Shown here piece by piece: positions 1 to 64,000 of a stretch of 64,000 bases of DNA. The DNA is taken from contig NZ_JAGSHT010000021.1 of assembly GCF_019947135.1 (NCBI RefSeq), positions 1 through 64,000 on the forward strand, read 5' to 3'. The position numbers were made by a program, and so were the translations under genes. The notes beneath the pieces were generated by a model. That model made no database searches, was not told the origin of the DNA, and saw only the letters and a program-made list of their open reading frames with translations. The DNA is from Occultella gossypii. Its GTDB lineage: Bacteria > Actinomycetota > Actinomycetes > Actinomycetales > Beutenbergiaceae. Numbering within the stretch: position 1 is the first letter of the stretch; each line of letters opens with the position of its first letter.

Positions 1-1282
1 TGGAGGCCCCAGCAGCCAACGTCGCCGCCTCGCAGGTCATCTCACCAACATTTGACTGGGCCACGAGAGTCGTGATCGTGGTGTCACCACTGTTGGTCAC
101 CGGGATGGTCATCGTGATCTGCTCCCCAACACCTTCCGGGGTATCGGCAGCCGGGATGATCTCCGTGATGGCCTGGTCCACGGTGAAGGTCACCATGCCC
201 GATCCGCCGTCGGTTCCATCGCTCCCGTCGGATCCATCGGTCGAGCCACCACCGAGCAGCGGCAGATCACCTAGCAGCGGCAGATCGCCGAGCAGCCCGT
301 CGGTCGGCAGGCCACCGCCCAGCAGGTCGTCGGTCGGCAGGCCACCGCCCAGCAGGTCGTCGGTCGGCAGGCCACCGCTGGAGAGCGACTCAAGGGTGTT
401 GATGTTGTCCGTCACCTGCAGGACGTCCAAGACATCCGTCGGGTTGCCGCTGGTCACGCTCTCCAGCGCTGTCTCCCACAGCAGTCGCCACGTGTCGAGG
501 TGGTCGCCGGCGAAACTCACGTAATCATCCACGTTGGTCAGCGTCTCGGGAGAGAGCCGCTGCAGGATGTCAGAGGCGTCGGTCGTCTGCCAGATGTAGT
601 TGGGATCCGTGAGCATTTCTGGACTCGGCAGGCCCGGAATGATCAGGTCTGAGAGGTTTGTCAGTTCCTCAACTGACGGGACATTCAGGGTTGTCAGATC
701 GTTGCTGTCCAGAGGGATGCCGATCCCGCCACACGAGGTGAGCAGGGTGACGTAATCGGTGCCGTGTCCCCTCACGTGTGAGGGGTTGAAGACCGGAATC
801 CAACCAAGCGGGCCGCCGTAGATGTCGATGACCGGCATATCGGAATTGCCGATGGCGCCGCTGGCCAACGAGAGGACCAGGTTTGCGTACTCGTCATCGG
901 TATGGAACTCGTTGAAGTGGGAAAAGGTCCCGATCAGGGGAATCCCGTCTTCGTTGGCCCACATGTGATCCAAGAAGAACGTGCAGGCGTCGCCGCCGGC
1001 CTCGTGTCCTCCTCCGTGGTCTTCAGACTGCGTGCCGTCCTGAGCCGTCCCGGTGGTACTCACCAGCTGCGCATCAGCGGGAGCGCCATCCTGCGCGGCA
1101 CCCTCGTCCGAACCAAGTGGCGCTGCCATCGCCGACGACATCAGACCGACACTCGCGGTCGCGGCAATCACTACCGATGCCACGGTGCGACCCGTGCGGC
1201 GTGCGAAAGCCGGAGCCAAGTTCCTCTCGGGCTTCACGTGTTCGGAGTCACCTTGGCGGCGACCCCACATAGTGAACGACAT
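1..1282 (-). CDS. Secreted repeat protein with DUF7507/DUF11-like domain, 3' end cut by window edge
   Basis: The reading frame starts at an ATG at 1282, preceded by GGAGAAG, and runs off the left edge, so at least 427 codons are present. The N-terminus is basic (MSFTMWGRRQ), with a hydrophobic segment near residues 35-50 ending in AMAAP, which suits a long-type signal peptide. Residues about 95-300 are a non-repetitive globular region with several Cys, Trp and His that I do not recognise. Then come three LPTDxLLGG repeats, a Gly/Ser/Asp linker, and a segment resembling actinobacterial DUF7507/DUF11 repeats (TNSGDTTITTL, CEAATLAAGAS), a beta-sandwich seen in surface proteins. An anchor signal, if any, lies outside the window. 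It is the last visible gene of three same-strand genes for secreted proteins and shares the LPTD-LL motif with its neighbour. The function is unknown. Confidence 0.85.
   Translation of the reverse strand, partial: MSFTMWGRRQGDSEHVKPERNLAPAFARRTGRTVASVVIAATASVGLMSSAMAAPLGSDEGAAQDGAPADAQLVSTTGTAQDGTQSEDHGGGHEAGGDACTFFLDHMWANEDGIPLIGTFSHFNEFHTDDEYANLVLSLASGAIGNSDMPVIDIYGGPLGWIPVFNPSHVRGHGTDYVTLLTSCGGIGIPLDSNDLTTLNVPSVEELTNLSDLIIPGLPSPEMLTDPNYIWQTTDASDILQRLSPETLTNVDDYVSFAGDHLDTWRLLWETALESVTSGNPTDVLDVLQVTDNINTLESLSSGGLPTDDLLGGGLPTDDLLGGGLPTDGLLGDLPLLGDLPLLGGGSTDGSDGSDGTDGGSGMVTFTVDQAITEIIPAADTPEGVGEQITMTIPVTNSGDTTITTLVAQSNVGEMTCEAATLAAGAS
299..388. repeat. 30-bp tandem repeat, about 2.7 copies
   Basis: Two near-identical 30-bp units begin at 299 and 329, followed by a truncated third at 359. 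They encode the ten-residue unit GGLPTDDLLG of the secreted protein on the minus strand. The codons match as well as the residues, so duplication is recent or maintained by slippage. Confidence 0.9.
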
Positions 1283-1515
1283 GATACTTCTCCATTCTCA
1301 TCAATCGCGGTTTCATGGGTCCATGAGACAGATGGATCGCATCGGTCTCAAGATCAAGTGGCCCTCAATGGTGAAAGCAGTATTGAGGGGTTCTCATCTG
1401 TTTTGATCGACACACCAGGTAAGGAACAGCGCATCGGCCGTCCGATAGGACCTGGTGTTCTGCCGAGCCCGCCTGCTGCCCGTCGGGCGGAAAGGCGAGC
1501 TCTAGAATCCGTGGA
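1283..1515 (-). promoter_or_regulatory. 233-nt structured, AT-richer leader before the first secreted protein gene
   Basis: No gene is seen here. The stretch is clearly less GC-rich than its surroundings. It holds two perfect inverted repeats: 1412-1420 with 1450-1458 (ACACCAGGT and ACCTGGTGT) and 1362-1369 with 1382-1389 (CCCTCAAT and ATTGAGGG), plus a smaller CATCGG/CCGAT stem inside the first loop. One could terminate the upstream gene. The others would lie in the 5' leader of the gene starting at 1282. It matches no riboswitch class I can recognise by eye. Confidence 0.45.
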
Positions 1516-3507
1516 TCAGTTCGCCACGGTTCGACGACGACGCATCATCACCAGGCCGGCAAGGACCAACAGGACCGAGATCCCGGCAAGCTGAGAATTG
1601 TCGACGCCGGTCGCTGGGAGCTCACCAGCCGGCCCCATCCCAAGCAGGCTGAGGGTAGAGCCGGTGTTACGCGGGGAGATCACCGCAGCGAAGCCAGCAC
1701 TCACGGACGAACCGCGATCAATGGAAGTCACACCCCTACCGGTCACGAACGAACCACCACCGATGGAAGTAACACCCCCACCAGTCACGTCCGAGACGCC
1801 TATGACACCTACGGTCCCGTTGGTTCCACTGGTCCCGTCAGTTCCGTTGGCGCCGTTGGTTCCACTGGTGCCGTTGGTGCCATCGGTGCCGTTGGTTCCA
1901 CTGGTCCCGTCAGTTCCATTGGTGCCGTCAGTCCCATCGGTCCCGTCAGCGTCAGTTCCGCCGTTCCCATCAGTGCCGTCAGTCCCATCAGTCCCGTCCG
2001 GGCCTTCGGTGCCGCCCAGCAGACCGTCGGTCGGCAGCCCGGCAAGCAGGCTGTTGGTCGGCACCATGGCAAGCAGGGTGTTGGTCGGCAGCATGGCGAG
2101 CAGGCTGTCGGTCGGCAGTCCGGCGAGGAGGCCGCCGGTTGCGTCAGCGTCGGTTCCGTCGGTTCCATCGGTTCCGTCGGGGCCCTCGGTGCCGCCGAGC
2201 AGACCATCGGTCGGCAGCGTGGCGAGCAGGCTGTCGGTCGGCAGTCCGGCGAGGAGGCCGTCGGTTGCGTCCGGGTCGGTTCCGTCGGTCCCATCGGTTC
2301 CGTCGGTTCCGTCGGTGCCGCCGAGCAGACCATCGGTCGGCAGCGTGGCGAGCAGGCTGTCGGTCGGCAGTCCGGCGAGGAGGCCGTCGGTTGCGTCCGG
2401 GTCGGTTCCGTCAGTTCCATCGGTTCCGTCGGGGCCCTCGGTGCCGCCCAGGAGACCATCGGTCGGCAGCGTGGCGAGCAGGCTGTCGGTCGGCAGTCCG
2501 GCGAGCAGGCCATCGAGCAACCCGCTGCCGTCGGTCCCGTCGGCGCCGTCAGGTTCGTCACCGGTCACGTCCTCGATGGTGCAGCACCCGTTGGGGCCGT
2601 CGGCGCCGTCAGGTTCGTCACCGGTCACGTCCTCGATGGTGCAGCACCCGTTGGGGCCGTCGGCGCCATCAGGTTCGTCACCGGTCACGTCCTCGATGGT
2701 GCAGCACCCGCTGGGGCCGTCGGCGCCGTCGGGTTCGTCACCGGTCACGTCCTCGACGGTGCAGCACCCGTTGGTGCTCTCAGTGCTGGTCGAGGTAGCG
2801 ACCGACTGGTCATTGTCGCCGTGCGCCTCTGCTGTGGTTCCGGAGTCTCCGGCGGTGTTCACCACGGCAATCTCGCCCTGGACCTGCTCCGCGTTCTCTC
2901 CGGGGTCCGTCGCCCCGTTGAGATCGTGGCCGTCGCTGGTGTTGTCACTGTCGATCACGACGGCGGTTGATGCGTCGCTGGTCGACTCAGCGGAGGTGTC
3001 ACCGACCTGCGTGGCGGAACCGCCCGATGCGTCGATCTGAGCCGCGTTGCCTCGGTCGTTGTCACTGTCTTGGGTGATGGTGTGCTCACCTTGAACGGAC
3101 ATCTCTGCGTCGAGGCTGCTGCCATCCGCTGTCTCGGGTTCCGACTGTGCGGCACTGGTCTCTGACGACACAGCAGGTTCGACCGTGGCCGTGACCACCG
3201 GCTGGTCACTATTGCCCTCTGGTTGGTCACCGCCCGCGCACTCGTCCTCTGGGGTAGCGAGCGGTGTCCCGTCGAGGATGTTGAGGAGGTCGTTCGTGGA
3301 TTCGCAGGTGGCGTCATCACTCGCGTCCGCATTGCCGTTCTCGGCAGTCCCCTCAACGGTTTCTACCACCAACGGCGTCGCGGTGCTTTCAAGGATGTCG
3401 TCAACCACGGCGCCACCTGTGTCGGCTTGAGCTACTACCGGGCCGATGGCTATGAGCCCCCCGGCGAGCAGCGACGTATACAGCGCGCGCTTCACATAGG
3501 TATGCAT
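1516..3507 (-). CDS. LPXTG-anchored, repeat-rich surface protein
   Basis: This 663-residue protein starts at ATG 3507, chosen because CAGGAG sits 7 nt upstream and a signal peptide follows directly (MHTYVKRALYTSLLAGG to VAQA). An in-frame start 15 codons earlier lacks this. Order of parts: signal peptide; acidic Ser/Thr/Asp-rich stalk to about residue 240; four 20-residue repeats with core GCCTIEDVTGDEPDGADG; three 42-residue repeats built on GLLAGLPTDSLLATLPTD plus GTDGTDGTD; a long Gly-Thr-Asp/Asn tract with glycine at nearly every third position; a Ser/Thr/Gly/Val-rich region; then LPATG, a hydrophobic helix and RRRR. The last part is a class-E-like sortase sorting signal, so the protein should be linked to the cell wall. 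No sortase lies in the window. Paired cysteines in each 20-residue repeat are unusual for a stalk. Adhesin or structural roles are guesses. Confidence 0.9.
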   Translation of the reverse strand: MHTYVKRALYTSLLAGGLIAIGPVVAQADTGGAVVDDILESTATPLVVETVEGTAENGNADASDDATCESTNDLLNILDGTPLATPEDECAGGDQPEGNSDQPVVTATVEPAVSSETSAAQSEPETADGSSLDAEMSVQGEHTITQDSDNDRGNAAQIDASGGSATQVGDTSAESTSDASTAVVIDSDNTSDGHDLNGATDPGENAEQVQGEIAVVNTAGDSGTTAEAHGDNDQSVATSTSTESTNGCCTVEDVTGDEPDGADGPSGCCTIEDVTGDEPDGADGPNGCCTIEDVTGDEPDGADGPNGCCTIEDVTGDEPDGADGTDGSGLLDGLLAGLPTDSLLATLPTDGLLGGTEGPDGTDGTDGTDPDATDGLLAGLPTDSLLATLPTDGLLGGTDGTDGTDGTDGTDPDATDGLLAGLPTDSLLATLPTDGLLGGTEGPDGTDGTDGTDADATGGLLAGLPTDSLLAMLPTNTLLAMVPTNSLLAGLPTDGLLGGTEGPDGTDGTDGTDGNGGTDADGTDGTDGTNGTDGTSGTNGTDGTNGTSGTNGANGTDGTSGTNGTVGVIGVSDVTGGGVTSIGGGSFVTGRGVTSIDRGSSVSAGFAAVISPRNTGSTLSLLGMGPAGELPATGVDNSQLAGISVLLVLAGLVMMRRRRTVAN
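2191..2520. repeat. 126-bp in-frame tandem repeat, about 2.6 copies
   Basis: Units start at 2191, 2317 and 2443, exactly 126 bp apart, and encode 42-residue blocks containing GLPTDSLLATLPTDGLLGGT and a GTD tract. A more diverged related block lies at 2011-2140. The copies differ mainly in the length and third bases of the GTD tract. Confidence 0.9.
2539..2778. repeat. 60-bp tandem repeat, four copies
   Basis: Four consecutive 60-bp units (2539, 2599, 2659, 2719) differ at only a few bases. Each encodes a 20-residue block with a Cys-Cys pair and EDVTGDEPDGADG. Near-identity including silent positions indicates recent expansion. Confidence 0.95.
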
Positions 3508-3514
3508 GGAAGTA

Positions 3515-3600
3515 CTCCTGACTGACTGGGTGGAATGCGCCCATCGGCGCATGTGAACGTGCCGGGAGGATTCCCCGGCCGTCTACCCGTCAGTCAGGAG
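3515..3600 (-). promoter_or_regulatory. Long-range RNA stem joining a stop codon region to the next Shine-Dalgarno
   Basis: The segments 3589-3600 and 3515-3526 are perfect 12-bp inverted repeats (CTCCTGACTGAC and GTCAGTCAGGAG), extendable by CCC/GGG past a one-base bulge. In the minus-strand mRNA the first arm contains the stop codon of the upstream gene (3590-3592). The second arm contains the AGGAG Shine-Dalgarno of the gene starting at 3507. Two smaller hairpins sit between them: 3535-3541/3546-3552 and 3561-3566/3574-3579. The layout suits translational coupling, in which a ribosome finishing the first gene frees the second ribosome site. That role is inference. Confidence 0.6.
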
Positions 3601-5131
3601 CGATGGCGACCTCGAGGAGAACCTCGAGAACGGTCGACGGCGACGCCGCGACCGCGAGAGCACTTGAAGAGTTCGCGGGCACCCAAAGCCCACTAACGAT
3701 GTCTGCGTATCCAGTGCCGAACGTCGGACCGGCCGCACGCGCGGTACCGGTCGGCGCCGAAGCAGGGGCCGTGGCGGGCACCGGTGCGCTACCGGACCCC
3801 GGCCCGCCCTGGCCGATCTCTCCAGGGGCAACAGCGCCGCTGGCTACGGCCGCCATGCTGCTTTCTTCCTGCCCGAACCCGTCCACATCAAGAACGGAGC
3901 CCTGAACGAATGAAGAAGGATCGGCCGCTTGTGTAGCCGCCTCGACGCTCACCTGGTCCGGCGCGGGCGTCCGAGCACCGACCGGCTCCACCGGGACGTC
4001 CTGTGCTGCAGAAGCGGAGAGGTGGACGAAGCGCAACGCTGGATAGTCGTCGAGACCTTCCCCGACTGCCGCCATGAGAGCCAGCCCTGCGACCGAACCG
4101 ACCATCGGGCCCACGACGCCGGCGACAACCGGCTGGGCAAGCCCTTCAACAGCGATGGCTACGACATCGGCGACGACCGGATCAACGGCTTCCACGATCG
4201 GCGTGACGACCTCACGAAGCACCGGAGCGATCACATCGCCCACCAACGGGTCGAAGATGCGCTCGACGGGCAGGTCGATCTCTTCGCTGACCGGTCCGGC
4301 AACGTCGGCAACCAGCGCAGTCACCGAAGGGATGCGCCCGGCGAGGTCACGGACCGCAGTGCTGATCCCCGGCTCGTCCTCAACCGCCCGTCGGGCGAAT
4401 ACCTCCGCCGTCTGGTCGGTGAGCTCGGTGGCGGCTTCCGGCTGGGACAGGGTCTGGGGTCCCGCCGCGCTGGCGTCAGTGCCACCTTCGGCAGCGACAG
4501 TCGTCGTAGGCGCCGTACTCGGCGCGGGCACTACCTCGCGCTCGTTCTCATCGGCGCGGGGTTCACCGCTTGCCGCCTGCGCGTCTGCGGCGACGTCCGC
4601 CACGGGCTCAGTGACGGCGACGGCTGCTCCGTTGACGGCGTCCACGATCGCAGGCACGTCGTCGACCGTCAGCTCAACGGTCTCCGCCACTGGCTCAGCC
4701 AATCGTTCGACGACGTCGACGGCACCGTCGGTCACCTCCGTCACGGCATCGGTCGCCGCGAATGTCGACCGGTCGGACGACTCTTCGCCCTCGACCGGAT
4801 CGGCCATCTCGAACGGGACCGCTTCCTCGCCGGCCGCACTCGCCTCAGCCTCGCCGTCACCGGTCTCGACGGAGTCCGGGGCGCTCTCTCCTTCTTCGGA
4901 GCCACCCACAACCTCGTCGACCATGACGGTCGCTTCATCCGCGACGACGGTCGCGTCCTCGAGCAGTCCACCGACGAGTGAGTCGTCGGCTGATGCGGCA
5001 GCGGTGAACGTCGCGCCCAGGAACAAGGAGCCGAGGAGGGTCAGGAGGCCACGCAGGGCCCACCGCAGCGAACGGCGCCGGCCGTCCGGCTGCTGGCCGT
5101 CCGCATGGTCAACCATGCCCCCGCTACCCAT
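3590..5131 (-). CDS. Secreted acidic Ala/Val-rich protein, unknown function
   Basis: The chosen start is ATG 5131 (MGSGGMVDHADGQQ), giving 513 residues. The frame is open further upstream, but that part is out of character and crosses a promoter-like region. An ATG five codons further in is also possible. A basic stretch (RRRSLRW) and hydrophobic helix ending FTAAASA at about residue 50 form a signal peptide. The mature protein is acidic. Around residues 230-400 it has repeated hydrophobic blocks of the type DPVVADVV and QPVVAGVVGP, which could form amphipathic strands or helices. A Pro/Ala/Ser-rich tail follows. There is no LPXTG motif or C-terminal membrane anchor, so it may be released or bound non-covalently. 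It is the first gene of the three-gene secreted cluster. No family was recognised. Confidence 0.8.
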   Translation of the reverse strand: MGSGGMVDHADGQQPDGRRRSLRWALRGLLTLLGSLFLGATFTAAASADDSLVGGLLEDATVVADEATVMVDEVVGGSEEGESAPDSVETGDGEAEASAAGEEAVPFEMADPVEGEESSDRSTFAATDAVTEVTDGAVDVVERLAEPVAETVELTVDDVPAIVDAVNGAAVAVTEPVADVAADAQAASGEPRADENEREVVPAPSTAPTTTVAAEGGTDASAAGPQTLSQPEAATELTDQTAEVFARRAVEDEPGISTAVRDLAGRIPSVTALVADVAGPVSEEIDLPVERIFDPLVGDVIAPVLREVVTPIVEAVDPVVADVVAIAVEGLAQPVVAGVVGPMVGSVAGLALMAAVGEGLDDYPALRFVHLSASAAQDVPVEPVGARTPAPDQVSVEAATQAADPSSFVQGSVLDVDGFGQEESSMAAVASGAVAPGEIGQGGPGSGSAPVPATAPASAPTGTARAAGPTFGTGYADIVSGLWVPANSSSALAVAASPSTVLEVLLEVAIAPD

Positions 5132-5165
5132 TGGGATCGTCCCCCGCTTCCCCCGTTTGGCCGCA

Positions 5166-5193
5166 ATGTTACCCACATCACACAGATGCGCAA
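5166..5193 (-). promoter_or_regulatory. Promoter with CRP-like palindrome for the secreted-protein cluster
   Basis: On the minus strand TTGCGC (5188-5193) and TAACAT (5166-5171) are 16 bp apart. They overlap TGTTA-N6-TCACA at 5167-5182, one base off the CRP/GlxR consensus TGTGA-N6-TCACA. The site lies about 35 bp upstream of the chosen start at 5131, and its overlap with the -10 would suit repression. The prediction is by eye only. Confidence 0.45.
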
Positions 5194-5312
5194 GGCATCG
5201 CGTTGACCATGCGCCGCCTTGGTCGCCGTCCGGAACGGACCACAGCGCGGGAACACAACGCCATCGGCGACGCTGAACAGGGCCCCGACCATGAACGGGT
5301 CCGCGTCCACCG

Positions 5313-5705
5313 CTACCGGGTGGTGATGTCACCCTCGACGTAGACCCATCGGCCGGCCCGTCGTGTGAATGCGCTCCGCTCGTGCAGCTCGCCCGGGCCC
5401 GCGGCGGTCCGGTACCTCGCCCGGAACTCGACCACGCCGTCGGTGTCGTCAGGCCCGCCGGCCTCGGTGCTCAGGATCGTCAGGCCGAGCCAGGTCAGCC
5501 CGGGCGTGGGTTCGATCTCGTCGGGCCTGGTGCGCGGGTGCCAGGTCCGGAACACGTGGTCCAAGGCCCCGACGGCGTAGCCGCAGTACCTGGACCGCAT
5601 CAGTTCCGCCGCGGTACTCGCGTACCGCTCCTGCCGGTGCAGTGGTCCGCAACAGGCGTCGTAGGCAGCGCCACTGTCGCAGGGGCAGGCACGTTCGAGG
5701 CTCAC
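5313..5705 (-). CDS. YchJ-like (UPF0225) SEC-C motif protein
   Basis: This 130-residue protein matches the YchJ family. An N-terminal Cys cluster ACPCDSGAAYDACCG resembles the SEC-C zinc-binding motif and is followed by the conserved block AAELMRSRYCGYAVG. The remainder resembles the NTF2-like YchJ domain (VEFRARYR, HERSAFTRRAGRWVYVEGD). The start is GTG, overlapping the stop of the upstream gene by 4 nt (GTGA), so the two are translationally coupled. The cellular role of the family is not established. Confidence 0.88.
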   Translation of the reverse strand: MSLERACPCDSGAAYDACCGPLHRQERYASTAAELMRSRYCGYAVGALDHVFRTWHPRTRPDEIEPTPGLTWLGLTILSTEAGGPDDTDGVVEFRARYRTAAGPGELHERSAFTRRAGRWVYVEGDITTR

Positions 5706-6394
5706 CCGTACACGCCCTTGCCGCGTGGGGCGGGGTCGCCAGTCCTGGCGCCGTCGGGACCACCCGCGCCGTCGCCCCGCTCGCCGTCGAACCCCCTGAG
5801 CAGGAACGCGACGACGGCATCCGGTAGCCCGGCCAGGGCCTTCGCCGCGGAGTCGACATGCACGGAGGTGGCGCCGTTCCAGTCGCTCATCTCGACCCGT
5901 CGGTCCACCACCCAGTGCGTGCCGATCTGCTCGCGATCGACCACCACGCCATAACGCCTCGCCTCGAACGGGGTGCCGCCGGGTGGGGTGACGGTCTCGG
6001 TGCCCTGCCGCTCGAGCGTCGCCCGATCGGCGCCGCCGACCGGGTCGGAGTCATCCAGGCGGATGTACCGCACGGCCGGCTCGCCGGAGGAGATGAGGTC
6101 CGCGAGCAGCACGAACTCCCCGTAGCTCGGCATCGTGTCCGCGTCGAGGCCCGAACTCACCCGGTCCACGTGGGAGCGCTGCCCGTCCGGCTCGGACCGG
6201 TACGTCGCGGACTGCCACGTGCGCGCGCCATGGGTGAACCGGATCACGGACTCGGCGCGGTAGTAGGCGCCGCCGGCGAGCGGGAACGCGACCCGGGTTC
6301 GCAGGACCAGGTCGTCGAATCGCCGGTGCAGGGCGCCGTCGTGCGCGTCCCGTGAACTCGAGTTCGCCGAGTGGAAGGTCTCCCAACGGTCCAT
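5702..6394 (-). CDS. Conserved hypothetical protein
   Basis: This is a soluble protein of about 230 residues with no signal peptide or membrane segment. Visible features are RRFDDLVLRTRVAFPL, a Trp/Tyr-rich beta-type middle part and a C-terminal PDAVVAFLLRGFDGE. I do not recognise a family. The start is uncertain: ATG 6394 lies 20 nt past the stop of the response regulator gene, while an in-frame GTG at 6430 would overlap that gene. Neither has a strong Shine-Dalgarno. It is probably the third gene of the kinase-regulator operon and overlaps the YchJ-like gene by 4 nt. Confidence 0.75.
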   Translation of the reverse strand: MDRWETFHSANSSSRDAHDGALHRRFDDLVLRTRVAFPLAGGAYYRAESVIRFTHGARTWQSATYRSEPDGQRSHVDRVSSGLDADTMPSYGEFVLLADLISSGEPAVRYIRLDDSDPVGGADRATLERQGTETVTPPGGTPFEARRYGVVVDREQIGTHWVVDRRVEMSDWNGATSVHVDSAAKALAGLPDAVVAFLLRGFDGERGDGAGGPDGARTGDPAPRGKGVYG

Positions 6395-6414
6395 GCACCC
6401 AACTTGCCAGACCC

Positions 6415-7134
6415 CTACGCCTCCAGCCACCCGCCGTCGTGCACGAGCAGTGCGATCTGGGTGCGGTTGCCCACCTCGAGCTTGGTCAGCACCGTCGAGA
6501 CGTACGCCTTCACGGTGGCCACGGACAGGAACAGCGCGCTCGCGATCTGCGCATTCGTGGCGCCGCGGGCGATCTCGCGGGCCACCTCCGCCTCCCGCTC
6601 GCTGAGCCGGTCCAGTCGCTTGCGGGCGGTCTCGCGGGGGCCGGCCTCGCCGACGGTGCGGGAGATGAGGTGGCGGGTGACCTCCGGGGAGAGCACCGCG
6701 TCGCCGTCGGCCACCCGGGCGAGCGCGGCCACGATGTCGGCGGGCGGCGTGTCCTTGAGCAGGTACCCGCTCGCACCGGCCCGCAGCGCGCCGACGATCT
6801 CGGCATCGGTGTGGAACGTCGTCAGCACCACGACCTCCGGCGCGCCGGCGACCGTGCGCAGCCGCTCGGTCGCCGTGATCCCGTCCACCCGGGGCATCCG
6901 CAGGTCCATCAGCACCACGTCGCAGGGATGCGCCGCGAGGGCATCGGGGACCTCGTCGCCGTCGCCGGCCTCGCCGACCACCCGCACCGTGGTCCCGGCC
7001 GCGGTCGTGCCGTCGAGCATCATGGTCAGTCCGGCTCGCACAAGCGCGTCGTCGTCGACCAGCAGGACCCGGAGCGTGCGCTCCGGCCCCGATCCCGGTG
7101 TTTGTGCCTGCGAGCTCTGGGTCACCGTGGCCAT
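6415..7134 (-). CDS. NarL/FixJ-type response regulator
   Basis: The 239-residue protein has a receiver domain at about 21-140 with acidic pocket VDDD, phosphoacceptor Asp77 in LMDLRMP, the switch Thr in VVLTTFH and Lys in LLKDTPP. A LuxR-type helix-turn-helix follows at about 174-232 (LSEREAEVAREIARGATNAQIA, then VATVKAYVSTVLTKL). Its start overlaps the histidine kinase gene by 13 nt, so the two are co-translated. It should bind DNA as a phosphorylated dimer. The likely target is the divergent intergenic region at 8292-8469. Confidence 0.95.
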   Translation of the reverse strand: MATVTQSSQAQTPGSGPERTLRVLLVDDDALVRAGLTMMLDGTTAAGTTVRVVGEAGDGDEVPDALAAHPCDVVLMDLRMPRVDGITATERLRTVAGAPEVVVLTTFHTDAEIVGALRAGASGYLLKDTPPADIVAALARVADGDAVLSPEVTRHLISRTVGEAGPRETARKRLDRLSEREAEVAREIARGATNAQIASALFLSVATVKAYVSTVLTKLEVGNRTQIALLVHDGGWLEA

Positions 7135-8291
7135 GGTAGCCAGGCGACGACCCGGAAGCCTTGGGCGTGCGGTCCGTGGGTGAGCCGGCCGTGCGCGAGG
7201 TCGACCCGCTCGGCCAGGCCGATCAGGCCGGCCGAGGATCCCACGAGCGTCGCGTCGGCGGGGCGGGTCGGGGCGTCGTTGCTGACCTCGATGTTCAGGC
7301 CCTCGCCCGGCTCGCCGTCGACGCGCACCCGCACCGGTGCGCCCGGCGCGTGCTTGCGGGCGTTCGTCAGGGCCTCCTGCACGATCCGGTAGCCGGTCCG
7401 GGCGCTCGCACCGGGCAGGGTCGTCGGGTCCGCGTAGCCGGCGGAGTAGGCGATCTCCATGCCCGAGGCGCGGGCCGTGGCGATCAGTCGCCCGATCTCG
7501 GGCACGTCGGGCTGCGGGCGCGGCCGGTCGGGTCCGTCACCGTCGGGCAGGCGGAGCACACCGATCACCTCACGGAGGTCCTCGAGGGCCTCGTGGGTGC
7601 CGGTGCGCAGCACCCCGGCGGCCCGGGCCACCTGCTCGGGCGGTGCGTCCGGCCGGTACTCCAGCGCACCGGCGTAGGTGGCCAGCAGCGACAGGCGGTG
7701 GGCCAGCACGTCGTGCATCTCCCGGGCGATCCGGGCCCGCTCGGCGAGCCGGGCCTCGTCCGCGTGCCGGTCCCGGTCCGCCTCGGCGCGTGCCGCCCGC
7801 TCGTGCAGCGATCTGATCACCTCGGCGCGGGAGCGGAACAGGGCGCCGACGCCGAGCAGGGCAGCGTGCGCGGCGGCGTCCAGCAGTACGAACCAGAGTG
7901 TGTCGATGCCCGGCATCGGCCGCCACAGGAACTGCACCAGGTGGGCGCCGAACCCGATCACGGCGATCCCGACGGCGTCCGGCAGTGGGGCGTTCCGGGC
8001 CACGTAGTACGTGCCCATCGTGGACCCGGTGGTCGCGACCGGGGACAGCGTCGCCAACAGGGCGAGCGCGGCGGCGCCCGGCACCGGTCGGCACGCCAGC
8101 AGCGGCACGCACAGCACCGACGCGACGGCGACGCCGACGTCCAGGACCACGAACGCCGTCGACGGTGCGTTCGAGATCATGCTCACCAGGGTCAAACCGG
8201 CCAGCGCCGCCAGCCCGAGCATCGTCACGGCCGTGACCTGCGGTGGCGGACGCCGCGGATCGGTGGCGCAGACATCCTGGAGGGTCCTCAT
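7122..8291 (-). CDS. Sensor histidine kinase, HisKA_3 type
   Basis: This 389-residue kinase starts at ATG 8291. The open frame extends further upstream but into the divergent promoter region. About five hydrophobic segments occupy residues 20-150. They are followed by the HisKA_3 dimerisation helix with phosphoacceptor His193 in REMHDVLAHRLS and by a HATPase domain with N-box EALTNARKHAP. The membrane sensor has no extracellular domain of note, like DesK-type kinases that sense membrane or drug stress. A TACGCT box at 8299-8304 lies 7 nt before the start and suggests a leaderless mRNA. The partner regulator follows directly. Confidence 0.93.
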   Translation of the reverse strand: MRTLQDVCATDPRRPPPQVTAVTMLGLAALAGLTLVSMISNAPSTAFVVLDVGVAVASVLCVPLLACRPVPGAAALALLATLSPVATTGSTMGTYYVARNAPLPDAVGIAVIGFGAHLVQFLWRPMPGIDTLWFVLLDAAAHAALLGVGALFRSRAEVIRSLHERAARAEADRDRHADEARLAERARIAREMHDVLAHRLSLLATYAGALEYRPDAPPEQVARAAGVLRTGTHEALEDLREVIGVLRLPDGDGPDRPRPQPDVPEIGRLIATARASGMEIAYSAGYADPTTLPGASARTGYRIVQEALTNARKHAPGAPVRVRVDGEPGEGLNIEVSNDAPTRPADATLVGSSAGLIGLAERVDLAHGRLTHGPHAQGFRVVAWLPWPR

Positions 8292-8469
8292 GGCCTTCAG
8301 CGTAGGAACCGGTGGGCCGCACCGGATACGGCCGAAGGTCGGTACCGGTCCCGCCCGACGGCCGGGCCTGGCTGGCCCCACGGCCGGTACCAGCGGCGCC
8401 GCGATCCGGCGACGGTGGAACCGGTGGCCGCACCGTGCGGCACCGACCTCACCGAAGGAGTGATTCGAG
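8292..8469. promoter_or_regulatory. Divergent promoter region between kinase and DUF6069-like gene
   Basis: This 178-bp region between divergent genes is rich in GGTACCGG/CCGGTACC-type half-sites (around 8339-8347 and 8382-8391) and repeated ACCGGTGG. These are candidate binding sites for the response regulator, though an exact site cannot be fixed by eye. The plus-strand gene has AAGGAG at 8455-8460. Confidence 0.4.
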
Positions 8470-8940
8470 ATGACCACCACGACCCCGACCCCAGCCACCA
8501 CCGCCTCGACCAGGTCAACGATGTCGGCATCGGCCCGCCGCCTGCGCCGGAGCCTCGCGGTTGGCGTGGGCACCGCCGTCGGCGTGGGCATCTGGCTGAT
8601 CGCGGTGCCCGGCGTCGGCGCGGATCTGGCGGTGACCATGGCCGAAGGCACCGCGCGGATCGGGCTCGGCTCCGTCATCGTCGCGTGCGTGGTCGCCGGC
8701 CTGGCCGGGTGGGGCTCCCTTGCCCTGCTCGAGCGGCTGACGACCGGCGCCGCGAAGATCTGGGCCTTCCTCGCCATCGCGGTCACGGTGATCTCCCTGC
8801 TCGGCCCGGTCGGGCAGGCGCAGTCGCTGGAGGCGGCACTCACCCTCGGCGCCATGCACCTGGGTGTCGGCGCCGCGCTGATCGGGCTGCTGCCGATGCG
8901 CGGAGCGGGCCGCACGAACGCCCCGGCAGGTGACCGGTGA
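8470..8940 (+). CDS. DUF6069-like four-helix membrane protein
   Basis: The protein has 156 residues with a Thr-rich, then basic N-terminus (SARRLRRSL) and four hydrophobic segments at about 32-52, 60-88, 98-117 and 125-145. Pattern and size fit the DUF6069 family of small actinobacterial membrane proteins, whose function is unknown. It is transcribed divergently from the two-component system, a layout common when the system controls the membrane gene, for instance in envelope stress. Confidence 0.75.
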   Translation: MTTTTPTPATTASTRSTMSASARRLRRSLAVGVGTAVGVGIWLIAVPGVGADLAVTMAEGTARIGLGSVIVACVVAGLAGWGSLALLERLTTGAAKIWAFLAIAVTVISLLGPVGQAQSLEAALTLGAMHLGVGAALIGLLPMRGAGRTNAPAGDR

Positions 8941-9050
8941 TGACCGCGAGCACGGACGTTGATCTGTGCGGTACCGCGCGTCAGGGCGCGGTTCTGCGGC
9001 CCCCGACAGCCACAAGCCGCGGAAGGACGCCCCGGCCGGACGCTGCCGTG

Positions 9051-9100
9051 TAGACGCACATTGAATGCGCGTGTAGCATCCTGAACATGCGTTCAATCTC
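9051..9100 (+). promoter_or_regulatory. Leaderless tetR promoter with overlapping inverted repeat
   Basis: TAGACG (9051-9056) and TAGCAT (9074-9079) are 17 bp apart. The tetR ATG follows 7 nt after the -10, so the transcript should begin at or next to the start codon. ATTGAATGC (9060-9068) and GCGTTCAAT (9089-9097) form an imperfect inverted repeat around the -10 and start codon, a likely autoregulatory operator. Confidence 0.6.
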
Positions 9101-9776
9101 GACCGGTTCAGACCGGTCCGCAGACGACCTGACCGCCCGCGCTCGCATCCGCGATGCGGCGGTCAGGCGTTTCGCGACCGACGGACTCGCCGCACCACTG
9201 CGGACCATCGCGGCCGACGCCGGGGTCAGCCCGGGCCTGATCCTGCACCACTTCGGCTCCCGGGACGGGCTGCGCGAGGAGTGCGACCAGTACGTGCTGG
9301 ACGAGATGTTCCGCGCCGATGACGAGCTGCTGCGCGACGGCGGCGCGAGCACGGCAGCGGCTTGGCTGTCCGGTCTCGGCCAACACAGTGCGATGGTCGG
9401 TTACATGCTGCGCCTCCTGCAGCACGGCGGACCGGTGCTGACCGCGTTCGTGGACCGCATGGTCGCTGCCACCGAGGACTACCTCGAGGCCGGGGTCGCG
9501 GACGGTTCGATCCGACCGAGCCTGGCGCCGAAGGCCCGGGCGCGGTACATCGTCGAATCCAGTCTCGGCGCCCTGCTGTTACGGATGCCGGCGGCCCGGG
9601 ACCGGCTCGACCTGGACGCGCTCGCGGGCCTCCTGCAGGCCTACACCGAGGAGGTCGCGGTGCCCAGCCTCGAGCTCTACACCGAGGGCCTGCTCGTCGA
9701 CCGCAGCCTGCTCGAGGCGTTCGCCGCCAACCTGCCGGGCGAGCCCCCGGCCACCGAACCAAAAGAAGAAGGGTGA
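9087..9776 (+). CDS. TetR-family regulator of the adjacent ABC exporter
   Basis: The 229-residue protein has an N-terminal TetR helix-turn-helix at about 18-64 (ARIRDAAVRRFATDGLAA, then TIAADAGVSPGLILHHFGS) and an all-helical ligand domain. It lies 5 nt upstream of an ABC ATPase gene and its permease, and all three read the same way. It is probably a repressor of its own operon that is released by a compound the exporter pumps out. The ligand is unknown. Confidence 0.93.
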   Translation: MRSISTGSDRSADDLTARARIRDAAVRRFATDGLAAPLRTIAADAGVSPGLILHHFGSRDGLREECDQYVLDEMFRADDELLRDGGASTAAAWLSGLGQHSAMVGYMLRLLQHGGPVLTAFVDRMVAATEDYLEAGVADGSIRPSLAPKARARYIVESSLGALLLRMPAARDRLDLDALAGLLQAYTEEVAVPSLELYTEGLLVDRSLLEAFAANLPGEPPATEPKEEG

Positions 9777-9781
9777 GACAG

Positions 9782-10687
9782 ATGACCGCGATCCGCACCG
9801 AGAACCTCGTCAAGACGTTCGGCACCACCCGCGCGCTCGACGGGTTCGATCTGACGGTCGAGACCGGGCAGGTGGCCGGCTTCCTCGGCCCGAACGGCGC
9901 CGGGAAGTCGACCACGATCCGTGTCCTGCTCGGCATGCTGCGCGCGGACTCGGGGACCGCGACCGTGTTGGGCATGGACCCCTTCCGCGACGCCGTCGCC
10001 GTGCACCGCCGCCTCGCCTACGTGGCCGGCGACGTGAGCCTGTGGCCGAACCTGACCGGAGGCGAGATCGTCGACCTGCTCACCCGCGTCCACTCCGGGC
10101 AGGCGAGGCGGGATGCCCGCCGGGCCGACCTCCTCGAGCGGTTCGAGCTGGACCCCACGAAGAAGGCGCGCACGTACTCCAAGGGGAACCGGCAGAAGGT
10201 CGCGCTCGTGGCCGCCCTGTGCACGGACGCCGAGCTGTACCTGTTCGACGAGCCCACCTCCGGGCTGGACCCGCTGATGGAGGCCGTGTTCACCGACGAG
10301 GTCCGCGCCCTGCGCGAGGCGGGGCGCACCGTGCTGCTGTCCAGCCACATCCTGGCGGAGGTCGAGAAGCTCTGTGACACCGTCACGATCATCCGGTCCG
10401 GCCGGGCGGTCGAGACCGGCACACTCGCCGACCTGCGTCACCTGACCCGTTCATCGGTGACCGCGTCGACGGTAGCCGATCCGGCCCGCCTCGCTGCCAT
10501 GCCCGGGGTGCACGACCTCGTCGCCGAGGACTCACGGCTGCGGTTCGACGTCGACGACGCCCGGATCGGCGCCGTGCTGGCCGCGTTGACCGAGGCGGGC
10601 GTGTCCCACCTGACCGTGACACCGCCGTCGCTCGAGGAACTGTTCATGCGCCACTACGGCGACGAGACCGTCGAAGCGGGGGTCTGA
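9782..10687 (+). CDS. ABC transporter ATP-binding protein (drug/polyketide exporter type)
   Basis: The start is ATG 9782, preceded by GAAGAAGGG. The product has 301 residues. Walker A is GPNGAGKSTT, the signature region reads YSKGNRQKVAL (a variant of LSGGQ seen in this exporter family), and Walker B is LYLFDEPTSGLDP with the H-loop in LSSHIL. The C-terminal 80 residues form the regulatory extension typical of ATPases paired with COG3559-type permeases. The permease gene starts 3 nt after the stop. The complex should export hydrophobic compounds across the membrane, with TetR control from the upstream gene. Confidence 0.95.
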   Translation: MTAIRTENLVKTFGTTRALDGFDLTVETGQVAGFLGPNGAGKSTTIRVLLGMLRADSGTATVLGMDPFRDAVAVHRRLAYVAGDVSLWPNLTGGEIVDLLTRVHSGQARRDARRADLLERFELDPTKKARTYSKGNRQKVALVAALCTDAELYLFDEPTSGLDPLMEAVFTDEVRALREAGRTVLLSSHILAEVEKLCDTVTIIRSGRAVETGTLADLRHLTRSSVTASTVADPARLAAMPGVHDLVAEDSRLRFDVDDARIGAVLAALTEAGVSHLTVTPPSLEELFMRHYGDETVEAGV

Positions 10688-10690
10688 GCC

Positions 10691-12364
10691 ATGACCGCGA
10701 CCACCGTCACCGACCACCGCCACGCCGCGCCCCGCGGGGGCCGGTTGCGCGACGGCACCTCGGTTCGGGAACCGTGGGCCGGGACCGGGCACCTGCTGCG
10801 GCTGGCGCTGCGGCGCGACCGGATCCGGATCCTCATCTGGTTCGTCGCGATCGTCGGGACCGTCGCGGCCACCGTGCCCGCGCTCGAGGTCGCGTATCCG
10901 GACGCGGCGGCCCGGCAGGCGCGCGCCGCGCTGATGACGAACCCGTCCGCGGTCATGATGACCGGGCCCGCGTTCGGCCTCGACGACTACACGCTCGGCG
11001 CGATGGTCGCCAACGAGCTGAGCCTGAGCCTGTTCGTGACCGTCGCGGTGATGAGTGTCCTGCTCACCGTCCGGCACACCCGGTCCGAGGAGGAGTCGGG
11101 CCGCACCGAGCTTCTGCGTGGGCTGCCCGTGGGTCACTACGCGCCGGCGACGGCGGCGCTCGTCCATGTCGCAGCGGTGAACGCCGCGATCGGGGCCGGG
11201 ACGGCGCTCGCGCTGCTCGGCAGCGGCCTGGCGGCCGCGAGCAGCCTCGCCATGGGACTGGCGACGGCGGTCACCGGACTCGTGTTCGGCGCCGTCGCCT
11301 CGGTCATGACTCAGGTGACCGCGCACGCCCGGGCCGCCACCGGGATGGCGATGGTGGTCCTCGCGGCCGCCTTCCTGGCCCGCGGCGTCGGCGACGTCAT
11401 CGACGCGCAGGGGTCCTGGCTGTCCTGGCTCTCGCCGCTCGCGTGGGCGCAGCAGACGCGACTCTTCGTGGACCTGCGCTGGTGGCCGCTGGGCTTGTCC
11501 CTCGCGCTGACAGTCGTCCTGCTCGCGGTGTCGGTGCGGCTGGCGCGGCACCGCGACCTCGGCGCCGGGTTGCGCCCGGAGCGTGGCGGGCACGCGATCG
11601 CGACTCGAGGGCTCCTGAGCGGACCCGGCCTGGCCGTGCGGCTGCTGCGCGGGACGATCATCGGCTGGGCGATCGGCCTGGTGCTGATGGGGATCACGTT
11701 CGGCAGCCTCGCGAACTCTCTGGAGGACATGCTCGCGGAGGTCCCGGACCTCGGTGCCTGGATCGGGATGGGCAGCGGCGACCTGATCGACGCGTTCGCG
11801 GCCGCGATGCTGTCCTACCTCGTCTTCGGGGTCGGGGCGTTCGCCGTCGGGGCGGTGCTGCGGCTGAAGACGGAGGAGGAGGCCGGGCGCGGCGAGGCCG
11901 TGCTGGCCACCGGCGCCTCCCGGCTCGGCTGGGTCGCGAGCTGGTTCGGTGTCGTCGTGGCGGCGGCCGTCGTGATGCTGGTGCTGTCCGGGCTCGGCCT
12001 GGGCCTGGGTGTGCAGGCCGCGACCGGATCCGCCGATGCGACGGCGCGTCTCGTCGGGGCGGCGCTGGTGTACCTGCCAGCGGTGCTGGTGATGGCCGGC
12101 CTGGCGCTCGCGCTGTTCGGTCTGGTGCCGGCGTTCGCGGGGCTGGCCTGGGTGCTGGTGGCGTGGGTCGTCTTCGTGGGCTGGGTGGGGGCCCTGCTGG
12201 ACCTGCCCGAGGTGCTCGTCGGCCTCTCGCCGGTGGACCGCACACCCACCGTGCCGGTCGAGGCCGCCGACGGCGGCCCGCTCCTCGTACTCACGGCGAT
12301 CGCCGCGGTACTGGCCGTCGCCGGTCTGCTCGGGATCCGCCGTCGGGACATCCGCTCGAACTAG
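10691..12364 (+). CDS. ABC-2-type exporter permease, fused two-half form
   Basis: The 557-residue protein has about twelve hydrophobic segments in two halves with short cytoplasmic motifs EEESGRTELLRGLPVG and EEEAGRGEAVLATGASR at matching positions. This internal duplication is the hallmark of the TnrB3/COG3559 exporter permeases. It is the partner of the preceding ATPase. Its stop overlaps the stop of the converging downstream gene by 4 bp, leaving no room for a terminator. Confidence 0.93.
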   Translation: MTATTVTDHRHAAPRGGRLRDGTSVREPWAGTGHLLRLALRRDRIRILIWFVAIVGTVAATVPALEVAYPDAAARQARAALMTNPSAVMMTGPAFGLDDYTLGAMVANELSLSLFVTVAVMSVLLTVRHTRSEEESGRTELLRGLPVGHYAPATAALVHVAAVNAAIGAGTALALLGSGLAAASSLAMGLATAVTGLVFGAVASVMTQVTAHARAATGMAMVVLAAAFLARGVGDVIDAQGSWLSWLSPLAWAQQTRLFVDLRWWPLGLSLALTVVLLAVSVRLARHRDLGAGLRPERGGHAIATRGLLSGPGLAVRLLRGTIIGWAIGLVLMGITFGSLANSLEDMLAEVPDLGAWIGMGSGDLIDAFAAAMLSYLVFGVGAFAVGAVLRLKTEEEAGRGEAVLATGASRLGWVASWFGVVVAAAVVMLVLSGLGLGLGVQAATGSADATARLVGAALVYLPAVLVMAGLALALFGLVPAFAGLAWVLVAWVVFVGWVGALLDLPEVLVGLSPVDRTPTVPVEAADGGPLLVLTAIAAVLAVAGLLGIRRRDIRSN

Positions 12365-13452
12365 TGCCCGACGGCGGTCGCGGTGCTCGGCGGTCTGGCT
12401 GCGGTTCGGACGTGCCCGGCCAGTGACAGCAGCACGCCGACGCCGGCCCACAGGCCGAGCGCGAGCCAGGCCGCCGTGGCGTCCGCCGCCGGGAAGTACG
12501 ACACATCCCGTAGCAGGGTGCCGCTCGCGCCCGGCGGAAACCACTGGCCGATCGCGCCCCAGTGCCACGGGAGGAACTCCGGCGGGACGGCCACGCCGGA
12601 GATCGGGTTCGCGACGAGCATCATGAGCACGGCTCCGAGGGCGACACCCGCCCGACCGAGGACCGCGACGAGCCCGGTGATCGGGGCCGCGATCGCGCCG
12701 AGCGCGAGGGCGATCACGCCGGCGTTGACCCACCAGTCGCCCTGGAGTGAACCGAACCAGCTCTGCAGGATGCCGGCGAGCAGGAGGCCGCCAGCGCCGG
12801 CGTAGGCGACGACCGCGACGACACGGCGCAGCGCGCCGACGACGCCGAGCGAGATCGCGATGCCCCCGGCCAGGCCGCCGAGCACGAGCGGGAACATTGC
12901 TGCGGCGAGCCCGGAGCCACGCGGGTCCTCGGCAGAGAGGGGGACGACGTCGGTCACGGTGACGGTGGGCAGCGTCGCGTCCGCGGCCGGCGCGCCCGCG
13001 GCCGCGGCCTCCTGGAGCGCGGCGACGGCTCCGGCGGTGAGTTGGTCCTGGATCTGCCCCGCGATCCCGGTGAGCAGTTGGTGGGTGGCTTGGCTGGCGG
13101 CCGAGGACGTGAGGACCTCGGGCTGCTCGCCGAGCACCACGGCGCCGTAGACCTCGCGGGCCTCGATGGCCGCCACGGCGGCGTCCCGGTCGGTCGCGGC
13201 GATCAGCTCGACGGCGCCGGGCTGGGCCTCGTCGGCGGTGGCACGAAGCGCGACGACCGCGGGAGCGGGTCCCACCGCAGCGATCGGGACGTCGCGCGGC
13301 GCAGCGGTCACCGCCGGCCAGGAGAAGGCGAGGACGAGAACGCCGACGACAGCCGCGACGGCGAAGGCAAGGGCGAGGACGCGGCGCAGCGGGGTGGGCG
13401 GGGCGGGCAGCCGGGGTGCGTCGACGTCCGGCGCGGGGGCCAGGGTGGTCAT
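12361..13452 (-). CDS. ABC-2/DUF3533-like membrane protein
   Basis: The 363-residue protein starts at ATG 13452; the open frame upstream crosses the operator and is unlikely to be coding. One N-terminal helix (about 25-50) is followed by an extracytoplasmic domain of about 140 residues, then five to six helices at about 195-350. This is the topology of YhgE/Pip and DUF3533-type ABC-2 relatives. No ATPase gene is beside it. It diverges from a TetR gene, with a strong operator between them, so it is probably a repressible efflux or envelope protein. Confidence 0.85.
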   Translation of the reverse strand: MTTLAPAPDVDAPRLPAPPTPLRRVLALAFAVAAVVGVLVLAFSWPAVTAAPRDVPIAAVGPAPAVVALRATADEAQPGAVELIAATDRDAAVAAIEAREVYGAVVLGEQPEVLTSSAASQATHQLLTGIAGQIQDQLTAGAVAALQEAAAAGAPAADATLPTVTVTDVVPLSAEDPRGSGLAAAMFPLVLGGLAGGIAISLGVVGALRRVVAVVAYAGAGGLLLAGILQSWFGSLQGDWWVNAGVIALALGAIAAPITGLVAVLGRAGVALGAVLMMLVANPISGVAVPPEFLPWHWGAIGQWFPPGASGTLLRDVSYFPAADATAAWLALGLWAGVGVLLSLAGHVRTAARPPSTATAVGH

Positions 13453-13483
13453 GGAGAGCTCCAGGGTAGGTTCCGAATCTGAG

Positions 13484-13513
13484 CCATAAAAAACGGAGGT
13501 TCGTTTTGTATGG
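13484..13513. promoter_or_regulatory. TetR-type operator, 12-bp arms
   Basis: CCATAAAAAACG (13484-13495) and CGTTTTGTATGG (13502-13513) are inverted copies with one mismatch, separated by 6 bp. The site lies in the 147-bp gap between the divergent membrane protein and TetR genes and is AT-rich against a very GC-rich background. It is the obvious binding site of the TetR encoded at 13600. Confidence 0.85.
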
Positions 13514-13599
13514 CCTAGAGTGAACCTCGCATCTAGACTTGTCAACCGGGCGCCGGAGGCGCCCGAGGAGACCACAGCCGCGACCAGGAATGAGGCCCG

Positions 13600-14193
13600 A
13601 TGCCGCGCATCACCGAGGCGCGCCGGGAGGCTCGCCGGGACCAGATCCGTGCTGCGGCACTGCGGTCGTTCGCGGCGAAGGGATACCAGCGCACCTCGAT
13701 CGCGGACGTCGTCACCGAGTCCGGGCTCTCCGCGGGGGCCATCTACGGGCACTACGCCGACAAGGGCGAGTTGTTCGCCGCCGTCGCCCAGCACGTGCTG
13801 TCCCGCCGGGACGACGAGATCGCCGCCGCCTCCCACGAGGGCGTGCCGCCGTCCCCGTACGAGATCCTCGTCCTCCTGACGGGCGGCATGGCCCGCGACC
13901 TCGCCGACGGTCGCGTGCTGGTCCAGCTCTGGTCCGAGTCGACGGTCGATCCGGCGCTCCGCGCGGTGGTACAGAGGGTCGTGGGCTCCGTGCGCGGGGT
14001 GCTCGGGGACGCGCTGCGGAACTGGTTCGCCACCCGTCCCGACCTGGCGCCCGACGGCCCGGACGCCGCCGCACAGCTGCTGCTGCCGGTCGTGATGGGC
14101 CTCGGACAGGCGTTCATCATGCAGCGTGCGCTGCTGGAGGACTTCGACCCGGACGCCTACCTCGCCGCGGCGGAGGCGGTCCTGCCCCGCTGA
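13600..14193 (+). CDS. TetR-family transcriptional regulator
   Basis: The 197-residue protein has an N-terminal helix-turn-helix at about 12-58 (RDQIRAAALRSFAAKGYQRTSI, then VTESGLSAGAIYGHYADKGELF), one of the clearest TetR matches in the window. The rest is a helical ligand domain. It should repress the divergent membrane protein gene and itself through the palindrome at 13484-13513. Confidence 0.95.
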   Translation: MPRITEARREARRDQIRAAALRSFAAKGYQRTSIADVVTESGLSAGAIYGHYADKGELFAAVAQHVLSRRDDEIAAASHEGVPPSPYEILVLLTGGMARDLADGRVLVQLWSESTVDPALRAVVQRVVGSVRGVLGDALRNWFATRPDLAPDGPDAAAQLLLPVVMGLGQAFIMQRALLEDFDPDAYLAAAEAVLPR

Positions 14194-14354
14194 TCCGCGG
14201 CACCGGCCGTTGCTTGCCTGCACGGGTTCGGCCGTCGGGAGATTCGCTCCAGCCGGCGCTCGTGAGTGCTCGCGCCCGGGCGCGCCCGCCCTCTACGGTG
14301 GGATCGGGCGCCGCCGACTCCGGTGCTGCGAGACCGGCACCGAGGCCGGTCCCG

Positions 14355-15029
14355 ATGTTCGAGAGCGAGGGCGCGCCGGCCATGAGGCAGGAGGAGCAGG
14401 CCTTCCGACCGCGGCTGCGCGGGGCGGCGGTGACGGCGTTCGTCTGCGCCGTGGTCCTGACCCTCGCCTGCGTGGTGGAGGCCGGCCTCTCGAACTGGCT
14501 GACCGGGCAACCGATCCCGCGGCCCCGCTCGGACGACGCGCTGGAGTTCCTGCGTGCCCACGACGAGCTCCTGCTGGCCATCGGCGGCCTGTACCTGATC
14601 GCGGCCGGCGCCCTGCTGGTGTTCGGTCTCGTGGTGCCGCGCGCGGTGCCCTCCGAGAGGCGGCTCGGACTGGCCCACGTCGCCGCCGTGGCGGCCCTGA
14701 CGATCGCGGCCGGCGCGGGCCTCGCCCTGGCGTTCTCCGGCGCGATGGGCAGCGAGCGTGCGGTGCACCTGCTGCACTCGACGCTCACCGTGGTCGGGGG
14801 CCCGGTTCACGTGGCGACGCTCGGCCTCTTCGTGCTGGCGCTGTCCCGGTCCCAGGCCTACGCCCCGCCCGAGCGGGTCTTCGGTGTGGTCGCGGCGGTG
14901 GTAGCGGTGATGGGGCTGCTCTCGCTCCCGATCGTGCCGTGGGGTCCGGTGGCCACCGCAGGGCGCATCCTGTGCCTGGTGTGGCTGTTGGTCACCACGA
15001 ACCGGCTGGCCTTGCGAAGCCCCTATTGA
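14355..15029 (+). CDS. Six-helix integral membrane protein, unknown
   Basis: The product has about 224 residues. The start is ATG 14355 with GAGG 9 nt upstream; ATG 14382 (MRQEEQAFRP) is the alternative. Six hydrophobic segments are spread evenly over the protein, with an acidic loop containing RSDDALEFLRAHDE after the first. It loosely resembles DUF4386-type proteins, but this is not secure. It stands alone between a TetR gene and a converging GNAT gene. Confidence 0.75.
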   Translation: MFESEGAPAMRQEEQAFRPRLRGAAVTAFVCAVVLTLACVVEAGLSNWLTGQPIPRPRSDDALEFLRAHDELLLAIGGLYLIAAGALLVFGLVVPRAVPSERRLGLAHVAAVAALTIAAGAGLALAFSGAMGSERAVHLLHSTLTVVGGPVHVATLGLFVLALSRSQAYAPPERVFGVVAAVVAVMGLLSLPIVPWGPVATAGRILCLVWLLVTTNRLALRSPY

Positions 15030-15065
15030 GCGGGACGGTCGAGCTCACTGGCTTCGGCTCGCGAA

Positions 15066-15527
15066 CTACAGCGCCTTCGCGAAGCAGCGCGAGTCCTCGG
15101 AGTCCTCGTACGGCTCGTAGTTGTCGATGATCCGGTAGCCCTCGGAGGAGTAGAGCCCGATAGCCTCCTCGAGCAGGACGCCGGTCTCCAGGACCAGCTG
15201 GGTGACCTTGCGCTGGACGGCGATCGCCTCGAGCTCACGCAGGATCACCTTGGCCAGGCCCTTGCGGCGTTGCTCGGGTACCACGTACATCCGGTTCAGT
15301 TCCGCGGTGCCCGCCTGGAACGCGGGCGCCGGATCGCGCAGGACGCCGCAGCCCACGGCCACGCCGGCGTCGTCCCGGACCAGCAGGCCGACGGACACCG
15401 TTCCCGGTTCGAGGGGCTGCGCGGCCATCTCGTCGCCGTACCGCTCGATCACCTCGGCCTCCTGCGCGGCCACGAGCCGCTGCAGGTCGGGATCGGTCCA
15501 TTCGACGCGTACCAACGTGGTGGTCAT
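15066..15527 (-). CDS. GNAT-family N-acetyltransferase
   Basis: The 153-residue protein carries the GNAT core: a beta strand with GVAVGCGVLRD, the acceptor-side strand ELNRMYVVPEQRRKGLAKVIL (the RxxGxA-like acetyl-CoA loop) and a C-terminal LYSSEGYRIIDNYEPY. The start has GGAGG 6 nt upstream. The substrate is unknown; relatives acetylate amines or protein N-termini in the cytoplasm. Confidence 0.92.
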   Translation of the reverse strand: MTTTLVRVEWTDPDLQRLVAAQEAEVIERYGDEMAAQPLEPGTVSVGLLVRDDAGVAVGCGVLRDPAPAFQAGTAELNRMYVVPEQRRKGLAKVILRELEAIAVQRKVTQLVLETGVLLEEAIGLYSSEGYRIIDNYEPYEDSEDSRCFAKAL

Positions 15528-15669
15528 GTCCTACCTCCGCGGGGAATCGGGGTCACCGAGCGACCGGATGCCTTGAACGTTACCCCGAGCCCGTGCCCGA
15601 GGGCACGGATCCTCCTGTCGTCGACCACCTAGCGGAAGGCTGCAGCCGAACTCGGTCCCGGGCCTGGAG

Positions 15670-16914
15670 TCAGCCGCCGGCCAGCGTGAGCACGATCAGA
15701 CCCAGGTTGAGGGCCACGACGGCGACGACGATGCCGGTCAGCACCCACCGGATGACCGGGCCGTTCGCCGACTCGCCCATGAGGGTGCGGTCCGACGTCA
15801 GGCGCAGGAGCGGCACCAGCGCGAACGGGATCCCGAAGCTCAGCACCACCTGGGAGACCACCAGTGCCCAGGTCGGGTCCACCCCGGCGGCGAGCAGGAT
15901 CAGGGCCGGCACCAGCGTCACGGCCCGGCGGGCCAGTACCGGGATCCGGCGGTGCAGCAGGCCGGCCATGATGGTGGCTCCCGCGTAGCTGCCGACCGAC
16001 GTGGACGCGAGCCCGGATGCCAGCAGCCCGATCGCGAACACCATGCCGATCGCCGGCCCGAGCGCGTCGGTGACGGCGACGTGGGCGCCCTCGATCGTGT
16101 CCGTGCCGGGTACCCCCTGCAGGCTGGACGCGGCCAGGAGCAGCATCGCGATGTTCACGCACCCGGCCACGCCGAGCGCGGCCACGACGTCCCAGCGGGT
16201 CGCCCGGAGCAGCGTCGGGAGCCTGCCCTCGGCCTTGCCGTGCCGGTCCCGGGCCAGTGCCGAGTGCACGTAGATCGCGTGCGGCATCACGGTCGCGCCC
16301 AGCATCGACGTCGCCAGCAGCACGCTGTCCGCGCCGGCGAAGCGGGGCACCAGGCCGCTCGCCATCTCGCCGGCGTCGGGCGGGTTGACGAACAGGCCGG
16401 CCACGAACCCGACCGTGATGACGGCGAGCAGCGCGACGATGACCGACTCGAACCGGCGCTGGCCGTGCCGGTCGGCGACCAGGAGCATCAGCATCGAGAT
16501 CACGCCGACGATGAGCCCACCCAATGGCAGCGGCAGCCCGAACAGCAGGTTCAGCGCGATCGCCCCACCGATGACCTCGGCCAGATCCGTGGCCGCGGCG
16601 ACGAGTTCGGCCTGGGCCCAGTACGCGAGGCGCGGCGTGCGGCGCAGCCGGCGGCCGAGCAACTCGGGCATCGTGGCGCCGGTGACCAGGCCGAGCTTCG
16701 CGGACTGGTACTGGACCAGAACGGCCATCAGGTTCGCCGCGACCAGCACCCAGAGCAGCAGGTACCCGTACCGGGCGCCGGCGGTGAGGTTCGCGGCCAC
16801 GTTCCCCGGGTCGACGTACGCGACCGCGGCTACGAAGGCGGGGCCGAGCAGCGGAAGCAAGCGCCGCCGTCGGGCATTGACCTGCTTGTCTGTGGTCGCG
16901 GTCGCCACCAGCAC
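15670..16914 (-). CDS. mntH: NRAMP-family Mn2+/H+ symporter MntH
   Basis: The 414-residue protein has eleven hydrophobic segments. The first helix carries the metal-site motif DPGN ([16 protein letters not shown]) and a later helix carries [11 protein letters not shown], the MPH motif. Both are diagnostic of Mn/Fe NRAMP importers. It lies alone, downstream of a perfect palindrome at 16924-16945, and should be repressed by a metal-loaded DtxR/MntR-type regulator that is not encoded in the window. Confidence 0.95.
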
Positions 16915-16923
16915 CTCCAGTGA

Positions 16924-16945
16924 AAAGTTCGGGTGTCCGAACTTT
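16924..16945. promoter_or_regulatory. Perfect 22-bp palindrome upstream of mntH
   Basis: AAAGTTCGG (16924-16932) and CCGAACTTT (16937-16945) are perfect inverted copies around GTGT. It lies 9 bp before the mntH start on the minus strand. The likeliest reader is a manganese-responsive DtxR/MntR regulator. The site also lies about 75 bp upstream of the divergent lpd gene. Confidence 0.8.
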
Positions 16946-17018
16946 AGCCCACAACAGGGTCGCTGGGTGTGACCAACGGCTCACTCCAGCTGCGCCGTGT
17001 CCGGCTAGGGTTGGGAGG

Positions 17019-18419
17019 GTGACTGGACACTATGACGTTGTTGTTCTCGGCGCCGGACCCGGCGGATACGTGGCTGCGATTCGCGCGGCCCAGCTCGGGC
17101 AGAGCGTGGCGATCGTGGAGAAGCAGTACTGGGGCGGTGTCTGCCTGAACGTGGGCTGCATCCCGTCCAAGGCCCTGCTGCGGAACGCGGAACTGGCCCA
17201 CATCTTCAACCACCAGGCTTCCACGTTCGGCATCACCGGTGAGGTGAGCTTCGACTTCGGGGCGGCGTTCGACAGGAGCCGCGACGTCGCCGACGGCCGC
17301 GTCAAGGGCGTCCACTTCCTGATGAAGAAGAACAAGATCACCGAGTACGACGGGCTCGGCTCCTTCGCGGACAGCAAGACCCTGAACGTCGAGCTCAGCT
17401 CCGGCGGGACCGAGCAGATCACGTTCGACAACGTCATCATCGCCACCGGCTCGACCGTGCGGCTGCTTCCCGGTGTCGAGCTGAGCAAGAACGTGGTCAC
17501 CTACGAGGAGCAGATCCTCACCCGTGACCTGCCGTCCTCGATCGTGATCGTCGGTGCCGGCGCCATCGGCATGGAGTTCGCCTACGTGCTGAAGAACTAC
17601 GGCGTGGACGTCACCATCGTCGAGTTCCTCGACCGGGCGCTGCCGAACGAGGACGTCGAGGTCTCCAAGGAGATCGCGAAGAGCTACAAGAAGCTCGGCG
17701 TGAACATCCTCACCTCCACCAAGGTCGAGACCGTCACCGACGACGGCTCCTCGGTGAAGGTCACCTACACCGACGCCAAGGGCAACGCCGGCGAGATCGT
17801 CGCGGACAAGGTCCTCATGTCGATCGGGTTCGCCCCGCGCGTGGACGGCTACGGGCTGGAGCAGGCCGGCGTGCAGCTCACCGAGCGCGGCGCCATCGCG
17901 ATCGACGAGCGGATGCGCACCAACGTGCCCGGCATCTACGCGATCGGTGACGTCACCGCGAAGCTGCAGCTCGCGCACGTCGCCGAGGCGCAGGGCGTGG
18001 TGGCCGCCGAGACCATCGCCGGCGCCGAGACCCTCGAGCTGGGCGACTACCGGATGATGCCGCGCGCCACGTTCTGCCAGCCGCAGGTGGCCAGCTTCGG
18101 CCTCACCGAGGCCCAGGCCCGCGACGAAGGCTACGACGTCAAGGTCGTGAAGTTCCCCTTCACCGCCAACGGCAAGGCGCACGGCCTCGGCGACCCGACC
18201 GGGTTCGTCAAGCTCGTCGCCGACGCGAAGTACAACGAGCTGCTCGGCGGGCACCTCATCGGCCCGGACGTGTCCGAACTGCTGCCCGAGCTGACGCTCG
18301 CGCAGAAGTGGGACCTCACCGCGAACGAGCTGGCCCGGAACGTGCACACGCACCCGACGCTGAGCGAGGCGCTGCAGGAGGGCTTCCACGGGCTGACCGG
18401 GCACATGATCAACTTCTGA
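17019..18419 (+). CDS. lpdA: Dihydrolipoamide dehydrogenase (E3)
   Basis: The protein has 466 residues. Start GTG 17019 is preceded by GGGAGG and by TAGGGT at 17006-17011. The FAD-binding [10 protein letters not shown] is followed by the redox disulfide in [13 protein letters not shown] (Cys42, Cys47). Next come the NAD-binding [17 protein letters not shown], the second FAD motif YAIGDVT, and a C-terminal interface with the catalytic HTHPTLSEA (His and Glu). It reoxidises lipoamide in pyruvate and 2-oxoglutarate dehydrogenase complexes. The E1 and E2 genes are not adjacent, as is usual in actinobacteria. Confidence 0.96.
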
Positions 18420-18441
18420 TCGGTTCGCAGGCACTGCCCGA

Positions 18442-18474
18442 CGGCGTCGCTCCCCTTTGCGGGGAGCGGCGCCG
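18442..18474 (+). terminator. Strong terminator after lpdA
   Basis: Arms 18442-18455 and 18461-18474 pair over 14 bp with one G-U wobble around a five-base loop (TTTGC), followed by GTTT. It begins 23 bp after the lpdA stop. Confidence 0.85.
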
Positions 18475-18776
18475 TTTGGATTCAGGTCGCTCCGAGCGTG
18501 GGGTGTGGTCTGCCGGATCCTGGGGGCTGGGCCAGACGTCGGACGAGCTGCGAGCGCGGGGGCTAGCGGGTCGATCCGAGACTCTGGCGTGGATGGTCCC
18601 GTTGGGGGCATCATTGACCCACGGCTCCGGCAGCCGGCCGCCTGCCTCGCACCGACCGGTGCGGGATGGTGAATGCCGATCACGCACGGCCACCGTCAAC
18701 GCACCCGACGAGAACCCGCGCGGAGGACGTCGGCAACGCAGGCACCGAGTGACCGGCTCCGCCGTGAGGAATCGTC
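18475..18776. other. 302-bp gap without a gene
   Basis: No convincing coding frame is seen. It contains a 16-bp palindrome at 18648-18663 (arms CGCACCG and CGGTGCG), a TTGACC at 18614-18619, and at its end GAGGA, the Shine-Dalgarno of the gene at 18777. Confidence 0.5.
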
Positions 18777-19781
18777 ATGAACACCGTGCCCACCGCCGAT
18801 GAGGCCAAGGCGCAGGCCAAGCGCTTGCGTATCGCGCTCGCTGCCGCAGGGATCGACGTCGGCCACTCGGCCGCGCTCGAGTTGCTCGCGAAGTCACACG
18901 GGCTCGCGGACTGGAACACCCTGACCGGCACCGCCGGACCTGCCGGTGCAGCCGGCTCCCGCTCGGGGGACCTGAGCGGAACGGGAGGCGACGAAGCGAC
19001 CACGACCTCCGCCGTCGTCCCAATCCTGCGGATGTTCGACTGGGACAAGGCGCAGGAGTTCTACGTGGGCTACCTCGGCTGGACGGTGGACTGGGGGCAC
19101 CGGTTCTCCGACCACTCGCCGCTGTACGTGCAGGTGTCGTCCCCGGACGGCGCCCGGCTGCACCTGTCGGAACACCACGGCGACGGCACGCCTGGGACGG
19201 CGGTACTCATCGAGGTCGCGGATGCCGCCGGGCTCCACGCCGCACTCTCGGCGAAGGACTACTCCTTCGCCGCGCCGGGCCTGGAGGATGTGCCCTGGGG
19301 GCGGACCGTCACGGTCCACGACCCGTCCGGCAACCGGCTCACCTTCCTGCAGGCCGACGGCGACCGGGCCCGCGCCGACCGGGAACTCCCGCCGATCGTC
19401 GCCGAGGTCACGGTCCCGCTCGAGCCCGGGGCCGCATACGACCTGTTCACGTCGTTCACGTGGTGGGTCGAGTACGGCCGGGAGGTCGACGCCCCGGTCA
19501 CGGTCTCGGATGAGGTGGTGTTCGAGAACGGCCAGGGCCGGCTGTCGATCGGGCGCGTGCTGCACCGGCACCGGCCCACGCACTGCGCGATGACGTTCAC
19601 GCTCGCCCAGGACCCCGCGACGCCGACCCGGCTGGATGTGCACTTCCGGCCCGTCGACGGCGGCACCCGGGTTCGGCTGGAACACGGCGGATGGGACGCG
19701 CGCAACGGCGAGCGGCGCGGAAAGTTCACCGACTGGCCGGTGATCCTGGGGTACTTCGAGGCCGCGGCGCGGGCCGTCTGA
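18777..19781 (+). CDS. Three-domain fusion: glyoxalase-related head, VOC domain, SRPBCC domain
   Basis: Residues 1-52 (TADEAKAQAKRLRIAL, then ELLAKSHGLADWNTL) match the small helical glyoxalase-related domain often found at the front of VOC proteins. Residues about 80-197 form a bleomycin-resistance-like VOC domain, from FDWDKAQEFYVGYLGW to VHDPSGNRLTF. Residues about 205-334 look like an SRPBCC/AHSA1 domain (TVPLEPGAAYDLFTSFTWWV, then VRLEHGGWD). VOC-SRPBCC fusions occur, but this three-part form is uncommon. The protein may bind or sequester a small toxic compound. The substrate is unknown. Confidence 0.85.
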   Translation: MNTVPTADEAKAQAKRLRIALAAAGIDVGHSAALELLAKSHGLADWNTLTGTAGPAGAAGSRSGDLSGTGGDEATTTSAVVPILRMFDWDKAQEFYVGYLGWTVDWGHRFSDHSPLYVQVSSPDGARLHLSEHHGDGTPGTAVLIEVADAAGLHAALSAKDYSFAAPGLEDVPWGRTVTVHDPSGNRLTFLQADGDRARADRELPPIVAEVTVPLEPGAAYDLFTSFTWWVEYGREVDAPVTVSDEVVFENGQGRLSIGRVLHRHRPTHCAMTFTLAQDPATPTRLDVHFRPVDGGTRVRLEHGGWDARNGERRGKFTDWPVILGYFEAAARAV

Positions 19782-19899
19782 GCGCGACGAGATCGCACCC
19801 GGCGCCTCGGCGGGAGCGCGCCAACACGCGGGTCATCGCTGGAGCTCGAGAACCGTGGGCAGCAACTCTGCCTCACCGCTCTCAGGATACGGCCGGGGC

Positions 19900-19920
19900 G
19901 GGGGCTTGCCGCAAGCCCCC
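19900..19920 (+). terminator. Perfect 9-bp hairpin between converging functions
   Basis: GGGGGCTTG (19900-19908) and CAAGCCCCC (19912-19920) pair perfectly around a three-base loop. It lies 119 bp after the glyoxalase-fusion stop and 57 bp before the FAD monooxygenase start. There is no T-tract, so it could instead be a leader structure of the monooxygenase mRNA. Confidence 0.6.
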
Positions 19921-19977
19921 CGCTCCGTCCTACGCTGCTTGGCCGTGCCCATCAGCGGGTGCGGCGAGGGGGTTGTG

Positions 19978-21441
19978 ATGGCAGACGTGATCGTGGTGGG
20001 GAGCGGGCCGACCGGGATGATGCTGGCCGGTGAGCTCGCCCTGGCAGGGGTCGACGTGTCGATCGTGGAGCAGCGCCGAACGTCCGAGCTGGAGGGCTCG
20101 CGGGCGGGCGGGATCCACTCACGAACGATCGAGATCCTCGACCAGCGCGGGATCGCCGACCGGTTCCTGGCGGAGGGCCAGACCGTGCAGGCGGCGACGT
20201 TCGGCACGACGGTGCTGGATATCAGCGACCTTCCGACGCGACATCCCTACGGGCTGGCTCTGTGGCAGAACCGCATGGAGCCGATCCTGGCCGGCTGGAT
20301 CGAGGAGCTCGGGGTGCCGGTCCACCGTGGACGGGAGGTGGTCGGCCTCGTCCAGGATGACGCCGGCGTCAGCGCCCAGTTCGCGGATGGTCCGCCGGCA
20401 CGTGCGAAGTACCTTGTCGGCGCCGACGGTGGGCGCAGCGTGATCCGCAAGGCCGCCGGTATCGACTTCCCCGGGTCGGAAGCGACCCGCAGCAACCTGA
20501 TCGCCGAGGTCGAGGTTGCCGAGGAGCCGCCGAGCGGCATGCGTCAGGACGAGTCGGGGGTCCACGGCCTCAGCCGGCTGGCGGACGGGCGCACCTACCG
20601 GGTGGTGACGACGGAGCAGCAACTCGGGTCGGGCGCAGAACCGAGCCTGGCCGACCTCGGCCACGCCCTCACGGCGGTCTACGGAACCGACTTCGGCGTG
20701 CACAGCCCGACCTGGATCTCCCGGTTCACCGACGCCACCAGGCAGGCCGCGGACTACCGTGCCGGGCGGGTGCTGCTCGCCGGGGACGCCGCGCACATCC
20801 ACTATCCCGCCGGCGGGCAGGGGATCGGTCTCGGGATCCAGGACGCGGTGAACCTGGGCTGGAAGCTCGCACAGGCGGTCAAGGGTGTTTCGCCGGAGTC
20901 GCTCCTGGACACCTACCGCGCCGAGCGGCACCCGGCCACGGCCCGGGCGCTCAAGTACTCGATGGCGCAGTCGGTCCTGCAGCGCTCCGACCCGCGAACG
21001 GCGGCACTCACCGAGACCGTCGACGAGCTGATGGCGATGGACCAGCCCCGAACGCAACTGGCAGCCCTCATCCATGGTCTTGATATCGCCTATGACCTCG
21101 GCGAGGGGCATCCGCTGCTCGGGCGTCGCATGCCGGACCTCGACCTCGATACGACAGACGGTCCGACCCGCGTCTACTCGTTGCTCCACGAGGCCAAGCC
21201 ACTCCTGCTCAACCTCGGTGCACCGACCCGGATCGAAATCACACCCTGGGCCGACCGGGTTCGGCTCGTCGAGGCCCGGTTCGCCGGCACCTGGGAACTG
21301 CCCGTGCTCGGCGAGGTGCGCGCACCCTCGGCGGCACTGGTTCGCCCGGACGGGCACGTCGCCTGGGTTGGACAGGGCACCGAGCTCGGCCTGACCGACG
21401 CACTCGCGCTCTGGTTCGGCCCCGCATCACCCACCGGCTGA
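19978..21441 (+). CDS. FAD-dependent aromatic monooxygenase (Rox/TetX-like group)
   Basis: The start is ATG 19978, preceded by GGCGAGGGGG (GTG 19975 is in frame). The product has 487 residues. The N-terminal dinucleotide fold is VVGSGPTGMMLAGELALAG. The second FAD motif is VLLAGDAAHIHYPAGGQG with the following NLGWKLA, characteristic of class A flavoprotein hydroxylases such as rifampicin, tetracycline and polyketide monooxygenases. The C-terminal thioredoxin-like extension is degenerate. It probably hydroxylates an aromatic compound, but resistance or catabolism cannot be told apart. No regulator is adjacent. Confidence 0.92.
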   Translation: MADVIVVGSGPTGMMLAGELALAGVDVSIVEQRRTSELEGSRAGGIHSRTIEILDQRGIADRFLAEGQTVQAATFGTTVLDISDLPTRHPYGLALWQNRMEPILAGWIEELGVPVHRGREVVGLVQDDAGVSAQFADGPPARAKYLVGADGGRSVIRKAAGIDFPGSEATRSNLIAEVEVAEEPPSGMRQDESGVHGLSRLADGRTYRVVTTEQQLGSGAEPSLADLGHALTAVYGTDFGVHSPTWISRFTDATRQAADYRAGRVLLAGDAAHIHYPAGGQGIGLGIQDAVNLGWKLAQAVKGVSPESLLDTYRAERHPATARALKYSMAQSVLQRSDPRTAALTETVDELMAMDQPRTQLAALIHGLDIAYDLGEGHPLLGRRMPDLDLDTTDGPTRVYSLLHEAKPLLLNLGAPTRIEITPWADRVRLVEARFAGTWELPVLGEVRAPSAALVRPDGHVAWVGQGTELGLTDALALWFGPASPTG

Positions 21442-21520
21442 CGATTGCGCTGAGCTCGTACTGACGCCGTGACTTCGTACGCCGGCGGCCATGAGGTCGA
21501 TGATGCGGGTGCTGCCTCAG

Positions 21521-21540
21521 CGCGCTTGCGCGGAAGCGCG
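21521..21540 (+). terminator. Hairpin downstream of the monooxygenase gene
   Basis: CGCGCTT (21521-21527) and AAGCGCG (21534-21540) pair perfectly around six bases, about 80 bp after the monooxygenase stop and before the next promoter box. There is no T-tract. Confidence 0.55.
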
Positions 21541-21570
21541 ATCACCCCGTCGCGCCCGTAAGGTCGAGCC

Positions 21571-21585
21571 ATGAGGCAGACGTGA
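21571..21585 (+). CDS. Four-codon leaderless upstream ORF (MRQT)
   Basis: ATG AGG CAG ACG TGA lies 6 nt after a TAAGGT box (21559-21564), so transcription should start at about this ATG. Its stop overlaps the GTG start of the acyltransferase gene by 4 nt (GTGA). This is the layout of a translational coupling or attenuation peptide. The ATG also supplies GAGG, which could be the Shine-Dalgarno for the GTG, so the mini-ORF could be incidental. Confidence 0.4.
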   Translation: MRQT

Positions 21586-22151
21586 AGCGGGCCATCGCCC
21601 GGCTGTACTGGTCGTTGAGCCGGTGGACCCAGCGCTCGGAGCCGGTGGACCCGCGCGGCGCGGGGATCCTCCTCGGCGCGCCGCACACGTCCAACTGGGA
21701 CTTCGTGTTCATGCTCGCGATCGCCTGGCAGGGCGGCTACCGGCTGAGGTTCCTCGGCAAGCACCAACTGTTCAAGAAGCCGTTCGGCACGATCATGCGT
21801 GCGCTCGGCGGGATCCCGGTGGACCGCCGCGACCCATCGACCGTCGTCGACGAAGTGGTCGGACGGGTCCGCGCCGGCGAGCGGTTCCACCTCGTGATCA
21901 CGCCGGAGGGCACCCGCAACGGTGCGCAGTACTGGCGGTCCGGGTTCTATCGGATCGCCCAGGAGACCGGGCTGCCGGTCACGCTCGGCTATGTGGACCG
22001 GAGCACGATGACCAACGGTCTCGGTCCCACGATCGAGCTCACCGGGGACGTGGTCGCGGACATGGACGTCATCCGCGCCTTCTACAAGGGCAAGACCGGG
22101 GTGCGCCGGACGGAGACGATCGAGCCCCGCCTGCGTGACGAGGAGGGCTGA
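21582..22151 (+). CDS. 1-acyl-glycerol-3-phosphate acyltransferase-like (PlsC family) protein
   Basis: The 189-residue protein has the acyltransferase motif H-x4-D in APHTSNWDF, a GGIPVDRR block and the PEGTR motif. It is short for PlsC and lacks a clear membrane segment, as in the small YkwA-like acyltransferase group. It should transfer an acyl chain to a lipid precursor at the inner face of the membrane. GTG 21582 is chosen because the frame has no better start and GAGG lies just upstream. Confidence 0.9.
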   Translation: MKRAIARLYWSLSRWTQRSEPVDPRGAGILLGAPHTSNWDFVFMLAIAWQGGYRLRFLGKHQLFKKPFGTIMRALGGIPVDRRDPSTVVDEVVGRVRAGERFHLVITPEGTRNGAQYWRSGFYRIAQETGLPVTLGYVDRSTMTNGLGPTIELTGDVVADMDVIRAFYKGKTGVRRTETIEPRLRDEEG

Positions 22152-22202
22152 GCGGGCCCGGCCGGGTCTGCAGCCCCGGCCGGTACCTCGGCCGCCCAGC
22201 GG

Positions 22203-22997
22203 CTACTCGCCGCTGAACGTCGCGCCCTCGGCATACGCGCGCATCGCGTCCCGCACGAACGTGGCGCCCTCGGTCCCGCCGTAGTTCGCCGCGAACCGGT
22301 CGTCCGCGACGTACATGTCGGCCAGCCCGAGGAAGTAGCCGCGGGACACCTCGCTCGAGGCCACACCGAGCCATTCGTGGTGCCGGGCGCTGATCGCCCG
22401 CACCCGCTCGTCGCCGGGGTCGAGGCCCTCGGCCGCGGCCCGGGCGTAGTCGGCCACGATGTCGGTCTGGCGCTCCTTGAACGCCTTCCTCTCGGAGTCG
22501 GTGAGCGAGCGCCACCAGGCGTCGCCCTTCGCGTATGCGTCACGACCCCAACGCTGCTCGACCTCATCCTTGTACTGGGTGTGGTCGAATCCGTCGAACA
22601 TCTCCTCTGCCATGAGTTCTTCACCTCCTTCTCTCTTCATCACCGTGGTCCGAACGGACTCGATCTGTCGATCGAGCCGGTCGCGCTCCTGGTGGAGCAG
22701 TTCCAGGTGGGTCCGCAGCGCCGTGGCTTCGTCCTGCGAGCGGTCGAGCACCTCGGCAATGGTGCCGAGGCCGAGCCCGACGTCGCGCAGCAAGAGGATG
22801 CGTTGCAGCCGGACGAGGGCCTCGCCGTCGTAGTAGCGGTAGCCGTTCGAGCCGATCCGGGACGGCTCCAGCAGCCCGATCTGGTCGTAGTGACGCAGAG
22901 TGCGACTGGTCGTCCCGGTGAGCCGGGTGATCTCGTGCATGGACCACTGCGCGTCGGTCGACGCGGGCTGGTCGAGCACTGCTTCGCTCCGGTTCAT
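22203..22997 (-). CDS. MerR-family regulator with TipAS ligand-binding domain
   Basis: The product has 264 residues. Start ATG 22997 is preceded by GGAGGG. The MerR helix-turn-helix is at about 18-60 (MHEITRLTGTTSRTLRHYDQIGLL, then NGYRYYD), a coiled-coil dimer helix at about 90-125, and a C-terminal TipAS domain at about 140-260 with the family marks YKDEVEQRWG and FVRDAMRAYA. TipA-type proteins bind thiopeptides and other drugs and activate their own promoter. A MerR-style promoter with a long spacer lies directly upstream. Confidence 0.93.
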   Translation of the reverse strand: MNRSEAVLDQPASTDAQWSMHEITRLTGTTSRTLRHYDQIGLLEPSRIGSNGYRYYDGEALVRLQRILLLRDVGLGLGTIAEVLDRSQDEATALRTHLELLHQERDRLDRQIESVRTTVMKREGGEELMAEEMFDGFDHTQYKDEVEQRWGRDAYAKGDAWWRSLTDSERKAFKERQTDIVADYARAAAEGLDPGDERVRAISARHHEWLGVASSEVSRGYFLGLADMYVADDRFAANYGGTEGATFVRDAMRAYAEGATFSGE

Positions 22998-23025
22998 CGG
23001 TCCCTCCTGGGATGTCGGTGAGACC

Positions 23026-23056
23026 AGTCTGAACCTTGACGTCGCGTCAAAGTCAA
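23026..23056 (-). promoter_or_regulatory. MerR-type autoregulated promoter (19-bp spacer with dyad)
   Basis: On the minus strand TTGACT (23051-23056) and CAGACT (23026-23031) are 19 bp apart. The over-long spacer holds the perfect dyad TTGACG-TCG-CGTCAA (23036-23050). This is the architecture that MerR/TipA activators twist open. The start codon lies about 28 bp downstream of the -10. Confidence 0.7.
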
Positions 23057-23120
23057 GATCTGTTTCTGAACCCGTTCGGGGGCGTCGGAATGCCCGCACG
23101 GACCAGAGGGTTGCCAGGAC

Positions 23121-23942
23121 ATGAGACTCGAGCTCGGCAGGTACGGCGTGTGGCTACGAGCGCGGGCGGTCGACGCCGATCTCGCTCGAGCGGTGGAACG
23201 TCTCGGCTACGGCACCTTGTGGCTCGGTGGCGTGAACGGCGCGGACCTTGAGGACCCGGAGTCGGCCCTCGCGGCGACCGACTCCCTTGTGGTCGCCACC
23301 GGGATCGTGAACATCTGGTCGGCGGACGCGGCGCGGACGGCGCGTTCCTACCAGCGGCTGGCGGAGCGGTTCCCGAACCGGTTCCAGCTCGGTGTGGGTA
23401 TCGGACACCCCGAACGGACCGACGTCTATGCGTCCCCGTACGACACCACCGTCGCCTACTTGGACGCGCTCGCCGAGCACGGCGTGCCGACGAACAGGAC
23501 CGTACTGGCCGCGCTCGGACCGCGGGTGCTGCGCCTGGCCGGCACCCGCACCGCCGGCGCGCACCCCTACCTGACCACCCCGGCGCACACGGCCGGCGCC
23601 CGGGAGGTCCTCGGTGCAGCCCCGCTGCTCGCCCCCGAGCAGAAGGTCGTCGTCGACACCGACCCCGAGCGCGCCCGAGCGATCGGCCGGGACTACCTCG
23701 CCCCCTACCTGGCGCTCTCGAACTACACCCGGATGCTGCGCACGCTGGGCTTCACCGACGCCGACTTCGCCGACGGCGGCAGCGATGCTCTCGTGGACCA
23801 GCTCGTACTGCACGGGGACGCGGCCACCGTGGCCGCGGGCCTGGCTGCCCACCTGGAGGCCGGCGCCGATCACGTCGCGATCCAGCCGCTCACCGAGCCG
23901 GCGCGATCCCTCGCCGCGCTCGCGCCGCTGCTCGGGCTCTGA
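23121..23942 (+). CDS. LLM-class (F420-type) flavin-dependent oxidoreductase
   Basis: The 273-residue TIM-barrel protein resembles F420-dependent luciferase-like oxidoreductases of the MSMEG_4141/TIGR03620 type (GRYGVWLRARAVDADLARAVERLGYGTLWLGG, interrupted here only for the family comparison at its C-terminal ADHVAIQPL). Characteristic points are the early GVW, the VATGIVNIW strand, FQLGVGIGHPER and the late ADHVAIQ. The cofactor and substrate cannot be read from the sequence; many actinobacterial members use F420. It diverges from the TipA-type regulator. Confidence 0.88.
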   Translation: MRLELGRYGVWLRARAVDADLARAVERLGYGTLWLGGVNGADLEDPESALAATDSLVVATGIVNIWSADAARTARSYQRLAERFPNRFQLGVGIGHPERTDVYASPYDTTVAYLDALAEHGVPTNRTVLAALGPRVLRLAGTRTAGAHPYLTTPAHTAGAREVLGAAPLLAPEQKVVVDTDPERARAIGRDYLAPYLALSNYTRMLRTLGFTDADFADGGSDALVDQLVLHGDAATVAAGLAAHLEAGADHVAIQPLTEPARSLAALAPLLGL

Positions 23943-23946
23943 TCAC

Positions 23947-25020
23947 TCAGGCGGCGGCGACCGGCTCCCGCGCCCGCAGCAGGTGCCGCGCGACGTAGCC
24001 CGCGTCCCGGCCCGCGCCGCCGATCAGCATCGACGCGAACGCGTACTGGAACGGCACCCCCAGGAAGTACAGACCCGGGAACGAGGTGACGCCCCGGTCG
24101 CTGATCGGGAATCCCGCCTCGTCGGTGACCGGTAGGTCGATCCAGGAGTAGTTCTGGCGGTACCCGGTGCACCAGATGACGCTAGCGACGTCCAGCGGCG
24201 TCCCGTCCGCAACCGGCAGCCCGTCGGTGACGCCGGTGACGCGTCCGGTCCGCCGCACCCCGGCGGCGGCCAGATCCGCCGTGCGCACGCGCACCAGAGG
24301 CGCGCCGTGGGTGCGCACCTCCACGCGCAGGCGCCTGCCGACGGGCGTGCGCATGGTGAGCAGGTGCCGGGTGGCGAAGAACCAGATCGGCAGGATCACC
24401 CGCGCCTCGGGGCCCTCGATCCGGAACGGCATCTGCCCGTTCACGGCGCCGGCGAGGGTGGTGGCGTGGGTGGCGGCGGTCTCATACGCGATGTCCGCGC
24501 CGGAGTGGGAGGCACCCACCACCAGGACGTCCCCGGCCGGCAGGTCCGACGGGCCCCGGTAGCCGGTCGAGTGCCACTGCCGGATGCCCGGGTCCAGCTC
24601 GGCGGCGAAGTCCGGCACGTACGGCTCCTGGTGCGGCCCGGTCGCGACGACGACGTTCGGAGCTTCGAACCGCTGGTCGCCCGCCTCGGCGACGTATGTC
24701 TCCCCGACGCGGCGCAGCGAGTCCACCCGCACACCGGAGCGCACCGGCAGAGCGAAGTGCTCGGCGTAGGTCCGCAGGTACCCGGCGATCTCGTCGCGGT
24801 CGGGGAAGTGCCTGGGGTCGCCCGGGACGTCGAGCCCCGGCAGCGAACTGTACCGCGCGGGGGAGAACAGGCGCAGGGAGTCCCAATGCCCCTCCCAGTG
24901 CGCGCCGACGTGGTCCTCGGCGTCGAGGATCACGAAGTCCACGCCGGCCTGCGCCAGGTGGTATCCGGCGGACAGGCCGGACTGGCCGCCGCCGATGACG
25001 ATGGTGTGGTGCGTGCTCAT
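23947..25020 (-). CDS. Flavin-containing monooxygenase-like NAD(P)/FAD oxidoreductase
   Basis: The 357-residue protein starts at ATG 25020 with GAGAGGAA 7 nt upstream. Motifs are FAD-binding IGGGQSGLSAGYHLAQAG, the FMO-like middle (HWEGHWDSLRLFSPARYSS), a second Rossmann site VVGASHSGADIAYE and the closing PGLYFLGVPFQ. It belongs to the CzcO/YUCCA-like flavoprotein group, enzymes that oxygenate N, S or carbonyl carbon. It lies downstream of the TPR-LuxR regulator gene on the same strand, which probably activates it. Confidence 0.9.
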   Translation of the reverse strand: MSTHHTIVIGGGQSGLSAGYHLAQAGVDFVILDAEDHVGAHWEGHWDSLRLFSPARYSSLPGLDVPGDPRHFPDRDEIAGYLRTYAEHFALPVRSGVRVDSLRRVGETYVAEAGDQRFEAPNVVVATGPHQEPYVPDFAAELDPGIRQWHSTGYRGPSDLPAGDVLVVGASHSGADIAYETAATHATTLAGAVNGQMPFRIEGPEARVILPIWFFATRHLLTMRTPVGRRLRVEVRTHGAPLVRVRTADLAAAGVRRTGRVTGVTDGLPVADGTPLDVASVIWCTGYRQNYSWIDLPVTDEAGFPISDRGVTSFPGLYFLGVPFQYAFASMLIGGAGRDAGYVARHLLRAREPVAAA

Positions 25021-25045
25021 GGTCGTTCCTCTCGTTGAGTCGTGT

Positions 25046-25059
25046 CTCGACGCTAGGAA
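25046..25059 (-). promoter_or_regulatory. Promoter motif shared with the second LuxR module
   Basis: On the minus strand TTCCTAGCGTCGAG occurs 25 bp before the monooxygenase start. The same motif with one change (TTCCTAGCGTTGAG) stands at 31887-31900, before the PQ-loop gene of the other TPR-LuxR module. TAGCGT is a plausible -10. AGAACT occurs twice upstream as a possible regulator contact. Confidence 0.6.
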
Positions 25060-25188
25060 GGCGGCGCGGCGCGCACATCGACAGTTCTGAGCAATGCCCG
25101 ACGGTGGGGCGTGGGTAGTTCTGCCGCCGCACCGCGTGGGGTGGGTGGGCCGGGCGAGCCCAGGGGGCACGCGAGGGACGTCGGCTCG

Positions 25189-26871
25189 CTACCTCGGCGT
25201 CGCGCCGTGGACCCGGATCACACCGTGCTCGTACGCCCACGCCGTCGCGGCGGACCGGGACGGAAGGTCCAGCTTGGTGAGGATGTTCCCGACGTGCCGG
25301 GCCACTGTCTTCTCGCTCAGGTGCAGCGCCGTCGCGATCGCCCGGTTCGTGTGCCCGGCACTGATCAGCCTGAGCACCTCGGTCTCGCGCACGGAGAGCG
25401 GATGGCTGGCGGGTTCGACGGGTTCGGGTCGCAACAGTGCCCCGATCCGCGCGGCGTCCGGGACGGCACCGAGCCGGACGTAGGTCTCCGCGGCGCTGCC
25501 GAGCTCCAGTGCGGCCCCGGCGTCGTCGGCGAGTTCGCGGCAGGCCAGTCCGATGAGCTCGCGGGTGCCGGCCTGCTCGTACGGGGCGTCCAGGCTCGCC
25601 CACACGCTCAATGCGGCCCGTAGCGGCGCGAGTGCCCCGGCGGCATCGTTCCCGGCGAGCGCGGCCGCACCGACCGCATGGCCGGCGAGCGCGGCGAGGT
25701 ACTGGCACGGTCGCTCCGCGGACAGGAACACCAGCTCGTCGGCGGCCGCGCGCACCGCGTCGGTGTCCCGCAGTTGCAGGGCGATGGTGACCCGGGCGCC
25801 GAGCAGCATCGGTCGGGCGAACGGGTCGATGGTCTCGTCGAGGATCCGGGCGATGGTGGCGGCGGCTGCGGGTCCTTCCCCGCGGGCCAGGAGCAGCAGG
25901 GCGTGCCCAGGCTGAGGTTGGTGCCCGAACGCATTGGCCCGTTGGTAGGCCTCCTCGGCGCTCGCCCACTCGCCGCGCAACCGGTGCAGCTCACCCTCCT
26001 GGTACCAGGCCGCGCCCGCCGCGGCCTGGCCGGGCGGGTCGGAGAGGCGCTCCCGGGCGAGCCGGGCCTGCGCGGCGGCGTCGGCCCAGGCGCCGTGCAG
26101 CTGGAGCACCTGCGCGCGGTGCACCAGGCACTGGCCGCGGTACGGGACCAGTTCGGGCTGGTCCTCACACCACCGGGTCAGGGCGGCCGTCCACTCCTGT
26201 GCCCGGCGCACGTCGAGCAGGATCCGGCAGGCATCGATCACGGCGCAGTAAGCCAGGCCCGCGATCATCTCGGTGACCTCGCCGGCGGTGACGGCGAGCA
26301 TCACCTCGTCCAGGTGCCCGACCGCCACGACGGCCTCACCGGTCGTGGCCATCCCGGGCATCAGCGCCGCTCGACCGGTGCCGAGTCTGGCGAGGGCCAG
26401 CAGGTCCGGGTCGCGGTGCTCACGGCCGAGGTCCAGGGCGCGGGCGAACAGGCGCGCGGAGCCCTCACCATCGCCGGCGAACGCGCGCTGCAGACCGAGC
26501 GGCACGAGCAACAGGCCACGCTCGGGGCCGTCCAGGCCGGCTCGGTCCAGGACGGCCGTCCCCCGTTCGAGCCACGCGCCCGCCTCCGACCACCGGCCCG
26601 CCTGGGTCAGGACGAACCCGAGCCAGAACGCGGTCCGGGCCGCTGCCCGCGGGTCGGTGTCGACGTCGAGCTGGAACGCGCTCGTGAACGCGGCGATGCT
26701 CTCCGGTTCGTGGCCGCTGAGGTAGGCGGACTTCGCGAGCAGGTCCAGGTCCGCGGACCCGAGCGGGGCGAGGTCATCGGCCGCCCGTAGGGACCGGAGC
26801 GCGCCCGCCCAGGCCCGGCGCTGGAACAGCGTCCGGCCGGTCTCGAGCGGTTCGGTGGTCGGCGCGGGCAC
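25189..26871 (-). CDS. TPR-type LuxR-family regulator (copy 1)
   Basis: The product has about 560 residues. The first 450 are helical, TPR-like repeats rich in Ala, Leu, Trp and Arg (for example AYQRANAFGHQPQPGHALLL). The C-terminus is a LuxR helix-turn-helix at about 493-550 (LSVRETEVLRLISAGHTNRAIA, then SEKTVARHVGNILTKLDLPSR). No AAA ATPase or PAS domain is present, which separates it from MalT/LAL regulators. The start at GTG 26871 is tentative, with no good Shine-Dalgarno. A short leaderless ORF lies just upstream. It is a paralogue of the regulator at 32160 with the same layout, and probably activates the monooxygenase downstream. Confidence 0.88.
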   Translation of the reverse strand: MPAPTTEPLETGRTLFQRRAWAGALRSLRAADDLAPLGSADLDLLAKSAYLSGHEPESIAAFTSAFQLDVDTDPRAAARTAFWLGFVLTQAGRWSEAGAWLERGTAVLDRAGLDGPERGLLLVPLGLQRAFAGDGEGSARLFARALDLGREHRDPDLLALARLGTGRAALMPGMATTGEAVVAVGHLDEVMLAVTAGEVTEMIAGLAYCAVIDACRILLDVRRAQEWTAALTRWCEDQPELVPYRGQCLVHRAQVLQLHGAWADAAAQARLARERLSDPPGQAAAGAAWYQEGELHRLRGEWASAEEAYQRANAFGHQPQPGHALLLLARGEGPAAAATIARILDETIDPFARPMLLGARVTIALQLRDTDAVRAAADELVFLSAERPCQYLAALAGHAVGAAALAGNDAAGALAPLRAALSVWASLDAPYEQAGTRELIGLACRELADDAGAALELGSAAETYVRLGAVPDAARIGALLRPEPVEPASHPLSVRETEVLRLISAGHTNRAIATALHLSEKTVARHVGNILTKLDLPSRSAATAWAYEHGVIRVHGATPR

Positions 26872-26880
26872 CGGGACGTC

Positions 26881-26926
26881 ACCGGCCCGGTCGTCGCGTC
26901 GAGCCGAACCCGACGGCGTCGCTCAC
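26881..26926 (-). CDS. Possible 15-residue leaderless leader peptide
   Basis: A GTG at 26926 lies 7 nt after a TAGCAT box (26934-26939) and opens a 15-codon ORF (MSDAVGFGSTRRPGR) that ends about 9 nt before the GTG of the LuxR regulator in another frame. It may be a leader peptide. Alternatively, if a base is missing here, it would be the true N-terminus of the regulator. Confidence 0.35.
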
Positions 26927-26939
26927 CTCATCGATGCTA

Positions 26940-27069
26940 CGCGCGGTCGGGCGTCGTGCGCGGGCGATCGCGGGACGTCCGCCCGTCCGCGGTCGGCGGT
27001 CTCCTCAGTGCCGAGCGGTGACCGAGTGCGCGCCGTCGGGCACCACGGACCGGGCCGCCCGGACCGACC
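26940..27069. other. Gene-free stretch upstream of LuxR copy 1
   Basis: No coding frame is supported. The stretch separates the LuxR promoter from the terminator-like repeat at 27070-27131. It is GC-rich with no other structure that stands out. Confidence 0.4.
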
Positions 27070-27131
27070 GACGCAAGCGCCGCCGTCGGGCTTCGACGGC
27101 GGCGCCTGCGCGACGACTACGGACGCGCCAC
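27070..27131. repeat. 62-bp direct repeat, left copy, holding a terminator
   Basis: This block is identical at 60 of 62 positions, same orientation, to 30376-30437. It contains a hairpin with 16-bp arms (27073-27088 and 27094-27109, one mismatch) and the sequence that in the other copy encodes the last residues (VARP) and stop of the methyltransferase. Here it lies just past the stop of the membrane protein gene ending at 27152. The two copies bracket a 3.2-kb two-component cassette. Confidence 0.9.
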
Positions 27132-27151
27132 GGAAGACCCGTCGAACGCAG

Positions 27152-28297
27152 TCACTCCGGTCCGGCCGAGGTCACCTGGGGTCGGCCGCGGCCGCAGCTG
27201 CTGCACGCGGGCCGGGTGCGGAAGTAGTACCCGAGGGTGGCGGCGCCGAGCGCGACCGACCACAGCGGCCACAGGGTCATCGGATTGCTCATCCAGTCGT
27301 CCGGGTTGCTCCAGTCGATGATCCGCATCACGACCGCGCTCGCCGAGGCGAGACTGACGGCGACGACCGAGGCGAACACGATCGGGAACGCCGGTGGCAC
27401 CCGCTTGCCGGCGAGGCCCAGCACCCAGCGCGGCCAGATGACGCCCCAGCGCTGCACCAGCCCCAGCGTCAGGAGGCCACCGAGGGCACCGAAGGTCGCC
27501 AGATAGACCCCGCCCCAGATCAGGCCGCTGGCATGGAGCTCGACGAGGAACTCCTCCGACACGCCCACCGGGATGTTGAACGCCCACGCCCACCGGACGA
27601 CGGAGTACGCCAGCGGGACGACGGCCCCGGTGTAGGCGGCCCACCGCCCCCACCGGGCGGCCGAGGCGCGCGAGGTCCACCCGGTGTCCGCGCCGTCGCG
27701 CCGACCACACCGCCGGCAGGCCGACGCGGTGCGGCGCCCGAAGGCCACCGTCGCTGCGGCGAACAGCACACCACCGATGGCGCAGACGGCCAGGTTGACG
27801 GTCGTCCACGGGGCGACCTTGGCGAAGAACTCGCCGTAGGTCATGGGCGGGAACCCGAACGGGATGCCGACCAGGCCGACGGGCAGGTAGGCGATCGAGG
27901 TGAGCAGGCGCTGGTCGGGAACGAGGACGGCGAGGCCGAACGCCACCACCCAGCCGGCGCCGGCGGTGGCTACGCGCAGCCACCCGCGCAGGCGCCCCCG
28001 GGTGAGCAGTACCGCGAGCGCGGCGCAGATCAGGCCGATCCCGGCGATCCAGGGGGCGGTGTGCTCCGCCGTGGCCGCGCCCAGGATCGACTCCGCGCGG
28101 GCATCGGGGAGGTCGCCTGCGCCGAACGGGAAGCCGGGCACCCCGAGGGTCCAGAGCAGGCCGAGCAGGCCGTACCCGAGCGACCAGACCGCGGCGGCCC
28201 AGCCCACCCAGCTCGGCCATCGGCGCAGAGTGCGCCGGATCGGCCCGCGGGGCAGGGTCGCACCGCTCCCTTCGGTCGCAACGATGTCAGTGGTCAT
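27152..28297 (-). CDS. Multi-pass membrane protein, unknown, with cysteine-pair motifs
   Basis: The 381-residue protein starts at ATG 28297 with GAGGAT upstream. Eight or nine hydrophobic segments are visible. A cytoplasmic loop carries CRRCGRRDGAD, and the C-terminus ends with CSSCGRGRP; two CxxC pairs could together bind zinc. I recognise no family. It diverges from the sensor kinase gene, with a perfect 20-bp palindrome between, so it is the likely target or sensory partner of that system. Confidence 0.8.
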   Translation of the reverse strand: MTTDIVATEGSGATLPRGPIRRTLRRWPSWVGWAAAVWSLGYGLLGLLWTLGVPGFPFGAGDLPDARAESILGAATAEHTAPWIAGIGLICAALAVLLTRGRLRGWLRVATAGAGWVVAFGLAVLVPDQRLLTSIAYLPVGLVGIPFGFPPMTYGEFFAKVAPWTTVNLAVCAIGGVLFAAATVAFGRRTASACRRCGRRDGADTGWTSRASAARWGRWAAYTGAVVPLAYSVVRWAWAFNIPVGVSEEFLVELHASGLIWGGVYLATFGALGGLLTLGLVQRWGVIWPRWVLGLAGKRVPPAFPIVFASVVAVSLASASAVVMRIIDWSNPDDWMSNPMTLWPLWSVALGAATLGYYFRTRPACSSCGRGRPQVTSAGPE

Positions 28298-28412
28298 GGT
28301 GATCCTCGCTGGGTGTGATGCGGGCGGCTCTCGCCCGCACTTCGAGCCTGCGACGTCGCGCGCCAGTTGGGCAGATGCCGTTCGGGAGGTCTCCGGCGCG
28401 GATCCGGGCACA

Positions 28413-28432
28413 CCCGTGCCGATCGGCACGGG
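28413..28432. promoter_or_regulatory. Perfect 20-bp palindrome between membrane protein and kinase genes
   Basis: CCCGTGCCGA and its inverted copy TCGGCACGGG abut exactly at 28413-28432, in the 169-bp divergent gap. It is a strong candidate operator, probably for the response regulator encoded at 29666. Because it ends 22 bp before the TAGACT box of the kinase gene, it could act on both promoters. Confidence 0.65.
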
Positions 28433-28466
28433 CGGCGCGGGCCCCCGTGTTCCTAGACTCGTGGGC

Positions 28467-29669
28467 ATGCCGGAGTCCCGTGGTCGTGGTGCTCGCGTCG
28501 GCGTGACGATCGCCGCGGCCGTGCTGGCGGTTGTCGCGGCTGCGTTCAGCCCGGCGGCGATCCCGCTCGTGGTGGCCGTCGGCGTCGTCGTGGTGACCCT
28601 GGTGTGGTGGCCGACCGGACGGCGCCGGCTGACCTGGGCGGCCGCGGTCCCGGCCGTGGTGTCCCTGGCCGCGACGGGTGGGCACCTGGCGTTCGGCTGG
28701 CCGGGGCTGCCGCCGTGGGGGATGGTCGAGACGGTCGCGTTGTGCCTGCTCGTCGGGATGATCGCCAGGTGGTCATCGGGGCGGGCGGCGGCGGTCGTCG
28801 CCGTGGCCGCGGGCATCGCGGCGGCGACCACGTTGCTCCGGGCCGTGCCGGCGACCGGCTCGACGGAGCTGGACGGGGTTCAGCTGCTGTACGCGGTCGC
28901 GTTCTGGGGGCTCGGCCCGATCGCGTCGGCGGCGGTCGGGCTGCACTTGCGCCACCAGCACGAGCGCCGCGAACGCGAGATCACCGGCGCCCGGCGCGAG
29001 CAGCGACTCGACCTGGCGCGCGACCTGCACGACTATGTGGCCCACGACGTCAGCGCGATGATCGCGCAGGCACAGGCCGCCCAGCTCGTCGCGGGGGAGG
29101 GCTCTCGGGTCGTCGACGCGCTGCGGTCGATCGAGCAGTCCGGGCTCGCGGCGATGGCATCGATGGACCGGACGATCGGCGTCCTGGGTGAGACGACATC
29201 CGCGGCGGGTCCGGTCACCGGCGCGGCGCCGGTCCGGCCCACCCCCGGCCTCGGTGACCTCCGCGAGCTCGTGGAGCGTTTCGCGTCGACGTCGGGTTCG
29301 AGGGCGGGCGACGTGAGGCTCGACGTCGATCCCGCGGTCGAGGCCGGCGGGCGGATCCCCCGCGAGGTGGGCGGCACCGTGCACCGCATCGTCGTGGAGG
29401 CGCTCACCAACGTCCGGCGCCACGCACCGGGTGCGTCGAGCGTCGAGGTGCGGGTCCGCCGGGTCGGGAGCGCGCTGGAGGTGTCGGTGGTCAACGGCGC
29501 GGGCGGCCCGCCTGCGGATCCGGGCCGGCGAGGCGGGCTGGGGCTGCCCGGGTTGACCGAGCGGGTGGTCGCGCTGTCCGGGACGCTCCGGGCGGGTCCA
29601 CACGACGACGGATGGCGGGTGCTGGCGCGCATGCCCCTGACCGATGGCCTCGGAGCGGGCCGGTCATGA
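28467..29669 (+). CDS. Sensor histidine kinase, HisKA_3 type (second system)
   Basis: The protein has 400 residues. ATG 28467 lies 7 nt after TAGACT (28454-28459), suggesting a leaderless mRNA; the longer open frame upstream overlaps the divergent gene. Five or six hydrophobic segments cover residues 12-165. The HisKA_3 motif is ARDLHDYVAHDVSAM with phosphoacceptor His. The HATPase domain has EALTNVRRHAPGA and a GxGLPG G-box (GGLGLPGLTERV). It is translationally coupled to the response regulator through ATGA at 29666-29669. The signal is unknown. Confidence 0.93.
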   Translation: MPESRGRGARVGVTIAAAVLAVVAAAFSPAAIPLVVAVGVVVVTLVWWPTGRRRLTWAAAVPAVVSLAATGGHLAFGWPGLPPWGMVETVALCLLVGMIARWSSGRAAAVVAVAAGIAAATTLLRAVPATGSTELDGVQLLYAVAFWGLGPIASAAVGLHLRHQHERREREITGARREQRLDLARDLHDYVAHDVSAMIAQAQAAQLVAGEGSRVVDALRSIEQSGLAAMASMDRTIGVLGETTSAAGPVTGAAPVRPTPGLGDLRELVERFASTSGSRAGDVRLDVDPAVEAGGRIPREVGGTVHRIVVEALTNVRRHAPGASSVEVRVRRVGSALEVSVVNGAGGPPADPGRRGGLGLPGLTERVVALSGTLRAGPHDDGWRVLARMPLTDGLGAGRS

Positions 29670-30325
29670 CTCGGATCCTCGTCGCCGACGACCAGGAGGC
29701 GATCCGCAGCGCCTTCCGGATGGTGCTCGACGCCCAGCCCGACATGCAGGTCGTGGGCGAGGCGGCCGATGGCGTCACCGCCCTCGACCTGGCCCGGCGG
29801 CTGCGTCCCGATGTCGTCCTCGCCGACATCCGGATGCCGCGGATGGACGGTCTCGAACTGACCCGTGCGCTGGCCGGACCGTCCGTGGCCGACCCGATCC
29901 GGGTCGTCGTCGTCACCACCTTCGACCTCGACTCCTACGTCCACACCGCCCTGCGCAGCGGGGCCTGCGGGTTCCTCCTCAAGCGGTCGGGCCCGACCCT
30001 GCTGGTCGAGGCGGTCCGTGCCGCGATGGCGGGGGACACTCTGATCAGCCCGCAGATCACCGTCCGGCTGCTCCGGCACCTCCATGACGACGCGGCCGCG
30101 GACGGACAGTACGCGGCGCCGACGGAACCGCTGACCGGACGTGAGCTCGACGTCGTCGCGCTGACCGCACGCGGCGACAGCAACGCCGAGATCGGCGCGG
30201 AGCTGTTCATCTCCGCCGGGACGGTGAAGAACCACCTCGCGAACGTGCAGCGCAAGCTCGGCGCCCGCAACCGGGTGGAGATCGCCGGCTGGGCCTGGGC
30301 GAGCGGGCTCGTGGGCCGCCGGTGA
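29666..30325 (+). CDS. NarL/FixJ-type response regulator (second system)
   Basis: The 219-residue protein overlaps the kinase stop by 4 nt. The receiver domain has ADDQEAIR at the start, the phosphoacceptor Asp in VLADIRMPRMDG, VVTTFD and LLKRSGP. The LuxR helix-turn-helix is at about 150-210 (LTGRELDVVALTARGDSNAEIG, then SAGTVKNHLANVQRKLGARNR). It should be phosphorylated by the adjacent kinase and bind the palindrome upstream. Confidence 0.95.
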   Translation: MTRILVADDQEAIRSAFRMVLDAQPDMQVVGEAADGVTALDLARRLRPDVVLADIRMPRMDGLELTRALAGPSVADPIRVVVVTTFDLDSYVHTALRSGACGFLLKRSGPTLLVEAVRAAMAGDTLISPQITVRLLRHLHDDAAADGQYAAPTEPLTGRELDVVALTARGDSNAEIGAELFISAGTVKNHLANVQRKLGARNRVEIAGWAWASGLVGRR

Positions 30326-30375
30326 CGACCCCGGGCAGGCCCGGGCACCCCAGAACACTGCCGCCCGGACAGATG

Positions 30376-30437
30376 GACGCAAGCGCCGCCGTCGGGCTTC
30401 GACGGCGGCGCTTGCGCGCCGACTACGGACGCGCCAC
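30376..30437. repeat. 62-bp direct repeat, right copy, bidirectional terminator
   Basis: The copy is 60/62 identical to 27070-27131. Arms 30379-30394 and 30400-30415 are perfect 16-bp complements around a five-base loop. The hairpin lies between converging genes (response regulator and methyltransferase) and can end both. The block reaches 15 bp into the methyltransferase coding sequence. Confidence 0.9.
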
Positions 30438-31547
30438 GAAGTACGCGTTGAACGGGTCGGCCGGCACGTCCACGATCTCGACGTCGGTGAACCCGGCCTC
30501 GCCGAGCATCCGCTCCGCGAGCTGAGTGCCCCAGACCGTGCCGAGGCCGTCCCCGTCGAGCGCCAGGGAGACGCTCATGCAGTGGAACATCGAGACCGTG
30601 TAGAGGTAGCTGCCCCAGGGCAGGGCGGCGTTGTCCTCCACGTTGCTCGACGCCTTGATGTCCACCATCAGGAACACCCCGTCCTCGCGCAGCGCGGACC
30701 GGACGTTGCCGAGCACCTGCGCGGGGTGGGCCTGGTCGTGGATGGCGTCGAACGCCGTCACCAGATCGAAGTGGCCGTGCTCGGTGATCCCGGCGACGTC
30801 GACCACCTCGAACCGGGTGTTCGCCAGGCCCCAGGTGGCCGCCTCGGCACGGGCTGCCGCGACGCCCTCGGCGGAGAAGTCGTACCCGACGAAGCTGCTG
30901 TTCGGGTAGGCCCTGGCCATCAGGTTGATCGCGTGGCCGGAGCCGCAGCCGACGTCGAGGACGTCGATGCCGGCCGTGAGCCGATCCGGCAGTCCGGGCA
31001 CGAGCGGCAGGATTCCGTCCACCAGGACCGCGTCGTTCACCGTCGCGGACTCCTGTGCCATGGTGCGCTGGAAGCCCGGGTACTCGGAGTAGTCGAGCCC
31101 GCCGCCGTGCCGCAGGCTCTCCAGCACCCGGGTCTCCACGCCGCCGAGCATCGGGATGTACTGCATGAGCTGGGCGAGGTTCTCCGGGCCGGCCGCCCTG
31201 GTGAGCACGGCGGCGTGCGAGCGGGGGAAGTGGTAGGTCCGCCGGGCCGGGTCGTAGGTGACGATCCCGGCTGCCGACATGCCACCGAGCCACTCGCGCA
31301 CGTAGCGCTCGTTCAGGTCGGCCGCGTCCGCGATCTGCTCGCTGCTCGCGGGTGGGAGCGTCGCCAGGGTCTCGAACAGCCCGGCCCGGTGGCCGATGCT
31401 GGTGAGGATGGCGATCGCGCTCGAGTTGAGGATGTCGAGGTAGCGGGCCGCGAGGGCGGCGGTCTCGTCAGCCTCGGTCGCGGATGGTTCCGACGAGCTC
31501 AGTTCCGTCGAGGAGGTCGGGTCCGTGGTCGGGTAGGTCGTACTCAA
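30423..31547 (-). CDS. SAM-dependent methyltransferase with N-terminal winged helix
   Basis: The product has 374 residues. The start is TTG 31547, supported by AAGGAG 8 nt upstream. Residues about 35-110 form a winged-helix dimerisation domain (ILTSIGHRAGLFETLA, then LNERYVREWLGGM). The Rossmann methyltransferase domain begins at about 190 with motif I DVLDVGCGSGHAINL, followed by VGYDFS, FEVVD and DAIHDQAHP. This matches the Rv2258c-like family. The substrate is unknown. It overlaps the upstream PQ-loop gene by 80 nt in another frame, and its last codons lie in the 62-bp direct repeat. Confidence 0.92.
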   Translation of the reverse strand: MSTTYPTTDPTSSTELSSSEPSATEADETAALAARYLDILNSSAIAILTSIGHRAGLFETLATLPPASSEQIADAADLNERYVREWLGGMSAAGIVTYDPARRTYHFPRSHAAVLTRAAGPENLAQLMQYIPMLGGVETRVLESLRHGGGLDYSEYPGFQRTMAQESATVNDAVLVDGILPLVPGLPDRLTAGIDVLDVGCGSGHAINLMARAYPNSSFVGYDFSAEGVAAARAEAATWGLANTRFEVVDVAGITEHGHFDLVTAFDAIHDQAHPAQVLGNVRSALREDGVFLMVDIKASSNVEDNAALPWGSYLYTVSMFHCMSVSLALDGDGLGTVWGTQLAERMLGEAGFTDVEIVDVPADPFNAYFVARP

Positions 31548-31851
31548 GGTGGTTCTCCTTGGTGGGGGAAGGCACCGGCTCCGGCACCGAACGCGCGTGG
31601 CGCAGGTACAGGACCAGCATCAGGCCGGTGGTGATGAGGTAGAAGCCGTGCAGTGCCCAGATCGGGCCCGCCGGCAGGCTGTACACATAGATGGAGTGCA
31701 CGACGTTGCCCGTGTTCGCGAGCAACAGGTTGCCGAGGCTGTAGGACGCGAGGTCGTGCGTGCGGACGGCCTTGAGGACCATCGGCAGGACGCTCCCGGC
31801 GAAGATCACGCTGGAGATGCTGCCTGCCAACACTGCGAGGCTGATGTCCAT
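31468..31851 (-). CDS. Small PQ-loop/SemiSWEET-like membrane protein
   Basis: The 127-residue protein starts at ATG 31851 with AAGGAGGATC upstream. Three hydrophobic segments at about 5-27, 38-60 and 64-85 and the motif LPMVLKAVRTHDLASYS resemble one PQ-loop half-transporter, the unit of SemiSWEET sugar transporters. A hydrophilic tail of about 40 residues is encoded in the 80-nt overlap with the methyltransferase gene. Methyltransferase and transporter-like protein probably act on the same compound, but this is inference. Confidence 0.75.
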   Translation of the reverse strand: MDISLAVLAGSISSVIFAGSVLPMVLKAVRTHDLASYSLGNLLLANTGNVVHSIYVYSLPAGPIWALHGFYLITTGLMLVLYLRHARSVPEPVPSPTKENHLEYDLPDHGPDLLDGTELVGTIRDRG

Positions 31852-31886
31852 CGTGATCCTCCTTCGGACTCGGTATGAACTGGTAG

Positions 31887-31900
31887 CTCAACGCTAGGAA
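31887..31900 (-). promoter_or_regulatory. Promoter motif shared with LuxR module 1
   Basis: TTCCTAGCGTTGAG on the minus strand, 35 bp before the PQ-loop gene start, differs at one base from the motif at 25046-25059. TAGCGT is a plausible -10. Confidence 0.6.
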
Positions 31901-31968
31901 TCCGCGCCGGTTCGCGAATCGGGCGAATCACCCAATTGCGTCGGCCGCCCATGGGGTGTTCGGCGCAG

Positions 31969-31988
31969 GGCGTTTCCGCGGAAGCGCC
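31969..31988 (-). terminator. Hairpin between LuxR gene and PQ-loop gene
   Basis: GGCGTTTCC and GGAAGCGCC pair with one mismatch around two bases. It may terminate the LuxR transcript before the PQ-loop promoter. There is no T-tract. Confidence 0.45.
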
Positions 31989-32010
31989 CCCGCCCCGTCC
32001 CCGCCCCCGC

Positions 32011-32092
32011 GCCGAGTCAGTCGAGTAGGCGTCGAATCAGCCGTCTGAGACATCACACCCGGCTGACTCGAAGGCTTGGCGACTGACTCGGC
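32011..32092. promoter_or_regulatory. 82-bp nested inverted repeat
   Basis: Outer arms 32011-32023 and 32080-32092 (GCCGAGTCAGTCG and its complement) are perfect over 13 bp. Inner arms 32032-32043 and 32060-32071 (TCGAATCAGCCG, CGGCTGACTCGA) match at 11 of 12. Equal 8-bp spacers separate inner from outer arms on both sides. All four arms carry the same GAGTCAG-type core, so it reads either as two nested palindromic sites for a dimeric or tetrameric regulator or as one long RNA hairpin. Confidence 0.7.
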
Positions 32093-32159
32093 AGGGCCCC
32101 GGGGAGGGCGCCGACCATGGGCGGTCCACCTGGGGTTCGTCGGGTACTGGGCGGCACCC

Positions 32160-33782
32160 CTAGCGAGGGCCGCGCAGCCGGTGCTCGTGAGCCCAGGCGG
32201 CCGCCGCGGTGCGGGAGGAGACGCCGATCTTGGCGAAGATGTTCGCCAGGTGTCGGTCCACCGTCTTGACGCTGATGAACAGGGCGGCGGCCGCGTCGCG
32301 GTTGCTGGCGCCGGCGGCGATCAGCCGTAGCACCTCCGCCTCCCGTGCGGTCAGCCCACCGGGCAGCGGGCCGGCGTCGAGGCGCGCCACGTCCGGCGCC
32401 GCACCGAGCTCGCCGTAGATCGCGACCGCCGTGGCCAGGTCGGACTCCGCGGCGGCCTCGTCCCCGAGGCCGGCGTGGGCGAGGGCGCACAACTCGTAGA
32501 TCCTGGCCGTCTCGTACCGGGCACGCAGCGCACGGTAGCCCGCGGCAGCGCGGCGAAGCACGGGCAGCGCCTCCTCGTGGCGGCCCTGGGCCACCAGCAC
32601 GGCGGCCCGCGCGTGCACCGCCCAGGTGCGGAACCCCTCGGTGGCGAAGTCGGCGGCGACCGCCTCAAGCTCGCCGCAGAGCCGGTCGGCCTCCTCGGTG
32701 TGGCCCAGCGTGAGGGCGATCTCCACGGCCGGGCCGAGCAGCCGGGCCGAGGACAGCCGGTCCCGGCCGGCCAGCGCGGCCCGCAGCGCCGCCGAGGCCT
32801 CGCGGGCACGGCCGCCGGCCAGCTCGAGCAGAGCCGCACCCGGCTGGGTCTCCGCGCCCAGGTCCCGGGCCCGGTCGAAGGCCGCACGGGCGCCGCCGGC
32901 ATCTCCCCGCAGCCGCCGGATCTCGCCGAGCTGGTAGTAGGCCTCGCCCGCCACCCAGTTGTTCAGACCCGTCAGCTCCGCGCCGCTGCGCTCGATGCCG
33001 GCCTCCGCCGTCGACCAGTCCCCTTCGGTGCACAACAGCTGCAGGCGGTGCACGCGGCAGATCCCGGAGTACACCACCTCGCCGTGGAACTGCTCGCACC
33101 ACTGCTCCGTGGCCGCGGTCCAGGCGCGCATCCGGCTCAGGTCGCCGAGACTGTGGCAGGTGTGGATCACGGTGCAGTAGACGTCGCCGGCCCACTCGGC
33201 CGGCATCTGCCCGGCGAGCACCGGCAGCATCGCCTCATCGAGTTGCGCGAAGCCGGCCGCCGGGTTGCCCGTGTGCGCATCGGCGAGCCCGGAGAGCACC
33301 AGGCCGAGGGAGGTCAGCTGGGGCGCGTGCAGGCGCTGTCCCATCTCCTTCAGGGTCACGGCCGTCTCGCGGGCCGGGCCGAGGCCGTAGAAGTCCAGCC
33401 CGACGATCGCGTCCAGGTAGCGCAGATAGCCGTGCTCGACGCCCTCCGGCAGGTCGGCCAGGATCCGGCGGGCGCGGCTCACCCATCCCGAGGCGATCAC
33501 CAGATCCCCGCGGATGAACCAGAGCAGCCCAAGGTTGAGCGCCTTGTTCGCCGCACCGGCGAGATCGCCCTCCTGCTGGAACCGGTTGTAGACGTCCTCG
33601 GAGAGCTCCAAGGATTCCCGCGCCCGGCCGACCCACCAGCACACCCGGCTGAGCAGGTCCAGGTCCGCCGTCGGGAGCGTGCCGAGGTCCCGGGCCCTGG
33701 ACAGGTCCCGGTGCGCGACCTGCCAGTCCCCATGGGCGAACGCCAGTCGCCCCGTGTCCAAGACCGCCGTGAGATCGTCCAT
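32160..33782 (-). CDS. TPR-type LuxR-family regulator (copy 2)
   Basis: The 540-residue protein has GGAG 6 nt before ATG 33782. Long helical TPR-like repeats (for example LRYLDAIVGLDFYGLG and ARYETARIYELCALAHAG) are followed by a LuxR helix-turn-helix at about 478-535 (LTAREAEVLRLIAAGASNRDAA, then SVKTVDRHLANIFAKIGVSSR). It is related to the regulator at 25189 across its whole length. It lies upstream of the PQ-loop and methyltransferase genes, its probable targets. Confidence 0.9.
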   Translation of the reverse strand: MDDLTAVLDTGRLAFAHGDWQVAHRDLSRARDLGTLPTADLDLLSRVCWWVGRARESLELSEDVYNRFQQEGDLAGAANKALNLGLLWFIRGDLVIASGWVSRARRILADLPEGVEHGYLRYLDAIVGLDFYGLGPARETAVTLKEMGQRLHAPQLTSLGLVLSGLADAHTGNPAAGFAQLDEAMLPVLAGQMPAEWAGDVYCTVIHTCHSLGDLSRMRAWTAATEQWCEQFHGEVVYSGICRVHRLQLLCTEGDWSTAEAGIERSGAELTGLNNWVAGEAYYQLGEIRRLRGDAGGARAAFDRARDLGAETQPGAALLELAGGRAREASAALRAALAGRDRLSSARLLGPAVEIALTLGHTEEADRLCGELEAVAADFATEGFRTWAVHARAAVLVAQGRHEEALPVLRRAAAGYRALRARYETARIYELCALAHAGLGDEAAAESDLATAVAIYGELGAAPDVARLDAGPLPGGLTAREAEVLRLIAAGASNRDAAAALFISVKTVDRHLANIFAKIGVSSRTAAAAWAHEHRLRGPR

Positions 33783-33921
33783 GATCTGCTCCGCAACAAA
33801 CGGTACGCGCGTCCGACGGCGGCGGGTCGGCTTTTGCGAAGCCGTCGCCCTGGTCGTAGAGGACAGGGCCTGACCGCTATCGCGCCTAGCCTGGAGTCAA
33901 TACGACGGCGAAGGGAAGCCG

Positions 33922-35097
33922 ATGGCGGCACGAGGCGACGACTGGGAGCGGGTCCTGGCGGGCCGGCTGGCGACGCACCGCCTGCTGGAGGCGGCGTCGA
34001 CCGGAGCCGACCGCTCGACGGCGATCACCGCCGTCGTCGACGCGATCGTGGGGGCACACGCCCAGGTGATGGTGGCCGGCGAGACCTCCATCGGGCTACG
34101 GGTGGACGGCGCGACCCGAACCGACGTGCGCCACGCGCTGGCACAGGACCGCACCCTCGTGAAGGCCCACGGCCCGCGCGGGACGGTGCACCTGCTCTCC
34201 GCGGGCGGCCTGTCCCGGTGGGTCGGCGCGATGGGCTGGATCGGGACCGCCGGGCCGACCCCGCCTCCGGCCATGCGACTCACCCCCGAGCGGGCCGACG
34301 CGGTCCTGGCGGCGCTCGGGTCGGTCCTCGCCGGAGCCGAACTGACCGTCGACGAACTCGACGAGGCCGTCATCGGCGCAACGGGCCCATGGGCCGGTGA
34401 CCTCGTGATGCCGGCGTTCGGGGGCTACTGGCCGCGCTGGCGGCAACTGATCGGGACGGCCGGGCACCTCGGTGTGCTCTGCTTCGGGCCACCGCGGGGC
34501 CGGAAGGTCACCTACACCAGCCCGCGCACCTGGCTGCCCGGGTTCGACCCGCAGCCGGGGCTGGACGCCGCCGTCGACCTCGTGCACACCTACCTGGCCG
34601 CCTTCGGGCCGGCCACCGCCGCCGAGTTCGCGAAGTGGCTCGCGATCCGCCCGGGCCGGGCCGCGGAACTGTTCGCGCAGGCGGAGGCGGACCCGCGCCT
34701 GGAACGGGTGGACCGGGACGGTGCCGGTTGCCTGCGCGTGGCCGGCCCCCCCGACGTCGAGCCGCGGCGCGGCCAGGTCCGCCTGCTCCCGCTGTTCGAC
34801 GCCTACGGGGTGGGCAGCCAGCCGCGGGAGCGGATCTTTCCGGGCCGGGCGACCGAGCGCGCGCTGGCCGGCGGGCAGGCCGGGAACTTCCCGGTGGTCC
34901 TGCTCGACGGCGTGGTGGCCGGCGTCTGGCACCAGCGCCTCACCGGCAGCCGGGTGAAGATCACGGTGGAGATGTTCGACGAGCCCACCGCCACGCGGCG
35001 CCGTGCGATCGAGGAGCAGGTGGCTCGCGTGGCCGTGGTGCTCGAGGCGACGTCGGAGTTGACGTTCGGGCCGATCACGGTCGGCGCCCACGCCTGA
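33922..35097 (+). CDS. Winged-helix DNA-binding-domain (HTH_42/AlkZ-like) protein
   Basis: The product has 391 residues; ATG 33922 follows GAAGGGAAG. The fold marks of the HTH_42 family are present: an N-terminal HRLLEAAS helix and GAHAQVM, LRVDGATRTDVRHAL, KAHGPRGTVHLL, GPATAAEFAKWL, LLPLFDAYGVG and a C-terminal GVWHQR. AlkZ interstrand-crosslink glycosylases carry a QxQ catalytic motif; here the matching place reads HAQV with a single Gln, so glycosylase activity is doubtful. Many actinobacteria have several such paralogues of unknown role. Confidence 0.88.
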   Translation: MAARGDDWERVLAGRLATHRLLEAASTGADRSTAITAVVDAIVGAHAQVMVAGETSIGLRVDGATRTDVRHALAQDRTLVKAHGPRGTVHLLSAGGLSRWVGAMGWIGTAGPTPPPAMRLTPERADAVLAALGSVLAGAELTVDELDEAVIGATGPWAGDLVMPAFGGYWPRWRQLIGTAGHLGVLCFGPPRGRKVTYTSPRTWLPGFDPQPGLDAAVDLVHTYLAAFGPATAAEFAKWLAIRPGRAAELFAQAEADPRLERVDRDGAGCLRVAGPPDVEPRRGQVRLLPLFDAYGVGSQPRERIFPGRATERALAGGQAGNFPVVLLDGVVAGVWHQRLTGSRVKITVEMFDEPTATRRRAIEEQVARVAVVLEATSELTFGPITVGAHA

Positions 35098-35121
35098 AGC
35101 CTCCGGGTTCGGCCGTCGCCG

Positions 35122-36714
35122 TCATGCGTCCCGGAGGATGCGGTCCGCGGCCAGCCAGCCGACGGCCATGACGGGCGCGGCGGTGTTGCCCGAGACCTGG
35201 GTGGGAAGGACAGACGCGTCGGCGATGCGCAGACCCTCGATCCCGCGGACACGGAGGTCGGAGTCCACGACGTCGTCATCCTCCGGTCCCATCGCAGCCG
35301 ATCCGACGGCGTGATAGATGCCGCCGCCGGTGTCGACGGAGTACCTGAGCACCTCCTCAGGGGTCGACACGTCCGAGCCCGGATACTCCTCGTCGAGGAT
35401 GTAGTCCGCGATGGGCCCCTGGGCGAAGACCGTCCGCGCGGTATCCAGGATGGTCGACGTGACCCTGCGGTCCTCCTGGTCCTCCAGGAATCTGGCCTCG
35501 ATGACCGGCACGTTCTCGGGGAGCCGGCCGGACAGGTGGACGGAACCGGCGGTGTTGGGGCTGATCTGGTAGCCCATGAACATGATCCCCGAGTGCTTGG
35601 CCAGCTTCATCGTGGCGCTGGTCGTATCGAGCGCCATCGGCACGAAGAGCCCCTGGATGTCGGGCTGATCGAGCTTCGGGTCGGACTTGAAGTGCGTCAT
35701 CAGGTCGTAGCCGCCGGTCGAGATGGGGCCCTTGTGGTTGAGCAGGTACTTGAAGCCCTCCCAGCCCTGCTTCAGGACGCTGTTGAGTTCCTGGGTCGGA
35801 CCGATCTGCCGCTTGAGGCGCACCTGGGTCGCCACTCCGCGCTGCTCGATGACGCGTTCGCCCACGTTGGGGCTCTCCACCACCATGTCGACGCCGGCGC
35901 CGTGCAGGATGTCGCCACGGCCGATCCCGGATCGTTCGAGCAGGAGCGGTGTCTCGACCGTACCCGCTGAGAGGATGACCTCCTTGCGTGCCCTGTAGTC
36001 GTGGGTCTGCTGGCCATTCTGTGCGCGGATACCGACCACGCGCTTGCCCTCGATCAGCAGGTAGCCCGCGCGGGTGCGGGTCTGGATCGTCAGGTTGCGA
36101 CGGTGGCGGATGGGACGCACGAAGGCGCTGTAGGCGCTGGTGCGCCGGCCGTCCTTGATCGTCGAGGGGGTGAAGCCGACCCGCTCGGTCTCGACGGCGT
36201 TCATGTCCTCGACGCGGTCCCACCCGTGCGACTGTGCCGACGCGAGCATCGCGGTGACCACTTCGTCGGGGTTCTCGACCACGGACACGCCCAAGGGTCC
36301 GCCGGACCCGCGGCTGTCCGAGGCGCCGAGGTTGTGGTCCTCCATGCTCCGGTAGGCGGCCAGGACCTGGTCCCAGCCCCATCCGGGGTTCCCACGGTCG
36401 ACGAGGCCGTCGAAGTCCGCCCTCGTCCCGCGCGACCACATCATGCCGTTCACCGAAGTCGAGCCGCCCAGCATCTTGCCGCGGGTCCATTCCTCGATCT
36501 GGCCGCTCGGCCCGATCGGCTGGGTCTTGTAGTGGTAGGTATAGCGATCACCCTTCAGGGTGAAGAAGAAGCCCTTGGGGATGTAGTGCATCGGGTTGCT
36601 GTCGCCACCGCCGTACTCCAGGAGCAGGACCTCGTTTCCGGGGTCCTCGGACAACCGGTTCGCCAGGACCGAACCCGCCGCGCCGGCGCCGACGATGATG
36701 TAGTCGTAATCCAT
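35122..36714 (-). CDS. GMC-family oxidoreductase (choline dehydrogenase-like)
   Basis: The product has 530 residues. Start ATG 36714 (MDYDYIIVGAGAAGSV) is preceded by AAAGGGTGAG. The FAD-binding GAGAAGSVLANRL is followed by the GMC signature near 85 (GKMLGGSTSVNGMMWSRG), the second signature ILSAGTVETPLLLERSGIG and the C-terminal VGSAAMGPEDD and ADASVLPTQVSGNTAAPVMAVG active-site region. In that signature the usual His is the one in YHAVGSAAMG. It oxidises an alcohol. It is divergent from a TetR gene with an operator between them, so it is probably substrate-induced. Confidence 0.94.
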   Translation of the reverse strand: MDYDYIIVGAGAAGSVLANRLSEDPGNEVLLLEYGGGDSNPMHYIPKGFFFTLKGDRYTYHYKTQPIGPSGQIEEWTRGKMLGGSTSVNGMMWSRGTRADFDGLVDRGNPGWGWDQVLAAYRSMEDHNLGASDSRGSGGPLGVSVVENPDEVVTAMLASAQSHGWDRVEDMNAVETERVGFTPSTIKDGRRTSAYSAFVRPIRHRRNLTIQTRTRAGYLLIEGKRVVGIRAQNGQQTHDYRARKEVILSAGTVETPLLLERSGIGRGDILHGAGVDMVVESPNVGERVIEQRGVATQVRLKRQIGPTQELNSVLKQGWEGFKYLLNHKGPISTGGYDLMTHFKSDPKLDQPDIQGLFVPMALDTTSATMKLAKHSGIMFMGYQISPNTAGSVHLSGRLPENVPVIEARFLEDQEDRRVTSTILDTARTVFAQGPIADYILDEEYPGSDVSTPEEVLRYSVDTGGGIYHAVGSAAMGPEDDDVVDSDLRVRGIEGLRIADASVLPTQVSGNTAAPVMAVGWLAADRILRDA

Positions 36715-36765
36715 TCTGCTCACCCTTTGCAAGATAGTTGAAGCTTGGTGTATCAGTGTAGCTCA

Positions 36766-36818
36766 AAACGGGGACAAATCCACGTTTCGTGGTCAGTTCG
36801 TCGCCACTGGCCTAGATT
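36766..36818 (+). promoter_or_regulatory. TetR operator and leaderless tetR promoter
   Basis: AAACGGGGA (36766-36774) and TCCACGTTT (36779-36787) are inverted copies with one mismatch around CAAA. Directly after it, TGGTCA (36790-36795) and TAGATT (36813-36818) are 17 bp apart, and the tetR ATG follows 7 nt later. The operator would control both divergent promoters. Confidence 0.7.
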
Positions 36819-36825
36819 GGTCCCT

Positions 36826-37491
36826 ATGACCGCAACGGAACGCAGGCCGCGGAGGGACCAGCAGCGCAACCGCGAGGCCCTCCTGTCCGCGGCACGAGAG
36901 TCGTTCGCGAGTCAGGGCATCGGCGCACCCCTGGACGTCATCGCCCGGCGCGCGGGCCTGGGCAACGCCACCCTCTACCGACACTTCCCCACTCGACGTG
37001 CCCTCGTCGTCGAGATCCTGCGAATGAACCTCCAGCGCAGTTCGGCTGTGCTCGCCGTGGCCCTGCGCCGGCCTGCAGGCTGGGACGGGCTGGTCGACTA
37101 CCTGTCCTGGCTCTTCGCCGAGCAGATCGACAACGCCGCCTATATGAGCGCGCTCCGTGCCGTTCCCTCCGGGCAGGACGAGGAGGTCGACGCCGTCCGG
37201 GACCAGACTTTCGCCGACCTCAACCAGCTCATCGGTCGCGCCAAAGCCGAAGGCGCGATGCGAGCGGACCGCTGGATCGAGGACATCCTCCTCGCGCTCA
37301 CCCTGAACGAGACCCTCGCCACCACCGGCCACCGCGACGCGCGCAGTGCCTCGCAACGGTTCCTCGAACTCACCCTCGCGGCACTCGCGACGGAGTCGGC
37401 AGCCGCCGAGTCGCCCGATGAACCCGCCGCCGTTCTCGCCCTCCGCGGCACCCTGGGAACCGAGCTCGCCGGCCTTCCGGCGCCCGAGTAA
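36826..37491 (+). CDS. TetR-family regulator of the GMC oxidoreductase
   Basis: The 221-residue protein has a helix-turn-helix at about 17-60 (REALLSAARESFASQGIGAPL, then IARRAGLGNATLYRHFPTRRALV) and a C-terminal domain of the SbtR-like group (FAEQIDNAAYMSALRAVPSG). ATG 36826 is chosen for the -10 box 7 nt upstream. It probably represses the divergent GMC gene and itself. Confidence 0.93.
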   Translation: MTATERRPRRDQQRNREALLSAARESFASQGIGAPLDVIARRAGLGNATLYRHFPTRRALVVEILRMNLQRSSAVLAVALRRPAGWDGLVDYLSWLFAEQIDNAAYMSALRAVPSGQDEEVDAVRDQTFADLNQLIGRAKAEGAMRADRWIEDILLALTLNETLATTGHRDARSASQRFLELTLAALATESAAAESPDEPAAVLALRGTLGTELAGLPAPE

Positions 37492-37680
37492 CAGGGGAAG
37501 CGCCGCCGACGACGCCCAACGGTCAGCCTCCCTGCCGCGCTCGAACCGTGAGCGCGCACGCCTGATCCGGACCGGTTACCGCGACGAGGCGGTCGCACGC
37601 TAGCGTTCGACCAGCTTGCCCGCGTGGTCCGCCGGACCGTGCCGTCGGCGGCCGGACGTCCCGTGATCCCGAGGCGAGAG

Positions 37681-38397
37681 GTGAGCACCTTGCTCGACCT
37701 GGTCGGCGCGATCCTGCCCTTCGGGCTCGGCGTCTCGGTGAGCCCGGTACCGATCATCGTCAGCGTGCTGATCCTGCTCTCGCCGCGCTCGCGGGCGAAC
37801 GGCATCGCCTTCCTGCTCGGTTGGGCGGTCGGGATCGCGGCGGTGGTCACGGTCCTCACCCTGCTCGCGGGCTACCTGCCCACCGACTCCTCCGACGGCC
37901 CGAATCCCGCGGCCGGCGTGCTCCAGCTCGCGCTCGGCGTGTGGTTGCTGGTCCTGGCCCGGCGCAAGTTCCGACCCACCGAGTCCGAACCCGGTCCGGA
38001 TGCCGAGCTCGACCCGGACACGGGTCTGCCGGTCCCGCAGCTGCCCGGCTGGATGTCCTCGATCGCGAGCACCACGCCCGTGCGGTCGCTGCGCAGCGGA
38101 CTGCTGTTCGCGGGAGCCAACCCGAAGAACGTGGCGTTCGCCGCCGGCGCCGCCATCACGATCGGCACGGCCGGTCTTGGGGCCGGAGACATCGCCCTGC
38201 TGCTCGTGATCTACACAGTGATCGCTTCGCTGACCGTGGCCGTTCCGGTCGGGCTGCACCTGCTGTTCCCGGTGCGCACGGAAAAGCCGCTGCGCGCGCT
38301 CGAGGTGTGGCTCATGCGCAACAACACCACGATCGCCGTGGTGCTGTTGCTCGTCTACGGCGTCCTGCTGATCGGGCAGGGGATCGCGAGTTTCTAA
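37681..38397 (+). CDS. GAP-family (SfLAP, sulfolipid-addressing-like) membrane protein
   Basis: The 238-residue protein is taken from GTG 37681 (VSTLLDLVGAILPFGLGVSVSP), preceded by GAGGCGAGAG. Six hydrophobic segments, the early GLGVSVSPVPIIVSV, an acidic central linker and GANPKNVAFA in the second half match the GAP/SfLAP family, which exports polar lipids in mycobacteria and resembles LysE-type exporters. Its stop overlaps that of the converging glycosylase gene by 4 bp. Confidence 0.88.
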   Translation: MSTLLDLVGAILPFGLGVSVSPVPIIVSVLILLSPRSRANGIAFLLGWAVGIAAVVTVLTLLAGYLPTDSSDGPNPAAGVLQLALGVWLLVLARRKFRPTESEPGPDAELDPDTGLPVPQLPGWMSSIASTTPVRSLRSGLLFAGANPKNVAFAAGAAITIGTAGLGAGDIALLLVIYTVIASLTVAVPVGLHLLFPVRTEKPLRALEVWLMRNNTTIAVVLLLVYGVLLIGQGIASF

Positions 38398-39320
38398 GCG
38401 CGACGCGGCAGGTGGGTGCGCACCGCCATCCGAGGACCGCGCCGCGGGGGCGCCACCCCGCTGAGCATCACGAGGCGTTGCACCCGGCCGCGATGCGGAC
38501 GGAACGGTTCGAGCAGGACCGCCAGTTCGCCGTCGTCCACTATCGCTCCGGTGAGCGCCCACCCGACGTTCCGGGCCACGTGATAGTCGCCGAAGCTCAC
38601 TGCGTCGGCGTCGCCGAACACGCGCGAGCGCACCTCGGCGCTGGTCCAGGTGCCTACGCCCGGCAACGACCGCAGGGCGCGGTCGGCGTCCGCGGAGGTG
38701 CCGCGCGTGAGCCGTTCCAGGGACGGTGCCACGCGGGCCGCCCCTACGATCGCGCGGGAGCGCGCCGGGTCGATGCCCAGGTGCAGCCACTCCCAGCTCG
38801 GGATCGCCGCCAGCACCTCCGGCGCCGGCGGCACCCGTAGGCCGTGCGCGCCGGCGGGACCGGGCGCCGGTTCGCCGAAGCGCTGCACGAGGCGGCGCCA
38901 CGAACCGAAGGCCTCGGCCCCGGTGACCTTCTGCTCGATGACGGTCGGGACCAGCGCCTCCAGCACCTGGTGGGTGCGGGTCAGCGGCAGGTGCGGGTGC
39001 CGGCGTGCGAGCGGGCCGAGGGTCGGGTGGCCGCCGACGTCGAACCCGGCCGGGTCGTCGAACGCGCCGAGCATCGCGGGGACGGCGTCGAGGACCCAGG
39101 CGGCGCCGTCGCCCCAGGCCATCGCGAGCACCGGCCCGCCGCCGTCGGACTGGCGCACCCGAAGCGCGGCCGGGCCCTGTGGCGTGAGCAGCCCCCGCCA
39201 GTAGGTGCCGGGACCTTCCCGTTTGAAGCACGGGTCGTGGGCGCCGCGGCGCAGCACGGACAGGGTCGGCCCGAGCGGGGTCGGCCGGGTCGGCTGCCAG
39301 GTGCGCTCCAGCCCACTCAT
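38394..39320 (-). CDS. AlkA-like DNA-3-methyladenine glycosylase
   Basis: The 308-residue protein starts at ATG 39320. The HhH-GPD fold is visible: LVPTVIEQKVTGAEAFGSWRRL, then the hairpin-helix-hairpin LRSLPGVGTWTSAEV and a catalytic Asp in SFGDYHVARNVGWAL. It would excise alkylated bases in base excision repair. It is longer than the minimal domain, with an extra N-terminal beta domain as in AlkA. It is separate from the other repair gene (ogt) in this window. Confidence 0.9.
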   Translation of the reverse strand: MSGLERTWQPTRPTPLGPTLSVLRRGAHDPCFKREGPGTYWRGLLTPQGPAALRVRQSDGGGPVLAMAWGDGAAWVLDAVPAMLGAFDDPAGFDVGGHPTLGPLARRHPHLPLTRTHQVLEALVPTVIEQKVTGAEAFGSWRRLVQRFGEPAPGPAGAHGLRVPPAPEVLAAIPSWEWLHLGIDPARSRAIVGAARVAPSLERLTRGTSADADRALRSLPGVGTWTSAEVRSRVFGDADAVSFGDYHVARNVGWALTGAIVDDGELAVLLEPFRPHRGRVQRLVMLSGVAPPRRGPRMAVRTHLPRRA

Positions 39321-39460
39321 GACGCGAGTGTAGGCACGCCGAGGCCCGGCCGGAGCGGCGGCTGGGCGCGGCGCCGGCGGCACGGTCGGAGGTATCCCTC
39401 CGTGGATCTCCCTCGGGGGAGGGATCCGCGGCCGGGGCCGCCGGTGCCACGCTCGATGAC

Positions 39461-40042
39461 ATGAACCTCGCCGACCGCTTCATGCCGATTGCTGAGTTCT
39501 CCGAACGGCACGCACGCGTCATCGACGCGCCGCGCGACGCCGTGTGGGATGCCGTCACGGACTTCAGCTTTCGCGATCTGCGCCTCGCGGCCCCGCTGTT
39601 CGCGGCCCGGGCTGTGATCGGGATCGCGGCGAACGGGCGGCGGTACTCCACGCCCAAGGGCGAGATGTTCATCCCTCTCGCCGAGGATCGGGGCAGGCAG
39701 CGCGTGCTGGGGCTGCTCGGCCGGTGGTGGCGCTTCGGCGGCGCCGACGCCCGGGCCGACGTGCGCGACGCCGAGACGTTCGAGGCGTTCGACGAGCCCG
39801 GCTACGGCAAGGCGATCCTGGTCTTCGAACTGGAGGACGCCGGGCCGGGGCGCACACGCGTGGTGACCCGGACCCGGGTCGTGACGACCGACGCCGGCGC
39901 ACACCGCGCGATGACCCGGTACTGGCGGCTGATCCGCCCGGGCAGCGGGTTCATCCGCCACCTCATGCTCCGGGCGGTCGAACGGCGGGCGCGGGCCGCG
40001 GGGTCGACGGCGACCGGACGCTGGTCCTCGGAACTCGTCTGA
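39461..40042 (+). CDS. SRPBCC-fold protein
   Basis: The 193-residue protein has an opening typical of SRPBCC proteins (SERHARVIDAPRDAVWDAVTDFSF) and the late TRTRVVTTDAGAHRAMTRYWRLIRPGSGFIRHLML, broken by a turn after TDAG. There is no signal peptide. The fold binds lipids or hydrophobic ligands in the cytoplasm; the ligand is unknown. A weak CACGCT box lies 7 nt before the ATG. Confidence 0.82.
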   Translation: MNLADRFMPIAEFSERHARVIDAPRDAVWDAVTDFSFRDLRLAAPLFAARAVIGIAANGRRYSTPKGEMFIPLAEDRGRQRVLGLLGRWWRFGGADARADVRDAETFEAFDEPGYGKAILVFELEDAGPGRTRVVTRTRVVTTDAGAHRAMTRYWRLIRPGSGFIRHLMLRAVERRARAAGSTATGRWSSELV

Positions 40043-40092
40043 AGGGTGGTCGGGTCGGCCGCGCGGGGGCGCCGAGAGCTACGGTTCGTGGC

Positions 40093-41115
40093 ATGGAGAC
40101 CTCGGCTGCCACGGGCGCGCCCACCACCATCCGCTGGGGCATCATCGGCGTCGGGAACGTCACCGAGGTCAAGAGCGGCCCCGGGTTCCGCCAGGCCGAC
40201 CGATCCGAGCTCGTCGCGGTGATGCGACGGGACGGCGCCAAGGCGGCGGACTACGCGCGCCGGCACGGCGTGCCGCGCTGGTACGACGACGCCGATGCCC
40301 TCATCCACGACGACGAGGTCGACGCCGTCTACATCGCCACCCCGCCGGACTCCCACCGGGACTACGCGGTCGCCGTCCTCGAGGCCGGCAAGCCGGTCTA
40401 CGTCGAGAAGCCGATGGCCCGCACGACCGCCGAGTGCGAGCAGATGAACGCCGCCGCCGAGCGGGCCGGACTGCCGCTGTTCGTCGCGTACTACCGGCGC
40501 GCGATGCCGCGCTTCGCCAAGGTCAAAGAACTGCTCGACGGCGCAGCGATCGGTTCGGTGCAGGCCGTCGCCATCCGTAACCAGCAGCCCGCGCCGATCG
40601 ACGAGGGCGGCGACATGCCCTGGCGGGTGAACCCCGAGATCTCCGGCGGCGGCCACTTCGTGGACCTCGCGTCCCACACCCTGGACCTGCTCGACCACCT
40701 GCTCGGCCCGATCGCCCGGGTCAGCGGCTACGCCGCGAACCGGTCCGGGCGCTACCCGGCCGAGGACCTGGTCAGCGCCGCGTTCGAGTTCGGCTCCGGC
40801 GTCGGTGGGACGGGGCTGTGGTGCTACGCGGCCGGGGAGTACCGCGACGAGGTGGAGATCGTCGGGGACGCCGGCTCGCTGACGTTCTCGACGTTCGCGC
40901 AGGAGCCGCTCCGGCTGGTGCGCGGTGGCAGCGAGGAGTCCATCGAGGCGCCGTACCCGGCGACCGTGCAGCAACCCTTGATCCAGGCGGTCGTCGACGA
41001 GCTCACCGGGGTCGGCGCGAGTCCGAGCACCGGGACGAGCGCCATCCGCACCGCCCGGATCATCGACACCCTGCTGGCCTCCTACCGCGCCGAGCACGGG
41101 CTGACGTTCTCCTGA
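40093..41115 (+). CDS. Gfo/Idh/MocA-family oxidoreductase
   Basis: The product has 340 residues. ATG 40093 is chosen over the long upstream frame, which runs through the preceding gene; TACGGT lies 7 nt before it. Motifs are the NAD-binding WGIIGVGNVTEVKSGPGF, the strand AVYIATPPDSH, the EKPMA motif with catalytic Lys (VYVEKPMARTTAE), and a C-terminal beta domain with GGGHFVDLASHTLDLL containing the conserved Asp/His. Sugar or inositol derivatives are typical substrates. It is coupled by a 1-nt overlap (TGATG) to a TSUP permease gene. Confidence 0.93.
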   Translation: METSAATGAPTTIRWGIIGVGNVTEVKSGPGFRQADRSELVAVMRRDGAKAADYARRHGVPRWYDDADALIHDDEVDAVYIATPPDSHRDYAVAVLEAGKPVYVEKPMARTTAECEQMNAAAERAGLPLFVAYYRRAMPRFAKVKELLDGAAIGSVQAVAIRNQQPAPIDEGGDMPWRVNPEISGGGHFVDLASHTLDLLDHLLGPIARVSGYAANRSGRYPAEDLVSAAFEFGSGVGGTGLWCYAAGEYRDEVEIVGDAGSLTFSTFAQEPLRLVRGGSEESIEAPYPATVQQPLIQAVVDELTGVGASPSTGTSAIRTARIIDTLLASYRAEHGLTFS

Positions 41116-41993
41116 TGTCCGCCCTCACCGATTTCACCGCGCTCGCGTGGGCCCTGCTCGTGGTCGGCGCGCTCATCGTCGGGCTGTCCAAGGCGGCGCT
41201 GCCCGGCGCGAACACGATCACCATCGCCATCTTCGCGGCGCTGCTCCCGGCGCGGGAGTCGACGGCGGTGCTCCTGATCCTGCTCATCGTCGGGGACGTC
41301 TTCGCCGTCTGGGCCTACCGCAAACACGCCGACTGGCCCACGTTGCGGCGTCTCGTGCCCACGGTGCTGGTGGGCGTCGCGCTGGGCGTCGTGTTCCTCG
41401 CGCTCGCCGACGACGCCTGGGTGCGGCGCGTCATCGCGGTCATCCTGCTGCTCGTGATCGGTGTGACGCTGTTGCGCCGGGCCGTGGGGCGGCGCGCGGA
41501 GATCCGGGCCGCGGCGCTGTCCGCGACGTCGGATGCCGAGCTGGTCGCGGCGGGCGGCGAGGCGGCGTCGGGCGGCGAGGTCGACGGCGCCGGAGGGCAG
41601 GTGGCACCCCAGCCATCCGTAGCGGGCTCCAGACAGCTGGCCCGCCGCGTCCAGACGGGCATCTACGGCACGCTCGGCGGGTTCACCACGATGGTGGCCA
41701 ACGCGGGCGGCCCGGTGATGAGCATGTACTTCATCGCGTCCCGGTTCTCGGTCAAGCGGTTCCTCGGCACATCCGCGTGGTTCTTCGCGATCGTGAACGT
41801 GACGAAGGTGCCGTTCCAGGCGGGGCTCGGGTTGATCACGGTCCCTGGCCTGCTGCTCAACCTGGTACTGATCCCCGCCGTGATCGCCGGCGCGTTCTTC
41901 GGCAGGTGGCTCGCACCCCGGATCGACCAGGCGTTGTTCGAGCGGCTCGTCATCGTCCTCACCGTGGTGGGCGCCCTCTACCTGCTCATCTGA
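41115..41993 (+). CDS. TSUP-family (TauE/SafE) anion permease
   Basis: The 292-residue protein has eight hydrophobic segments in two halves. GLSKAALPGANTI in the first and GFTTMVANAGGPVMSMYF in the second are the paired TSUP signatures. A long Ala/Gly/Glu-rich linker of about 50 residues lies between them. The family moves sulfite, sulfoacetate or related organosulfur anions. Coupling to the Gfo/Idh/MocA gene is by TGATG overlap. Whether substrates are linked is unknown. Confidence 0.9.
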   Translation: MSALTDFTALAWALLVVGALIVGLSKAALPGANTITIAIFAALLPARESTAVLLILLIVGDVFAVWAYRKHADWPTLRRLVPTVLVGVALGVVFLALADDAWVRRVIAVILLLVIGVTLLRRAVGRRAEIRAAALSATSDAELVAAGGEAASGGEVDGAGGQVAPQPSVAGSRQLARRVQTGIYGTLGGFTTMVANAGGPVMSMYFIASRFSVKRFLGTSAWFFAIVNVTKVPFQAGLGLITVPGLLLNLVLIPAVIAGAFFGRWLAPRIDQALFERLVIVLTVVGALYLLI

Positions 41994-42017
41994 CCCGCTG
42001 TGCGCGATGATGGCGCC

Positions 42018-42464
42018 ATGGACGATCGGGATGAGCAGGTTCGACGACGGATCCGGGCCTCGACGCTCTGGTTCGTCGCCGCGATCCTGACCGCGGCGGC
42101 GGCCCTGATCGTGTGGGCGCTCACCGTCGGGTTCCCGGTGGTCAACGACGCCCGGACCGACGCCGTGGCCGTCCAGGGGGACAGCGGCCGCGAGATCCTG
42201 GTCCGGTACACCGGTGGCAGTCCCGGCTGTGGGGACCCGCACTCCATTGAGGTCGAGGAGACCCAGACCATGGTGACCATCACGACCCACGTGGTGGCGC
42301 CGCACGGCACCCGGTTCAACTTCGACTGCGACGACGAGGCGTACCCGATGTTCCAGACGGTCCGGCTCGAGCGCCCGCTCGGGGGGCGTGCCGTCATCGA
42401 CGGTCCGACCGGTGCACCGGTCGAGGTCGCGGCGGACGTGGCGACCCTGGTTGCCGCGGACTGA
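42018..42464 (+). CDS. Membrane-anchored hypothetical protein
   Basis: The 148-residue protein has one N-terminal helix (STLWFVAAILTAAAALIVWAL) and an extracytoplasmic domain of about 100 residues. That domain holds two cysteines (SPGCGDPHS and FDCDDEA) that could form a disulfide, and the arrangement GREILVRYTGGSPGCGDP suggests a small beta-domain. No family was recognised. GATGAT lies 6 nt upstream of the ATG. GTG 42000 is an alternative start. Confidence 0.7.
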   Translation: MDDRDEQVRRRIRASTLWFVAAILTAAAALIVWALTVGFPVVNDARTDAVAVQGDSGREILVRYTGGSPGCGDPHSIEVEETQTMVTITTHVVAPHGTRFNFDCDDEAYPMFQTVRLERPLGGRAVIDGPTGAPVEVAADVATLVAAD

Positions 42465-42559
42465 ATACGGCGCGGGCAGCCGCCCGTGGGCGGGCGGGCG
42501 CGCTGAGCGGTGGGCGGCCCGGGGGGAGCGGGCCGGCCCACCGCGATCATGGGTGGCCG

Positions 42560-44641
42560 TCAGCGGCCACCGTCCTCACGTCGCCGGCGGGACAGCCCGA
42601 GGAGCGCGATCCCGAGCCCGCCCAGCAGGCTCGCAGCGAGTGCCGTGGTGCCGGCTGCAGCGCCGGTGCTGGGCAGCTGCGGAGTGGCCGGGTCGAGGGG
42701 CGCGTTCAGCCGTGCGGGTGGCACCGGCTGCCCGACGAGCAGCACCGGCACGGTCGCCGCGGGCACGATCGGGTCCGGCACGGTCGCCGCGGGCACGATC
42801 GGGTCCGGCACGGTCGCCGCGGGCACGATCGGGTCCGGCACGGTCGCCGCGGGCACGATCGGGTCCGGCACGGTCGGTTCCGGCAGGATCGGCTCGATCT
42901 CCAGCTCGCACGGGATGTCCGTGAGCTCGAACTCGAACGTCGCCACCTGGGCGGGCACATCGAGCGCAACGAACTGGGTCGTTGCGGCGAGGGTCGGTGC
43001 CGACGCGAACTCGTTCAGCGTCCAGCCCGCCGGCAGCTCCGCCGGGAGCAGGTAGCCGGGCTGCGCGACCGCGTTCAGGAACCGGCCGTCCTGCAGCCAG
43101 ACATCCAGGCCCACACCCGCGGTCCACTCCACCGCATCGTTCGCGGTGGCGCAGTGATCAACCACGCCGGGCTCCGGGAAGGTGACCGGCATCGACTCCA
43201 GCGGAGTCGCGCAGTCCTCAAACTCGACCTCGGCGATCGTGACGGTCGTCTCGGCCTTTCCGGAGGTACTCAGCTGCCAGCCGTCCGGGACCTCGGTGAT
43301 GCTGTAGTGCCCGGCCGCGGTCGCGATCACGCTGTACGTGCCGGGAGCCAGGTCGGAGAGGTTCTCCGGCTTTCCGGCAAGGGCACCGTCGACCAGGTGG
43401 TGCACCACGTACTCGACGTGATCCGCACCGGGCAGGGAGATTGCGCCGGTGGTCGCGCAGGTCGCCTGGGTCACCACGAGCGGCGCGACGGCCACGCCGC
43501 ACTCCTCCGCCGTCACCTCGTGCCGCGTCTTGCCCACCCAGGTCCACGAGCCGGGCTGGCCGAGGACCCACGAGTCGCCGGAGAGGACGTAGTCGGTGGG
43601 GCGCTCGTACTCGTCGATCCAGATCCAGCCGAGGTCGCAGCGCACGGTGGTCTTGAACCGGGTCTCCACCAACGGTTCCGGCTGGCACTCGACGTTGTTC
43701 TGGGTGCGCGTGTGCGTGGTGCGGAAGCCATCGGGGAACGTGTAACCCTCGGCCGGCACCACGTTGATCGAGACCTTGCCGTTCAGCGTCGTGTGGTCGA
43801 ACACGTAGTAGGTGTACTCGACGGTGCTGGTGTAGACCCAGTACCCGTTGTCCACGCCGCACTCGTCGACCCACTGCGGCAGGGCCGGGGTGATGACGGT
43901 GAGCTCGGGCACCTCGGGCACCTCGGGCACCTCGGGTACCTCGGGGCCTTCGGGCTGCGGGCAGGCACTCACGTCCGGCTCGCCCTGCTGCCCACCCCCG
44001 GTACGCGTGTCCCAGCCGATCACGATGGACCGGTTGTGCGCGTCAGCGAATCGCAGTCCCACCACGTCATCGGGGTAGGCCAGGCCGGACGGCCAGTCGG
44101 AGATCGAGCTGATACTGACGCTGAGCGGGTTGTTGCCCGTCTGGAGTCGCTCGTCCACGCCGGGCGTGCCCACGTACTTGCACACGAACACCTTGCGGAC
44201 CGCGTCCTGGGTCATCGCCGTTGCGGTCGCGGCCGGTGTTGCCGGTGCGACTTGCTCCGGTGCTGCCGGCCGGGGCGCACTCTCGATTGCGGGCTCAGTG
44301 GCAGGGTCGGGCACGGACTCGCTCGCGGACCCGGCGGCCGGCGCCGGGGCAACGTCGGCGACCGGGTCGGCCGCGGACTGCGCGATCGGGTCGGCCTCGG
44401 GCGCCACGGCTGCGGGCTCGACCACGGTCGCTTCGACGTCGGGAATCGCCGTCGGCTCAGCGGCCTGCTCGGGTGCGGTGGGCTCGGCGGCCGCGGCGTC
44501 GACGACCTGCGCCTCGATGACGGCGGCGCCGCCGTCGTCGAGGGCGTCGGCGAAAGCTGGTGCGGAGGCCGCGGTCAGCACTCCCAGGCCGAGTGCCAGA
44601 GCGGCGAGGGTCGCGACGGACCCTCTGATTATGGTTCTCAT
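42560..44641 (-). CDS. LPXTG-anchored surface protein, Pro-rich wall-spanning repeat
   Basis: The 693-residue protein starts at ATG 44641, preceded by GGGGGATCG. Order: signal peptide (MRTIIRGSVATLAALALGLG to AFA); an acidic Ala/Glu/Pro region; an extracellular domain from about 160 (RKVFVCKYVGTPGVDERLQTG, broken after the first part by beta-rich sequence); a PEVPEVPEVPE linker; two or three Trp/Tyr/Cys-rich beta domains (YWVYTSTVEYTYYV, WIWIDEYERPTDYVL); four copies of TVPDPIVPAA; then LPSTG, a hydrophobic helix and RRRRE. The KYVGTPGxxERLQTG segment is common in actinobacterial wall proteins. It should be sortase-linked with the Pro-rich repeat spanning the wall. Adhesion is a guess. Confidence 0.9.
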   Translation of the reverse strand: MRTIIRGSVATLAALALGLGVLTAASAPAFADALDDGGAAVIEAQVVDAAAAEPTAPEQAAEPTAIPDVEATVVEPAAVAPEADPIAQSAADPVADVAPAPAAGSASESVPDPATEPAIESAPRPAAPEQVAPATPAATATAMTQDAVRKVFVCKYVGTPGVDERLQTGNNPLSVSISSISDWPSGLAYPDDVVGLRFADAHNRSIVIGWDTRTGGGQQGEPDVSACPQPEGPEVPEVPEVPEVPELTVITPALPQWVDECGVDNGYWVYTSTVEYTYYVFDHTTLNGKVSINVVPAEGYTFPDGFRTTHTRTQNNVECQPEPLVETRFKTTVRCDLGWIWIDEYERPTDYVLSGDSWVLGQPGSWTWVGKTRHEVTAEECGVAVAPLVVTQATCATTGAISLPGADHVEYVVHHLVDGALAGKPENLSDLAPGTYSVIATAAGHYSITEVPDGWQLSTSGKAETTVTIAEVEFEDCATPLESMPVTFPEPGVVDHCATANDAVEWTAGVGLDVWLQDGRFLNAVAQPGYLLPAELPAGWTLNEFASAPTLAATTQFVALDVPAQVATFEFELTDIPCELEIEPILPEPTVPDPIVPAATVPDPIVPAATVPDPIVPAATVPDPIVPAATVPVLLVGQPVPPARLNAPLDPATPQLPSTGAAAGTTALAASLLGGLGIALLGLSRRRREDGGR
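42751..42870. repeat. Four perfect 30-bp tandem repeats
   Basis: Identical 30-bp units start at 42751, 42781, 42811 and 42841, encoding the TVPDPIVPAA units of the surface protein. A fifth unit after 42871 is diverged. Perfect identity implies very recent expansion and likely length variation between strains. Confidence 0.95.
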
Positions 44642-44923
44642 GATCGATCCCCCGTGTTGCGGTTGGATGTGCGGTTCTGAGCTGCCACCGGCGCATGGTG
44701 TGAACGAGTGCTGCGCGGCGGGGCGAGCCCAGATCAACACGACCCCGACGCGCCGGGGAGCGTCCGGCGTGGTGATCGTCTGGTGATTCAGAACGGCGGA
44801 ATTCCGCGGCTGAGGGCGGGGGTGAGGGGGTGAAGGGTGAGTCTCGTCCTCACTTCACCCGGTCGCGTCGGCAGCGTCAGGGCCGGGAACCTGCCGAGTC
44901 CGAGGGGCGCGCCGGCCGGCAGA

Positions 44924-45030
44924 GGGTGAGGCGCAAACCCCGTGAGCGCGGGCGGCCCCGGAAGGGGTGAGATGTCGCGGCACAGGGTGAGAAGGCGTCG
45001 CGCAGGGGTGAGCAGGCACCGCGCAGGGCC
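44924..45030. repeat. Degenerate 20-21 bp tandem repeat with GGGTGAG core
   Basis: GGGTGAG occurs at 44924, 44965, 44985 and 45006, with a weaker match (CCGTGAG) near 44940, so the phase is about 20.5 bp. Around it the units align as CAGGGGTGAG followed by GC-rich sequence ending in CGCG. Two helical turns per unit would place all cores on one face of the DNA. Confidence 0.6.
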
Positions 45031-45033
45031 GGA

Positions 45034-45165
45034 GATGCCCGCTGGGATGAGTGCGCCGCCCAGATGCTCGAGCAGGCCGACGTCGCCGGTCACGCCCTGC
45101 ACGTCCTCGGCATCACGCCCGGGTCGGCCGCGTTCATCGGCTTGCCGTTCAGAGCGCGCGAGTGA
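45034..45165 (+). pseudogene. Possible orphan 3' gene fragment
   Basis: In one plus-strand frame the region reads DARWDECAAQMLEQADVAGH and continues with ALHVLGITPGSAAFIGLPF up to a TGA at 45163. The composition is protein-like with balanced helices, unlike random high-GC frames. Upstream the frame dissolves into the GGGTGAG repeats, and there is no good start other than ATG 45064, which would give 33 residues. It may be the remnant of a deleted gene. Confidence 0.35.
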
Positions 45166-45221
45166 GCGGTCCCGCGGGCCGGGGCCGAACGGCGCCCAAC
45201 CCCCCGCGTTAGGGTGGCCCG

Positions 45222-45857
45222 GTGACCGATCCCCGCCGTGGCCCGCTGCGCCTGCTGCGCGCGGCCGTGGTGTCGGTGAGCGTGCTCGGCCTCGCCCTCG
45301 GCGCGCACCTGTCCGCCGGCGGGACGCTCGGCGACCCGCTCGTGGTGGCCGCCGCCGGGGCCTTCACGATGCTGATCGCGATACTCGTCTGCGGCAGCCG
45401 CCTGAACGCCGTCACGGTGCTGGCGTTGCTCGGCGCCGGCCAGCTCGGCCTGCACCACGTGTTCACCGCCACGGCCGGCCTCGGCGCGACCGCGGGCTGC
45501 TCGACTGGTACCGCGGCCGCCGGCCACGCCCACGGCGCGGCCCTCTCCGAGTCCGTGCAGCACTGCGTCACCCCCGCGGGCGACGGGCATGCACTCACCG
45601 CCGCCATGCTCGGCGCGCACGTGTTCGCGACCGTCCTCAATGCCGCCCTGCTCTGGCGTGGCGACCGTGCCCTGTTCGCCCTCTGGACCTGGTGGGCGCC
45701 GCTGCTGGCCGTGCTCTTCGAGCGCACGCTCCCGGCCGTCGAGGCGAACCGGCGGCCGCACCGCATCGCTGCCCTGCCCCGCCGTGCCCGTCCCCGGATC
45801 GCGTGGCTGGACCTGGCTCCGCGGCGGGGACCACCGCTGCTCGGCGCCACCGCCTGA
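45222..45857 (+). CDS. His-rich membrane protein, probable copper-associated
   Basis: The 211-residue protein has four hydrophobic segments and, between the third and fourth, an exposed loop with GLHHVFT, CST, GHAHGA, HC and GDGHA, which is typical of metal-binding. It lies 109 bp upstream of a CopC gene in the same direction. It is most likely a partner in copper handling at the membrane. GTG 45222 has TAGGGT 6 nt upstream. Confidence 0.78.
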   Translation: MTDPRRGPLRLLRAAVVSVSVLGLALGAHLSAGGTLGDPLVVAAAGAFTMLIAILVCGSRLNAVTVLALLGAGQLGLHHVFTATAGLGATAGCSTGTAAAGHAHGAALSESVQHCVTPAGDGHALTAAMLGAHVFATVLNAALLWRGDRALFALWTWWAPLLAVLFERTLPAVEANRRPHRIAALPRRARPRIAWLDLAPRRGPPLLGATA

Positions 45858-45966
45858 GCCCGGCACGCAGTTGCGCAAGGGACCTCGGGCCGGTGACGCG
45901 ACCCCAGCGATCCTGCCCGGCGCGCCAGCGCCCGGGCACCGCCACCCAGCCCTGTGAGGTTCTCGC

Positions 45967-46587
45967 ATGTCCCCATCCCCACGCGCACTGAACCTGCGCA
46001 CCCTGGCGATCTCCGCCGTCGCCCTGTTCCTCGGCCTGACCATCCACGCGAGTGCCGCCCAGGCGCACGACGTGCTGCTCTCCTCCGCCCCCGCGGAGGG
46101 CGAGACCCTGTCCGCCGCACCCACCGAGATCCGCCTGACCTTCAACAACGAGATCCTCGATCTCAGCGCCGCGATCGTCCTGACCGACGCCGAGGGCACC
46201 GTGCTCACCGAGGAGCCGCCGGTGGTGGACGGCGCCGAGGTGGCACTGCCACTACCCGACGGCGTACCGGCCGGGGTCTGGACGGTCACCTGGCGGGTCG
46301 TGTCCTCGGACGGTCATCCGATCTCCGGAACGTACGAGTTCACGGTGGACGCGCCCGTGGTGACCACCGTCGATCCGACCGAGCCCGCGGAGCCGACGGA
46401 GCCCACCGAGGCCGACACCACCGACGCCGGGACCAGTGAGCCCGAGCCGTCGGACAGCGCCTCCGCCGTGGACGCAGGCGATGACGGGTCCGGGCCCGGC
46501 GCGGGCAGCATCGTCGCGTTCGTGGTGGTCGCGATCGCGGTCGTGGGTGCGGTTGTCGCGGTGATCGTGCGCCGCAGCCGTTCCTGA
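45967..46587 (+). CDS. copC: CopC-domain copper resistance protein with C-terminal membrane anchor
   Basis: The 206-residue protein has a signal peptide ending SAAQA|H, so that His becomes the mature N-terminus, the ligand of the Cu(II) site of CopC proteins. The beta-sandwich follows (SSAPAEGETLSAAPTEIRL, then WRVVSSDGHPISGTYEFTV), with the DGH ligand motif. A Thr/Glu/Pro/Asp linker leads to a C-terminal helix and RRSRS, so the domain is tethered outside. No CopD is fused or adjacent; the His-rich membrane protein upstream may serve instead. Confidence 0.92.
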   Translation: MSPSPRALNLRTLAISAVALFLGLTIHASAAQAHDVLLSSAPAEGETLSAAPTEIRLTFNNEILDLSAAIVLTDAEGTVLTEEPPVVDGAEVALPLPDGVPAGVWTVTWRVVSSDGHPISGTYEFTVDAPVVTTVDPTEPAEPTEPTEADTTDAGTSEPEPSDSASAVDAGDDGSGPGAGSIVAFVVVAIAVVGAVVAVIVRRSRS

Positions 46588-46646
46588 TCCCGTCCTGGGG
46601 CGCCGCCGGCCCGGTCCGCGCGGGCGGGGCGGCGTAGCCTGGGTGG

Positions 46647-47006
46647 ATGTCACCCTGGCTCGTCGCCCTGCTCGGCCTGGTGGCGCTCGCCGTCGGGATC
46701 GAGGCGGTGCTGCGAGCCGAGCGACGCCCGCGTGAGTCCCGCGGCCACGGCAGCGGTGGCGGTACCTTCGGCATCATCGACGAGGTCTTCGCCCCCACTC
46801 GGCACGAGGCGCTGCAGGAACTGGAGCGGCAGCGCGAGATGCTGGCCCCGGCGCCGACGCCCGGTGACCCGCCGTGGGGCACGTTCGTGTACGGCGAGGA
46901 CGGTGCCATCGTGGCCGTGGAGCTCACCGACGCCGCCGCGCCCGCGGGCGCTGCGCCCGCAGCCGACGCCGGCACGGCCGGCCGGAGCGATATCCACGAC
47001 GGCTGA
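46647..47006 (+). CDS. Small membrane-anchored protein (DUF6191-like)
   Basis: The 119-residue protein has one N-terminal helix (WLVALLGLVALAVGIEAVL) and then a basic, Gly-rich, cytoplasmic part with FGIIDEVFAPTRHEALQELERQREM, broken by one turn, matching the DUF6191 pattern. TAGCCT lies 6 nt before the ATG. It stands just upstream of recC, which has its own promoter box. Confidence 0.7.
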   Translation: MSPWLVALLGLVALAVGIEAVLRAERRPRESRGHGSGGGTFGIIDEVFAPTRHEALQELERQREMLAPAPTPGDPPWGTFVYGEDGAIVAVELTDAAAPAGAAPAADAGTAGRSDIHDG

Positions 47007-47027
47007 GCAGGTGTCCGACGCCGCGGA

Positions 47028-47033
47028 TAGGGT
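47028..47033 (+). promoter_or_regulatory. -10 box of the recCBD operon
   Basis: TAGGGT lies 6 nt before the GTG start of recC, with no Shine-Dalgarno between, which indicates a leaderless transcript. No SOS (LexA) box is visible nearby. Confidence 0.5.
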
Positions 47034-47039
47034 CACGGC

Positions 47040-50000
47040 GTGACCTTGTTCCTGCACCGCGCGGCGGCTACGGGCGCCCTGGCCGACGGGCTCGCCGAGC
47101 TCCTGGCGACCCCACTGGCCGACCCGTTCGCGCAGGAGGTCGTCGCCGTGCCCGCCAGGGGCGTCGAGCGGTGGCTCGCGCAGCGACTGTCCCACCGCCT
47201 GGGCGCCGGTGCCCGCGGTGGTGACGGCGTCTGCGCGGGCGTGCGGTTCCTCAACCCGCACTCGCTGGTCTCGCTGGTGCTCGGTATCGAACGCGACGAC
47301 CCGTGGCATCCGGACCAGCTCGCCTGGACCGTCCTGCAGGCCATCGACGAGTCCCTGTACGAGCCCTGGGCCGGCGCCCTCGCCACCCACCTCGGTGCCG
47401 ACGACGCGCTGGACGAGACGGAGCAGGGCCTACGCCGGGGCCGCCGGTATGCCGTGGCCCGCCGGCTCGCCGGCCTCTTCTCCGGATACGCCCTGCAGCG
47501 CCCCGCGATCGTGACCGACTGGCGCACGGGCGGCGGCGGTGACGGTCTCGGCGGCACCCTCGCCGAGGACCTGGCCTGGCAGCCCTTCCTGTGGCGGGCC
47601 GTTCTCGAGCTCGTCGATGCGCCGCCACCGGACGTGCGCCACGCCGAGGTCGTTGCCGCGGTGCGCTCCGGCGGCGCGGACCTGGAGCTGCCCGGACGGC
47701 TGTCCTTGTTCGGACACACCCGGATCGCCGCCAGCGAGGTCGAGGTCCTGGGCGCGCTCGCCGAGCACCGGGACGTGCACCTCTGGCTGCCCCAGGCGTC
47801 GCCGGCCGCCTGGGACGCACTCCGGGACATCGTCTCGGCGGGTCTCACGCCCCGGATCGAGGACGCCTCGGTCGATCACATCCAGCACCCGCTGCTCGCC
47901 TCGCTGGGCCGGGACGCGCGCGAGCTGCAACGCACGTTGGCGACCGCGCCCACGGTCGACGCACTGCTTCCCGACGGCGGCGACGCGCCTTCCGAGTCCG
48001 CCTCGCTGCTGCGGTGGCTGCAGCAGGACCTCCAGGCGGATCACGTCCCCACGGCCGCGGAGCGCGCCGCGCGGGTGATCCCAGCCGACGACGCCTCCGT
48101 CCAGATCCATGCCTGCCACGGCCGCGGCCGCCAGATCCAGGTGCTCCGGGACGTCCTCGCCGGACTGCTCCAGGACCACCCCGACCTCGAGCCCCGCGAC
48201 ATCCTGGTGATGTGCCCGGACATCGACGCCTACGCGCCCCTCGTGCACGCCGGGTTCGGACTCGGCGAGGTGGTCCGTACGGCGGGGGAGGACGAGGCGG
48301 GGCACCCGGCCCACCGGTTGCGCGTCATGCTCGCGGACCGGGCGCCCGGGACCACGAACCCATTGCTGGCCCTTGCCGCGCGCCTGGTGGAACTGGCCGG
48401 CGGGCGACTGACCGCCGGTGAGGTCCTCGACCTGGCCCGGTCGGAGCCGGTGCGGCGCCGGTTCTCCTTCGACGACGACGACATCGACCGCATCGCGGGG
48501 TGGGTCGAGGAGGTCGCGATCCGGTGGGGTCTCGATGCCGACCACCGCGCCGCCTACCAGTTGGGCAACTTCGAACAGAACACCTGGCGAACCGGCCTCG
48601 ATCGGATCCTCACCGGCGCCGTCCTCGACGGGCAGGACACCACCTACCTCGGCCGGACGGTTGCGCTGGACGACCTCGACAGCGGGGACATCGACCTGGC
48701 CGGCCGGCTTGCCGAACTGCTCGACCGGATCGGCGCCACCCTCGGCGCGCTGCACGAGAGCCGCGCCGCCGAGGACTGGACCCGCACTCTGCGTGAGGGT
48801 GTGCTCGCGCTGGCAGATCCGGCACCTGCGGACGCCTGGCAGACGACCCAGCTCGAGCGCGAGCTCGCCCGGATCGAGGCGGCGGCCCGGCGCGGGACCG
48901 CCTCGACCGACCTCGCCCTCGCCGACGTGCACACGATGCTCGCCGAGCACCTGGCCGGCCGGGCCACCCGGTCGAGCTTCCGCACGGGCACGCTGACCGT
49001 CTGCACGATGGTGCCGATGCGGTCCGTGCCGCACCGCGTGGTCGCCCTGGTCGGCCTCGACGACGGCGTGTTTCCCCGGACCATCACGCCCGACGGCGAC
49101 GACGCCCTCTCGCGGACCCCCGTCACCGGGGAGCGGGACACCCGGGCTGAGGACCGACAGCTCCTGCTCGACGCGGTCATGGCCGCCGAGCGTGCCCTCG
49201 TCATCACCTACACCGGCGCCGACGAGCACAGCGGCGCCGAACGACCGCCGGCGGTGCCACTCGGCGAACTGATCGACGCTCTCGACGAGACCGCCACACG
49301 AGGCGACGGGGTACCACTGGTGCGGCGCCATCCGTTGCAGTCCTACGACGCGCGCAACCTCGGCGCACCTGCGGACGGGGAGGGCGCGCTGCTCCCGGAC
49401 CGCAGTCCGTTCAGTTTCGACCCCAGCGCGCTCGCCGGTGCCCGGGCCCACCTGTCCCGCCCGCTGGTGACCGGCACCGAGGCCGTGCTCGAGACTCTGG
49501 TCCCGGAGCCGCTGCCGCCGATCATGGGGCAGGACGTCGACCTTGCGAACCTGCAGCGGTTCCTCGCGCAGCCGGCTCAGGCGTTCCTACGCCAGCGACT
49601 CGGCCTGATCCTGCCCGACGAACCTGAGGAGGCGGCCGAGGGCATCCCGATCGACCTCGACGGGCTCGAGAAGTGGAAGATCGGCGACCGCATGCTCGAG
49701 GCCGTCCTCGGTGGCACCGACCTGACCCAGGCACGCCGGGAGGAACACTGGCGCGGAAGCGCACCACCGGGAGAACTCGGCAATGCCGTCCTCGCCGATG
49801 TCGCCGGCACCGTGGATGGCATCGCACGAGCCACCCTCGAGCGACGCCGAGGGCCCGCCACGGCGGTGGACATCGACCTCGAGCTCCCCGACGGACGCCG
49901 GCTCACCGGCACGATCGCAGACCTGTACGGCGCACCGGTCAGCGCGATCACGTCGACGTACTCGTCGATCAGGGCGAAGCAGCGGCTGCGCTCCTGGGTC

Positions 50001-50495
50001 ACGGCGCTCGTGCTCGCGGCCGCCGGACACGACGGTGCCACCAGCCAGGTGCTCGGTCAGCTCAAGCTGGGGCGGCGCACCTACGTCGGCCACTACACGC
50101 ATGGGCCGGTGGACCCCGCCACCGCGCTCGCGATCCTGGTCCAGCTGGTCGACCTCTACGACCGCGGGCTGGCGCAGCCGCTACCCCTCGGGGTCCAGAC
50201 CGCCAACGCGTTCGCCGAGACGTTCCGCGCCCAGGCGGGCGACGAGCGGGCCGCCATGGAGGCGGCCGAGAAGAAGTGGACGACGGTGACGGGCTGGTAC
50301 ACGAGCACCGGTGAGCAGGACGACCCCGCGTTCGTCCGTGTCTTCGGCCCACGGGCAGGCCTGTCCGACGTGGCGGGCGAACCCGGCGAGGACGAGCGCT
50401 GGCGCGCAGGGGTGGGCACCAGGTTCGGACAGTTGGCGCTCCAGCTCTGGGAGCCCATGTTCGTCCTCGAGGCCGAGACGATGGAGCGGCTATGA
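47040..50495 (+). CDS. recC: Exodeoxyribonuclease V subunit gamma (RecC)
   Basis: The 1151-residue protein opens LFLHRAAATGALADGLAELL, with RGVERWLAQRLSHRLG following, which matches RecC. Further marks are ICHACHGR-like HACHGRGRQIQVLRD, then PRDILVMCPDIDAYAPL, the late VALVGLDDGVFPR and RAKQRLRSWVTALVLAAAG. RecC is a helicase-like scaffold without an intact ATPase site; it splits the strands and, in E. coli, reads Chi. The stop overlaps the recB start (ATGA). Length is close to the E. coli protein. Whether the Chi-recognition residues are kept cannot be judged by eye. Confidence 0.94.
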   Translation: MTLFLHRAAATGALADGLAELLATPLADPFAQEVVAVPARGVERWLAQRLSHRLGAGARGGDGVCAGVRFLNPHSLVSLVLGIERDDPWHPDQLAWTVLQAIDESLYEPWAGALATHLGADDALDETEQGLRRGRRYAVARRLAGLFSGYALQRPAIVTDWRTGGGGDGLGGTLAEDLAWQPFLWRAVLELVDAPPPDVRHAEVVAAVRSGGADLELPGRLSLFGHTRIAASEVEVLGALAEHRDVHLWLPQASPAAWDALRDIVSAGLTPRIEDASVDHIQHPLLASLGRDARELQRTLATAPTVDALLPDGGDAPSESASLLRWLQQDLQADHVPTAAERAARVIPADDASVQIHACHGRGRQIQVLRDVLAGLLQDHPDLEPRDILVMCPDIDAYAPLVHAGFGLGEVVRTAGEDEAGHPAHRLRVMLADRAPGTTNPLLALAARLVELAGGRLTAGEVLDLARSEPVRRRFSFDDDDIDRIAGWVEEVAIRWGLDADHRAAYQLGNFEQNTWRTGLDRILTGAVLDGQDTTYLGRTVALDDLDSGDIDLAGRLAELLDRIGATLGALHESRAAEDWTRTLREGVLALADPAPADAWQTTQLERELARIEAAARRGTASTDLALADVHTMLAEHLAGRATRSSFRTGTLTVCTMVPMRSVPHRVVALVGLDDGVFPRTITPDGDDALSRTPVTGERDTRAEDRQLLLDAVMAAERALVITYTGADEHSGAERPPAVPLGELIDALDETATRGDGVPLVRRHPLQSYDARNLGAPADGEGALLPDRSPFSFDPSALAGARAHLSRPLVTGTEAVLETLVPEPLPPIMGQDVDLANLQRFLAQPAQAFLRQRLGLILPDEPEEAAEGIPIDLDGLEKWKIGDRMLEAVLGGTDLTQARREEHWRGSAPPGELGNAVLADVAGTVDGIARATLERRRGPATAVDIDLELPDGRRLTGTIADLYGAPVSAITSTYSSIRAKQRLRSWVTALVLAAAGHDGATSQVLGQLKLGRRTYVGHYTHGPVDPATALAILVQLVDLYDRGLAQPLPLGVQTANAFAETFRAQAGDERAAMEAAEKKWTTVTGWYTSTGEQDDPAFVRVFGPRAGLSDVAGEPGEDERWRAGVGTRFGQLALQLWEPMFVLEAETMERL

Positions 50496-53400
50496 CCTCC
50501 CTCGACTTCTCGATCACCGACCCGCTGCCGTCCGGCACCGTCATGCTCGAAGCCTCCGCCGGGACCGGAAAGACGTGGACCATCGCGGCGCTCGTCGCCC
50601 GCTACGTGGCCGAGGGCCACGTGCAACTGACCGAGATGCTCATCATCACGTTCGGCCGGGCCGCCAGCCAGGAGTTGCGGGCCCGGGTCCGGGAGCAGCT
50701 CGTCCAGGTCGAGCGGGCCCTGCACCACCCGGAGACCGCGGCCGGGGCTGGGCCCTTGATCGGCCTGCTGGTCCACGTCGACGACGCCGAGCGGATGCGC
50801 CGCCTCGGCCGGGTCCGCCGGGCGCTGACGTCCTTCGACGAGGCGACGATCGCGACCACGCACCAGTTCTGCCACCAGGTGCTGCGCTCGCTCGGGGTGG
50901 CCGGGACCTCCGACGCCTCCGCGCAGCTGGTCGAGGACCTCGACGACCTCCTCGTGGAGGTGGTCGACGACCTGTACCTGCGCGGGTTCGTCGGGGACAG
51001 GAACCAGCCGATCTTCAGCCGCAAGGTGGCCCTGAAGATCGCGCGTGCGGTCGTCGACGACGTCTACGCCGAGTTGCGTCCCGACCCGGCGACCGGTGAC
51101 CGGCGCAGCGACCCGGTGCGCCGGGCCCGGTTCGGTCAGGCCGTCCGGGACGAGCTCGAGCGCCGCAAGCGACGGCTGCAGGTGATGCACTACAACGACC
51201 TGCTCACGCAGCTCGCCGACGCGCTCGCGACGCCCGACTCGCTCGCCGCCCAGCGCATGCGTGCCCGTTGGAAGGTGGTGCTCGTCGACGAGTTCCAGGA
51301 CACCGACCCGATCCAGTGGCAGGTCCTCGAGCGAGCGTTCGCCGGCCACGCCACCATGGTGTTGATCGGTGACCCGAAGCAAGCGATCTACGCCTTCCGT
51401 GGCGGCGACGTGGTGACCTACCTCAAGGCGGCCTCCCACGCCCAGGACAAGCGCACCCTGCCGACGAACCACCGCAGCGACGCCCCTGTCGTGGACGCGC
51501 TGCAGGCGATGCTCCGCGGCGCCGCGCTCGGCGACGACCAGATCTCCGTGGTGCCGGTCCGGGCCCGCCACGAGGGCTCCCGGCTGCACGGCCTGCCGAA
51601 CCCGGGCGCGGTCCGGCTGCGTCAGGTCCTCAGGACGGAGCACCTGGGCGGCAGCGCCGCGATCGCGACCTCCCGCGACCACATCCCGCGCGACCTGGCC
51701 CTCGACATCGCCGAACTGCTGGCCTCCGGAGCGACGTTCGACGACGCCCGCGACACGGTCGGCAACCCGCAGCCGCCGCGACCGATCCAGGCCCGGGACG
51801 TCGCCGTTCTGGCCCACACGAACCGTGACCTGCTCGCGGCTCAGGCGGAGTTGCGGCGGCTCGGGATCCATGCCGTCAGCGCGGGCGGCGGCAGCGTCCT
51901 GCGCAGTGCGGCCGCCCGCGACTGGCTCGCGCTCCTCGAGGCCATGGCCGCGCCGCACCGAGCGACGCTGAACCGCGCCGCGGCCCTGACCGATCTCGGT
52001 GGAATGACCGCCGCGGACCTCGACGCGGGCGGCGACGACCTCGACGACGACCTGTCCGCACGGCACCGACGGCTCGCCGACGTCTACGACCGGCAGGGCG
52101 CGGCAGCGGTCCTCGAGGCCCTGAACATCGAGGGGAACTCCGCCCGCGTGCTCGCGCAGGTGGGCGGGGAACGGACGCTCACCGATCTCCAGCACGTCGG
52201 TGAACTGCTGCACGAGACCAGCCAGCAGGCCGGCGCCGGCCGGCTGGGGCTGGCCGGCCTGATCGAGTGGCTCCGCGCGCAGATGGCCGACGACGCCGTG
52301 CAGACATCCGGGGCACGCAGCCGCCGCCTCGACTCCGACGCCGCGGCCGTCCAGCTCGTGACGATCCACTCCAGCAAGGGGCTCCAGTACCCGATCGTCT
52401 ACTGCCCGGCCCTGTTCGACCGCCACGTCGCGAAGACACCCGAGATCCCGCAGTTCCACGAGGCCGACGACGCGCGGACCCGCTGTCGCGACGTGGGTGG
52501 CGAGACCGACAACCCGGGCTGGTCGGAGTCGGTCGCCCGGCACAAGGCGGAGGAGGCCGGCGAGGCGCTGCGGCTGCTCTACGTGGCCGTCACCCGGGCC
52601 CAGTCCCAGGTGGTGCTGTGGTGGTCGCCCACCAACAACACGCCGAACTCCGCACTGCACCGCCTGCTGTTCGGGCGTGACCCCGACGGCGCCGCGATGG
52701 TTCCGGATACCGTCCCGACGCCCCGCACCGACGAGATCGCCACCGCCCAACTACGCAGGTGGGCCGACCATGGGGCGTTCACGCTCGAGGTCGCCGATCA
52801 CGCGGCCGCCGCACCCGTCCCACCGGAGGCACCGGTTCCGGAACTCTCGATCCGCCACCTCGACCGCGCGATCGACAGCAACTGGCGGCGGACCTCCTAC
52901 ACCGCCCTGAGCACACCGCGGGAGGCCGACGCCCACGAGCTCACCGGCGGTGTCGGCAGCGAGCCGGAACTCACACCGCGCGACGACGAACCCGAGACGC
53001 CCCAGTCCGTCGTGACGGCCGAGCCCACGCTGCCCGGCCTGGACGTCCTGATCCCCGGCGCGGACGTGCCCTCGCCGATGGCGACGCTCCCGGTCGGTGC
53101 CACGTTCGGATCCCTCGTCCACGGGGTGCTCGAACACGCCGACCCGCAGTCGCCCGACCTGCGTTCGGAACTGCTCCGGCACATCCACGAACAACTCCTC
53201 TGGTGGCCCGTCGACCTCGATCCCGAGGAACTCGCCGACGCGTTGGTCGCGGTCTGCGACAGCCCGCTCGGACCGCTCGCACCCGGGTCCACCCTGCGCG
53301 GGATCGGCCGCCGGGACCGCCTGTGTGAACTCGACTTCGAGCTGCCGCTCGGTGGCGGCGACGTCCGCAGGGCCGCCTCCCGAGCCCGGTTGGGTGACCT

Positions 53401-53908
53401 CGCCCCGCTGCTGCGCCGGCACCTGAAGGAGGGGGACCCGGTCCGAGCCTGGGCGGACGTCCTCGACGCCCAGCCGATGCTCGCCCAGCAGGAACTGCGC
53501 GGCTATCTGACCGGTTCCGTCGACGTCGTCCTGCGCACCGGCGGCTCCTATCTGGTGGTGGACTACAAGACCAACTGGCTCGGCCCGTTCAACGACCCGG
53601 AGCAGCCGCTCACCGCGGCCGCGTACCGCCCGGAGGCGCTCGCCGAGGCGATGGGGCACTCCTCCTATCCGCTGCAGGCACTGCTGTACGCCGTGGTGGC
53701 GCACCGGTTCCTGCGCTGGCGGCTGCCGGACTATCAACCCCGCAAGCACCTCGGTGGGGTTCTCTACCTCTACCTGCGCGGCATGTGCGGGCCGCAGACG
53801 CCCATCGTCGACGGAGAACCCTGCGGCGTGTTCTCCTGGCGCCCGCCGGTCGCGCTCGTGCAGGGCGTCTCCGACCTGCTCGACGGCATGGAGGAGAGTG
53901 CGGCATGA
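50492..53908 (+). CDS. recB: Exodeoxyribonuclease V subunit beta (RecB)
   Basis: The 1138-residue protein has the UvrD-type helicase motifs in order: Walker A ASAGTGKTWTIAALVARY, motif Ia LIITFGRAASQELRAR, Walker B LVDEFQDTDPIQW, IGDPKQAIYAFRGGD, TNHRSD, VQLVTIHSSKGLQYPIVY and LLYVAVTRAQ. A C-terminal RecB nuclease domain has GSVDVVLRTGGSYLVVDYKTN with the catalytic Asp and Lys. It is the 3'-5' helicase and only nuclease of the complex. It is coupled to recC and recD by 4-nt ATGA overlaps. Confidence 0.97.
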   Translation: MTSLDFSITDPLPSGTVMLEASAGTGKTWTIAALVARYVAEGHVQLTEMLIITFGRAASQELRARVREQLVQVERALHHPETAAGAGPLIGLLVHVDDAERMRRLGRVRRALTSFDEATIATTHQFCHQVLRSLGVAGTSDASAQLVEDLDDLLVEVVDDLYLRGFVGDRNQPIFSRKVALKIARAVVDDVYAELRPDPATGDRRSDPVRRARFGQAVRDELERRKRRLQVMHYNDLLTQLADALATPDSLAAQRMRARWKVVLVDEFQDTDPIQWQVLERAFAGHATMVLIGDPKQAIYAFRGGDVVTYLKAASHAQDKRTLPTNHRSDAPVVDALQAMLRGAALGDDQISVVPVRARHEGSRLHGLPNPGAVRLRQVLRTEHLGGSAAIATSRDHIPRDLALDIAELLASGATFDDARDTVGNPQPPRPIQARDVAVLAHTNRDLLAAQAELRRLGIHAVSAGGGSVLRSAAARDWLALLEAMAAPHRATLNRAAALTDLGGMTAADLDAGGDDLDDDLSARHRRLADVYDRQGAAAVLEALNIEGNSARVLAQVGGERTLTDLQHVGELLHETSQQAGAGRLGLAGLIEWLRAQMADDAVQTSGARSRRLDSDAAAVQLVTIHSSKGLQYPIVYCPALFDRHVAKTPEIPQFHEADDARTRCRDVGGETDNPGWSESVARHKAEEAGEALRLLYVAVTRAQSQVVLWWSPTNNTPNSALHRLLFGRDPDGAAMVPDTVPTPRTDEIATAQLRRWADHGAFTLEVADHAAAAPVPPEAPVPELSIRHLDRAIDSNWRRTSYTALSTPREADAHELTGGVGSEPELTPRDDEPETPQSVVTAEPTLPGLDVLIPGADVPSPMATLPVGATFGSLVHGVLEHADPQSPDLRSELLRHIHEQLLWWPVDLDPEELADALVAVCDSPLGPLAPGSTLRGIGRRDRLCELDFELPLGGGDVRRAASRARLGDLAPLLRRHLKEGDPVRAWADVLDAQPMLAQQELRGYLTGSVDVVLRTGGSYLVVDYKTNWLGPFNDPEQPLTAAAYRPEALAEAMGHSSYPLQALLYAVVAHRFLRWRLPDYQPRKHLGGVLYLYLRGMCGPQTPIVDGEPCGVFSWRPPVALVQGVSDLLDGMEESAA

Positions 53909-55782
53909 CCGGGATCACGGCGGCACCGCCGCTCGAGCTGTTCGAGCCCGTCGACGAGCGCGACCGGAGGCTGGCCCGCGATGCGAGTGGGCTCCTCGGG
54001 GCGCTGAACGCGGCGCGCCTGCTCACCGCTGCGGACCTGCATGTGGCGCGGACGCTCGGACGTGCCGCTGGGGGCATCGAGGTGACGTCCGCGGACGCGG
54101 CGCTGCTCGCCGCAGCGGTCGCCACCCGGGCCGTCCGGACGGGTTCCGTGGCCGTCGACGTCGCTCAGCTCGACGCTGCCCTGCGCGTGCTCGACCCTGC
54201 CCCGGCACTGCCGTGGTCGGGCCCGGAGGAGTGGCTCGAGCAGCTGCGGGACAGCTCCCTCGTCCGCAAGGGCGCGCTGGTGCTCGAGCATGGACTGGTC
54301 TACCTGCAGCGCTACCACCACCAGGAGGTCCAGGTCATCGCCGACCTGGTGGCCAGGGCCGCCCAGCCGGCACCGGTGGTCGACGCCGACCTGCTCGAGT
54401 CGGGTCTGAGGCGCGTCTTCGGCGCCGGCTGGGAGGAGCAGCGGGACGCGGCCCGGGTGGTCATCGGCTCCTGGACCAGCGTGTTGACGGGTGGTCCGGG
54501 CACGGGCAAGACCAGCACCGTGGCCGGCGTCCTCGCGCTGCTCGCGGAGCAGGCCGGGCCGGGCCGACCCCTGCGGGTGGGACTGGCCGCGCCCACCGGC
54601 AAGGCCGCCGCCCGGATGCAGGAGGCGGTCACCGAAGCGCTCGAGGTGATCATGAGGGCCACCGGCGACGTCGCAAGCAGGGCGCTGATCGAGCCGCTGA
54701 GTGAGGTGCGTGCGGTGACCCTGCACCGGCTCCTCGGAAGGCGTCCGGATTCGGTGACCCGGTTCCGCCACGACCGCGACCACCGCCTGCCCCACGACGT
54801 GGTGCTCGTCGACGAGACGTCGATGGTCTCGCTGACGCACATGGCACGGCTCCTCGAGGCACTACGCCCGACGGCCCGGCTGATCCTGGTCGGGGACCCC
54901 GACCAGCTCGTGTCGGTCGACGCCGGTGCGGTCCTCGCCGACCTCGTCGCCGGCGCGGAGCAGATCGCCCTGGCCGAGCACCCCGCAACAGTCACCGGCA
55001 CTGACCAGGGCCCCGTCGCCGTCGTCCGCCTGCTCACCCCGCACCGCTTCGGCCGGACCATCGGCAGGCTCGCCGATGCCGTGCGGCTGGGTAACGCCGA
55101 TGCCGTCCTCGACGAGATGCGCGCCGACGGCACCGAGGTGGTCTGGGTCGAGGATCCCGACCCCACGCGCGCCCTGCGGCCGATCCTGACCGAGCACGCC
55201 CTCGCCGTCTACCGGGCCGCTCAGGGCGGCCACAGCCGCGAGGCGCTCGACCTGCTCGGCCGGCACCGACTGCTCTGCGGCCACCGCGAGGGACCGTGGG
55301 GTGTACGGACCTGGAACCGGCACGTCGAGAACTGGCTCACCGAGGAGACCGGCGACGGGCTCTACGACCCGATGTACGTGGGTCGCCCGCTCCTCGTCAC
55401 GGCCAACGACTACGCGACGGGGGTGCTGAACGGCGACAGCGGCGTCGTCGTGGCGACCAGACGTGAGGACGGCACCCGTGGCCGAATCGCCGTCATCCGG
55501 GGCAGCGCCGGCGACCAGGCGTTCGGGCCGAGCCGCCTCGGCGACGTCGACACGATGCACGCCATGACGGTGCACAAGGCGCAAGGCAGCCAGGCGGAGG
55601 AGATCACCGTGCTGCTGCCGCCGGAGGACTCGCCGCTGCTCACCCGTGAGCTGTTCTACACCGCGATCACCCGGGCCAGCCGGCGCGTGCGGATCGTCGG
55701 CAGCGAGGCGGCCGTCCGGGTGGCGGTCGGGCGGCAGGTGCAGCGAGCAAGTGGCCTGCGGCAGCGGCTCGTCGCGGACTGA
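53905..55782 (+). CDS. recD: Exodeoxyribonuclease V subunit alpha (RecD)
   Basis: The 625-residue protein starts at ATG 53905, inside the recB stop. The N-terminal RecC-binding helical domain is followed by an SF1B helicase: Walker A LTGGPGTGKTSTVAGVL, motif Ia GLAAPTGKAAARMQEAV, Walker B VVLVDETSMVSL, VGDPDQLVSVDAG, and the late MHAMTVHKAQGSQAEEITV and FYTAITRAS. It is the 5'-3' motor of RecBCD. A possible terminator hairpin lies 12-51 bp after the stop. Confidence 0.96.
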   Translation: MTGITAAPPLELFEPVDERDRRLARDASGLLGALNAARLLTAADLHVARTLGRAAGGIEVTSADAALLAAAVATRAVRTGSVAVDVAQLDAALRVLDPAPALPWSGPEEWLEQLRDSSLVRKGALVLEHGLVYLQRYHHQEVQVIADLVARAAQPAPVVDADLLESGLRRVFGAGWEEQRDAARVVIGSWTSVLTGGPGTGKTSTVAGVLALLAEQAGPGRPLRVGLAAPTGKAAARMQEAVTEALEVIMRATGDVASRALIEPLSEVRAVTLHRLLGRRPDSVTRFRHDRDHRLPHDVVLVDETSMVSLTHMARLLEALRPTARLILVGDPDQLVSVDAGAVLADLVAGAEQIALAEHPATVTGTDQGPVAVVRLLTPHRFGRTIGRLADAVRLGNADAVLDEMRADGTEVVWVEDPDPTRALRPILTEHALAVYRAAQGGHSREALDLLGRHRLLCGHREGPWGVRTWNRHVENWLTEETGDGLYDPMYVGRPLLVTANDYATGVLNGDSGVVVATRREDGTRGRIAVIRGSAGDQAFGPSRLGDVDTMHAMTVHKAQGSQAEEITVLLPPEDSPLLTRELFYTAITRASRRVRIVGSEAAVRVAVGRQVQRASGLRQRLVAD

Positions 55783-55793
55783 CGGCGAGGCGA

Positions 55794-55833
55794 ACAGCCG
55801 GCCGCCCGAGGTGAACGGCGACGGGCCGGCTGT
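55794..55833 (+). terminator. Hairpin after recD
   Basis: ACAGCCGGCC (55794-55803) and GGCCGGCTGT (55824-55833) pair perfectly around a 20-base loop, between the converging recD and TetR genes. TGTGATCAGGCG occurs twice just downstream (55831 and 55853). There is no T-tract. Confidence 0.55.
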
Positions 55834-55857
55834 GATCAGGCGCCAGGCCTGTTGTGA

Positions 55858-56463
55858 TCAGGCGGCGGGCGGCCGCAGGGTGCGGCGGAGCGCCTGCAGC
55901 ACCCGCTCCAGCCCGCTCCGGCGGGAGTTCACCTGGGTGGCGTAGAGGTGCCCGGCGGAGAGCGTCGTCCACAGGAACAGCTCCACCCAGGCGGGATCGA
56001 GGCCGGGGTCGATGGATCCGTCGGCCTGTCCGCGCCGGACCGTGTGCGGCACCGGTTCCGCAGGCTCGTCGCTGGCTCCTGCGGCGATCGCGACCGTCGG
56101 ATCGGCCAGGGCCTCGTCGGTGATCAGGGGGTTGTCGGCGAACAACAGGGACAGCACCGGACCGAGCTCGAACAGGTGCTCACACAGTCGCTCCAACGCG
56201 CTCAGGCCGGTACCCGCGGTCAGGTCGGCGGCGACGTGGGCCGCGATGATGCGCCGCGCCCCCTCGGTCTCGACCCGGCCCAGCAATGAGGCACGGTCGG
56301 AGAAGTGCCGGTACAAGGACGTCCTGCCGACGCCGAGGCGGCGGGCCACCTCACTCAGCGAGGCGGACGGGTCGGCCGCGAGGATCTCGATCGCGCCGTC
56401 GATCATCGCTTGCCTGGACAGTGCACCGACCCCTTGGGCTGGGTGGTCGGCGCCGCCGGTCAT
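55858..56463 (-). CDS. TetR-family transcriptional regulator
   Basis: The 201-residue protein starts at ATG 56463, preceded by CAGGGTG. The helix-turn-helix is at about 18-60 (IDGAIEILAADPSASLSEVARRL, with GVGRTSLYRHFSDRASLL following). The C-terminal domain is of the common AcrR type. A palindrome between it and the divergent YqeB-like gene is its likely operator. Confidence 0.93.
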   Translation of the reverse strand: MTGGADHPAQGVGALSRQAMIDGAIEILAADPSASLSEVARRLGVGRTSLYRHFSDRASLLGRVETEGARRIIAAHVAADLTAGTGLSALERLCEHLFELGPVLSLLFADNPLITDEALADPTVAIAAGASDEPAEPVPHTVRRGQADGSIDPGLDPAWVELFLWTTLSAGHLYATQVNSRRSGLERVLQALRRTLRPPAA

Positions 56464-56480
56464 GTTCACCCTGGAACTCT

Positions 56481-56501
56481 ACCGTACCCGGCTGGTACAG
56501 T
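56481..56501. promoter_or_regulatory. TetR operator between divergent genes
   Basis: ACCGTACC (56481-56488) and GGTACAGT (56494-56501) are inverted copies with one mismatch, spaced by CGGCT. It lies 18 bp before the TetR start and 37 bp before the divergent gene. Confidence 0.75.
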
Positions 56502-56537
56502 GCTGTTCCAGCATCGACAACCAGGGGAGAGGGGACC

Positions 56538-57128
56538 ATGGCGCCCGACTTCAACGCAATGGACGATTACCGCCGACGCCTCGCGGAAGGCGCCGCCGAG
56601 GCGCCGGAGCCGAGCGCCGCCGTCGGGCACCAGCCGCCGACCGGCGACGAACCGGCCACCGTGCTCGCCATGGGCACCCAGGACAAGTGGCTGGTCGCGA
56701 TGATCGGCGCCGTGCTCGGGGTCGGCGTGGGCTTCCTGTTGCCCTGGCTGGGCACGGTCGCCGCGCGCTACCCGATCCCGTTCGCCGGGCCGATCGAATT
56801 CCTCAGCTCCTTCGAGGCGCCGGTGCTGGTGGTGCTGCGCCCGGTCATCGGCGCCGTCGTCGGTCTGGTCGTGGCCGCGGTCGTGACCTCCGGCAGTCCT
56901 CGCATCACCGTCTCCGGCGCCGAGATCCTGATCGCCAAGGGTGACGACGAGCGTCGTATCGAGCGGGCCCAGGTGGCAGGCGTCTACCGCGAGGGCACCG
57001 CGCTCGTCATCGACTCGGTCGAGGGCCGGCAGCTGTACAAGGGCGAGGTGGAGGCGCCGCGGGCGGCGGTCCGGGACGCGTTCGTCGCCCACGGCTACCG
57101 GTGGGAGATGCTGGACCGGAAGGTCTGA
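56538..57128 (+). CDS. YqeB-like membrane protein
   Basis: The product has 196 residues; ATG 56538 follows GGGGAGAGGGG. A polar head of about 50 residues leads to VLAMGTQDKWLVAMIGAVLG, the mark of the YqeB family. Two hydrophobic segments are at about 52-75 and 95-118, then a PH-like beta domain (RITVSGAEILIAKGDDERRIERAQV, broken after ILI by a turn). The function of YqeB is unknown. It is divergent from TetR with a shared operator, so it should be repressed by it. Confidence 0.75.
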   Translation: MAPDFNAMDDYRRRLAEGAAEAPEPSAAVGHQPPTGDEPATVLAMGTQDKWLVAMIGAVLGVGVGFLLPWLGTVAARYPIPFAGPIEFLSSFEAPVLVVLRPVIGAVVGLVVAAVVTSGSPRITVSGAEILIAKGDDERRIERAQVAGVYREGTALVIDSVEGRQLYKGEVEAPRAAVRDAFVAHGYRWEMLDRKV

Positions 57129-57134
57129 CCCCGG

Positions 57135-57725
57135 TCAGGAGCTGGTGGCCGGCCACGCCGCGCGCCGGGCCTCCCACTCCTCACGGAGCGTGCCCATGAC
57201 CACCGAGTCGTGCACCCCGCCGGACCAGCGCCGCGCCTTGCGGAACCGGCCCTCCTCAACGAAGCCGAGCCGCCGGCCGACGCCGATCATGCCCTCGTTG
57301 CCCGAGTAGGTCGCGAAGTCGAGGCGGAGCGTGTCGGTGGCGTCGAACAGGTACGTGGTCCACAGCGCCATCGCCTCGGTGGCCAGGCCGCGGCCCCAGT
57401 ACGCCTCGTCGTGGATGCCGATGCCGAGGCGCCGCCAGTCCGTCTCGTGGCTCTCCCAGTACCAGCTCACGGCGCCGACGAGCGCGTCGTCCGAGCGGTC
57501 CACGACCGCGAGCATGCCGCGGGGATCGGGGCGATCCGTCTCGTCCATCGCCGCCAGGGCGAGGATCCCGGCCCGCATGGCCTCCATCGACTCCGCGGTG
57601 GGCGGGCCGAAGTACGGGCCGTTCGTCAGGTGCCAGGGGCGCGCCGGGTCCAGCAGCGAGCGGATTCGCGGGTCGTCGGCGATGGTCCAGTCCCGCAATT
57701 CCACGCGGGTTCCGGTGATCTTCAT
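57135..57725 (-). CDS. GNAT-family acetyltransferase (RimJ/RimL type)
   Basis: The 196-residue protein opens VELRDWTIADDPRIRSLL and carries the RimJ/RimL pattern GIGIHDEAYWGRGLATEAM, in which WGRGLATEA is the acetyl-CoA loop, and GNEGMIGVGRRLGFVEEGR. It lies 14 bp downstream of the MarR gene on the same strand and is probably co-transcribed with it. Such enzymes acetylate N-termini or antibiotics; the target is unknown. Confidence 0.92.
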   Translation of the reverse strand: MKITGTRVELRDWTIADDPRIRSLLDPARPWHLTNGPYFGPPTAESMEAMRAGILALAAMDETDRPDPRGMLAVVDRSDDALVGAVSWYWESHETDWRRLGIGIHDEAYWGRGLATEAMALWTTYLFDATDTLRLDFATYSGNEGMIGVGRRLGFVEEGRFRKARRWSGGVHDSVVMGTLREEWEARRAAWPATSS

Positions 57726-57739
57726 CGGGCGCGGATCCG

Positions 57740-58207
57740 TCAGCGGCGGCGCTGGTCGGCGACCCGGTCGAGGATCGCCTCGCCGACCCGTCCGAACGTG
57801 GCCAGATCCTCGGCGCTGACGGCGTCGACCACGAGTGTCCGCGCATGCTGGACGTGGCCGGGCGCGGCGGACTCCACGCGAGTGCGTCCGGCGTCGGTGA
57901 GGATCGCATTCGTGGCCCGGCGGTCATCGGCGCAGGTCTCGCGGCGGACCAGTTCCTGGCGCTCGAGCCGCTGCACCACGTGGGACAGCCGGGACAGCGA
58001 TCCGTTCGTGAGCTCGGCCAGCGCGCTCATCCGCAGCACGCCGTCGTCGGATTCGGCGAGCATCGCCAGGACCATGTACTCGTAGAAACTCAGGCCCGCG
58101 TCCCGGGTGAGCTGGGAGTCGAGGGCGCCTGGCAGCTTCGTGATCAGGCCCGTCAGGGCGAGCCAGGTCGAACGCTCCTCCTGGGACAGCCAGCGTGGCT
58201 CGGACAT
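57740..58207 (-). CDS. MarR-family transcriptional regulator
   Basis: The 155-residue protein starts at ATG 58207, preceded by AGAGGTG; GTG 58213 is in frame. The winged helix is typical (FYEYMVLAMLAESDDGVLRM, with SALAELTNGSLSRLSHVVQRLERQ after it, and RRETCADDRRATNAILTDAGR in the wing, split by one turn). It probably represses its own operon with the GNAT gene. Its promoter lies at 58237-58264. Confidence 0.95.
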   Translation of the reverse strand: MSEPRWLSQEERSTWLALTGLITKLPGALDSQLTRDAGLSFYEYMVLAMLAESDDGVLRMSALAELTNGSLSRLSHVVQRLERQELVRRETCADDRRATNAILTDAGRTRVESAAPGHVQHARTLVVDAVSAEDLATFGRVGEAILDRVADQRRR

Positions 58208-58222
58208 GTTCACCTCTATTGT

Positions 58223-58264
58223 TTACGGTTCAAGTAATTCTAGCCGAGGTGGTGGGTTTGTCAA
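58223..58264 (-). promoter_or_regulatory. marR promoter with near-consensus boxes and dyad
   Basis: On the minus strand a perfect -35 TTGACA (58259-58264) and -10 TAGAAT (58237-58242) are 16 bp apart, the best sigma-70 match in the window. Just downstream the arms TTAC and GTAA (58223-58237) lie around the expected start of transcription, a plausible MarR autoregulation site. Confidence 0.75.
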
Positions 58265-58289
58265 GACAACGCCGACCGTGTGGCGTACG

Positions 58290-60275
58290 TCAACCCTCGT
58301 CGGTCTCCCGTCGGAAGATCACGATGAGGACGCGCAGCACGAGGATGATACTGATGCACAGGAGCGTGCTGCCCAGGACGTGGTAGATCCCGATCTCGGG
58401 AGTGACCAGGGGGCCGGGCGCGACGGCGAACAACACGACCGACATCAGGCCCGCCGTCGCCCCCAGGATGGCGAGCAGCGCCTGGTGCCAGAGCCCGGTC
58501 ACGAACCGCCGGTCGCGCGGATCGGCGAGGAGCCGGACCCCCACCGACAGTCGCCCGTGCTCGGCTGCGTCGGCCAGCCGGTCCATCCGGCGGGGTAGCC
58601 GCCGCAGGATCGGCAGTGCCGTGGCGACCTCGCGGACCACGCTGGTCCGCACCGCCTCCGGCGTGAGTTCCCGGGCGATCCGGCTCGTGCCCGCGGCCCG
58701 GGTGGCGCCCAGCAGGTCGTAGCCGGGATCGATGGTGGTGACGGTCCCCTCGAGCGTGGCGACCGCCCGGAACACGGCGGCAACCTCCGGGCGGATCCCG
58801 AGCCGCTGCGTGGCGACGAGGCGGAACAGGGCTCCGAACGCGGCGGCACCGTCGGTGCTGCCGGCCGTCGTGAACCGCAGGATGATGGTGCCGATCTCCT
58901 GCTCCAGGCCACGCTCGTCCACGTTCTCGGGACGGTCCACCAGCTCCAGGAGCGCGTCCGTGGCCGCCTGCGAGTCACCGGAGCCGAGCGCGGCGACCAA
59001 GCGGCCGACGTTCGCGCGGGTCACGGACCCGAGCCGACCGACCGAGCCGAGGTCGAGCATCGCCAGGGTCCCGTCCGTGTCGACGAGCAGGTTCCCGGGG
59101 TGTAGGTCCACATGGAAGATGCCGCTGGTCAGCAGCTGGTCGATCACAACGCGCAGCAGCGTGTCCGCGATCTCCCGACGCCGCTCGTCGCCGAGCGCGG
59201 CCAGGGGCTCCCCGGCGCTACCGAGCGGGACACCGGCCATCCGCTCCATGACGAGCACGCGGGGCGTACACAGGTCCGTGTGTGGGGTGGGCACGCGGAT
59301 CCCGTCGGTGCCGGCGGCGCGCAGGGCGGCGGCCACGGAGCGCATGTTGCCGGACTCGATGGTGAAGTCGAGTTCCTCCGCGAGGGCGTCCGAGAAGCCG
59401 TCGACGAGCCCTTGGAGCCCGAGGGAGGCGCCCCACTCGGTGCGAGCGGCGAGGGTGCGCGCCAGCCGCGCAATGATGTCCAGGTCGCGCTCCACCTCGG
59501 CGCTGATCCCCGGGCGCTGGACCTTGACGACCACCTCCGACCCGTCCAGCAGGCGCCCCGCGTGGACCTGCGCGACGGACGCGGCTGCCAGCGGCTGCGA
59601 GTCGAGGGAGGCGAACACGTCCTCGAGGCTGCGGCCGAGCTCGGTCTCCAGCACGTCTCGGACCTGCGGCCACGGCACCGCTGGTGCATCGTCCTGCAAC
59701 GCGGCCAGTTCGGCTGTGAACTCCGGGGGCAGCAGGTCGCGGCGGGTGGACAACTGCTGCCCGAGTTTGATGAAGGTGACCCCGCCATCCTCGAGGGCCC
59801 GGCGCAGGGAGCGGGCCAGGTCACGCCGCTCCGGGGCGGTCCGCAACCCCCGGTGCACGCGTCCCCGGAGGAACCGGGACAGTCCGTGCTTGGCCACGAC
59901 GCGCAGGATGTGCAGGTAGCGGCGGGTCCGGGACAGTCGGGCCCGCGCCGAGCGCCGCAGTTCCAGCGGTCCGGGCAGGGAGCCGTTCGGGACCAGGGCC
60001 TCGATGACCACGAGGATCGCCATCGCGACGATCACCACGAAGCCGGACAGGAGCGCGGCATACAACCCGAGGGTCAGGACGTCCTGGTCCTGGGGCGGCG
60101 CCGGCAGGATCGCCTGGAGTACCGACGGGCCGATTGCGCCCGCGACGAAGGCGGCCACCATGGTGCGCAGCAGACCCATGCGCACGCCGAGCAGCCGCCG
60201 CACGAGCAGCGCGAAGATCAGCACCGAGAAGATCACGCTGGCGACGGTGAGCGAGCTCCCCAGGAAGTCGACCAT
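58290..60275 (-). CDS. ABC1/UbiB-family atypical kinase
   Basis: The 661-residue protein has a hydrophobic N-terminus (two or three helices in the first 95 residues). The UbiB kinase-like domain is at about 150-500: KxGQ motif in FIKLGQQLSTRRDLLP, the Ala-rich loop LAAASVAQVHAG, VVKVQRPG with the ATP Lys, EELDFTIESGNM, GIFHVDLHPGNLLV and LDLGSVGRLG. Two further helices close the C-terminus. Actinobacteria have several UbiB relatives without a ubiquinone pathway, so its lipid substrate is open. The position usually Ala-Asp in HADPHPGN reads HVDLHPGN here. Confidence 0.94.
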   Translation of the reverse strand: MVDFLGSSLTVASVIFSVLIFALLVRRLLGVRMGLLRTMVAAFVAGAIGPSVLQAILPAPPQDQDVLTLGLYAALLSGFVVIVAMAILVVIEALVPNGSLPGPLELRRSARARLSRTRRYLHILRVVAKHGLSRFLRGRVHRGLRTAPERRDLARSLRRALEDGGVTFIKLGQQLSTRRDLLPPEFTAELAALQDDAPAVPWPQVRDVLETELGRSLEDVFASLDSQPLAAASVAQVHAGRLLDGSEVVVKVQRPGISAEVERDLDIIARLARTLAARTEWGASLGLQGLVDGFSDALAEELDFTIESGNMRSVAAALRAAGTDGIRVPTPHTDLCTPRVLVMERMAGVPLGSAGEPLAALGDERRREIADTLLRVVIDQLLTSGIFHVDLHPGNLLVDTDGTLAMLDLGSVGRLGSVTRANVGRLVAALGSGDSQAATDALLELVDRPENVDERGLEQEIGTIILRFTTAGSTDGAAAFGALFRLVATQRLGIRPEVAAVFRAVATLEGTVTTIDPGYDLLGATRAAGTSRIARELTPEAVRTSVVREVATALPILRRLPRRMDRLADAAEHGRLSVGVRLLADPRDRRFVTGLWHQALLAILGATAGLMSVVLFAVAPGPLVTPEIGIYHVLGSTLLCISIILVLRVLIVIFRRETDEG

Positions 60276-60343
60276 GGTCCCGAGTCTCCCGGCAATCGGA
60301 GCGTGGCACCAATCCCCTCAGGGGTGAAACTGCAGGCGTGGAC

Positions 60344-60772
60344 TCACCCGGAGGGTGGAGACGCGGCGTCCCACTCGGCCACCAGGCGGGCCGGGCTGAC
60401 CTGCCGGTAGGAGGCGTCCACCAGCTCGAACACCTCGTCCCAGTCCACCTGCTCCGGGGTCGCGCCGCCGTGGGCGAGGTCCCAGCCGATCCAGCCGTAC
60501 GGCCCGTAATAGGCCGGCAGGTAGTAGTGCCCGTCCTGCTCGAGGGCCGGGCGCTCGCCGGCGTCGGGCAGGACGATGATCGACTGGTCGTACCTCTCCC
60601 GGGTGCCGCTCGGGCCCCTCGTGCCGCCGCCGTAGGTGACGAAGATCTTGGCGGTGCTGAAGGTGGGCCGTCCGTGGCTGACGGTCTCGGTCGCGCCGGG
60701 GAACCGGGCGCAGATGGTGCGCAGGCGGGCGAGGTACGGGTCGGCGTCGTCGAACATCTGTGGGTGTCCCAT
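60344..60772 (-). CDS. MmcQ/YjbR-family protein
   Basis: The 142-residue protein matches the YjbR (CyaY-like) fold: ATETVSHGRPTFSTAKIFVTYG at the start, ALEQDGHYYLPAYYGPYGWIG in the middle and the C-terminal DASYRQVSP. It is a small cytoplasmic protein thought to bind DNA or nucleotides; no firm role is known. GGAAGG lies 6 nt before the ATG. It is upstream of the UbiB-like gene on the same strand with 68 bp between. Confidence 0.88.
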   Translation of the reverse strand: MGHPQMFDDADPYLARLRTICARFPGATETVSHGRPTFSTAKIFVTYGGGTRGPSGTRERYDQSIIVLPDAGERPALEQDGHYYLPAYYGPYGWIGWDLAHGGATPEQVDWDEVFELVDASYRQVSPARLVAEWDAASPPSG

Positions 60773-60848
60773 GGGTGCCTTCCGGGGCCGGGCCGGTCGG
60801 AGTGTCGGTCCCGATCGTAGGGACCCTCCACCACGTTACCGTTGCACC

Positions 60849-62210
60849 ATGCGCGGGACGTTGAGCGAGCGGGCCCATGCGGCCGTCGAGGAGGTGCAGG
60901 AGAACCCGGTCAGATTCGCCGACCGCGTGTTCTTCACCTTCGCGACCGTCGCGGCCGCGTGGCTGGCGTTCCTGCTCGTCAACCAGTTCCTGACGGCGGG
61001 CTGGCGCCACCTCTGGGCGTTCCTGCCGTTCTGGCTGATCGTCACCTACCTGCTGCTGCCGCGGATCCACTCGCTGCTCACCAAGGTGTACGTGCCGGAC
61101 TACTTCATCGGCCGCTCCCGCACCCGCGAAGGGCTGCTCGGGGACCCGGTCAACGTCGGCTTCCGGGGCCGGCAGGACCGGATCCACGAGGCCATGCTCC
61201 GGGCCGGCTGGCACCGTGCCGACGAGATCAACCTGACCAGCAGCCGCCGGATGGTGGTCTCGACCATCATGCGCCGGTCCTACCCGGACGCCCCGGTGAG
61301 CCCGCTCTACCTGTTCGGGCGCCGTCAGCGGTTCACCTACCAGCAGGAGGTCGAGGGCAATCCCGCCAAGCGTCATCACGTCCGGTTCTGGCCATGCCCG
61401 AAGGGCTGGCGCCTGCCCGGCGGACACCGCGCGAACTGGCTGGCCGCGGGAACCTATGACACCGCCGTCGGGCTCAATCTGTTCACGCTGCAGGTGACGC
61501 ACCGGATCGATGCGGACATCGACGCCGAACGGGACCACATCGTCGCGACGCTGACCGCACCGGAGGCCGGGAACGACGGCCTCCGGGTGAAGCACCTGAA
61601 GAACTTCTCCACCGGCTACCACGCCCGCAACGGCGGCGGGGACGCGATCCGCACCGACGGGGACCTGCCGATCGTCGACGTGCGGGCGCTGCCGCCGGCG
61701 ACGCCGGAGATCCTGGCGGCCGTCGAGGCCGATCACCGCGAGGCCGAGCAGAGCCGCGCCGTGCCGCTGACCGTGGCCCTCGGGTTGTTCCTGATGCTGC
61801 TGCGGGTGGTGGCCGGCGCGTTCTCACTGAACTGGGTGCTGCACCTGGCCCGGGAGTCGATCGACGACCTGTGGATCCTCGCGCCGATGCTCGACCTCGG
61901 CTTCAGCCTCGAGCAGGGGTACGTGCTCGTGCGCGGGGTCATCATGGGCTACCTGCTCGCCTACCTGCTGCTGTCCTACCTGGTGTACCGGGGCCGGAAC
62001 TGGGCCCGGATGGTGACGATGGCGATCAGTGCGGTGAGCATCATCGTGTACGCCGTGCTGTGGCTCACCGCGGCCCCGGAGAGCGCGCTCTCGAGCAACC
62101 TGATCGGCTCCTCGCTCGAGATCCTTGTGCTCCTGGCGTTCTCGGGTGAGACCGCGCGGAGGTTCACGAGCGGGAAGAACCCGGAGAACCACCCGATCGA
62201 CGGGGTCTGA
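60849..62210 (+). CDS. LssY C-terminal-domain membrane protein
   Basis: The product has 453 residues. ATG 60849 has TACCGT 6 nt upstream; the open frame before it overlaps the YjbR gene. After two hydrophobic helices (about 27-75) comes the LssY-C domain with DPVNVGFRGRQDRIHEAMLRAGW (split here only by its conserved turn after GRQ) and the diagnostic SPLYLFGRRQRFTYQQEVEG and KRHHVRFWPC. Three or four more helices lie near the C-terminus. LssY-C is found with lipid phosphatases and DedA-type proteins. Its function is unknown. Confidence 0.88.
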   Translation: MRGTLSERAHAAVEEVQENPVRFADRVFFTFATVAAAWLAFLLVNQFLTAGWRHLWAFLPFWLIVTYLLLPRIHSLLTKVYVPDYFIGRSRTREGLLGDPVNVGFRGRQDRIHEAMLRAGWHRADEINLTSSRRMVVSTIMRRSYPDAPVSPLYLFGRRQRFTYQQEVEGNPAKRHHVRFWPCPKGWRLPGGHRANWLAAGTYDTAVGLNLFTLQVTHRIDADIDAERDHIVATLTAPEAGNDGLRVKHLKNFSTGYHARNGGGDAIRTDGDLPIVDVRALPPATPEILAAVEADHREAEQSRAVPLTVALGLFLMLLRVVAGAFSLNWVLHLARESIDDLWILAPMLDLGFSLEQGYVLVRGVIMGYLLAYLLLSYLVYRGRNWARMVTMAISAVSIIVYAVLWLTAAPESALSSNLIGSSLEILVLLAFSGETARRFTSGKNPENHPIDGV

Positions 62211-62257
62211 CCGAGTCGATCGGGCAAGCGCCGTGCGAACGGCCATGGCCGCGCCGG

Positions 62258-62884
62258 TCAGGCGGCCCGCTCCAGCTCGAGAAGGGTGGCCTTCGCGTCC
62301 GGACCGCCCACGTAGCCACCCAGCGAGCCGTCCGCACGCAGGACCCGGTGGCACGGCACGACGACCGGCAGCGGGTTCGTCGCGCAGGCGGACCCTACGG
62401 CCCGGACGGCGCCCGGGTTCCCGACGTGGATCGCGACCTCGCGGTAGGACTGGGTGTGTCCGTAGGAGATGTCCGGCAGGTGCCGCTGGACCAGGCCGCG
62501 GAACCCATGGGACAGGCGACGGTCCAGTGCGACGTCGAAGGAGGTGCGGTGTCCGGCGAAGTACTCCTCGATCTGCCGGGCCGCGGGCTCCAGCCGGGCC
62601 GGCGCTCGCAGCACGCGCGGGCCGATGCCCGTCGCAAGCTTCGTGAGGACCTCCTCGAAGCCCTCGCGTTCGTAGGCGACGCGGACCAGGCCGACCTCGG
62701 TGGCGGCGAGCAGCAGCCGCCCGACCGGGGTGTCGACCTCGGTGTAGGCGACCTCCACGAGGCCCTGGTCCTGCGCGGCATCCTCCAGTCGGCGGTGCAG
62801 GCGGGCCAGCACGTCGTCGTCGGGGGTGGTGCGCGCGAGCAGGTCGGCGGCGTCGGCGGTCGGTGGCATGGGGTTGGTGGTCAT
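62258..62884 (-). CDS. ogt: Methylated-DNA-protein-cysteine methyltransferase (Ogt)
   Basis: The 208-residue protein has an N-terminal helical extension of about 45 residues, a beta domain (VDTPVGRLLLAATEVGLVRV, then AYE) and the active-site motif NPLPVVVPCHRVLRADGSLGG with the acceptor Cys in PCHRV. It directly removes O6-alkyl groups from guanine. Its ATG overlaps the stop of the sigma factor gene by 4 nt, so the pair is translationally coupled. Confidence 0.96.
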   Translation of the reverse strand: MTTNPMPPTADAADLLARTTPDDDVLARLHRRLEDAAQDQGLVEVAYTEVDTPVGRLLLAATEVGLVRVAYEREGFEEVLTKLATGIGPRVLRAPARLEPAARQIEEYFAGHRTSFDVALDRRLSHGFRGLVQRHLPDISYGHTQSYREVAIHVGNPGAVRAVGSACATNPLPVVVPCHRVLRADGSLGGYVGGPDAKATLLELERAA

Positions 62885-63387
62885 CGGTGGTGTCCTTCCT
62901 CGGCAAGTCCGATCAGGTGCGGGTTGCGACGCAACGACCGCAGCCCGTCCGCGGCGGCCCGGCGGACGGCCGCCGGTGTGCCGCCGATGAGCTCGGCGGT
63001 CTGGGTGTGGGCGAGGCCACCGAGGTAGTGATAGGCGACGGCGAGGCGTTGCCGCTCGGGCAGGGCGGCCACGGCGGACCAGATGTCCGGGTCCGTCCCG
63101 CCCGGGACGCCGATGGTCGAGGCTCGGTCCGGCACCGCCTCGGTGGGGATCGCGAGCCGTGCCCGCGAGCGGGTGACGTCGATCGCCTTACGGTGCGCGA
63201 CCCGGACCAGCCAGGCCTGCACGTTGGTGTCCTCCGGAAGGCCGGGCCACTCCCGCAGGGCAGCGAGGAACGTCTCGGACCAGGCGTCGTCGGCATCCGG
63301 GCCGGGGCCCAGGACCGCACGACAGACCCGCAGGACGGTGGCGCCGTGGCGGGCCACCGCTTGCTCGAAGGGCTGTTTCATCGTCAT
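62881..63387 (-). CDS. ECF-type RNA polymerase sigma factor coupled to ogt
   Basis: The protein has about 168 residues. Start ATG 63387 (MTMKQPFEQAV) is the best fit, with ATG 63381 also possible. Region 2 is visible at about 20-75 (ARHGATVLRVCRAVLGPGPDADDAWSETF, split after the first helix, then AWLVRVAHRKAIDVTRS) and region 4 at about 100-155 (ALPERQRLAVAYHYLGGLAHTQTAELIG). No anti-sigma gene is adjacent. Fusion or coupling with ogt suggests control tied to alkylation or a growth signal. Region 4 is well preserved, so it should bind a -35 element. Confidence 0.88.
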   Translation of the reverse strand: MTMKQPFEQAVARHGATVLRVCRAVLGPGPDADDAWSETFLAALREWPGLPEDTNVQAWLVRVAHRKAIDVTRSRARLAIPTEAVPDRASTIGVPGGTDPDIWSAVAALPERQRLAVAYHYLGGLAHTQTAELIGGTPAAVRRAAADGLRSLRRNPHLIGLAEEGHHR

Positions 63388-63450
63388 CACCAGGTAGACG
63401 CGTGCGGGACCGAGAATGTGAGGTCTGCGGGTCAAGCCTAGGATCCGACC

Positions 63451-63828
63451 ATGGACCCGCTCTCCGAAGCAGACACGAACGCGGTGATCGCGATCGTCAT
63501 GGACCTGGCTCGCGCCGGCAGCACCGACGAGCTTGTGGAGTTCTTCGATCACGGTCTCGACGTCGATGTCCGCGATGCCGACGGGAACACCGCCCTCATG
63601 CTGGCCGCCTATCACGGCCACGCCCCGGCCGTCGCCGCGCTGATCGAGCGGGGCGCAGACGTGGACCTGCGCAACAACCGGGACCAGTCACCGATCGCCG
63701 GCGCCCTGTTCAAGGGCGAGGACGAGATCGTCGCTGCCCTGCGCGCGGCCGGCGCGGATCTGGACGCCGGGACCCCGAGCGCCCGTGCGACGGCCGAGAT
63801 GTTCGGCCGGGCCCACCTGCTCTCCTAG
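63451..63828 (+). CDS. Ankyrin-repeat protein
   Basis: The 125-residue protein contains about three ankyrin repeats: DGNTALMLAAYHGHAPAVAAL, slightly broken at its first residue, then IERGADVDLRNNRDQSPIAGAL and FKGEDEIVAALRAAGADLD. It has no signal peptide, so it is a cytoplasmic protein-binding module. TAGGAT lies 6 nt before the ATG. It diverges from the sigma-ogt pair with 63 bp between starts. Confidence 0.9.
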   Translation: MDPLSEADTNAVIAIVMDLARAGSTDELVEFFDHGLDVDVRDADGNTALMLAAYHGHAPAVAALIERGADVDLRNNRDQSPIAGALFKGEDEIVAALRAAGADLDAGTPSARATAEMFGRAHLLS

Positions 63829-63912
63829 CCCCGCCGTCGAACGCGAGGTTGTTGGCCCGGAACGCCCGGGACCAGCCAACGATGTCGCGCTCGGGCTCCA
63901 CCGGACGAACGG

Positions 63913-63946
63913 ACGGCCCGGACACCTTCATGGGTGCCCGGGCCGT
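63913..63946. terminator. Bidirectional terminator at the right end
   Basis: ACGGCCCGG (63913-63921) and CCGGGCCGT (63938-63946) pair perfectly, and CACC/GGTG inside extends the stem. It lies between the ankyrin gene and a converging partial gene, so it can serve both. Confidence 0.75.
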
Positions 63947-63970
63947 GGTCGCCGGTGGGTCGGACGTGGG

Positions 63971-64000
63971 TCAGACGAGTTCGCTGATCCGGTCGTCGTC
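63971..64000 (-). CDS. 3' end of a minus-strand gene, cut by window edge
   Basis: The last nine codons and stop of a minus-strand frame (DDDRISELV, stop TGA at 63971-63973) precede the terminator hairpin. Too little is present to name a product. Confidence 0.4.
   Translation of the reverse strand, partial: DDDRISELV

Follow-up and report, generated by a model that had tools for sequence, protein, structure and literature searches.

Bacterial copper acquisition has been described as elusive; in the ycnKJI operon of Bacillus subtilis, YcnI is a DUF1775 protein and YcnJ a CopC-CopD-YtkA protein (PMC8424229). Bacillus YcnI and YcnJ exchange Cu(II) (PMC12154828). The three genes described here, numbered 1 to 3, have no counterpart in the ycnKJI operon as described in that report (PMC8424229). 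Collagen-like adhesins of the Scl1/Scl2 type resemble the product of gene 2, with its signal-peptide-like start, in having a Gly-x-x tract and an LPXTG motif, but the tract of gene 2 is rich in GTD/GTN/GTS, the protein also carries CC and LPTD-LL blocks, and its scores with the NCBIfam models of SclB and SclA (25.2 and 17.2 bits) are far under the cut-offs of 325 and 400. The chaplins and rodlins of Streptomyces offer the idea of a surface assembly in which one protein is fixed to the wall and several others are set free. The likeness of the present locus to these lies in that idea, and no match to chaplin or rodlin Pfam models was found in the three proteins when searched to E 1.

The window, i.e. 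the whole stretch of 64,000 nt that was analysed, belongs to the Occultella gossypii genome (G000) and has the end of contig C4 at its base 1. The ORF listing bore out the preliminary description in that three consecutive ORFs lie on the minus strand (Table 1), and all three products were judged by eye to have signal-peptide-like starts, in line with the secretion that it had assigned to them. Its statement that they have no recognised core domain is right for gene 3, and for gene 1 as far as the N-terminal domain goes, but not for gene 2 or the tail of gene 1, because Collagen was detected in the former and CARDB/DUF7507 in the latter. The start of gene 2 is more likely at ATG 3507, the point at which the ORF opens in two relatives (MHT..), than at the first ATG of the ORF (3552). 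Gene 3, for which an alternative start exists at ATG 5116, has no LPXTG match, as had been noted, and is conserved at its N-terminus (..SLRWALRG..ASADDSLVGGLLEDA) and at its extreme C-terminus (..EVLLEVAIAPD). The spacer-plus-TAACAT part of the promoter-like element, for which MtrA was weighed as a candidate reader, was found before all 6 gene 3 copies detected, and the inverted repeat upstream of gene 1 is partly conserved in 4 species; a search of 8 sources against Rfam returned no match at gathering scores.

Table 1. Features of the three-gene cluster and its upstream elements (window coordinates)
Feature	Position	Strand	Description	Source
Promoter-like element 5' of gene 3	5166..5193	-	TTGCGC-N16-TAACAT, TGTGATGTGGG ending the spacer	
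Gene 3	3590..5131	-	513 aa, secreted-looking, PVxxxV-rich repeats, without anchor	
Gene 2	1516..3507	-	Candidate LPXTG surface protein, 663 aa; CC blocks, LPTD-LL blocks, Gly-x-x tract, LPATG	
Gene 2, four 20-residue blocks	2537..2774	-	GCCT(V/I)EDVTGDEPDGADG..	
Gene 2, 42-residue blocks	2083..2515	-	LPTDSLLA/LPTDGLLGG	Tandem repeat analysis
Gene 2, Gly-x-x tract	1812..1998	-	Collagen-like	
Gene 2, LPATG sorting motif	1606..1620	-	Followed by hydrophobic stretch and RRRR	
Inverted repeat upstream of gene 1	1324..1350	-	TGAGACCGAT-GCGATCC-ATCTGTCTCA	
Gene 1	1..1282	-	Incomplete, ends at contig end (base 1); signal-peptide-like start, then short Gly/His linker, orphan domain, LPTD-LL repeats and the first part of an Ig-like repeat	
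Gene 1, orphan domain	380..991	-	ca. 204 residues, before the LPTD-LL repeats	
Gene 1, 10-residue units	286..378	-	LPTDDLLGGG	Tandem repeat analysis

Gene 2 is predicted from its C-terminal signal to encode a candidate LPXTG protein anchored by sortase. The LPATG anchor and the Gly-x-x tract reported earlier were both recovered, the former with the LPXTG_anchor profile (17.3 bits, cut-off 15.9) and the latter with Collagen PF01391 (29.3 bits, gathering cut-off 27.2), which reaches 149.8 bits in the relative L030; the tract of gene 2 is Pro-poor. Across the gene 2 products of four species the sorting motif reads LPATG, LPSTG, LAATG and LPATG. Its repeats were likewise confirmed, with a 60-nt tandem (4.0 copies, 96%) for the 20-residue CC blocks and a 126-nt tandem (3.4 copies, 94%) for the 42-residue blocks, as were the 10-residue units of gene 1, which hold three copies of LPTDxLL (30-nt tandem, 3.1 copies, 95%). 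Counts of LPTDxLL were 3 for gene 1 (window part) and 8 for gene 2, and never above 1 in residue shuffles of the two proteins (2000 per protein); gene 3 has no LPTD-LL repeat. The proposal that LPTD-LL is a hallmark of the cluster had to be abandoned: the repeat is absent from gene 2 of the relatives (0 copies in two other full-length proteins and one partial), and genes 1 and 2 share it in this species only. In three relatives, genes 1 and 2 have an Ig-like module in common (47-66% identity, 79-102 residues), and CC(T/S)(V/I)(E/D)DVT is present in all three full-length gene 2 proteins (4, 2 and 2 copies).

Gene 1, which is truncated at the contig end, continues on contig C34, where an exact 127-bp overlap is followed by the tail of the gene in frame (L006:14841-15941, minus strand). 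This 127-mer has 2 exact occurrences within C34, so that the overlap does not fix how many repeat units span the break. The tail carries LPTGDLL repeats and Ig-like domains, without an anchor; Pfam profiles detect CARDB (46.3 bits, cut-off 22.7) and DUF7507 (45.1 bits, cut-off 27) there in 3 stretches each, as compared with just 15.4 bits for DUF7507 in the window part alone. CHRD (PF07452) was found neither in the window part nor in the C34 tail; it terminates the Micrococcaceae homologues of gene 1, whereas Ruaniaceae gene 1 has Ig-like repeats at that place. PF07452 scored above its cut-off in L022, L023, L024, L029, L041 and L042 and under it in L025 (17.7) and L040 (24.0 vs 24.1), and the Dermabacteraceae tails (L026, L027, L045 and L061) gave no Pfam match.

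No relative of the orphan domain of gene 1 was found in Pfam or among PDB sequences, the best PDB matches of its profile (E 0.5 and 0.83) being unrelated and at chance level. It occurs in 16 other sequences of Ruaniaceae, Micrococcaceae and Dermabacteraceae, each with 79-91% identity to that of the window; every genome searched either has it with a strong match or lacks it. Of 12 matches, 5 (E 0.04-0.42, <15 bits) were left out of the counts. In the alignment of 17 sequences, 116 of 203 residues are invariant, L046 and L061 being the same copy, counted once (119 invariant positions in 16 rows without L046). Numbered from the Ala preceding the first Cys, these include C2, C86 and every one of the six His that the window copy has (H8, H24, H29, H71, H75 and H163). 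A Gly-rich stretch precedes the domain in 17/17 sequences, with 1-8 His per 40 residues against a background mean of 1.07: 8 in L040, 5-6 in the three copies of the genus Ruania, 2 in several copies including that of the window, and 1 in L025. AlphaFold2 run on 10 alignment rows predicted no fold (mean pLDDT 32.6), and the invariant His can therefore not be placed in a site. The domain had no match in plasmids, and none of 18 pattern stretches from viral contigs was confirmed. When the query contained the signal peptide and the His-containing linker, phmmer matched MelC1, the tyrosinase copper chaperone, at E 0.0043 over these two segments and a short H..NxDG..SH stretch, but this likeness vanished with a domain-only profile and no MelC1 Pfam match was obtained; it was rejected. 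An ATCUN motif at the mature N-terminus was also considered and not kept, because plausible cleavage, judged by eye, puts the His at position 4 in several homologues and later in others. Word searches of the open-access literature found no description of the module, which is weak evidence since the domain is nameless.

The genes of the module are co-inherited. Far from never co-occurring, which the preliminary description had named as grounds against it, genes 3 and 1 have an identical set of carriers, 5 of the 24 Ruaniaceae genomes (gene 3 counted at full length or as a contig-end fragment; gene 1 of G017 as its end only), and the end of gene 2 was detected in 4 of these 5. Matches below 25 bits were excluded from the gene 2 counts; those of gene 3 leave out partial matches (18-28 bits, E 1.6e-6 to 1e-3) from seven further genomes and an additional one in G000. 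The order 3-2-1 was read directly in the window, G014 and G021, and is interrupted in G015 and G017 by contig ends that fall inside the cluster; it is preserved in another genus and in differing genomic settings. In G014 and G015 the module has TrxA/TrxB genes on one side and ParA/ParB genes on the other (flanks named by eye), and in G021 and the window it lies elsewhere. A gene 3-gene 2-like pair occurs twice in G014. No match to gene 3 was obtained in any of the 8 Micrococcaceae and Dermabacteraceae genomes tested, and the core domain of gene 1 also exists without gene 3. The cluster of surface proteins proposed earlier stands in its anatomy, with one anchored protein and others without anchor, but not in the LPTD-LL hallmark or in a tie of the gene 1 domain to gene 3; the three proteins may physically assemble.

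YcnI (PF07987) occurs in 3 of the 24 Ruaniaceae genomes (G015, G017 and G021), all among the 5 module carriers, a confinement with a chance of 10/2024 = 0.005 if the two were independent; the three belong to one genus and may reflect a single event. In each, YcnI lies directly after gene 1 and is followed by a gene with CopC and CopD, a likeness to ycnKJI that is seen in 0 of the other 19 Ruaniaceae. Two of the three loci (L021 and L030) also have YtkA, as described for YcnJ (PMC8424229); the sequence of the third (L063) ends too early. The window genome differs in having no YcnI; there, gene 1 is followed by a CopD-CtaG fusion (Caa3_CtaG 263.3 bits, CopD 65.2 bits). In G014, where the module is intact, YcnI is absent, CopC is distant and the next clear gene past gene 1 encodes an aminotransferase. 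Of 4 Dermabacteraceae loci, 2 have PepSY_TM genes after the homologue, and no recurrent adjacent metal gene was seen by eye in the Micrococcaceae loci. Among the latter, L023 alone has a TerC-like neighbour.

The reading that we favour, at somewhat less than an even chance, is that some Ruaniaceae possess a surface-protein module which, outside the membrane, serves to capture or buffer a transition metal, probably copper. It starts from the co-inheritance, the gene order, the anchor and domain profiles and the proximity of copper genes; from there we infer metal binding by the module, the identity of the metal and physical assembly. The invariant His, the His-bearing Gly-rich stretch and the PepSY_TM neighbours also speak for it. 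Against it stand the lack of YcnI in the window genome and in G014, the single genus of the YcnI carriers, the low His count of some linkers, the absence of a recurring metal gene beside the Micrococcaceae homologues, the failure to predict a fold and the loss of the MelC1 match. Gene 2 would supply the stalk, held by its LPXTG signal and built with a collagen-like Gly-x-x spacer and blocks of paired cysteines; the anchorless protein of gene 3 would be its secreted partner, and that of gene 1, likewise secreted, would present the conserved six-histidine domain on Ig-like repeats, with a Gly/His linker in front of it. In some species the module would work next to YcnI and CopC-CopD, which serve in uptake; in this one it would sit beside a CopD-CtaG protein of cytochrome oxidase assembly. 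A structural or adhesive layer without metal role is a serious if somewhat doubtful alternative, in which stalk, partner and Ig-bearing matrix protein make up an extracellular coat or attach to a surface or polymer, and the copper genes owe their position to history alone. LPXTG motifs, collagen-like tracts, Ig-like domains and variable repeats are typical of adhesins and matrix proteins; all are present here, including variable repeat numbers, and the fusion of the domain to CHRD elsewhere, its existence without gene 3 and the G014 module without copper neighbours also agree with such a layer. It accounts less well for YcnI being limited to module carriers, always adjacent, or for a core domain (79-91% identity to the window) far more conserved than its repeats.

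The invariant residues, with six His, several Asp, Trp and Tyr and two Cys that could form a disulfide, would suit a surface-tethered enzyme, such as a metal-dependent hydrolase or oxidoreductase, for which the LPTD-LL, Ig and CHRD parts would be display linkers; since no enzyme-family profile or PDB match exceeded chance level and no recurrent substrate operon was seen, we consider this improbable. A fortuitous grouping of three secreted proteins of low complexity without relation to one another, with LPTD-LL as a convergent Gly/Leu linker, would explain both the lack of this repeat in gene 2 of the relatives and the gene 1 domain found without gene 3. The co-occurrence result disfavours such chance adjacency, as do the order 3-2-1 kept in another genus and setting, the pair found twice in G014 and the Ig-like module common to genes 1 and 2 in three relatives, and we regard it as very improbable.

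Copper gathering outside the membrane of Gram-positive bacteria is poorly known. Within the copper reading that we favour, it is conceivable, though unlikely, that the orphan domain represents a new extracellular copper-binding class and that genes 3-2-1 form a Gram-positive surface 'copper antenna', in which stalk and partner would hold the six-histidine domain outside the wall and copper would be handed to YcnI/CopCD or to a CtaG/CopD route of oxidase assembly. If true, a conserved His domain with a dedicated stalk near YcnI/CopCD would offer a testable entry point. Even without a copper role, the orphan domain is an unclassified family that is ca. 80% identical across three bacterial families.

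The three consecutive minus-strand genes for secreted proteins that open the window are co-inherited, in the order 3-2-1 (hereafter the module), by several members of the Ruaniaceae, which we take to be the family of the window genome and which also includes Ruania albidiflava, a species of another genus. Among 24 Ruaniaceae genomes, the window genome included, gene 3 was matched in five (the window genome, G000, and the relatives G014, G015, G017 and G021), and an alignment query against 396 genomes of the order gave scores above 29 bits in these five only; no match was found in any of the eight non-Ruaniaceae genomes tested. The C-terminus of gene 2 (49.9-187.4 bits) and the ca. 204-residue domain of gene 1 were both detected in G000, G014, G015 and G021. 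In G017, a 360-contig assembly, the gene 2 C-terminus was not seen, gene 3 reaches the edge of contig C164, and of gene 1 just the final part is present, opening contig C87 immediately ahead of a YcnI gene. The 3-2-1 order was read directly in the window and in the loci from G021 (L030) and G014 (L031); in G015, the cluster is split between two contigs, one ending in gene 3 (L033) and the other beginning with the end of gene 2 and then gene 1 (L021). Neither gene 1 nor gene 3 was matched in the other three genomes of the window's genus, indicating that the module is patchy. G014 has gene 3 a second time nearby, and a repeat protein resembling gene 2 comes after it. A very large repeat protein lies after this second copy (L031:2-6904, minus strand; more than 2300 aa, running off the stretch), with arrays of PANGNGGNGND, LPGLPGV and EATDDVTDTVG.

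The repeats reported in the preliminary description are all present and beyond chance. The main correction relates to gene 1: base 1 of the window, which spans the initial 64 kb of C4 (one of the 39 contigs of a 5.84-Mb genome), is the contig end. Positions 1-127 are identical to C34:345814-345940, at the end of contig C34, with the break falling inside gene 1. This 127-mer is present twice, exactly, in C34, which points to a genuine repeat as the site of the assembly break and leaves the repeat number of gene 1 uncertain. The 127-base overlap suggests that C4 and C34 are joined at gene 1. In C34 it leads into a 366-aa open frame, the putative gene 1 tail, which finishes one Ig-like repeat, adds two further Ig-like repeats and four LPTGDLL units, has no LPXTG motif at its end and scores 46.3 bits with CARDB and 45.1 bits with DUF7507. 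With this putative tail, gene 1 is composed of a signal peptide, a Gly/His linker, the ca. 204-residue domain, LPTD-LL units and Ig-like repeats.

Among the genomes searched, the gene 1 domain is either strongly present or absent. It was found in 1 of 394 genomes of a class sample, namely the window itself (single-sequence query), in 7 of 396 of an order sample (all with at least 416 bits, five more matches below 15 bits being counted as none), in 6 of 295 from the family of Arthrobacter SW1 and in 4 of 47 from that of Brachybacterium phenoliresistens, these samples overlapping in part. A search of genome_contigs (84,980 species) with six peptide patterns, matched exactly, gave 84 candidate stretches, of which nine proved to be relatives, from Ruania, Arthrobacter, Glutamicibacter, Pseudarthrobacter, Nesterenkonia (2), Brachybacterium (2) and Zhihengliuella. 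Homologues are 79-91% identical to the window copy, and dS values of 0.48-1.65 with dN of 0.06-0.13 (NG86, window versus 15 others) argue for long, strong purifying selection rather than very recent spread. In the domain tree, Ruaniaceae (96/96) and Dermabacteraceae (86/94) each fall to one side of a branch; Micrococcaceae do not fall to one side of a single branch. Of the 203 positions, 116 are invariant in 17 sequences, and these include two Cys as well as each His that the window copy has. Ten domain members had no Pfam match at E-values up to 10, a PDB sequence search gave no credible relative and structure prediction no confident model.

Among eight Micrococcaceae homologues profiled, a count that excludes L028, six have a CHRD tail above cut-off (L022, L023, L024, L029, L041 and L042) and two score below it (L025 and L040); all four Dermabacteraceae tails were left without assignment. 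In L028 (Nesterenkonia PF2B19), the frame of the homologue (6190-7798) is interrupted ahead of a CHRD-like part located in a different frame (7493-7798), by draft error or decay. By eye, a folB-like gene follows the orphan-domain gene in L028 and L058, and folE- and folP-like genes precede it in L028.

LPT(D/G/N)-LL units occur in gene 1 of all four Ruaniaceae in which this gene is readable. Their sharing with gene 2, as proposed earlier, holds in the window (nine units in gene 2) but does not extend to the relatives, in which gene 2 has none (L030 and L031, full length; L021, end part); there, an Ig-like module is common to genes 1 and 2 in three relatives, with 47-66% identity. This pattern suggests that display modules are exchanged between adjacent genes and that LPTD-LL is a linker rather than a domain. 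All three species with a full-length gene 2 retain its CC(T/S)(V/I)(E/D)DVT block. Elsewhere in the window (42560-44740, minus strand), another long secreted-looking protein is Ala/Glu/Pro-rich downstream of its signal peptide.

All six gene 3 copies are preceded by the element TTGC(A/G)-N17-TA(A/G)CAT, with TGTGA(T/C)G(T/C)G(A/G)G at the spacer end. Exact matches to the spacer plus TAACAT were found in 18 of 118 loci searched, and these 18 are overlapping pieces of sequence that surround gene 3 copies; up to 3 mismatches yielded one match in the window. The element is suggestive of a sigma-70 promoter plus a regulator site. The inverted repeat before gene 1, whose GCGATC loop is invariant in four species, may be an operator, a hairpin or chance; the covariation term of its fold was slightly unfavourable (+0.94, 4 sequences) and is thus no evidence of RNA structure.

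Elements upstream of genes 3 and 1
Feature	Position	Strand	Remark
Gene 3 upstream element, window	5166-5193	(-)	promoter-like, conserved spacer
Gene 3 upstream element, relatives	L030:7991-8007; L031:8431-8447 and 19848-19864; L033:397-413; L034:9030-9046		
Inverted repeat before gene 1	window 1324-1350	(-)	arms kept in part

YcnI (DUF1775) occurs in three of the 24 Ruaniaceae (G015, G017 and G021). Each of these carries the module, and in each YcnI is the gene right after gene 1 and stands ahead of a gene encoding both CopC and CopD. Under independence, the probability of all three lying within the five genomes that have the module would be 10/2024 (0.005), but the three belong to one genus. 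CopC presence alone proves nothing, since 23 of the 24 Ruaniaceae have it. In the window genome, a CopD-CtaG gene comes after gene 1, and the sole CopC match (46066-46347, plus strand) lies 41 kb away from the cluster. G014, another carrier of the module, lacks YcnI; there the next clear gene is an aminotransferase. PepSY_TM genes come immediately after the homologue in two Dermabacteraceae loci, L026 and L061, and inspection by eye showed none in L027 or L060; no recurrent metal gene was seen by eye in the Micrococcaceae loci. Other flanking genes, as judged by eye, presumably include TrxA, ParB, MurJ and TerC.

In Bacillus, YcnI is reported to bind Cu(II) and to exchange it with YcnJ (PMC8424229; PMC12154828). 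The main rival reading, in which genes 3-2-1 form a structural or adhesive coat and the copper neighbours are accidental, is a serious if rather doubtful possibility. Our preferred reading, held tentatively and somewhat short of an even chance, is that genes 3-2-1 are a surface module linked to metal, probably copper, handling, which would bind metal and assemble.
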